Shown piece after piece: positions 1-33,316 of a stretch of 33,316 nucleotides of DNA (within the stretch, counting starts at the first letter, position 1; each line of letters starts with the position of its first letter). This stretch comes from Thermoleophilia bacterium (GTDB lineage Bacteria > Actinomycetota > Thermoleophilia > Gaiellales > SKUG01). A program made the translations under genes and the position numbers. The notes beneath the pieces were generated by a model that saw only the letters and a program-made list of their open reading frames with translations, was not told the DNA's origin and ran no database searches. The DNA lies in assembly GCA_025964435.1 (NCBI GenBank), contig JAOPYV010000052.1:1-33316 (forward strand). The letters run 5' to 3'.

Positions 1-276
1 CTGGGCATCGTGAGCATCGCGCTCCAGCCAGTCCTCGATCCACGACCCGATGTCACGTGCGTCGCGGACAACGAGCCGTCCTCGGGATTCAGGGATGGGG
101 ACAAGGACTGCAACATCTCCCAGGCCAGCTCGGAAGAGATCAACGACTGGGACTCCGCACCCAAGCCGTTCCGGATCATCGGAGTCGCGCTGATCCTCGC
201 GGGGATCGTCACCGCCGTAGTCGCCTTCGTGCGCAGCAGGCGCAGCGACGGGCCGCCGGCAGGCCCGGCTGGCTGA
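1..276 (+). CDS. C-terminal part of a hypothetical single-TM protein (probably truncated by window start)
   Basis: Frame open from base 1 to TGA at 274-276; hydrophobic segment FRIIGVALILAGIVTAVVAFV followed by RSRR. Confidence 0.45.
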   Translation: MGIVSIALQPVLDPRPDVTCVADNEPSSGFRDGDKDCNISQASSEEINDWDSAPKPFRIIGVALILAGIVTAVVAFVRSRRSDGPPAGPAG

Positions 277-490
277 GCGCAGCGGAGAGCTACCAACGGC
301 GCCCGAGCCCACCAAATCTCCGAGGCGCGGCGCCAGCCGCGCCCATCGTCACTCGGATTCGGCGCCGAGGAGCAGCCGAGCGGCGCAGCCGCGAGCAGCC
401 GACGACAACGCAGGATCCCTCCGCCTGCGGCGAGGGCGACGAGCGGCCGAGCGCGCAGCGCTCAGGCCAGCGAGGAGCCCGAGACGCAGC

Positions 491-516
491 AATGGGCGCC
501 CCGAAGGGCGCCCATT
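491..516 (-). terminator. Hairpin terminator downstream of tRNA-Ser(GGA)
   Basis: aatgggcgccc-cgaa-gggcgcccatt: 11-bp perfect stem, reads as a UUCG tetraloop on the minus strand; 14 nt downstream of the tRNA; no clear U tract. Confidence 0.6.
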
Positions 517-529
517 GGAGTTCGCGCAG

Positions 530-619
530 CGGACGCGGAGGGATTCGAACCCTCGATACGCTTTAAGGGCGCATACACGATTTCCAATCGTGCTCCTTCA
601 GCCACTCGGACACGCGTCC
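530..619 (-). tRNA. tRNA-Ser(GGA)
   Basis: Minus strand GGACGCG...CGCGTCC acceptor stem, long variable arm, anticodon loop cacga-ttGGAaa-tcgtg, GGTTCGAATCC T-loop. Confidence 0.95.
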
Positions 620-636
620 ATTCCGTGCAAGACGCC

Positions 637-642
637 ATCCTA
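637..642 (-). promoter_or_regulatory. Putative -10 element (TAGGAT) for tRNA-Ser(GGA)
   Basis: TAGGAT on the minus strand 17 nt upstream of the tRNA 5' end. Confidence 0.4.
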
Positions 643-744
643 CAGAGCGGCAACCCCCGACGCATCCCCGTTGACGCTGCTCAGCATCCGGGTTCCACTG
701 GAGCCGCAGCCACGCCGAGCTGTATCCCGTGGGGGGAATATTCG

Positions 745-1668
745 ATGAGCGCCATTGCGCCGTCCGCATCCTGTTCGATGGCACCACCGCCCGGTAAAGG
801 CGGCTCGGTCGCGCCCAGCCGCGGCCTCGTCGCCACGCCGGAGCTGATCCAGCGCATCCAGGACGTCACCACGCGCCTCGCCGCACTCATGCAGGCGCTC
901 GCTGGCCAGCAGGCGCTCACGCCGCCACCGACGACGACGCCCACGACTCCGGCGCTGCCCGGCCCGCCCGCACCCAACTCACTTCCCACGGCGCCGCCCG
1001 TCGCGCCGGTCGCGCCCGGCACGGTCCAGACCGCAGATCCACTGCAGGGCTTTGGCGGCACCGGCGATCCCGCCGAGCGCGCACTGCTCGGCGCGACGAT
1101 GAACAAGCTCGGCACGACATCGGTCGGCCAGTCGCTGCTCAACTCGGTGCGCAACAAGGGCGTGAACCTCGACATCGTCTCCGACGCCGAGTTCAACCAG
1201 CGCTCGAAGGGCGCGACCGACGCGGTCGGCGTCTTCATCGGCAGCTCTACGGCCCCACCGACGGTGCTCGTGCGCGGCTCCGCGCTGAGCGCCAACTCCG
1301 AGAAGCAGCTCACGCACATCCTCAGCCATGAGCTGACCCATGCCGCACAGTGGGTCAGCGGCGAGACCAAGGGCGGCTACGCGCAGACCGCCGGCGCCGC
1401 AGCCAGCGGCATGAGCGCCGCGCAGCTCCAGGTCGGCGGCGTGCTCCAGCTCGAATCCGGGGCGGAGTTCGTCGCGAGCGCGATCGCGGCGCAGATCTCG
1501 GATCCGGTCACCTTCCAGCAGAAGGCGGCGGGCAACCTCGCAGGCGCCTATGCGATCAACTGGCAGTCGGTCAGCGACGGGGGCTACAACCCGCAGAAGC
1601 TCGCGATCGCCCAGGTCGTGTCGCCGACGGCGATGGGGCTCGTCCAGCAGGGCCTTGCCACGCGCTGA
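745..1668 (+). CDS. Putative zincin-type metallopeptidase (HExxH) with Pro/Thr-rich linker
   Basis: ILSHELTHAAQW motif (HELTH); start chosen at ATG 745 preceded by ggggggaata SD-like sequence; PPPTTTPTTPALPGPPAP linker. Confidence 0.65.
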   Translation: MSAIAPSASCSMAPPPGKGGSVAPSRGLVATPELIQRIQDVTTRLAALMQALAGQQALTPPPTTTPTTPALPGPPAPNSLPTAPPVAPVAPGTVQTADPLQGFGGTGDPAERALLGATMNKLGTTSVGQSLLNSVRNKGVNLDIVSDAEFNQRSKGATDAVGVFIGSSTAPPTVLVRGSALSANSEKQLTHILSHELTHAAQWVSGETKGGYAQTAGAAASGMSAAQLQVGGVLQLESGAEFVASAIAAQISDPVTFQQKAAGNLAGAYAINWQSVSDGGYNPQKLAIAQVVSPTAMGLVQQGLATR

Positions 1669-1680
1669 CGTGGGTCAGCG
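1663..1680. terminator. Compact hairpin between the zincin gene and the tRNA-Ser cluster, possibly bidirectional
   Basis: cgctgac-gtgg-gtcagcg: 7-bp perfect stem, 4-nt loop; includes the zincin stop codon. Confidence 0.4.
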
Positions 1681-1691
1681 GGGAAACAAGG

Positions 1692-1820
1692 TGCGATGGC
1701 GGCTCCCGTAGGCGGAGGGGGAGGGATTTGAACCCTCGGAAGGCTTGCACCCTCAACGGTTTTCGAGACCGTCCCGTTCGACCGCTCCGGCACCCCTCCA
1801 TGTAGGGAGCCGCCATCGCA
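1692..1820 (-). repeat. Perfect 16-bp inverted repeat enclosing tRNA-Ser(CGA)
   Basis: tgcgatggcggctccc (1692-1707) and its exact reverse complement gggagccgccatcgca (1805-1820); 5-nt spacer to the tRNA on each side. Confidence 0.9.
1713..1799 (-). tRNA. tRNA-Ser(CGA)
   Basis: GGAGGGG/CCCCTCC acceptor stem, anticodon loop acggt-ctCGAaa-accgt, long variable arm, GGTTCAAATCC T-arm. Confidence 0.95.
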
Positions 1821-1821
1821 A

Positions 1822-1911
1822 CGGAGAAGGAGGGATTCGAACCCTCGATAGAGGTTGACCCCCTATACCTCCTTAGCAGGGAGGCGCCTTCAGCCACTCG
1901 GCCACTTCTCC
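1822..1911 (-). tRNA. tRNA-Ser(GCT)
   Basis: GGAGAAG/CTTCTCC acceptor stem, anticodon loop cctcc-ctGCTaa-ggagg, long variable arm, GGTTCGAATCC. Confidence 0.95.
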
Positions 1912-1922
1912 AGATGCTGCGC

Positions 1923-1928
1923 ACCCTA
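1923..1928 (-). promoter_or_regulatory. Putative -10 element (TAGGGT) for the tRNA-Ser(GCT)-tRNA-Ser(CGA) unit
   Basis: TAGGGT on the minus strand 11 nt upstream of the tRNA 5' end. Confidence 0.4.
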
Positions 1929-1965
1929 CCGTATGGCGGGCCCGTCATGAAGAGCGTCGGTCGGA

Positions 1966-2670
1966 TCAGGCAGGCAGCGACCAGTCGATCGGCGGCTCAC
2001 CGCGTGCAATCAACCACTCGTTGACGCGGCTGTAGTTGCCACAGCCGTGGAAGCCGCGCGAGGCGGAGAGCGGCGACGGGTGGGCTGCACGCAGCACGAG
2101 GTGGCGCGATTCGTCGATCAGGTCGGCGCGCGCCTGGGCGTGCTTGCCCCAGAGCAGGAAGACGATGCCCTCGCGCTGCTGCGACAGCGCGCGCACGGCG
2201 GCGTCGGTCAGCGTGCGCCAGCCGGCGGCGGAGTGCGAACCCGCCTCGCCCGCGCGCACCGTCAACGACGTGTTGAGCAGCAGCACGCCGCGATCGGCCC
2301 AGGCCGACAGGTCGCCATGCGCCGGCCGAGCGAGCCCGAGATCTCGCTCGAGCTCGGTGAAGACGTTGCGCAGCGACGGCGGGATGACGACGCCGCGTGG
2401 CACGGCGAAGGCGAGACCATTCGCCTGCTCCGGCCCGTGGTAGGGGTCCTGACCCAGCACGACGACGCGGACCTGGTCGAACGGCGTGCGCTCGAAGGCG
2501 GTCATCCGCAGGGGGTGCGGCGGGTAGATGACCGCGTCATCGGCGATTTCTGCAGACAGGAATGCTCCGAGCGCTGCAAATTCCGGCGATGCCAGTTCGG
2601 GAGCCAGTGCGCGACGCCAGCCCGGTTCGAGTGGGGCGACAAGGTCGGTTGTGGCAGGACGAGCTGGCAT
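1966..2670 (-). CDS. ung: Uracil-DNA glycosylase, family 1
   Basis: VVVLGQDPYHGPEQANGLAFAVP and HPSPLSASRGFHGCGNYSRVN motifs. Confidence 0.97.
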   Translation of the reverse strand: MPARPATTDLVAPLEPGWRRALAPELASPEFAALGAFLSAEIADDAVIYPPHPLRMTAFERTPFDQVRVVVLGQDPYHGPEQANGLAFAVPRGVVIPPSLRNVFTELERDLGLARPAHGDLSAWADRGVLLLNTSLTVRAGEAGSHSAAGWRTLTDAAVRALSQQREGIVFLLWGKHAQARADLIDESRHLVLRAAHPSPLSASRGFHGCGNYSRVNEWLIARGEPPIDWSLPA

Positions 2671-2754
2671 CTCGCACCATCCTAGGCTGGATGCGGCGTT
2701 TCGGACATGGAATCAGTTCGATGGGCCGTTCGGCCTATTCACTCGTGATTCCTC

Positions 2755-4638
2755 ATGGTGCAGGCGTTTTCGTGCCGATACCGCCTATACGTGTCACCAC
2801 TCCTGCAGAACCAGCTTGATCGCCTCCTCCGCTTCGCCGCTGCGCGACGCGTCGGCATCCTCGCGCTGGTCGCGATCCTCATCGTCGCGGTGCCGACCGC
2901 GAGCGCGGCCCGCGCCAAGCTCATCCACGGCAAGACGCTGAAGAATCGCTCCGTCTCCGGCATGAAGCTCGGCCTCCACTCGATCACGAGCATGCACATC
3001 AAGAATGGTCAGGTGCTCTCGGCCGACATCCGTGACAGCAACATCATGGGCGTCGACGTCAAGAACGGCTCGATCACCGGCGCCGACCTCGCACCCAAGA
3101 CGATCACCGGCAGCCTGATCGCCGACCAGACGATCAGCGGCACTTCGATCAAGGACGGCACGATCGCCGCCAACGACCTTGCCCCCGGCGCAATCGATGC
3201 GCTGCGTACGTCGGTGTCGACCTCCCTCATCTCGGGCGCGATCACCGCTGACCTGATCGGCGACGGTTCGGTGACCGCCAGCAAGATTGCGGCCAACTCG
3301 ATCACCGGCGCGACGATCGCCAACGGTTCGATCACCGCGGCCGACCTCTCGGCTGGTGCCGTCTCCGGGGCGACGATTGCCGACGGATCGATCCACACCA
3401 ACGACCTGGCCGACGACGCCGTGGACACCGACAAGATCGTCGATGGCGCCGTGGACAACGCCAAGCTCGCGGATGGTTCGGTCGATGGCACCAAGCTCGT
3501 CGATGGGGCCGTGACTGGCGCCAAGCTCGCAACTGACACGATCGACGGATCACACCTCCTCGATGGCGGCGTTGGCAGCGACGACCTGGCGAACGATTCG
3601 ATCCTGACCAACCACATCGCCGACGGCACGATCACCGAGGACGACCTCGACCCGTCGATCGTGCTCGGTGGTGGCGGCGGTGGCCCGCTCGCCGACGACG
3701 AGGTGACGACGCAGAAGATCTTCGACGGCGCCGTGACCGCGCCCAAGCTCGGCGCCGGCGCAGTGACGGCCAGCGCGATCCTCGACGGCTCGATCATCAA
3801 CGCCGACCTTGGCGACGATTCGGTGACGAGCATCAAGATCGTCGATGGCACGATCGACACGGCCGATCTCAAGGACCAGGCAGTGACGAGCCTGAATATC
3901 GCAGACGGCACGATCGCTGGATCGGACATCGCGCTGAGCACGATCAACAGCACGCGCATCGCGGCCGGTGGCATCTCGATGAACAACCTTGCCGACGATG
4001 CCGTCCGCACGGCAAAGATCTACAACGGCACGATCCTCGCCGAAGACATCGCAATGGGTGCGATCACCACCGCGACGATCCAGAACGGCACCATCAAGGC
4101 CGAGGATTTGGCGGCGGGGGCGCTCGACGCCTCTGCGATCGCGGACGGCACGCTGCCCGCCGGCAAGCTCATCGCCGATTCGGTCTCGGCCACGCAGCTC
4201 GCGCCAGCCGCCGTCGACACGTCGGAGCTCAAGGACGGCTCGGTGACGCTCGCCAAGCTCGCTGGTGACGCGGTCGACACGACGAAGGTGCTCGACGGCT
4301 CGCTTGAGGCCGAGGACCTGTCCACCGCAGCACGCGCTGCGCTCGCAGCGCCCCCCGGTGGCGGCGCGGGAACGATCTATCGCAAGTCCTTCTCCAACGT
4401 CGCTGTCGTCGCGGCAGGCAGTGGTCAGAACATCGACGTGACGTGCACGAACCCGACCGACATCGCAATCAGTGGCGGCATTGCGTACGTCAGTGGCGGC
4501 ACGGCGACGGTGCGCAACACATTCAACAGCCCTTGGAGCGGGCCGACACCGGCCGTCGCCAGCGGCTGGTCGATCGGCGTCTACTCGGGCAGCGGAACCG
4601 TTACCGTCCAGCCCTGGGTCGTGTGCGTCACGCCCTGA
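2755..4638 (+). CDS. Decapeptide-repeat (tail-fibre/beta-solenoid-like) protein with N-terminal TM segment and distinct C-terminal domain
   Basis: About 42 tandem 10-aa units of consensus x-D-G-[ST/A]-[IV]-x-x-x-[DK]-[LI]; TM segment VGILALVAILIVAVPTASA; start uncertain (GTG at about 2790 also possible). Confidence 0.8.
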   Translation: MVQAFSCRYRLYVSPLLQNQLDRLLRFAAARRVGILALVAILIVAVPTASAARAKLIHGKTLKNRSVSGMKLGLHSITSMHIKNGQVLSADIRDSNIMGVDVKNGSITGADLAPKTITGSLIADQTISGTSIKDGTIAANDLAPGAIDALRTSVSTSLISGAITADLIGDGSVTASKIAANSITGATIANGSITAADLSAGAVSGATIADGSIHTNDLADDAVDTDKIVDGAVDNAKLADGSVDGTKLVDGAVTGAKLATDTIDGSHLLDGGVGSDDLANDSILTNHIADGTITEDDLDPSIVLGGGGGGPLADDEVTTQKIFDGAVTAPKLGAGAVTASAILDGSIINADLGDDSVTSIKIVDGTIDTADLKDQAVTSLNIADGTIAGSDIALSTINSTRIAAGGISMNNLADDAVRTAKIYNGTILAEDIAMGAITTATIQNGTIKAEDLAAGALDASAIADGTLPAGKLIADSVSATQLAPAAVDTSELKDGSVTLAKLAGDAVDTTKVLDGSLEAEDLSTAARAALAAPPGGGAGTIYRKSFSNVAVVAAGSGQNIDVTCTNPTDIAISGGIAYVSGGTATVRNTFNSPWSGPTPAVASGWSIGVYSGSGTVTVQPWVVCVTP

Positions 4639-4644
4639 CGGGCG

Positions 4645-4995
4645 TCAGCGCCCGACGGTCTTGATGAGCTCGGCGAGCTCACCGCTCTCGGCCATCTCGG
4701 TGACGATGTCGCAGCCGCCCACGAGCGTGCCGCCGACGAACAGCTGCGGCACGGTCGGCCACTCCGAGTACTCGGTGAGCACTTCGCGGATGCGCGGATC
4801 GACGAGCACGTTGACGGCGGAGAAGGATGCCTCGGCCGAATCGAGCGCCTGCACCGTGCGGGCGGAGAAGCCGCAGTAGGGCGCGTCGGGCGTGCCCTTC
4901 ATGAACAGGAGCACGGGCACGTCGTTGATCTTCTGGATGACTTCGGCCTTGAGCTCATCGCGGTCGAGAACGTTGCCGGACGGTGCGTCGGTCAT
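4645..4995 (-). CDS. grxD: Monothiol glutaredoxin, Grx4 family
   Basis: VLLFMKGTPDAPYCGFSARTV...WPTVPQLFVGGTLVGGCDIV; start at ATG 4995. Confidence 0.92.
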   Translation of the reverse strand: MTDAPSGNVLDRDELKAEVIQKINDVPVLLFMKGTPDAPYCGFSARTVQALDSAEASFSAVNVLVDPRIREVLTEYSEWPTVPQLFVGGTLVGGCDIVTEMAESGELAELIKTVGR

Positions 4996-4996
4996 G

Positions 4997-5245
4997 TCAG
5001 TGCTCCTGTGTGGGGATACGCGTGGTGAGTGCCAGCGCGTGGATCGAATGGTCGCCCATGTCGCCGTCGAGCGCACGATAGACGAGCTTGTGCTGCTCAA
5101 CGCGGCCGATGCCACGGAACAGCTCGCTCTCGACCTCGGCGCGGAAATGGTCGCCGGTGCCGGTGTAGTCAACGACGCTGACGGTCGCGCCGGGCAGGGC
5201 GGTGAGGATGCGATCGATGACGTAGGACTCGGTGGGCATGGCCAT
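4997..5245 (-). CDS. bolA: BolA family protein
   Basis: 82 aa, SVVDYTGTGDHFRAEVESELFRGIGRVEQHKLVYRAL...IHALALTTRIP; 1 nt from grxD start. Confidence 0.88.
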   Translation of the reverse strand: MAMPTESYVIDRILTALPGATVSVVDYTGTGDHFRAEVESELFRGIGRVEQHKLVYRALDGDMGDHSIHALALTTRIPTQEH

Positions 5246-5317
5246 ATCATCGCATTCCCCGGGGCTGGGCGGGTCCGGGTCCTGCAACCATGCGGCGTCG
5301 TGGCTCGATACACCGGT

Positions 5318-6550
5318 ATGGGGGGAGTACCGGGGATCCTGCGCTTTGGGATAGCTGCGACGTCGATTGGCGTGGCAGGAAGCGTTGCGCTCCATCTCAC
5401 CTCCCGGCACGGCGAGGCACTCGAAGCCACCCGCGCGGCGCGCAACGAGGGCGTCAAGCCGAGCAAGCAGGAGCTGCCGAGCGATGAGCTGTCGGCCAAC
5501 GCCGACGGCCTGGCCCGTCTGCTCGCCGTCGGCACTGCGGTCGGCAGCCTCGCGCTGGCGGGTGCCTTCGCGCTCGGCAAGCGGCCTGGCGCCGCCATCG
5601 CATCGCTGGGGGTCGCAACGGGCGCGGCGGGAGCAGCGCTGCTGGGCGGCTCGGGACCGCTCCACACCCGGATCGAGCGCAATGCCGCATCGACGCTCCA
5701 GTTCGTCAGCTCACGCCTGCACGCCGAGATGCAGCCGACGCGGCCCGACTTCGCCACGCAGCTGCCGACCGTCGATTCCAGCGCTGCCGCGAAGCCGCCG
5801 CGCCCGAGCGAGCAGGAGCTGCGCGCGGCGAAGCTCAAGCACGTGCCCGGCACGCCCGACCTCGACGAGGCGAAGCGCCAGGCCGATGCCGTCATCGCGA
5901 AGATCGACTGGGACAAGCAGGACATCCTGATGTGGCTGCCCGGCACCTACACGCACAACATGGCCAACAACTGGATCAAGTACGGCGAGGAGCGCTTCAC
6001 CGACGGCTCGGTCGTGATGATGGACTACCCCGCGACGCTCGACTTCGAGAGCAGCGTCTCGACCGGCATGGAGACGCTGCGGCTCGTGCTCGCGGAGGTG
6101 GCGCGGCGCGACGGTGACCACCGCGTGATGCTCGGCGGCCACAGCCAGGGCGCATGGATCATCGGCGATGCGATGGCGACGCCCGAGATTCGCGGCATGG
6201 TCGATCGCGCAGTGCTGTACGGCAACCCCGGGCTCGCGAGGGAGCACTACGACGATCGCGACGATGCGCAGGTCGTGGAGCTCAACGATCCCAACGACGT
6301 GATCGCCGCCAAGGTCGCGGACCGCGCCGGATTCATCGACGCGATGGGCGCGATGGAGCAGGGCATCGACGCGACGAACGTGCTCGGCGCAGTCGGCAAC
6401 ACGTTGGCGAATCCGAAGGTGTCGGCGTACTGGGCCGTGGCATCGATGGATGCCGAGCGGTGGGTGCACAGCGACCCGCACCAGTACTACTACGCCTACC
6501 GCGACGGGCTGTCATGGCTCGACACGGGCACGGTCGAACCGAAGTCGTAG
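5318..6550 (+). CDS. Membrane-associated alpha/beta-hydrolase-like protein
   Basis: GGHSQGAW nucleophile elbow; two hydrophobic N-terminal segments (IAATSIGVAGSVAL; LAVGTAVGSLALAGAFAL...GVATGAAGAALLGG). Confidence 0.7.
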   Translation: MGGVPGILRFGIAATSIGVAGSVALHLTSRHGEALEATRAARNEGVKPSKQELPSDELSANADGLARLLAVGTAVGSLALAGAFALGKRPGAAIASLGVATGAAGAALLGGSGPLHTRIERNAASTLQFVSSRLHAEMQPTRPDFATQLPTVDSSAAAKPPRPSEQELRAAKLKHVPGTPDLDEAKRQADAVIAKIDWDKQDILMWLPGTYTHNMANNWIKYGEERFTDGSVVMMDYPATLDFESSVSTGMETLRLVLAEVARRDGDHRVMLGGHSQGAWIIGDAMATPEIRGMVDRAVLYGNPGLAREHYDDRDDAQVVELNDPNDVIAAKVADRAGFIDAMGAMEQGIDATNVLGAVGNTLANPKVSAYWAVASMDAERWVHSDPHQYYYAYRDGLSWLDTGTVEPKS

Positions 6551-7654
6551 CTGCTCGCCGATGCGCGGCTCGGCATCCTCGTCGTCGGGCTCCGATGCCC
6601 CACGGTCGAAGGCGGCGACCCGCACGCCGAGCAGGCGCACCGGCTGGGCAGGGGCGTACTCGCGCAGCAGCTCGATCGCGATGTCAGCGACGTACTCGTA
6701 GTGGTTGGTCGGCGCCTCGATCGTGCGGGCACGGGTCGCGGTGCTGAAGTCGGCGAGCCGGACCTTGATCCCGATCGTGCGGCCGCGCAGCTCGCGTGAT
6801 GTCAGTCGCTCGCAGAGCTCGGCGGTCAGCTCGCGCATCCGCTCCTCGAGCTCCTCCAGGTCGGCGATGTCGATGTCGAAGGTCGTCTCCTCCGACACCG
6901 ACTTGACCTCGCGGTGCGGCTGCACCACGCCCGCGTGCTCGAAGGCGGCGCGGGCCTGCAGCTCGAGCCCGCGGCGCTCGCCGAACTTCCGTGCCAGCAA
7001 TGACTGGTCGGCATCGCGCAGGGCGGCCAGCGATCCAATGCCGAGCGCATCGAGCGCGTCGGCGGTCTTGGGGCCGATGCCCGGGATGATGCGCGGCGCG
7101 GCGGTGGCGAAGATCTCGCAGCACTGCTCGCGCGACGCGACGTTGAAGGCGGCCGGCTTGCGGTAGTCGCTCAGCACCTTGGCGCAGAGCTTGTTCGGGC
7201 CGATGCCGACGCTGTAGGTGAGCCCGACCTGCTCGCGGATCTCGGCGACGAGCTCGCGCATGGCGCGCACCGGGTTCTCCAGCTCGGTGATGTCGAGGTA
7301 GGCCTCGTCCAGCGAGAGCGGCTCGATCGTCGGGCAGGCGCGCTCCATCAGCTCCATCGCGCGGCGCGAATAGGCCTTGTAGAGCGTGAAGTCGGGAGCC
7401 AGGAAGACGGCGTGCGGGCACAGCTGGCGCGCGCGTGCGGCGGGCTGGGCCGAGCCGATCCCGAACGTGCGGGCCTCGTAGCTGGCGGTGGTGACGATGC
7501 TGCGTGGGCCGGAGCCGGCGACGACGACGGGCTTGCCGGCGAGCGAGGGGTCCTCGAGCAGGTGCACGCTGGCGTAGAAGGCGTCGGCGTCGACGTGGGC
7601 GATGACGCGACGCGGGGCGAGCTGGGTGCCGGGTGACGCCATGGTCGACATCAT
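6512..7654 (-). CDS. dinB: DNA polymerase IV (Y-family)
   Basis: VIAHVDADAFYASV, PLSLDEAYLDIT, SVGIGPNKLCAK, IPGIGPKTADAL motifs. Confidence 0.96.
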   Translation of the reverse strand: MMSTMASPGTQLAPRRVIAHVDADAFYASVHLLEDPSLAGKPVVVAGSGPRSIVTTASYEARTFGIGSAQPAARARQLCPHAVFLAPDFTLYKAYSRRAMELMERACPTIEPLSLDEAYLDITELENPVRAMRELVAEIREQVGLTYSVGIGPNKLCAKVLSDYRKPAAFNVASREQCCEIFATAAPRIIPGIGPKTADALDALGIGSLAALRDADQSLLARKFGERRGLELQARAAFEHAGVVQPHREVKSVSEETTFDIDIADLEELEERMRELTAELCERLTSRELRGRTIGIKVRLADFSTATRARTIEAPTNHYEYVADIAIELLREYAPAQPVRLLGVRVAAFDRGASEPDDEDAEPRIGEQLRLRFDRARVEP

Positions 7655-7678
7655 AGGCGCGGCTGCGGCACCGCTTCG

Positions 7679-8242
7679 CTACAGCTCGACGCGGTGGACG
7701 AGCACGGTGGGGCGCACGTCGAGGTCCCAGACCTCGACGCTGGCGAGCGAGCCGGTGAGCGGCAGCTCCGCGCTGACCTGCTCGAGCGCCGCGACGCGGT
7801 GCGGCTCGGCCACGGCGTAGGCGAGCGTCAGGTGCGGTGTCCAGGGACGCGCGAGCATCACCGGGTCGAGCTCCTCCTCGGGAATCGCCTGAGCGACTGC
7901 AGCGCGCGCGGCATGGAGCGGCCCACCGTCGGCGGGCTCGACGTAGACGATCCGGCCACCACCGAAGGTGTCAGCCGAGCGCAGGTCGAGCTCACGTGCG
8001 GCGCCGGCGAGCTGGACGGCTGCTGCGAGCGCGGCAGTGTGGGACGGCGAGGCGCTGCGCAGCATCGTCAGGTGCGGATGGAAGCGCGGCGCCGTGGCGG
8101 CTCCGGGCGCGATCAGGCCCGCCGCCTCGAGCCGCGCCGCGATCGCCCGCAGGGCTGCATCGAGCAGGGCGTCGGGTCGCAGCTCATAGCTGTAGCGCTG
8201 CCGCGGATCGTGCACGAAGCTGGTCGACGGCCTCTCCTTCAC
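7679..8242 (-). CDS. 2'-5' RNA ligase / 2H phosphoesterase family protein
   Basis: Two HxT motifs: FHPHLTML and WTPHLTLAYAV. Confidence 0.8.
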   Translation of the reverse strand: MKERPSTSFVHDPRQRYSYELRPDALLDAALRAIAARLEAAGLIAPGAATAPRFHPHLTMLRSASPSHTAALAAAVQLAGAARELDLRSADTFGGGRIVYVEPADGGPLHAARAAVAQAIPEEELDPVMLARPWTPHLTLAYAVAEPHRVAALEQVSAELPLTGSLASVEVWDLDVRPTVLVHRVEL

Positions 8243-8619
8243 GGCGCGACCAGCTCGACCTTGATGCGATCTGGATCCTCGAAGAAGACGGCGTAGTAGT
8301 CAGGGCCGCCGGCGAACGGATGCTGTGCTGCGTAGAGCACCTCGACTCCGCGCTCCCGGAGGGCGCTCGTCAGCTGATCGACCTGCTCGCGCGATCGCGC
8401 GCGAAATGCCAGGTGATTGAGTCCGGTCTGGCCACGATGGAAGGGCGCTGCGAGATGGCGCGGGGCGGTCTGGACGAAGGCCAGCTCGATGCCGTCGACC
8501 ATCCAGCTGCGACCACGCTCCCACTGCATGTGTGGCGCGTGGCCGAGCCACTCCAAAAGCCAGCCCCAGAAGGCCGATGAGCGCTCGAGGTCGGAGACGT
8601 TGAGCTCGAGATGGTGCAT
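8239..8619 (-). CDS. VOC (glyoxalase/bleomycin resistance) superfamily protein
   Basis: MHHLELNVSDLERSSAFWGWLLEWLG...GLNHLAFRARSREQVD...DYYAVFFEDPDRIKVELV; 4-bp overlap with next gene. Confidence 0.88.
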   Translation of the reverse strand: MHHLELNVSDLERSSAFWGWLLEWLGHAPHMQWERGRSWMVDGIELAFVQTAPRHLAAPFHRGQTGLNHLAFRARSREQVDQLTSALRERGVEVLYAAQHPFAGGPDYYAVFFEDPDRIKVELVAP

Positions 8620-9491
8620 CACGGCGCGCCGCCCTCGTCGATCCAGCGCAGCTCGATGTGGCGGTAGTCGCAGCGCGGCTCGTAGCCCAGCTCGGCGTAG
8701 ATGTGGTTCGACGTCGGGTTGGCGAGGTCGGTGAACAGCGAACACCACTGCGCACCTGCGTCGAGCTCGCGCTGCGAGAGCGCTGCCACGACGGCGCTCG
8801 CATAGCCGTGGCGACGATGCTCGGGTGGGGTGTAGACCCAGGCGACGCAGGACGAGAACGGCGTGCGTCGATTGATCGCCGCCATCGCGACCGGCTCATC
8901 GTCGACGACCCAGACCAGCATGTCCTGCCGCGACTCGAATCGAGCGACGGTCGCCTGGGCCTCGATCGAGGTCAATTCCTCGCCGATGTCCTGGACGAAG
9001 GCCGTGCACCAGCGAAGGAGCAGGTCCGTGTCCGCCGCGGCGACCGCACGTGCAGCGCCACCGGGTGCGCGCGGCGGGCGCAGCGCATGGAGCTCGAAGG
9101 CACGCAGGTCGCGCAGGGTGCGCGTCTCGACACCGGTCTCGCCGTGCCATGCGGCGGCGAACGGGATGCTGCATCGCGCGGCACCATTCACGCTCGTGGG
9201 TGACATCTGCCTGCTGCGCATGGCGCGGACGAACTGCGCGTAGTCGATCTCAGCCTCGTCGCGGAAGCCGACGATCAGGGCTGGATGGCGACCGGTTCGC
9301 ATCACCAGCGCGCTCGGCTCGTCGCCCTCCATGCCGAGCAGCATGATGACGTCGTCGCCCCAGATCGCAGGCTCGGTCAGCAGCCGGCTGAGCAGGCCGA
9401 AGGCGAGCTCGCCTTCGGCGCCTGCGGCAACCAGGTGGCCTTCCAGTCGATCGAGCGTGGCCTGCGCGCTCGGGAGGGTGATGGTTTCCAT
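8619..9491 (-). CDS. GNAT family N-acetyltransferase
   Basis: AWVYTPPEHRRHGYASAVVAALSQREL...CSLFTDLANPTSNHIYAELGYEP; TGATG junction with the VOC gene. Confidence 0.85.
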   Translation of the reverse strand: METITLPSAQATLDRLEGHLVAAGAEGELAFGLLSRLLTEPAIWGDDVIMLLGMEGDEPSALVMRTGRHPALIVGFRDEAEIDYAQFVRAMRSRQMSPTSVNGAARCSIPFAAAWHGETGVETRTLRDLRAFELHALRPPRAPGGAARAVAAADTDLLLRWCTAFVQDIGEELTSIEAQATVARFESRQDMLVWVVDDEPVAMAAINRRTPFSSCVAWVYTPPEHRRHGYASAVVAALSQRELDAGAQWCSLFTDLANPTSNHIYAELGYEPRCDYRHIELRWIDEGGAP

Positions 9492-9653
9492 GCGACATGC
9501 TCGCACGCCAGCATCGTGGTGCGCGGTCCGGAAGAAGCCGGGGAGACCCGCCGAAACCGACGCGAGAGTGTCACTGACTGCCCTAGGATCCCAGCTGGAG
9601 CGTGAGATACTCGAGCCCTCCACTGACATCTGTCACGCACGGAAGCGAACCCC

Positions 9654-9941
9654 ATGACGACCGTCTCCCAGATCAGCACCTTCACCCCGTACACGACGCG
9701 CAACGGCGAGCCGATCCCCCGGCCCGGCCGCGACGCGAAGCGACGCTCGCACGCGCACGCCGGCCAGGGAGCCGCCCTGCTCGCCGCGACGCAGACGCTC
9801 CCGTTCGCCGTCGGCGGCTCGCTGCGCGTCTCCAACGGCCTGCTCTTCCCGATCGCCGGCGCTGCACTCGGCGCCTTGCTGCTCGGTGCCCCCGGCGTCT
9901 TCCTCGGCGGCATTGCCGGCTGGCTGTTCGCCCGCCGATGA
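9654..9941 (+). CDS. Small hypothetical membrane protein
   Basis: 95 aa; glycine-rich hydrophobic C-terminal hairpin (PIAGAALGALLLGAPGVFLGGIAGWLFARR). Confidence 0.6.
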   Translation: MTTVSQISTFTPYTTRNGEPIPRPGRDAKRRSHAHAGQGAALLAATQTLPFAVGGSLRVSNGLLFPIAGAALGALLLGAPGVFLGGIAGWLFARR

Positions 9942-9945
9942 CACG

Positions 9946-10650
9946 TCAGTCGGGCATCCCCAGCAGCGCCATCCGATAGCCGAGCAGTGATGCGCGCCAG
10001 CGCGGCGTCAGCCCTGCCGCTTCGAACAGCAGCTTGAGCTCGGCAGGCGTGTAGGCACGCAGCACCGACACCGGACCATCGAACCGGGTCAGCTCATTGC
10101 GGGTGACCGTGTGCGAGAGCAGCTTCGCGACGATCCACGGATGCCATGCGCGTATCAGGTCGTTCACGAGCACGGCGGAGCTGACGCGGCGCATCTCCCG
10201 CAGCACCTGGAGCGCCTCGGCCGGCTGGAAATGGTGCAGCATCAGCGAGCACGTCGCGATATCGAACGCGCCATCGTCGAACGGCAGGTCGAGCGCGTTG
10301 CCGAGCACGAGCTCCACGCGCCCCTCCGTGCGGCGCGCCGCCTCCTCGAGCGTGAACGGCTGGACGTCGAGGCCGGTCACCTCGACTGCCCGACCCAGCT
10401 CGTCGCAGTGCGCGACGACCGCGCGCGGAATGTCAGCGGCGCCGGTTGCCACGTCGAGCACGCGCAGCGGTCGCTCCGCCACCGGTCGCTGACGAAGCGC
10501 CGCGTCGATGCCGCGCAGCGTCAGGTCCGCGCCACCGAGCAGTCGATTCAGGCGCGTCAGGTCATCGAGCGCACCGGATACCGCCGCCGGGTCGGCGGTT
10601 GGCTCATCCATGTGCTCGGCGACGTCGATCCTGTTGGGCCGAAGCGGCAT
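9946..10650 (-). CDS. Class I SAM-dependent methyltransferase
   Basis: RVLDVATGAADIPRAVV, VTGLDVQPFTLEEA, LPFDDGAFDIATCSLMLHHF. Confidence 0.85.
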   Translation of the reverse strand: MPLRPNRIDVAEHMDEPTADPAAVSGALDDLTRLNRLLGGADLTLRGIDAALRQRPVAERPLRVLDVATGAADIPRAVVAHCDELGRAVEVTGLDVQPFTLEEAARRTEGRVELVLGNALDLPFDDGAFDIATCSLMLHHFQPAEALQVLREMRRVSSAVLVNDLIRAWHPWIVAKLLSHTVTRNELTRFDGPVSVLRAYTPAELKLLFEAAGLTPRWRASLLGYRMALLGMPD

Positions 10651-10658
10651 GCGCGTAC

Positions 10659-11033
10659 TCAGGGCGTGTCCTCGGGAGTGGTCTCGTCCGTCGCGTCGTC
10701 GGCGGGAGCATCCTCCGGCGCGACCTCATCGGCTGCGTCATCTGCCGCGTCATCTGCCGCGTCGTCAGCCGCGTCGTCAGCCGGCGCATCGGAGTCGTCG
10801 GCGCCCGAGTCGTCTTCCGTCGCATCGTCTTCCGGCTGCTCGATCGTGGACGAGTTGTCCACGTCGCCGCTGTCGTCGTCGTCGCCGAACACGAGGAACA
10901 GCAGCAGCACGATCAGCGCCAGCGCGACGACCATGCCGATCATGAATCCGGCGCCGCGGCCGTCGCCCGGGCCAGGGCCTGGGCCTGGGCCTGCGGGTCC
11001 GGTCTCCTCGATGATCTCCGTGCGACGCGCCAT
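10659..11033 (-). CDS. Small single-TM protein with GPGPGPG segment and Asp/Ala-repeat acidic tail
   Basis: GPAGPGPGPGPGDGRG, TM MIGMVVALALIVLLLFLVF, tail (ADDA)n; SD gaaggga upstream. Confidence 0.65.
   Translation of the reverse strand: MARRTEIIEETGPAGPGPGPGPGDGRGAGFMIGMVVALALIVLLLFLVFGDDDDSGDVDNSSTIEQPEDDATEDDSGADDSDAPADDAADDAADDAADDAADEVAPEDAPADDATDETTPEDTP
10729..10788 (-). repeat. 12-bp imperfect tandem repeat encoding (ADDA)n
   Basis: Successive gccgcgtc[ag]tc[at] units within the acidic tail. Confidence 0.7.
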
Positions 11034-11108
11034 GCGGTTCCCTTCATTGCGTTCCCGAGGAGATGTCCCGATCCGGGTCGGTCAAACCCGGCGCGCGCGG
11101 CTGCTGCT

Positions 11109-11744
11109 TCAGGGGAGGCGGAAGTCGAACCGGTACTGCTGCGTGGATCCGTTCGATTCGACGGGCGCGATCACGTTGTCCTCGTCGAATAGCCCTGTGC
11201 TGTCCTCGTCCTGGTCGGAGACGCCCGGGACATAGAGCTGGGTCGTGAGCAGCTCGCCGCCATCGCCCGACAGCTTCACGTGGATGTGTTCGGTGCGACC
11301 CGTGTAGGCGCCGGGGACGACGGTGCGCAGCTCGTAGCCGCCAGTGGCGTTGGTCAGCTGGTGTCCACGGAACCGGAAGCCATCGTTGTCGTAGACACCG
11401 TCGGCGTCGGTCTGCCAGAAGTCGATGCGCAGGCCAGCTGCTGGCGCGCACGCTGCGTCGTAGACCGCGCCGCGCACCACGATCACGTCGCCATCGCCGT
11501 CCTGCGCGAGGTCGGCTTTCCGGGGCGCGCCGGGCGAGAAGTACGGACCCTCCGTCTGCGCCGGGGTGGGCGCCGCGGGGCATGCGTCGGCGGCGCCGGC
11601 GGGTGCGGCGTCCTGCTCGGTGGTTGCCGGGGCGGGGGCGCGCGTGGACGTGGTCGACTCCGGCTCGGTGTCGGAGCCGTAATCGCCGCAGCCGCCGAGC
11701 GCGAGCGCGAGCGCCATGATCGTCATGTATCGGAACGGGGACAT
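11109..11744 (-). CDS. Intradiol ring-cleavage dioxygenase-like lipoprotein
   Basis: Lipobox ALALGGC; TEGPYFSPGAPRKADL...RIDFWQTDADGVYDN...YELRTVVPGAYTGRTEHIHVKL; start at ATG 11744 with ggaggg SD. Confidence 0.8.
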   Translation of the reverse strand: MSPFRYMTIMALALALGGCGDYGSDTEPESTTSTRAPAPATTEQDAAPAGAADACPAAPTPAQTEGPYFSPGAPRKADLAQDGDGDVIVVRGAVYDAACAPAAGLRIDFWQTDADGVYDNDGFRFRGHQLTNATGGYELRTVVPGAYTGRTEHIHVKLSGDGGELLTTQLYVPGVSDQDEDSTGLFDEDNVIAPVESNGSTQQYRFDFRLP

Positions 11745-11775
11745 GTCGCCCTCCGTCTCCCCGGTGCGGGCCCGG

Positions 11776-12411
11776 TTAGGCGACGACGATGCTGACGGCG
11801 AGTCCGTCGCCGATCGGCAGCACGTTCGACTGCAGGCGCGGTTCGTTCGCGAGGAACTCGTGGTAGGCACGCAGGGCGTTGACGTGGTCGCTCTCGACGT
11901 CAGGCTTGCCGATCTTGCTGGCTGCCGCGACGTTGTCGGCGATGATCGTGCCGCCGGGTCGCATCTTCGGGATCAGCTGGCGCGCGTACTCGACGTAGCC
12001 GCCCTTGTCCGCGTCGATGAAGGCGAGGTCCCAGGGCCCGTCGAGCGTCGCGAGCGTGTCGCTCGCAGGGCCGCGATGCACGGTCACGCGATCGGTCAGG
12101 CCGACGCGCTCGAACAGCGCCTCGGCCGCGTCGGCGTGGACGTCCTCGAGCTCGAGCGTGTCGAGGTGGCCGTCGGACGGGAGCGCACGGGCCATCCACG
12201 TCGCGCTGTAGCCGAACAGCGTTCCCACCTCGATGATGCGGCGTGCTCCAGCAAGTCGCACGAGCGTCGCAAGCGTGGCGCCGGTGTCGCTCGGCACCTC
12301 GATCAGCGGGCCGCGCTCAGCGAAGGCCTCGCGGGCGGCGATGAGCGCCTCGTCCTCGCGCCAGTAGCGCTCGCCGAGCCATTCACGCGTCTGGACATCG
12401 ATCTCGTACAC
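11776..12411 (-). CDS. SAM-dependent O-methyltransferase (Methyltransf_3 type)
   Basis: RIIEVGTLFGYSATWMARALP, WDLAFIDADKGGYVEYARQLIPKMRPGGTIIADNV; GTG start with GGAGGAATTCC SD. Confidence 0.9.
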   Translation of the reverse strand: MYEIDVQTREWLGERYWREDEALIAAREAFAERGPLIEVPSDTGATLATLVRLAGARRIIEVGTLFGYSATWMARALPSDGHLDTLELEDVHADAAEALFERVGLTDRVTVHRGPASDTLATLDGPWDLAFIDADKGGYVEYARQLIPKMRPGGTIIADNVAAASKIGKPDVESDHVNALRAYHEFLANEPRLQSNVLPIGDGLAVSIVVA

Positions 12412-12445
12412 GGAATTCCTCCACGTCGTCTATCGCGTCTCGCAA

Positions 12446-12532
12446 CGGAGGGGGTGGGATTCGAACCCACGGAAAGCTTGCACCTTCAACGGTTTTCAAG
12501 ACCGTCACCTTCGACCGCTCGGTCACCCCTCC
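12446..12532 (-). tRNA. tRNA-Ser(TGA)
   Basis: GGAGGGG/CCCCTCC acceptor, anticodon loop acggt-ctTGAaa-accgt, long variable arm, GGTTCGAATCC. Confidence 0.95.
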
Positions 12533-12623
12533 AGGGACGCCAGCATAGCATTCCGCCTCGGCCATCCACGACCCCTCAGAGGACCTGAATCGGGCCGCAG
12601 ACCGCTGCACGAAAACCCAGCCG

Positions 12624-12929
12624 CTAGTCGAACTGCGCCAGCACCGTCAGCCAAAAGAGGGCGAGTGCGATCGTCGTCGCTGCATGGATGGACATCACGA
12701 TGATGACGACGCGCCCCCAGGACCCGATCCAGATCAACACCGTGGCGACGATCCACCAGGCAATCGAGAGTGCGCCGATCACCAAGCCTGAAAGCAGGGG
12801 ATCCCAGCCGGTGAAGGCGACGAGGAACATGCCTGCGAGCGCTGCCGCCAACGGGGCGGCGAGGAGCCAATACGCAGTGGACAACGAGATCCACACCCAA
12901 CCAACGGTCGTGGGGTTCGCCGCCCTCAC
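12624..12929 (-). CDS. Small hypothetical membrane protein (about 3 TM)
   Basis: 101 aa, strongly hydrophobic; 4-bp overlap with upstream gene. Confidence 0.6.
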   Translation of the reverse strand: MRAANPTTVGWVWISLSTAYWLLAAPLAAALAGMFLVAFTGWDPLLSGLVIGALSIAWWIVATVLIWIGSWGRVVIIVMSIHAATTIALALFWLTVLAQFD

Positions 12930-13570
12930 TCGCTGAGCTCAAAGCGCAGGCGGGCGATCATCAGCTCGCCGTCCTTGACCGGCTGCAGCGAGAGCTTCGT
13001 GGCGACGTTGCCGATCGCGGCTTCGGAGGTCCACTCGGTGCTCGAGGAGTCGGCGGCGTCCTCGAGCCCGCTCGTCTCCAGCTCGAGCCCCTTCGCCCAC
13101 TCCGCCGCGCGCTCGGCGGCGCGCTTCGGCGATTCGGCCGGGCCGCGCAGGCTGACGCTGTCGGCGACGCCGTCCTCGACGGTGACGACGGCCTTGGTGA
13201 CCGGTGAGCCGAGCCGCTTACCCTGCGGCAGGCGCAGCTCGACGCGCTCGGAGTCGTAGTCGTAGAAGCCGGGGAAGCCGGGCATCTCCTCACCGGGCAG
13301 CGACTTCTCGGCGATCGTCTCGCGCAGGTCGAGCGTCAGCGTGTCGGGGTCGGCGCTGGCGCTGCCCCACAGGATCCCGACGATCGGCACGGCAAGCACG
13401 ACGGCGATGAGCGCGATGGCGGTGCGCAGCAGCCAGCGCGAGGGCGCAGCGCCTGCACGGCGACGCGCGCCGTAGACGAGCAGCAGCACGATCGCGACGA
13501 CGAGCAGGATCGCCAGCGCGGCGATCATGAACAGCAGGACGAATGCGGCGCCGATCGAGCCGAGTCCCAT
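12926..13570 (-). CDS. Hypothetical membrane-anchored protein
   Basis: Two N-terminal TM segments followed by a charged extracellular-type domain. Confidence 0.65.
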   Translation of the reverse strand: MGLGSIGAAFVLLFMIAALAILLVVAIVLLLVYGARRRAGAAPSRWLLRTAIALIAVVLAVPIVGILWGSASADPDTLTLDLRETIAEKSLPGEEMPGFPGFYDYDSERVELRLPQGKRLGSPVTKAVVTVEDGVADSVSLRGPAESPKRAAERAAEWAKGLELETSGLEDAADSSSTEWTSEAAIGNVATKLSLQPVKDGELMIARLRFELSE

Positions 13571-13625
13571 CAGATACCGCGGAGCGTGGTTGCAGTCATG
13601 GAAAGAACCTTACGACATGGCGGCG

Positions 13626-13631
13626 TAGGAT
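13626..13631 (+). promoter_or_regulatory. Putative leaderless -10 element TAGGAT
   Basis: TAGGAT followed by 6 nt then the ATG of the pentapeptide-repeat gene. Confidence 0.45.
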
Positions 13632-13637
13632 CCCCCC

Positions 13638-14339
13638 ATGGCCCGCTCCGACAAGCACCTACCCGTCCCACCCGCGCCGCCGCGGCTCGCACGCGAGCGC
13701 GCCACGCTCGGGGCTGAGGAGCTGGAGCTGCTCGACGATCGACCCGAGATCACCGAGGTCGCACTCTCGGGCGATGCGCTCGCGGGACGCGACCTGAGCG
13801 GCTCGAGCTGGCAGGACGTCGAGGCGACCGACCTCGACCTCTCGGGCGCGACGCTCGAGCACGCGAGCCTGATGGACGTCGCCTTCACGCGCTCGGACCT
13901 CGCCAACGTCGCGCTGCGCGGCAGTGCGATCGTGCGTGCGTCGTTCGTGCATGGACGCACGCTCGGCTTCGGGATCGCCGATGGCCGGATGCAGGACGTC
14001 ACCTTCGACGAGACGCAGCTCGACCTCGCCAACTTCCGCTTCGCCAAGCTGGCCTGCGTCGTGTTCCGCGGCTGCCGCATGCACGAGGCGGACTTCTCCT
14101 CCGCGGAGCTCAAGTCAGTCGTCTTCGATCACTGCGACCTGAGCGGTGCCGACTTCTCGCGCGCGACCTTCGAACGCTGCGAGATGCGAGGCTGCACGCT
14201 GGATCGGGCGAAGGGCATGGTGAGCTTCGCCGGCATCTCGATGCCCTGGCCCGACGTGATCGACCTCGCGCCACTGCTGGCTGCGGCGGTCGGCATCCAC
14301 GTGCTCGAGGGCGAGGGCCACGACCCTGCCGAGCCGTGA
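13638..14339 (+). CDS. Pentapeptide-repeat protein
   Basis: A(D/N)LxX repeats: LDLANFRFAKLACVVFRGCRMHEADFSSAELKSVVFDHCDLSGADFSRATFERCEMRGCTL. Confidence 0.9.
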   Translation: MARSDKHLPVPPAPPRLARERATLGAEELELLDDRPEITEVALSGDALAGRDLSGSSWQDVEATDLDLSGATLEHASLMDVAFTRSDLANVALRGSAIVRASFVHGRTLGFGIADGRMQDVTFDETQLDLANFRFAKLACVVFRGCRMHEADFSSAELKSVVFDHCDLSGADFSRATFERCEMRGCTLDRAKGMVSFAGISMPWPDVIDLAPLLAAAVGIHVLEGEGHDPAEP

Positions 14340-14345
14340 GGCTCG

Positions 14346-14663
14346 TCAGCCGTTGGACCAGCCGCACGCGTCGCAGCGCTTGACGATCTTGCGCGGCGCC
14401 TGGCTCGGGGCCTGGCCCGGCGCGGAGAAGCCGATCTGCTCGATCTGGGTCACGCCACGGCTGCCGCACTCGGGGCACTGGTCCGTGAAGCGGCCGCAAC
14501 GGCCGTTGCAGTCGTCGCAGCTCAGCACGTTCGCGGATTCGGGCATGAGGTCCGTCGAATTGCAGTGCGGACAATGCAGCAGGCCGTCGGCCATCCGCAC
14601 GTTCGGCAGGTCGGCGTCACTGGCTGCGGCGGTAACATCGGGCGGCGTCATGCGACCCATCAT
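14346..14663 (-). CDS. Small zinc-ribbon protein
   Basis: Four CxxC motifs: CPHC, CDDC, CPEC, CDAC. Confidence 0.7.
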   Translation of the reverse strand: MMGRMTPPDVTAAASDADLPNVRMADGLLHCPHCNSTDLMPESANVLSCDDCNGRCGRFTDQCPECGSRGVTQIEQIGFSAPGQAPSQAPRKIVKRCDACGWSNG

Positions 14664-14678
14664 GACAGCCCGCTGCGC

Positions 14679-15242
14679 TCAGGTGGCGGAACGATCGCGC
14701 AGCCAGCGCATCCGCACGCCGTTTGCGCCGTAGCGGCGCAGCTCCTCGAGCGTGAACAGGCGCCGCTCGAGCGCGGCGGCGTCGAAGACCGTCGGGCCGG
14801 AGCCGAGCACGGTCGGGGCCATCGTGAGGAGAAGCTCGTCGACGCGGTCGACGGCGAGCGCCTGGCCGGCGATGTCGCCGCCACCGCAGATCCAGATCCG
14901 CTCGTGACCGGCGGCTTCGATCGCATCGAGGATCGGCGCGATGTCGCCCTCGACACGGGTCACTGGGGTGTCAGCGTCGGCAGCGGCCGCCGCCTCGGCG
15001 AGCGCGACGTCGTGGGAGACGAGCCAGATCGGCAGGCCGCGATGCGGCAGGGCCTGCCCTTCCTTCACGAGCCAGCGCTGCGTCGCACTCCCGATGACGA
15101 TGGCATCGATCGTCGCGATGAACTCGGCGAACTCGGCCTCGTGCTCCCCCGCCGCTTCGAGCAGCGCGAGGAAGGAGAGGTCGTCGCCGGGACCGGCGAT
15201 CCGGCCGTCGATCGACATCGCGGTGTACCAGGTGACGTACAT
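14679..15242 (-). CDS. Dihydrofolate reductase / RibD C-terminal domain family protein
   Basis: MYVTWYTAMSIDGRIAG...IWICGGGDIAGQALAVDRVDELLLTMAPTVLGSG. Confidence 0.85.
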   Translation of the reverse strand: MYVTWYTAMSIDGRIAGPGDDLSFLALLEAAGEHEAEFAEFIATIDAIVIGSATQRWLVKEGQALPHRGLPIWLVSHDVALAEAAAAADADTPVTRVEGDIAPILDAIEAAGHERIWICGGGDIAGQALAVDRVDELLLTMAPTVLGSGPTVFDAAALERRLFTLEELRRYGANGVRMRWLRDRSAT

Positions 15243-15249
15243 GCAATGG

Positions 15250-15255
15250 ACTCTA
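15250..15255 (-). promoter_or_regulatory. Putative leaderless -10 element TAGAGT
   Basis: TAGAGT-7 nt-ATG on the minus strand. Confidence 0.45.
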
Positions 15256-15304
15256 CGCCGACCGACTGTAAGGCCAGCCATACACTTCGCTAGACTGGTG
15301 GCAG

Positions 15305-15814
15305 ATGAACGTCCTCGAAGCCATCCATGAGCGCCGCACCGTCAAGAAGTACGAGCCGATCCCGGTGCCGCGCGAGCAGCTCGAACGGATCCTCGAGGCG
15401 GCGCGCTGGGCGCCCAACCACCGCATGACGCAACCGTGGCGCTTCCGCGTGCTGGGCCCGGTGTCGCTCGGTCGGCTCGCGACGGCCGCCGGTGAGGGTG
15501 CCAAGAAGCTGATGCGTGCCCCGACCCTGGTCGTCGCGTCCTACGTGCCAAGCCCGATACCGATCCATGCCGCCGAGGACGAGCAGGCGACGAGCTGCGC
15601 GATCTACGCGACGCTGCTCGCCGCGCATGCCGAAGGCGTCAGCTCCTACTGGCGCACGATCAACCTGCTCGACACGGAGGCAGGACGGGTCGCAACCGGC
15701 GTGCCCGCCAACGAGCGCGTGCTCGGCCTGCTGCACTTCGGCACGGCGATCGGCGAGCTGCCTGATCCGCCCGAGCGCGGCGGCATCGACGAGTACGTCA
15801 CCTTCCTCGACTGA
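15305..15814 (+). CDS. Nitroreductase family protein
   Basis: MNVLEAIHERRTVKKYEPIPVPREQLERILEAARWAPNHRMTQPWRF. Confidence 0.92.
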   Translation: MNVLEAIHERRTVKKYEPIPVPREQLERILEAARWAPNHRMTQPWRFRVLGPVSLGRLATAAGEGAKKLMRAPTLVVASYVPSPIPIHAAEDEQATSCAIYATLLAAHAEGVSSYWRTINLLDTEAGRVATGVPANERVLGLLHFGTAIGELPDPPERGGIDEYVTFLD

Positions 15815-15830
15815 CACCCGAAGACGCATG

Positions 15831-15864
15831 GGGCGGCACCGGTGCACCAGCACCGACACCGCCC
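15831..15864. terminator. Bidirectional hairpin between convergent genes
   Basis: gggcgg-cac-cggtgc-acca-gcaccg-aca-ccgccc, with an outer gacgc/gcgtc pair. Confidence 0.5.
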
Positions 15865-15881
15865 GCATTGCGCGTCATCGT

Positions 15882-16571
15882 TCACCCAACGATGAACCCT
15901 GTGCCCTTCACGATCTTGAGCGTGCTGGGGATGGTGCGCACGCCGTCGAGCACACCCGGAGCCGGCAGCTTGCCGAGGATGCTGCGGATCCACGCTGCGT
16001 GGCGCGCCTCGACCGTGGCGATGCGGCCTGCGGCCTGCGTCACCGCGGTGCTGTGGATGTAGGCGACCTGACCGAGGTAGGCGGCGACGCCGGTCTCCTC
16101 GAGCGCGAGGGCGGTAGCGGTGAACGAGTTGTTCGATCCGGTCGTGCCCTTGAAGTTGAACTTCGGGCTCTTGACCGGCGTGCCACCGAGCTGGCGGATC
16201 GTGGCGGCGACTGCCTTCACGTGTGCTGCCTCATGACCGGCGACGACCTTGGCGAAGTAGGCGTTGGTGCTGTTGAGCGCACCCTTGCGAACCGCCTCGG
16301 CGTAGAACGCGGCCTCGAGGTACTCGAGCGTCAGCGCGTAGTTGAGGATCTTGATGTCGTTGGTCGGGCTGGAGCCGATCTCGCGGGTGGCAGCCATCGA
16401 GGCGGCCGGAGCGAGCAGGGACGACGCGGCGACTGCGCCACCGGCGCCGACGGCGAAGCGCTTGAGGAACTGCGCGCGGGTCGTGCCGGATGCGGCGTCA
16501 GCGGTCTCGCGAATGGCTCCATCGACGTCGACGCTCTCGATGTCGAGGAGTGGTGTGGTCTGGGTGTCCAT
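15882..16571 (-). CDS. Ferritin-like domain protein with signal-type N-terminus
   Basis: TTRAQFLKRFAVGAGGAVAASSLLAPAASMAA then helical EYLEAAFYAEAV...EAAHVKAV...ALEETGVAAYLGQ...EARHAAWI. Confidence 0.8.
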   Translation of the reverse strand: MDTQTTPLLDIESVDVDGAIRETADAASGTTRAQFLKRFAVGAGGAVAASSLLAPAASMAATREIGSSPTNDIKILNYALTLEYLEAAFYAEAVRKGALNSTNAYFAKVVAGHEAAHVKAVAATIRQLGGTPVKSPKFNFKGTTGSNNSFTATALALEETGVAAYLGQVAYIHSTAVTQAAGRIATVEARHAAWIRSILGKLPAPGVLDGVRTIPSTLKIVKGTGFIVG

Positions 16572-16781
16572 GGTCTGCCTCTTTCGTCTGTGAAGTCGCG
16601 GCGCTGCCGGATGGCGGCGTCAACGATCGCCACATACGACGGTGACTGACAGGACGGTTTTCGCGATTCGTCGAAACCGCCGAAAGCTCTCCCTCCGCAA
16701 AACCGCAGGGTGGTTCGCTGCGGAAGGGACCCCGACGCTCCCGACAACGGGAACCGCTCCACCCACGCAAGGAGACCTGAC

Positions 16782-17036
16782 ATGCCCGGATTCATTGGAC
16801 CCATGGAGATCGCATTCTTCGCGATCATCGCCCTGCTCATCCTCGGCCCGAAGCGCCTGCCTGAGATGGGCAAGTCGCTCGGCCGCAGCCTCAAGGAGTT
16901 CAAGAGCTCCGTCTCCGGTGACGGCGACGCGAAGTCCTCCAACGACGAGGTGACGAAGCTGTTCGAGGCGAGCGCCTCGGACGTCGAGACCCCGACCGCC
17001 ACCCCGGTCGCCGTCGACACCAAGCTCCACGCCTAG
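16782..17036 (+). CDS. tatA: Sec-independent translocase protein TatA
   Basis: IGPMEIAFFAIIALLILGPKRLPEMGKSLGRSLKEFK; SD aaggag. Confidence 0.95.
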   Translation: MPGFIGPMEIAFFAIIALLILGPKRLPEMGKSLGRSLKEFKSSVSGDGDAKSSNDEVTKLFEASASDVETPTATPVAVDTKLHA

Positions 17037-17045
17037 GACACTCGG

Positions 17046-17861
17046 ATGTCGGCGATCGGTCTCACCCATGCACGGCGGCTGCCGCGTGCGCTGCGCTCCG
17101 CATTCCGCGGGCCGCGGCGCACGCAGGTCGCCGCCGACGAGCAGCTCAAGCTGGTCGACCACCTCGGCGAGCTGCGACGTCGGCTGGTCATCTCGTGCAG
17201 CTCGCTGCTCGTCGGCTTCGTGGGCGTGTTCCTGGTCCATACCGAGCTGATCGCGCTGCTCAACGAGCCGCTCAACGGGCTCAAGCCCGTGACGTTGGGG
17301 GTGGCCGAGCCGTTCATGACCGCGGTCAAGGTGAGCTTCATGGGCGCGATCGGCATCGCACTGCCGATCCTGCTGTGGCAGCTGTGGGGCTTCATCGCCC
17401 CGGCGTGCGAGGCGAAGTGGCGGCGCTCGGTCGCCGGTTACGTGGCGACGGGCACGATCCTGTTCATCACCGGCGTGACCTTCGCCTACATCATCGCGCT
17501 GCCGCAGGCCGTCGGCTTCCTGATCAACTTCGACTCCCAGCTCTACGACGTCCAGGTGCGTGCGCAGGAGTACTACACCTTCGCCGCGGCGGTGCTGCTG
17601 TCAGTCGGCCTCGTCTTCCAGCTGCCGGTCGTGCTCGTCTCGCTGGTGCGCTTCCGCGTGCTCAAGTACGAGACGCTGCGCTCGAATCGGCGGATCGCCT
17701 ACGTCGCGCTGGTCGGCCTCGCCGTGCTGATGCCCGGCGTCGATCCGGTGACGACGAGCATGTGGATCGTGCCGCTCGCGATCTTCTACGAGGTCAGCAT
17801 CCTGCTCGCGCGCCGCTGGGACAAGCAGCGGATCAAGCGCGAGGCGCTCGCGTCTTCCTGA
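17046..17861 (+). CDS. tatC: Sec-independent translocase protein TatC
   Basis: LVDHLGELRRRLVIS...EPFMTAVKVSFMGAIGIALPILLWQLWGFIAP. Confidence 0.96.
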   Translation: MSAIGLTHARRLPRALRSAFRGPRRTQVAADEQLKLVDHLGELRRRLVISCSSLLVGFVGVFLVHTELIALLNEPLNGLKPVTLGVAEPFMTAVKVSFMGAIGIALPILLWQLWGFIAPACEAKWRRSVAGYVATGTILFITGVTFAYIIALPQAVGFLINFDSQLYDVQVRAQEYYTFAAAVLLSVGLVFQLPVVLVSLVRFRVLKYETLRSNRRIAYVALVGLAVLMPGVDPVTTSMWIVPLAIFYEVSILLARRWDKQRIKREALASS

Positions 17862-19116
17862 TCACTTTCGGTGCGCCGTAGCCGTGCAGCACCTCGGGCA
17901 CGGCGATCGTCCCGTCCTCGTTCTGGTGGTTCTCGAAGATGGCGGCGATCGTGCGGCCGATCGCGAAGGCCGTGCCATTGAGCGTGTGCACGAACTCGGT
18001 GCCCTTCTCGCGGCGCACGCGCGCCTTGAGCCGACGCGCCTGGTAGTCGAGCGTGTTGGAGCAGGAGGTCAGCTCGCGGTAGCGCTGCTGGCCCGGGAAC
18101 CAGACCTCGATGTCGTACTTCTTCGCCGCAGGTGCGCCGAGGTCGCCGGCGGCGATGTTCACGACGCGATAGGGCAGCTCGAGCGCGGCGATGAGCTCTT
18201 CCTCGCGCGCGAGGATGAAGTCGTGCTCGGCGGTCGACTCACCCGGCTCGACGAACGAGAACATCTCGACCTTGTCGAACTGGTGCACGCGGATCAGGCC
18301 GCGCGTGTCCTTGCCGGCGGCGCCTGCCTCGCGGCGGAAGCAGCTCGAGACGCCGGCGTAGCGCAGCGGCAGCTCGTCGGCGTCGAGGATCTCGTCCATG
18401 TGCAGCGCGGCGAGCGGCACTTCGCTCGTGCCGACCAGGAAGAGGTCGTGGTTCTCCTCCGGGATGCGGTAGACCTGCGCCTCGTCGGCGGGGAAGAAGC
18501 CGGTGCCCCAGAGGGATTCCTCGCGCACGAGCACGGGCGGGACGACCGGCACGAAGCCGTGGCCGCCGAGCACGTCGAGCGCGAACTGGGTGAGCGCGTA
18601 CTGCAGGCGGGCTGCGTCGCCCTTGAGGTAGGCGAAGCGGCTGCCGGAGGTGCGGGCGCCGCGCTCCATGTCGATCACGTCGAGCGCGATGCCGAGGTCG
18701 AGGTGGTCGGTCGTGCCGCCCTCGACGATCAGCGGCTCGCCGACGCGGCGCAGCTCGGTGCCCTCGTCCTCGCCGCCGGTCGGCACGTCGTCCTGGACGA
18801 TGTTGGGGATCGTCACCAGCAGCGCGTCGAGCTGCTCGCTGGCGGTCTTGAGGGCCTCCTCGGTCGCGGCGAGGCGGTCGCCGAGCTCACGGACGGCGGC
18901 CTTGGCGGCCTCGACGTCGTCGCCGCGCTTGGCGGCTGCGCCGATCTCCTTGGACGCGGAGTTGCGCTCGGCGCGCAGGTCGTCGGCCTCGGTGTTGAGC
19001 CGGCGGCGCGTCTCATCGAGCGTGGTGAACTGGGACAGGTCGATCGAGGCGCCGCGGCGGCGCAGCGATTCTTCGACGACTTCAGGGGTATCGCGGATGA
19101 GCTTGATGTCCAACAT
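17833..19116 (-). CDS. serS: Seryl-tRNA synthetase
   Basis: MLDIKLIRDTPEVVEESLRRRG; GTSEVPLAALH; SSCFRREAGAAGKDTRGLIRVHQFDKVE; ELTSCSNTLDYQARRL; LNGTAFAIGRTIAAIFENHQ. Confidence 0.98.
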   Translation of the reverse strand: MLDIKLIRDTPEVVEESLRRRGASIDLSQFTTLDETRRRLNTEADDLRAERNSASKEIGAAAKRGDDVEAAKAAVRELGDRLAATEEALKTASEQLDALLVTIPNIVQDDVPTGGEDEGTELRRVGEPLIVEGGTTDHLDLGIALDVIDMERGARTSGSRFAYLKGDAARLQYALTQFALDVLGGHGFVPVVPPVLVREESLWGTGFFPADEAQVYRIPEENHDLFLVGTSEVPLAALHMDEILDADELPLRYAGVSSCFRREAGAAGKDTRGLIRVHQFDKVEMFSFVEPGESTAEHDFILAREEELIAALELPYRVVNIAAGDLGAPAAKKYDIEVWFPGQQRYRELTSCSNTLDYQARRLKARVRREKGTEFVHTLNGTAFAIGRTIAAIFENHQNEDGTIAVPEVLHGYGAPKVIRKTRAPRA

Positions 19117-19122
19117 GTGCGA

Positions 19123-19128
19123 AGGCTA
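19123..19128 (-). promoter_or_regulatory. Putative leaderless -10 element TAGCCT of serS
   Basis: TAGCCT-6 nt-ATG on the minus strand. Confidence 0.4.
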
Positions 19129-19242
19129 CCCGCTGCGCGTGATGCGCGCGAGGGTCGGCGACCTCGGCGGGCCATGGGCGGCGCGTCGTCGCACTCGACG
19201 TGTCGCACATGAGCATCCAATAGGAGACATGAGGTACGACAC

Positions 19243-19319
19243 GTCATGGCGCGGTGGCGTCACGGCGCCGTGGCGTCAGTGCCCGGTGGCCCCGTCATGA
19301 CGCGGTGGCGTCAGGGCGC
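19243..19319. repeat. Two imperfect 26-bp direct repeats with a partial third copy between them
   Basis: gtcatggcgcggtggcgtcacggcgc (19243-19268) vs gtcatgacgcggtggcgtcagggcgc (19294-19319); cgccgtggcgtcag between. Confidence 0.6.
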
Positions 19320-19730
19320 GGTCTTGGCGGGTTTGGTCGCGCCGCGGCCGCCGGACTGTTCCTCGGCGGGTGGGCCGGTGCCGGCGACCTGGGCGACGTA
19401 GCGCGCCAGCAGGTCGGCTTCCTCGTCGGAGAACTTGCCCTCGAAGGACGGCATGCCGCCGCCGCCGCTGTCGATCTGCTCGCGGACGCGCTCGGCATCG
19501 GGCTGGAGCTGGTCGAGGTCGGGGCCGAACGTGCCGGCGGCATTGGCGTCGCCGAGCGAGTGGCAGACGCGACAGGTCGACTGGAAGAGCTGGCGCCCTT
19601 CCTCCACGTCGATCGGCTCGGTCTCGTCGTTGATGCTGCTCGAGCCGGGGGCGGTGCAGCCGCCCGCGAACAGCGACAGCGCCGCAAGCAGGGCAAGGAG
19701 GGGCAGTCGTCGACGGCGGAAGCGGAGCAC
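19311..19730 (-). CDS. Cytochrome c lipoprotein
   Basis: Lipobox LSLFAGGC; single CRVCH heme motif; GRQLFQSTCRVCHSLG...MPSFEGKFSDEEADLLARYV; start uncertain (GTG 19730 proposed). Confidence 0.82.
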   Translation of the reverse strand: MLRFRRRRLPLLALLAALSLFAGGCTAPGSSSINDETEPIDVEEGRQLFQSTCRVCHSLGDANAAGTFGPDLDQLQPDAERVREQIDSGGGGMPSFEGKFSDEEADLLARYVAQVAGTGPPAEEQSGGRGATKPAKTAP

Positions 19731-19768
19731 GAGGGGTGCATACCCACGCGCGCACGAGGCAATGCAGC

Positions 19769-19774
19769 TAGAGT
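19769..19774 (+). promoter_or_regulatory. Putative leaderless -10 element TAGAGT
   Basis: TAGAGT-7 nt-ATG (19782). Confidence 0.45.
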
Positions 19775-19781
19775 TTCTGCC

Positions 19782-20867
19782 ATGGACCTCTCCGCTGAAG
19801 CTTCCGCACCCGCCACAGCCCACGCCATCGACACGGACCTGCTGGACCTGATCCAGAACGAGTTCCCGCTCGTGGCACGGCCCTACGCGGCATTCGCGGA
19901 GAAGCTGGGCGTCGACGAGGAGCTCGTCATCGCGCGCATCGCCGCGCTGCGCGAGGCCGGCCAGATCCGCCAGATCAGCGCGATCTTCGACACGCGTCGC
20001 CTCGGTTACCGCTCGATGCTCGCCGCCGCGACGATCGCCGGCGACCAGGACGCGATCGATCGCGCCGCCGCCATCTTCAGCGCCCACCCGGGCGTCACGC
20101 ACAACTACCTGCGCGACCACGAGCTCAACGTCTGGTTCACGCTCGCCGTACCGCCGGACTCCAAGATCGGCCTCGAGGCGACGATCGACCTGCTCGGTGA
20201 GCTGGCCAACGTCGAGGTCATGCGCCACATGCCGTCGAAGCGCTTCTTCAAGATCGGCGTCGACCTCGACGTGAAGGGCGACCGCAGCCCGGACGCCAAG
20301 AAGGTCGTCAAGGCGCCGCAGGTGCAGGCACCCGCAGCCGAATCGCTGACCGACCGCGACAAGGATGCGATCCGCGCGCTGCAGATCGACCTGCCCGCCG
20401 TCGCCCGTCCCTTCCTCGAGCTCGCCGAGCAGTACGGCTTCGACGAGGCCGAGCTGCTCAAGCGCGGCCACGCCTTCCTCACGACCGGCCAGATGCGCCG
20501 CTTCGCCGCCGTGCTCGCGCACCGCAAGGCGGGCTTCGTCTACAACGGCATGGGCGTCTGGAAGGTCCCGGTCGAGCGCCTCGACGAGATCGGTCAGATC
20601 ATGGCGGGCTTCCGTGGCGTGTCGCACTGCTACGAGCGCCCGACCTACCCCGGCTGGCCCTACAACATCTTCTCGATGACACACGGCCGCGAGAAGGCCG
20701 ACTGTGAAAACGTGCTCGAGGCGATCGCCAAGGAGATCGGCGTCACGAAGGACGACTACATCGTCCTGTACTCCACCAAGGAGTACAAGAAGACGCGCGT
20801 GTCGTACTTCACGCCTGAGATGTACGCGTGGGAAGACGTCCACGCGCCGCTGCTCAGCCCCTCCTGA
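19782..20867 (+). CDS. Fused AhbA/AhbB-like siroheme decarboxylase (two Lrp/AsnC-type modules)
   Basis: Module 1: IQNEFPLVARPYAAFAEKLGVDEE...GQIRQISAIFDTRRLGYRSML...GVTHNYLRDHELNVWFTL; module 2: LQIDLPAVARPFLELAEQYGFDE...GVSHCYERPTYPGWPYNIFSMTHGR. Confidence 0.88.
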   Translation: MDLSAEASAPATAHAIDTDLLDLIQNEFPLVARPYAAFAEKLGVDEELVIARIAALREAGQIRQISAIFDTRRLGYRSMLAAATIAGDQDAIDRAAAIFSAHPGVTHNYLRDHELNVWFTLAVPPDSKIGLEATIDLLGELANVEVMRHMPSKRFFKIGVDLDVKGDRSPDAKKVVKAPQVQAPAAESLTDRDKDAIRALQIDLPAVARPFLELAEQYGFDEAELLKRGHAFLTTGQMRRFAAVLAHRKAGFVYNGMGVWKVPVERLDEIGQIMAGFRGVSHCYERPTYPGWPYNIFSMTHGREKADCENVLEAIAKEIGVTKDDYIVLYSTKEYKKTRVSYFTPEMYAWEDVHAPLLSPS

Positions 20868-21012
20868 CGAGAGCGGCCGTGCGCCGGCCGCTTCCCCCCT
20901 GCGAGTACCCCCTTGCCGGTTCCGTCGACCCGTCGTACCTTCGAGGAGGAGCTGGGGTCGTCACGGTTGATGCAGACCCCCGGGGAACACACAGTCAGTT
21001 GGGGGATCCACC

Positions 21013-21978
21013 ATGGCCACTCGCTCGAGGGCACGTCATTTTCACGCAACCGCCCGCGCACTCAATGCCGCGGCGGCAACACGAGGCGACGCGGACGGCA
21101 TGCTCGTGACCGCTGAGGTCTCGGATGTCGACATCCAGTCGATCATCGCCGGCTCGATGGCCGGAACCGACACGTCGATCGCCTCGATGTCAGTCGAGCC
21201 ATCATTGACACCGATCACGCTGCCCGTCAGCGCGATGCCCGCCGAGGAGCTCGTGCACCTGCACGAGGAGCTGCGCTGGGCCGAGAGCAAGCTGATGCAG
21301 GCCTCGGAGCGACTGGCCGAGGCGCAGGAAGCCCGCCGCAAGGACCTCGTCGCACTGGCCGTCATGCGGCGCGAGCTGCTCGGCTCCTTCGCTGCCGAGC
21401 GTTCCTGGCTGCAGGGCTCGGTCCGCTACTTCGCCGACATCCACCCGGCGCTGGTCGAGCGTGAGCTCGAGCTGGCCGACCTCGTCGACAACGGCGTGCG
21501 CACCGAATCGGTCATCCACGAGCTGGCCGCCGTGCGCTCCGAGCGCAAGCTGTTCGATATCGCACTGGCGCAGGCCGGCGTGCAGCTGGCCCGGGTCGAG
21601 GACAACCAGGCATCGAGCGAGTACCAGGTTGCGAGCGAGGCCTACGAGCGCGAGCCCGATGGTGCCTCGATGCGGGAGCTGGCGCGACTGCGCGCACTCT
21701 CCACGCGCCAGCGCCGTGAGGCGGTTCGCCTCCGCGGCGAGGCGACGCTGCTGCTCGACGAGATGGGCATCGTCGGGGGCATGGGTGAAGTGACCGCGGC
21801 CAACGCATTCCTCGCAGCCGAGTACGAAGGCGACGAGCGCGCAGCTGACCGCATGGATCGACTGCGCGTGGCGCAGGTCGAGCTGGAGCTCGGTCGACTG
21901 CCCGAGCCCGAGGCGGCATGGAAGAGCGGGATCAAGCACCCCGTGCACTTCATGCGCGCACGTCGCACGACGCGCTGA
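21013..21978 (+). CDS. Hypothetical alpha-helical/coiled-coil protein
   Basis: 321 aa; long Ala/Glu/Arg/Leu-rich heptad-like region; SD-like ggggga upstream; no family recognised. Confidence 0.65.
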   Translation: MATRSRARHFHATARALNAAAATRGDADGMLVTAEVSDVDIQSIIAGSMAGTDTSIASMSVEPSLTPITLPVSAMPAEELVHLHEELRWAESKLMQASERLAEAQEARRKDLVALAVMRRELLGSFAAERSWLQGSVRYFADIHPALVERELELADLVDNGVRTESVIHELAAVRSERKLFDIALAQAGVQLARVEDNQASSEYQVASEAYEREPDGASMRELARLRALSTRQRREAVRLRGEATLLLDEMGIVGGMGEVTAANAFLAAEYEGDERAADRMDRLRVAQVELELGRLPEPEAAWKSGIKHPVHFMRARRTTR

Positions 21979-22026
21979 GGCGCTGAGGCGCGAACGAGCG
22001 AGCAAGCAAGGACTGTGAGATCGATG

Positions 22027-22051
22027 GGGACGGCAGCTTCGGCGCCGTCCC
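22027..22051. terminator. Bidirectional terminator hairpin with cUUCGg tetraloop
   Basis: gggacggc-a-gc-TTCG-gc-gccgtccc between convergent ORF 21978 and nuoN. Confidence 0.65.
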
Positions 22052-22058
22052 TGTCGCG

Positions 22059-23651
22059 TTACTCGGCAGCGGCGGGCGCCGTCTGCGCGACCGGGCCGGG
22101 AGCCGCGGCAGCGTCGACGTTGGTGCAGTCATCGCCGCGCTGGGCGAGGTTCGCCTTCACGTCGCAGCCGAGCTCGAACACCTTGTTCGGCACGAAGGCG
22201 AGCAGCAGCGTGGCTCCGGCCAGCGCGACGGCGAGGCCGGAGACGACGGGCAGCTGCGTGCCAGCGGACCAGCGATGGTCGCCCGTGCTGGCGGCCGGCA
22301 GGTTCACCGCTGCCGCAGCAGCGCGCGCCGCGTTCGGCTCGCGCATGTAGAGCTCGACGATCACGCGCAGGTAGTAGCCGAGGCTCACGACCGAACCGAG
22401 CGCACCGACGACGGCGAGCCAGGCGTAGCCGCTCTCGACGGCGCCGTCGAAGAGGCCGAACTTGGAGAAGAAGCCGGCGGTCGGCGGGATGCCCGCGAGC
22501 GAGAGGCTGCAGACGACGAGGCCGAAGGCAGGCAGCGCGTGGCCGATCGAGCGGCCCTCGCTCGCCCAGCCGCGACCGGCGAGGTCGGCGAAGGTAGCGT
22601 CGCGGCCGATCTCACGCTCGAGCACGACGACGTAGGCAAAGGCACCGAGCGTCATCGCGGTGTAGACGATCAGCGCGTAGACGAGCGCCGGGATGCCGGT
22701 CGTGTCCCAGCCGACGATGCCGCAGAGCAGGTAGCCGGCCTGGGCGATCGAGGAGTAGGCGAGCATGCGCTTGAGGTGCAGCTGGCCGAGCGCACCGGCG
22801 TTGCCGATGACGATGCTGGCGACGGCGAGACCGGCGACGATCGGCACCCAGGTGCTCGACTCGGCGCCGAAGGCGGTGACCAGCACGCGGGCGAGCACGA
22901 GGAATCCGACGGCCTTGGTCGCCGTGCTCATGAAGGCGGTGACGGGGGTGCCCGCACCCTCGTAGACGTCGGGCGTCCACCAGTGCATCGGCGCTGCGCC
23001 GATCTTGAAGGCGAGGCCACCGAGCACGAGCGCCGCGCCCGCGAAGAGCAGGATGCCGCGCGAATCGGAGTCGCCGATCACGGCGAGGTCGAAGGAGCCG
23101 GTCGCGCCATAGACGAGCGCGGTGCCATAGAGCAGGACGGCGCTGGAAAGGCCGCCGATGATCAGGTACTTGAGCCCGGATTCGAGCGAGGCGCTGCGAT
23201 CGGCGTCGAGCGCGCAGAGCACGTAGAGCGAGATCGAGAACAGCTCGAGCCCGATGAACAGCGAGACGAAGGAACCCGACGCGGCGAACAGGCTCATGCC
23301 GCAGACAGCGGTCAGCAGCAGCGCGTGGAACTCACCGTGGCGCCCATCGTTGGCGCGCCCGCGCACCGCGAGGCCGACGGCGACGAGACCGCTGATCACG
23401 GCGATCAGGCGGCCGGCGTTCGCCAGCTCATCCGAATCGATGAGGCCAGCGAAGGCGCCGTAGCGCGAGACATTGAACTCCATCAGCACGAAGACGAAGG
23501 TCGCGATCAGCGTGGCGCTGGTCAGCGCGATGCTGGCGACGCGGTTCCACTGCTTGCGGCCCATGCCGACGAGCAGCACGACCATGGCACCAACGGCCGT
23601 GATCAGCTCCGGCAGGATGGCGAACCAGTCAAGTTCCGGCTTGGGGATCAA
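22059..23651 (-). CDS. nuoN: NADH-quinone oxidoreductase subunit N
   Basis: Multi-TM; GGLAFKIGAAPMHWWTPDVYEGAGTPVTAFMSTATKAVGF. Confidence 0.95.
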   Translation of the reverse strand: MIPKPELDWFAILPELITAVGAMVVLLVGMGRKQWNRVASIALTSATLIATFVFVLMEFNVSRYGAFAGLIDSDELANAGRLIAVISGLVAVGLAVRGRANDGRHGEFHALLLTAVCGMSLFAASGSFVSLFIGLELFSISLYVLCALDADRSASLESGLKYLIIGGLSSAVLLYGTALVYGATGSFDLAVIGDSDSRGILLFAGAALVLGGLAFKIGAAPMHWWTPDVYEGAGTPVTAFMSTATKAVGFLVLARVLVTAFGAESSTWVPIVAGLAVASIVIGNAGALGQLHLKRMLAYSSIAQAGYLLCGIVGWDTTGIPALVYALIVYTAMTLGAFAYVVVLEREIGRDATFADLAGRGWASEGRSIGHALPAFGLVVCSLSLAGIPPTAGFFSKFGLFDGAVESGYAWLAVVGALGSVVSLGYYLRVIVELYMREPNAARAAAAAVNLPAASTGDHRWSAGTQLPVVSGLAVALAGATLLLAFVPNKVFELGCDVKANLAQRGDDCTNVDAAAAPGPVAQTAPAAAE

Positions 23652-25294
23652 TGGTCCGTCTCCTTGGCGCTTGCGACGAGCGGATCCGCGCCGACCTGGA
23701 TCGCCACGGGCGGCTCGTTCATCGAGCGGCGTGCAATGTTCGGCCAGACGCTCAGCGCCACGAGGGCGACGATTGCCGGAACGACGATGAGCAGCTCACG
23801 CCAGCCGAGGTCGGCGCCGAAGCGCTCCTGGGCGGGTGCACTGTCCTCGGCGACCTGCGCGCTGCTGGTCATCGTGATGCCGGCGATCAGGCGCAGCGCA
23901 TACATCGCGGCGAGCACGACGGCGATTGCGCCGATCGTGCCGACGACCATGCCACTGACATCGCCGCGGAAGACACCGCTGAGGATGAGCAGCTCGCCGG
24001 CGAAGGTCGAGGCGCCGGGCACCGCGAGCATGACGAGCGTCAGCACGAGGCCGATCGTCGCGAGGCGCGCGCGGCCGGTGCCGAGGCCACCGAGCTTGGC
24101 GAAGGTGCGCTCGCCGGTGCGGATCTCGACGATGCCGATCAGCAGGAACATCGCGGCGCTGACGAGTCCGTGGTTGAGCGACTGCAGGTAGGCGCCCGAG
24201 ACGCCCTGCGTGCCGCCGTCGCCGAGGTACGCCATCAGGCCCAGCACGATCAGGCCCATCTGGGCGAGCGAGGAGTAGGCGACCACGCCGCGCATGTCGG
24301 GCTGGCGGAAGGCGGCGAAGGAGCCGTAGACGAGGCTGAACAGCGCGACCCAGGTCAGCACGGCGCCGGGCCAGTCGTCGAGGCGGCCCGGGAAGAGCGG
24401 GAGCACGACGACGAAGAAGCCGAAGAAGGCGGCCTTGGAGATGAGACCGGAGAGCACCGCGGTGACTTCGGCCGGTGCCTGGCGGTAGGCGAGCGGCAGC
24501 CACCCCTGGAACGGCACGAGCGGCGCCTTGATCGCGAACGCCACGATGAACGAGAGCATGATCCACGGCGAGAGCGTCAATCCGCCATCGGCGACCAGCT
24601 GCGAGAGCGCCGGCAGCGAGAAGGTCGCGGAGTCGGCGAGGTCGCCGCCGGCCTTGGCGAAGGCCTCGTTCGCGGCGACGCCGGTGGCGATCACGCCGAC
24701 CAGCATCGGCAGGCTGCCGAGCAGCGTGTAGATGAACATCGACATCGTCGCGCGGATGCGCAGCTCCCCACCCCACGTGCCGACGAGCACGAGCAGCGGC
24801 ACGAGCATGAGCTCGAAGAAGACGTAGAAGAGCACGAGGTCGCGCGAGACGAACAGGCCCGTCAGCGCGGCCGCCGTCAGCCACAGCAGGCCTTGCATCG
24901 CGGCCGGGCGCGGGCGATCGGCCCACCAGGAGAAGGCGGAAGCCGAGGCCGTGACGAGCGTCGTCAGTGCGATCAGGCCGAGCGCCGCGTAGCCGAAGGC
25001 GACGTGGTACTCGATGCCCCACTGCGGGAACCACTCGGTGCACTGCGCGAGCACGAACCGTGCACCCTGCTCCGGCAGCGCGTCGCCGCACGTCGGGGCA
25101 ACGCCCGAGGCGTGCGAGTCGGCGTACCTCGACAGCTGCACGGCGCCGACGATCAGCAGCGCGCTCTGCAAGAGGAACGTCACGAGCGACGCGAGTGCTG
25201 CCGCGCGGCGCGTCATCATCGAGAGCGCGACGAGGCCGCCGGCTGCGGGGACGATGATCAGGAGCGTTGCGATGGAGAAGGCGTTGTCACCCAT
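23648..25294 (-). CDS. nuoM: NADH-quinone oxidoreductase subunit M
   Basis: FYVFFELMLVPLLVLVGTWGG; AIKAPLVPFQGWLPLAYRQAPAEVTAVLSGLISKAAFFG. Confidence 0.96.
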   Translation of the reverse strand: MGDNAFSIATLLIIVPAAGGLVALSMMTRRAAALASLVTFLLQSALLIVGAVQLSRYADSHASGVAPTCGDALPEQGARFVLAQCTEWFPQWGIEYHVAFGYAALGLIALTTLVTASASAFSWWADRPRPAAMQGLLWLTAAALTGLFVSRDLVLFYVFFELMLVPLLVLVGTWGGELRIRATMSMFIYTLLGSLPMLVGVIATGVAANEAFAKAGGDLADSATFSLPALSQLVADGGLTLSPWIMLSFIVAFAIKAPLVPFQGWLPLAYRQAPAEVTAVLSGLISKAAFFGFFVVVLPLFPGRLDDWPGAVLTWVALFSLVYGSFAAFRQPDMRGVVAYSSLAQMGLIVLGLMAYLGDGGTQGVSGAYLQSLNHGLVSAAMFLLIGIVEIRTGERTFAKLGGLGTGRARLATIGLVLTLVMLAVPGASTFAGELLILSGVFRGDVSGMVVGTIGAIAVVLAAMYALRLIAGITMTSSAQVAEDSAPAQERFGADLGWRELLIVVPAIVALVALSVWPNIARRSMNEPPVAIQVGADPLVASAKETDH

Positions 25295-25300
25295 GGTCGA

Positions 25301-27267
<1,967 letters not shown>

Positions 27268-27271
<4 letters not shown>

Positions 27272-27573
27272 CCGTGCAGCTCCGTGAGTTCATCGGTGTC
27301 GAGCTCGCGGCGTAGGTGGCTGAGCGCCACCACGATGCCGAGGCCGACGACGACCTCGCTCGCGGCGATCGCCATCACGACGATCGCGAAGATCTGGCCA
27401 TCATGCACGCCGTGCGTGCGGGAGAAGGCGACGAGCGCCAGGTTGCCTGCGTTGAGCATGATCTCGATGCTCAGCAGCACGACCAGCGCGTTGCGGCGCA
27501 TCAGCACGCCGGCAGCACCGATCGAGAAGAGGACCGCGCTCAGCGCGACGAACCATTCGACGTCGACCGTCAT
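27268..27573 (-). CDS. nuoK: NADH-quinone oxidoreductase subunit K
   Basis: 101 aa; LSIEIMLNAGNLALVAFS...VVMAIAASEVVVGLGIVVAL. Confidence 0.95.
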
Positions 27574-28232
27574 GAGTTCAGCTCCCGGTCACGATGGGCG
27601 GCAGCGGCGGCCTGGTCGTACGACTTCTTCTGCTGGTCGGCGCTGCGGGTCTGCATCAGCTTGCGCATCCGCTCGTGGCGGGCGCGACCGGTCAGGCCGA
27701 GGATGATGCCGCCGATCGCGGCGACGAGCAGCACGACCGAGGTGATCTCGAAGGCGAGCACGTAGTCGGTCAGGAAGACCTCGCCGATCGCCTGCGCGGA
27801 ACCGAAGCTGAAGCCGGCACCCGTCTCGGGCAGCTCCTGGACGGCGTTGGGGAAGTTCGACGCGATCACGACGCCGACCAGCAGCGTCGCGAGTGACAGC
27901 GCGAGCAGCGCGGCGATCGGGCGCAGCCAGCGCAGGCGGATCGCGTCGGTCGCGAGCTCGCGTCGATCACCGAGATAGGCGATCACGAACAGGAACAGCA
28001 CGACGACGGCGCCGGCGTAGACGAGGATCTGCGCGAGCGCCACGAAGGGCTGGTCGAGCATCAGGTACAGCGCGCCGAGTGACACGAAGTTGAAGAGCAG
28101 GCTCAGCGCCGAGTGGAACGGGTCACTCGCCATCACGACGCGCAGCGCACCGACGATCGCCGTCAGCGAGAACATCGCGAACAGCAGCACTTCGACCGGC
28201 GCACCGGGGATATCGAACTCGAGCGGGTTCAC
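27570..28232 (-). CDS. nuoJ: NADH-quinone oxidoreductase subunit J
   Basis: LRVVMASDPFHSALSLLFNFVSLGALYLMLDQPFVALAQILVYAGAVVVLFLFVI. Confidence 0.95.
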   Translation of the reverse strand: MNPLEFDIPGAPVEVLLFAMFSLTAIVGALRVVMASDPFHSALSLLFNFVSLGALYLMLDQPFVALAQILVYAGAVVVLFLFVIAYLGDRRELATDAIRLRWLRPIAALLALSLATLLVGVVIASNFPNAVQELPETGAGFSFGSAQAIGEVFLTDYVLAFEITSVVLLVAAIGGIILGLTGRARHERMRKLMQTRSADQQKKSYDQAAAAAHRDRELNS

Positions 28233-28840
28233 TTGCCGCGGCCCTGCCTCTTGGTCGGCGCGAGATCCGTGGAGCTGCGCTCGGCACGCTCACGCGACAC
28301 GGTCTCCTCGAGCCAGACCGGCAGCGAGCTGTCGAGGTCGGGCTCGGGGCGCGTGACGGCGCGACGGTTCATGCCGTAGTTGTCCTTGGTCGGCGGGTCC
28401 GCCAGGAGCATGTTCTTGGTGTAGATCATCTGGTCGCGGTTGAGGTCCGCGAGCTCCCAGTCGTTGCCGAGCGTGATCGCGTCGAACGGACACGCCATCT
28501 CGCAGTAGCCGCAGAAGATGCAGCGGCTCATGTTGATCTCGTAGACCTGCGCGAAGCGCTCGCCGGCCGAGACGCGATTGTCGTCGGTGTTCTCCGCGGC
28601 GACGACGCGGATGCAGTCAGCCGGGCAGGCCGCGGCGCAGAGCGAGCAGCCGACGCACTTCTCGAGGCCGTTGGCGTGACGGTGCAGCTTGTGGCGACCG
28701 CGGAAGCGCGGCATCACGGGATGCTTGTACTCCGGGTACTGCTCGGTGATGTTGCGGCCCAGGAAGGCTCGCAGCGTCGTCGCGAGGCCGACGCCGGTGT
28801 TCTTCGTTCCGCGGAACACGCCGGTGAAGTTGTTGCTCAT
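28229..28840 (-). CDS. nuoI: NADH-quinone oxidoreductase subunit I (two 4Fe-4S)
   Basis: CVGCSLCAAACPADCI and CIFCGYCEMACPFDAI; start at 28840 gives 4-bp overlap with nuoH. Confidence 0.95.
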   Translation of the reverse strand: MSNNFTGVFRGTKNTGVGLATTLRAFLGRNITEQYPEYKHPVMPRFRGRHKLHRHANGLEKCVGCSLCAAACPADCIRVVAAENTDDNRVSAGERFAQVYEINMSRCIFCGYCEMACPFDAITLGNDWELADLNRDQMIYTKNMLLADPPTKDNYGMNRRAVTRPEPDLDSSLPVWLEETVSRERAERSSTDLAPTKRQGRGK

Positions 28841-29877
28841 GCTCGCCCCCATCCCTGGCTGGCGATCAGGGCGGTGATCAGGAACTGCGCCGTTGCCAGT
28901 GGCAGCAGCGCCTTCCAGCCCATACGCATCAGCCGGTCATAGCGCAGTCGCGGCACGGTGGCCCGGATCCAGATGAAGACGAAGACGAAGAACGCCATCT
29001 TCACGGTGAAGCTGAGCAGGTCGAGCCAGGCGTTGGCGTCGGGCAGGCCGGGGATCGACGTGCCGCCGAGGAAGAAGGTGACGCCGATCGCGCAGATCGC
29101 GAGCAGGTGCAGGTACTCCGCGTTGGCGAAGGCCGCGTAGCGCAGGCCGCCGTACTCGGTGTGGAAGCCGCCGACGAGTTCCTGCTCGGCCTCGGAGTGG
29201 TCGAACGGCGCGCGGTTGGCTTCGGCCAGTGCGGCGATCAGGAAGAGCACGAAGCCGAGCGGCGCCCAGACGATGAACCAGGGATGCCAGCCGCCGATCG
29301 ACCAGTCGAGGTGGCCCTCGGCGATCTTCGACATCGACAGCGTGCCGGTCATGAGCAGCACCGGCATCATCGCGAGCGTCAGCGTGATCTCGTAGCTGAT
29401 CAGCTGGGCGCAGGCGCGGAGCGCACCGAGCAGCGCGTACTTGGAGTTGGAGGCCCAGCCGCCGACGATCACGCCGTAGCCGCCGAGTCCGCTCATCGCG
29501 ATGGCGAAGAGCACGCCGACGTCGAGGTCAGCCGCCATCGACGACGGGGTGACCCAGCCGAAGAGGTTCCAGTCCTCGTTGCCGAACGGGATGACGGCGA
29601 AGACGGCAAGCGCGAAGAACAGCGTCGCGATCGGGGCAGCGAGATGGAGCACCGCGCTGACCGCGTTCGGCTTGAAGTTCTCCTTGTTGATCAGCTTCAG
29701 CAGGTCGGCGATCGGCTGCAGGAGGCCGAATGGTCCGACCCGGTTCGGGCCGAGGCGGTACTGGAAGAACGACAGCAGGCGTCGCTCGACCCACGTCATG
29801 AGGGCGAAGACGACCATGATCAGGTTCGCAATCACGAACCCCTTCACGAAGAGCGCAAGGATCTCCCAGATCGGCAT
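28837..29877 (-). CDS. nuoH: NADH-quinone oxidoreductase subunit H
   Basis: WVERRLLSFFQYRLGPNRVGPFGLLQPIADLLKLINKE; EANRAPFDHSEAEQELVGGFHTEYGG. Confidence 0.97.
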   Translation of the reverse strand: MPIWEILALFVKGFVIANLIMVVFALMTWVERRLLSFFQYRLGPNRVGPFGLLQPIADLLKLINKENFKPNAVSAVLHLAAPIATLFFALAVFAVIPFGNEDWNLFGWVTPSSMAADLDVGVLFAIAMSGLGGYGVIVGGWASNSKYALLGALRACAQLISYEITLTLAMMPVLLMTGTLSMSKIAEGHLDWSIGGWHPWFIVWAPLGFVLFLIAALAEANRAPFDHSEAEQELVGGFHTEYGGLRYAAFANAEYLHLLAICAIGVTFFLGGTSIPGLPDANAWLDLLSFTVKMAFFVFVFIWIRATVPRLRYDRLMRMGWKALLPLATAQFLITALIASQGWGRA

Positions 29878-29882
29878 GTCCG

Positions 29883-32222
29883 TCAGGCTCCCTGCTCCGC
29901 GAGCTGCGCTGCGGCAACCGGCCGCACCGTGCTGGCGTGCCAGCCAGTATGTCCCGGCGTCAGGCCGGGGGTGCCGGCATGCACCCGCGCGACGCCCGGG
30001 GCGATGCGCGTGCTCGTGCCGATCGTGACCGCGACGTCGCGACCATTGATCGTGATCGTCGCTGCAGCGCCGCGCGCGAGGCCGCGTGCGCGGGCGTCGG
30101 TGCGGTTGAGCAGCAGCTTCGCCTCGTCGCGCAGGAAGCCCATGGCTTCGCTGTGGGCGACTTCGGCGGCGTCGTAGAGGAAGGGTGCGACGTAGATCGC
30201 GAGCTCGTCGGTACCGGGCGTGACGGCGGCGGCTGCGCGCTGCGGTGCAGGCGTGCCACCGGAGACGCCGAGGATGCCCTCGGCCGGGATGTCACCGTGG
30301 CCGGTGGCCGGGAAGCGGTCGGGATTGGCGGCTGCGAGGCGGCGGAAGGCACCGGCGGCATGGCCGACCGCGCCCGGGTTGCCGAAGCGACGGGCGAGCC
30401 CGGCGATCCACTGCAGCGGCGACTTCACGGGCGGCTCGACGCCGACGGTGAGGCGCTGCAGGCGACCTTCGAGGTTGACCAGCGTGCCGTCCTGCTCGCC
30501 CGTCCATGCGCCCGGGATGACCAGGTCGGCGGTGGCGTGCAGCGCGGAGGGCAGCGTATCGATCGCAGCGGTCCAGGTGGCGGCGGCGCCCTTCCAGGCG
30601 GCCTCCGTCACGAAGCGCAGCGGGTCGACGCCGACGTAGATGACGCCGCCGTCGTGGCGCAGGATCTCATCCCAGCTCGCGGCGGCCTCGATGTCGAGCG
30701 CGGCGAGGCCACGTGCGTTCGGGGCCGACGGGATGGCGAGGAAGCCGCTGCCCGCACGCGGGAAGCTGAAGGTGGTCGCGAGGCGCTCGAGGGCCGCGTC
30801 GGAGAGCTCGCCGTCGCGGTAGACGATCACGCCGGGCTCTTCCATCGCGCCCGAGGAGCCAGCGACCTTCGCGATGCGGTCGGCGAAGCCGATCGCCCAC
30901 GCGTCGAGGCCGCCGGGGGCGACGTGCTCGAGGTGTGCGCCGGCCTGCTCGAGGCGCGTGCCACCGATACCGGCTGCCGTCACGCTTGCACCGTTCTTGC
31001 GCGCGGTGCGCACCCACAGGTCGAGCGCAGGGGCGTCGTCGAGCAGGTCCGTGTCGCCCACGACGAGCACGTGGCGCGCTGCGCCGAGGTCGGCGATCGT
31101 CGCGCTGGACGCGGGAGCTGCGGCGCTGGCGCCGGGCACGGCGACGACGCGGCCACCGGTTAGGGCAGCGAGCTGCTGGATGGAGAAGGCGGTCTCGAGC
31201 GTCTCGGTGCCGGAGAGGACCCACAGCTCACGCGCGGATGCGGCGGGCTCGGATTCGTCGGCTTCCTGCGCGGCGTCGCGCGCGGCGACGTCGCTGGCGG
31301 CCGGGGCGGCGATGCGGTCATGGAGCCACTCGAGCGCGACTTCCATGCTGGCGTCGACGAGCACCTCGCTGGAGCGCAGCTGCGGCAGGCGGATACGCGA
31401 GGGGCCGTACATCGAGGTGTAGGCAAAGCGGGTGCGGTCGTCGATCCAGCCGACGTCGACAGCGTCGTTGCGGCGGCTGATCACGCGCACGACCTCATCC
31501 TCGCGGACGGTGTTGTACGTGTTGGAGCCGACGGGATCCCAGCCGGCGATCGACGGGTGGTCGGGCGCTTCCCACGGACGGGCGCGGAAGCGGTACTGGG
31601 TCGAGGTGAGCGCGCCCACGGGGCACAGCTCGATGACGTTGCCGGAGTGGGTGCCTTCCCACGGGCGGCCCTCGAAGGTGGCGATGACGCTGTTGGCGCC
31701 GCGCTGGCGCGCGACCAGCTGCAGGTCCTCGCTGACCTCTTCGCTGAAGCGGGTGCAGCGGTAGCAGAGGATGCAGCGCTCGCGGTCGAGCGCGATCAGC
31801 GGTGAGACCGGGATCGGCTTGTCATTGACGCGCTTGAGCTCCTGGAAGCGCGATGCGCCGGGTCCCCAGCGGAAGGCGTGGTCCTGGAGCGGGCACTCGC
31901 CGCCCTTGTCGCAGACGGGGCAGTCGAGCGGATGGTTGACGAGCAGGAACTCGAGCACCGCTTCCTGCGCCTCGCGGGCACGGGCCGACTGGGTCGAGAC
32001 GACCATGCCGGGACGCACGCCGGTCGCGCACGCGGCCTGCAGCTTCGGCACGCCCTCGATCTCGACGAGGCACATGCGGCAGGCGCCGACGGGCGGTCCG
32101 ATGCGCGGCTCGTAACAGAAGACGGGGATCTCGACGCCGAGCTCGGCGGCTGCCTCGACGAGGCCGATGCCTGCCGGCACGGTGACCTCGCGGCCATCGA
32201 TGGTGAGGGTGACGCTGCTCAT
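29883..32222 (-). CDS. nuoG: NADH-quinone oxidoreductase subunit G
   Basis: 2Fe-2S CYEPRIGPPVGACRMCLVEIEG; HPLDCPVCDKGGECPLQDHAFRWGPG; CILCYRCTRFSEEV; start at ATG 32222. Confidence 0.94.
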   Translation of the reverse strand: MSSVTLTIDGREVTVPAGIGLVEAAAELGVEIPVFCYEPRIGPPVGACRMCLVEIEGVPKLQAACATGVRPGMVVSTQSARAREAQEAVLEFLLVNHPLDCPVCDKGGECPLQDHAFRWGPGASRFQELKRVNDKPIPVSPLIALDRERCILCYRCTRFSEEVSEDLQLVARQRGANSVIATFEGRPWEGTHSGNVIELCPVGALTSTQYRFRARPWEAPDHPSIAGWDPVGSNTYNTVREDEVVRVISRRNDAVDVGWIDDRTRFAYTSMYGPSRIRLPQLRSSEVLVDASMEVALEWLHDRIAAPAASDVAARDAAQEADESEPAASARELWVLSGTETLETAFSIQQLAALTGGRVVAVPGASAAAPASSATIADLGAARHVLVVGDTDLLDDAPALDLWVRTARKNGASVTAAGIGGTRLEQAGAHLEHVAPGGLDAWAIGFADRIAKVAGSSGAMEEPGVIVYRDGELSDAALERLATTFSFPRAGSGFLAIPSAPNARGLAALDIEAAASWDEILRHDGGVIYVGVDPLRFVTEAAWKGAAATWTAAIDTLPSALHATADLVIPGAWTGEQDGTLVNLEGRLQRLTVGVEPPVKSPLQWIAGLARRFGNPGAVGHAAGAFRRLAAANPDRFPATGHGDIPAEGILGVSGGTPAPQRAAAAVTPGTDELAIYVAPFLYDAAEVAHSEAMGFLRDEAKLLLNRTDARARGLARGAAATITINGRDVAVTIGTSTRIAPGVARVHAGTPGLTPGHTGWHASTVRPVAAAQLAEQGA

Positions 32223-33316
32223 GCTGGCAGGCCTCCGGGAGCGCCGAGGTCGGGCTCGTTCGGGGCGGAATCGGTCAGGCTCGCCATCGGCTTGAAGCTG
32301 CCGCGGGAGAGGGTGCCGGCCCAGGTGACACCGGGCTTGGAGACGCCGGCCGACTTGAAGGCGCGCTCGGCGATGTCGCTGAGCGAGGACGTCGAGGGCG
32401 GCTCGAAGCCAGGCTCGAGGTAGCGGTCGAAGTCGGAGCGGAAGGCGGCGATGTAGCTGTTGACGGCCATCGCCATCGAATCGCCGAGCGGGCACAGGCA
32501 GTTGCCGTTGATGCGGTCGCCGATGCGAACGATCTCATCGATGTCGCCCGGCTTGCCGGCGCCACCAACGAGGCGCGTCAGCATGTCGACGGTCCACTTC
32601 GTGCCCTCGCGGCACGGCGTGCACTTGCCACAGCTCTCGTGGCGGTAGAACTCCGCGACCCGCAGCGCCATCTGCGCCATACAGGTCTGGTCGTCGATCA
32701 CGATCAGCGAGCCGGAGCCGAACATCGTGCCGGCGGCTGCCATCGAGTCGTAGTCCAGCTTGATGTCGAGCATGTCGGGGCCTGCGAGCACCGGGGTGGA
32801 CGAGCCGCCCGGGATGATCGCCTTGAGCGTGCGGCCGTTCGGGATGCCGCCGCCGAGCTCCTCGACGAGCGTGCGGATCGAGTGACCGATCTCCATCTCG
32901 TAGTTGCCCGGGCGCACGACGTGGCCGGAGAGCGACATCATGCGCGTGCCGGTGCCGGTCTTCTCCACGCCGGTCGTCGCGTACTGCGCGCCGCCCATGG
33001 CGAGGATGCGCGGCAGCGTGGCCAGCGTCTCGACGTTGTTGACCAGGGTCGGGCTCTCGTAGAGGCCGCTGACTGCCGGGAACGGCGGCTTCACCGTCGG
33101 CTGGCCGCGGTAGCCGTTGAGCGAGCTGAGCAGCGCGGTCTCTTCGCCACAGATGTAGGCGCCGGCGCCGCGATGCACGATGACCTCGCAGTCCCAGCCG
33201 CTGCCACCGACGTTCTCGCCGACGAGGCCCTTGGCGCGGGCCTGCTCGACGGCGTCCATGAGCACGAGCGCAGGCTCGTAGTACTCACCGCGGATGTAGA
33301 TGAAGGCGTAGTTGGC
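32219..33316 (-). CDS. nuoF: NADH-quinone oxidoreductase subunit F (5' end beyond window)
   Basis: ANYAFIYIRGEYYEPALV...GAGAYICGEETALLSSLNGYRGQPTVKPPFPA...ESCGKCTPCREGTKW; frame open to window end. Confidence 0.96.
   Translation of the reverse strand, partial: ANYAFIYIRGEYYEPALVLMDAVEQARAKGLVGENVGGSGWDCEVIVHRGAGAYICGEETALLSSLNGYRGQPTVKPPFPAVSGLYESPTLVNNVETLATLPRILAMGGAQYATTGVEKTGTGTRMMSLSGHVVRPGNYEMEIGHSIRTLVEELGGGIPNGRTLKAIIPGGSSTPVLAGPDMLDIKLDYDSMAAAGTMFGSGSLIVIDDQTCMAQMALRVAEFYRHESCGKCTPCREGTKWTVDMLTRLVGGAGKPGDIDEIVRIGDRINGNCLCPLGDSMAMAVNSYIAAFRSDFDRYLEPGFEPPSTSSLSDIAERAFKSAGVSKPGVTWAGTLSRGSFKPMASLTDSAPNEPDLGAPGGLPA

What the first reader, a model, noticed from the sequence alone, without database searches (positions are those of the whole stretch)
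1692..1820. tRNA-Ser(CGA) enclosed by a perfect 16-bp inverted repeat with symmetric 5-nt spacers
Seen: tgcgatggcggctccc at 1692-1707 and its exact reverse complement at 1805-1820, each 5 nt from the mature tRNA ends (1713-1799). The outer edge of the upstream arm begins 1 nt after the discriminator of the preceding tRNA-Ser(GCT). The precursor RNA could fold a 16-bp helix closing over the whole tRNA, like the processing stalks that enclose 16S/23S rRNA. The other three tRNA-Ser genes here lack such arms. Alternative: the 129-bp unit is a miniature terminal-inverted-repeat element carrying a tRNA as cargo. I saw no convincing target-site duplication (flanks aagg / acgg). This tRNA closely resembles tRNA-Ser(TGA), and CGA is often a dispensable isoacceptor, so both a duplication/mobile origin and a processing-stalk role are plausible.
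Basis: partly seen in the sequence, partly recalled or inferred. Interest (0 to 1): 0.75.

Follow-up and report, generated by a model that had tools for sequence, protein, structure and literature searches.

The report
tRNA-Ser(CGA) enclosed in a covarying helix
In one uncultured actinobacterial genus (class Thermoleophilia) a serine tRNA is transcribed inside a 15-18 bp RNA stem that evolution has kept paired although its letters changed; it is probably the end-of-transcript hairpin of a two-tRNA operon with the tRNA sitting in the loop, an arrangement I did not find in 281 other tRNA genes.

Summary
In detail: a perfect 16-bp inverted repeat (1692-1707 / 1805-1820) encloses tRNA-Ser(CGA), with 5-nt unpaired spacers. 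It is the only one of the genome's tRNA genes so enclosed, and the 16-mer occurs nowhere else in the genome, which argues against a dispersed mobile element. Two congeneric genomes have the same GCT-CGA tandem with a 15-18 bp helix at the same place. Their arms differ from the window's, but pairing holds: four pairs changed on both sides, two went to G.U, and one terminal pair was lost. Sequence beyond the helix does not align. In 299 genomes of the class only these three have it. So it is an RNA helix under selection, restricted to one genus. Its function is inferred. This genome typically puts a >=10-bp hairpin 0-11 nt after a tRNA (22 of 46 genes, against 8 of 600 random positions). The CGA gene lacks one; the helix's 3' arm sits there instead, followed by a U-enriched tail. 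Best reading: an intrinsic-terminator-like end hairpin of the GCT-CGA operon whose loop is a whole tRNA. The mobile-element reading is disfavoured. No RNA data exist, and only three species are available.

The parts
1822..1911 (-). tRNA-Ser(GCT), first gene of the two-tRNA transcript
   Evidence: Rfam tRNA 61.7 bits; ARAGORN; tandem conserved in two congeners
1805..1820 (-). 5' arm of the enclosing helix (UGCGAUGGCGGCUCCC); begins 1 nt after tRNA-Ser(GCT)
   Evidence: perfect complement of 1692-1707; covaries in congeners
1800..1804 (-). 5-nt unpaired leader spacer (UACAU)
   Evidence: sequence; somewhat variable in length in the congeners
1713..1799 (-). tRNA-Ser(CGA), mature part, enclosed by the helix; last gene of the transcript
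   Evidence: Rfam 55.8 bits; identical 87 nt in G003
1708..1712 (-). 5-nt unpaired trailer spacer (CCUAC); CCA is not encoded
   Evidence: sequence
1692..1707 (-). 3' arm of the enclosing helix (GGGAGCCGCCAUCGCA)
   Evidence: duplex -36.5 kcal/mol
1678..1691 (-). U-enriched tail after the helix (CCUUGUUUCCCCGC, 5 U in the first 8)
   Evidence: background 8-mers carry 1.55 U on average, P(>=5)=0.017; congeners 3 and 5 of 8
1912..1945 (-). presumed promoter region upstream of tRNA-Ser(GCT) (GGTAGGGTGCGC, aligned to GCTAGGCTGCGC in both congeners); no promoter match found
   Evidence: short conserved block in the alignment; sigma-70 scan negative; inference

Best explanation
tRNA-Ser(GCT) and tRNA-Ser(CGA) are transcribed together. 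The 5' arm lies in the spacer between them and the 3' arm follows tRNA-Ser(CGA) by 5 nt. Once RNA polymerase has made the second tRNA and the 3' arm, the folded tRNA brings the two arms together and they zip into a 15-18 bp helix. Shown by comparison of sequences: the helix exists as a selected RNA structure in this genus. Inferred: it works as the end-of-transcript hairpin of the operon, an intrinsic-terminator-like stem with a weak U tail of the GC-rich type, whose loop is the whole tRNA; it may also protect the 3' end. RNase P and RNase Z can then cut in the unpaired 5-nt spacers to free the tRNA. A role as processing platform is compatible with this and may coexist.
For: Helix and selection: same place in G000, G003 and G001; 97.9% of cells paired against 36-59% when slid; four pairs changed on both sides, plus two G.U. 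All three fold with the helix closed. Sequence outside the helix does not align, while arms and tRNA do. Terminator role: 22 of 46 tRNA genes here carry a >=10-bp hairpin starting 0-11 nt after the 3' end, against 8/600 random and 0/46 on the 5' side. The CGA gene has no such local hairpin in any of the three species, but its 3' arm occupies that place. The tail has 5, 3 and 5 U in 8 nt, against 3.1 for the 22 ordinary hairpins and 1.55 background. Arm duplexes of -30 to -39 kcal/mol against -18 to -26 for six of the ordinary hairpins. Streptomyces terminators likewise carry only 3-4 U in 10 nt (PMC12207403).
Against: About half of the tRNA genes of this genome lack a downstream hairpin, so its absence is not remarkable in itself. 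The loop is 97 nt, far beyond ordinary terminator loops, and no terminator-like site was called. The U tail is weak in G003 (3 of 8) and begins 2-4 nt after the stem. Several relatives with the GCT-CGA tandem have neither helix nor strong downstream hairpin, so the operon does not strictly need one. Only three species are informative, and the shuffle control is modest (13/500).
Confidence: 0.5

Rival explanations
1. Processing stalk: the helix is cut by RNase III (or another double-strand nuclease), like the leader-trailer helices of 16S and 23S rRNA, separating tRNA-Ser(GCT) from tRNA-Ser(CGA) and giving defined ends for final trimming.
For: Same geometry as rRNA leader-trailer helices (PMC10250234). 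RNase III homologues in all three genomes (E 4e-38 to 4e-43, though below the family cut-off). The helix starts 1-2 nt after tRNA-Ser(GCT) in all three, so cutting it would free both tRNAs. The 5-nt unpaired spacers leave RNase P and RNase Z sites accessible.
Against: No other tRNA gene here has it although all must be matured. tRNA maturation in bacteria does not ordinarily need RNase III (own knowledge). It does not explain the U-enriched tail or the lack of an ordinary hairpin after this operon.
Confidence: 0.3
2. Order-of-processing or folding control: pairing of leader and trailer delays RNase P on tRNA-Ser(CGA), or keeps the two arms from mispairing with the tRNA, so that the GCT tRNA is released first.
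For: With the 5' arm alone the acceptor stem is predicted to form with P 0.30, 0.000 and 0.001 in the three species; with both arms P 0.997, 0.62 and 0.99. Leader pairing next to the cleavage site slows bacterial RNase P, and a leader stem-loop orders processing in E. coli valVW (PMC9433436).
Against: Shuffled leaders of the same composition mispair as badly in 7-20% of cases, so the competing hairpin may just reflect the C-rich leader and G-rich acceptor strand. The 5-nt unpaired spacers would reduce any block of RNase P.
Confidence: 0.12
3. Mobile element with terminal inverted repeats and a tRNA as cargo.
For: Perfect terminal inverted repeats around a 129-bp unit.
Against: Single copy in the genome; orthologous place in three species with arms diverging in a paired manner, including G.U pairs that make sense in RNA; no target duplication. 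The GCT-CGA tandem exists without arms across another family of the order, so the tRNA did not arrive with the arms.
Confidence: 0.02
4. Chance, or a one-off palindromic duplication without function.
For: High G+C content makes short inverted repeats common.
Against: 16 bp perfect against a maximum of 12 in mismatched flank pairs; retained with two-sided changes in two other species.
Confidence: 0.03

Closest known systems
Leader-trailer helices of bacterial 16S and 23S rRNA precursors (RNase III processing stalks)
   Same: A long helix of flanking sequences closes over the whole mature RNA, supported by covariation (PMC10250234).
   Different: Encloses an 87-nt tRNA; 15-18 bp; restricted to one genus and one isoacceptor; RNase III cleavage not shown.
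Intrinsic terminators of GC-rich actinobacteria (Streptomyces type: long stable stem, few U)
   Same: GC-rich 15-18 bp stem directly after the last gene; 3-5 U in the first 8-10 nt; no strong U tract (PMC12207403).
   Different: The loop is a complete tRNA (97 nt) instead of 3-13 nt, so standard terminator finders cannot see it.
Eukaryotic pre-tRNAs with paired 5' leader and 3' trailer
   Same: An unpaired bulge at the mature ends followed by a paired region farther out, as described for eukaryotic pre-tRNAs (PMC9705548).
   Different: Bacterial; a helix of 15-18 bp; it lies within a two-tRNA operon; no La protein or Pol III terminator is involved.
Ordinary hairpins following tRNA genes in this same genome
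   Same: Start 0-11 nt after the tRNA 3' end, 10-21 bp, weak U tail.
   Different: They are local hairpins with 3-10 nt loops that do not involve the 5' flank of the tRNA.

Membership tests
Enclosing (leader-trailer) helix of a precursor RNA | 5' and 3' flanks of the mature RNA are complementary and close over it | tested here: met
   16 bp perfect; MFE structure closes it in three species
Enclosing (leader-trailer) helix of a precursor RNA | Compensatory changes between the arms in relatives | tested here: met
   four two-sided changes, two G.U, one break at the outer end
RNase III processing stalk | Cleaved by RNase III in the helix | not testable with these tools
   only the presence of an RNase III homologue was checked
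RNase III processing stalk | RNase III gene present in the genome | tested here: met
   one homologue in each of three genomes, E 4e-38 to 4e-43, below TIGR02191's curated cut-off
Intrinsic terminator | GC-rich stem directly after the last gene | tested here: met
   3' arm starts 5 nt after the discriminator base; 12 of 16 pairs are G-C; duplex -36.5 kcal/mol
Intrinsic terminator | U-rich tail after the stem | tested here: inconclusive
   5, 3 and 5 U in 8 nt: above background and like other hairpins of this genome, weak by general standards
Intrinsic terminator | Short loop (3-13 nt) | tested here: not met
   97 nt between the arms, filled by a folded tRNA; the scan with loops of 3-8 finds nothing
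Intrinsic terminator | Transcripts end in the tail | not testable with these tools
   no RNA data
Mobile element with terminal inverted repeats | More than one copy, target duplication, or empty sites | tested here: not met
   single copy; no duplication at the flanks

The most novel reading that the evidence does not exclude
A bacterial intrinsic terminator whose loop is a complete functional tRNA: folding of the last tRNA of the operon brings the two halves of the terminator stem together, so that transcription ends efficiently only after a correctly folded tRNA has been made, a built-in coupling of tRNA folding to termination.
Probability: 0.3. Interest if true: 0.72.

Novelty: new variant of a known kind. 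Interest (0 to 1): 0.5.

Why it matters
Enclosing helices are textbook for rRNA precursors, but I found no report of one around a bacterial tRNA in the open-access papers searched. If the helix terminates transcription, a tRNA can serve as the loop of a terminator, which loop-limited terminator finders miss and which would tie termination to tRNA folding. If it is an RNase III stalk, it is a tRNA matured by the rRNA route. Either way the prediction is sharp and testable by mapping two RNA ends and by arm-swap mutants.

Tried and rejected
Mobile-element reading: the 16-mer occurs only twice genome-wide; among 129 genomes of the order a pattern with both arms hits tRNA units only in G000 and G001, G003 escaping because of its G.U pair. 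A scan of genome contigs with a CGA-tRNA pattern was too broad (alphaproteobacteria and others), but it gave CGA genes of many phyla as controls: none carries such a helix; the next best is 11 pairs within 30 nt, or 13 with the 3' half 25 nt away. A covariance model over 299 genomes of the class: the three congeners score 149-157 bits and the next 105.6. A three-way switch (5' arm pairing with the tRNA's own 5' strand) looked striking but was weak against shuffled leaders (p 0.07-0.20). The minimum-energy comparison of 3' flanks did not separate tRNA flanks from random DNA (65% against 60% below -15 kcal/mol); strict stem length did.

Full report
What is there. The window belongs to a 3.22-Mb draft genome in 213 contigs, 88% complete. 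It is a member of the Thermoleophilia: its congener G001 has a contig of the same length and content as JAOPYW010000180.1, 'Thermoleophilia bacterium isolate RYN_238'. Four tRNA-Ser genes lie on the minus strand. Read in the direction of transcription, tRNA-Ser(GCT) (1911-1822) is followed after one nucleotide by UGCGAUGGCGGCUCCC (1820-1805), UACAU, tRNA-Ser(CGA) (1799-1713), CCUAC, GGGAGCCGCCAUCGCA (1707-1692), then CCUUGUUUCCCC. The inverted repeat is perfect. It is not chance: the longest stem among about 2,550 mismatched flank pairs of this genome's tRNAs is 12 bp, seen once, and the fold has z = -5.

It is a selected RNA structure. Only three genomes held here, all of one genus, carry the tandem with the helix. 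The two tRNAs are nearly identical in them, the sequence beyond the helix is not alignable, and the arms differ but remain paired. Relative to the window, G003 has A-U to G-C, G-C to U-A and one G.U; G001 has C-G to U-A, U-A to C-G, one U.G, and one broken pair at the outer end. 97.9% of cells pair, against 36-59% when the partner is slid by 1-3 columns; four pairs carry changes on both sides, while slid versions give 0 or 1. The G-C to U-A change at the outer end depends on an ungapped alignment there; the other three two-sided changes do not. Wobble pairs point to RNA rather than to a DNA-binding palindrome (inference). All three precursors fold with the helix closed over the tRNA.

Distribution. 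Of this genome's tRNA genes only this one has it. Relatives of another family in the same order have the GCT-CGA tandem with spacers of up to about 36 nt and no helix. A covariance model searched over 299 genomes of the class scored the three congeners at 149-157 bits and everything else at 105.6 or less. In 281 distinct tRNA genes, including CGA genes of many phyla, the next best stem score within 30 nt was 11. The arms therefore most likely arose within this genus around an older tandem. A fourth congener (G002, 64% complete) has neither tRNA in its assembly, and the only other genus of the family (G004, 52% complete) shows only a TGA gene.

What it does (inferred). This genome has a clear style of ending tRNA transcripts: 22 of 46 tRNA genes have a hairpin of at least 10 pairs starting 0-11 nt after the tRNA, against 8 of 600 random stretches and none on the 5' side. 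The 8 nt after these hairpins hold 3.1 U on average. The CGA gene has no such local hairpin in any of the three species. Instead the 3' arm of the enclosing helix lies at exactly that place, with 5, 3 and 5 U in the next 8 nt; background is 1.55, and five or more occur in 1.7% of background 8-mers. Weak U tails after long stable stems are also what Term-seq found in Streptomyces (3-4 U in 10; PMC12207403). I therefore favour an end-of-transcript hairpin, probably an intrinsic terminator, whose loop is the folded tRNA. The 5' arm starts 1-2 nt after tRNA-Ser(GCT), again the usual distance for an end hairpin, so the structure can equally be described as the hairpin that follows tRNA-Ser(GCT) with a second tRNA nested in its loop.

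Rivals. An RNase III stalk as for rRNA has the same anatomy (PMC10250234), and RNase III homologues exist in the three genomes; nothing here excludes it, and both functions can coexist. The unpaired spacers beside the mature ends resemble eukaryotic pre-tRNAs, where a bulge next to the mature ends is often followed by leader-trailer pairing (PMC9705548), and should leave RNase P room: direct extension of the acceptor stem slows bacterial RNase P (PMC9433436). A folding effect is possible: the 5' arm alone is predicted to disturb the acceptor stem, and both arms together restore it. Shuffled leaders do this in 7-20% of cases, so I give it little weight. The mobile-element reading fails on copy number, orthology and the older tandem.

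Limits. Three species, draft genomes, no RNA data. The terminator role rests on position and tail, not on a measured 3' end. Novelty was checked only in open-access full texts, so an older report in a subscription journal could exist.

Noticed in passing
G000 loci L039-L087 and the window: 22 of 46 tRNA genes of this genome are followed within 0-11 nt by a long GC-rich hairpin (10-21 bp, often of the form CGAAGGCCCC...GGGGCCTTCG) with a weak U tail, an unusually uniform terminator style.
   Followed up: partly
window 1788-1812 (minus strand), and the same place in L010 and L011: The 5' arm is also complementary to the tRNA's own 5' strand (CGGCUCCCU / GGGGUGCCG type hairpin) in all three species; without the 3' arm the acceptor stem is predicted not to form.
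   Followed up: partly
L015, L017, L021 (spacers between tRNA-Ser(GCT) and tRNA-Ser(CGA)): In one genus of the sister family the spacer itself appears to hold a local GC-rich hairpin (the 32-36 nt spacers add -14 to -15 kcal/mol), another way of putting structure between the two tRNAs.
   Followed up: no
window 7699-7785 (+): ARAGORN calls a tRNA-Trp here that Rfam does not support; another tRNA-Trp with an end hairpin is in L043, so this one is probably false.
   Followed up: no
window 625-1668 (+): The 347-aa ORF converging on the tRNA operon carries an HELTH zinc-protease-like motif but matches no Pfam family.
   Followed up: no
window 2755-4638 (+): The 627-aa ORF made of degenerate 'ITG / DGS / DL' repeats matches no Pfam family.
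   Followed up: no
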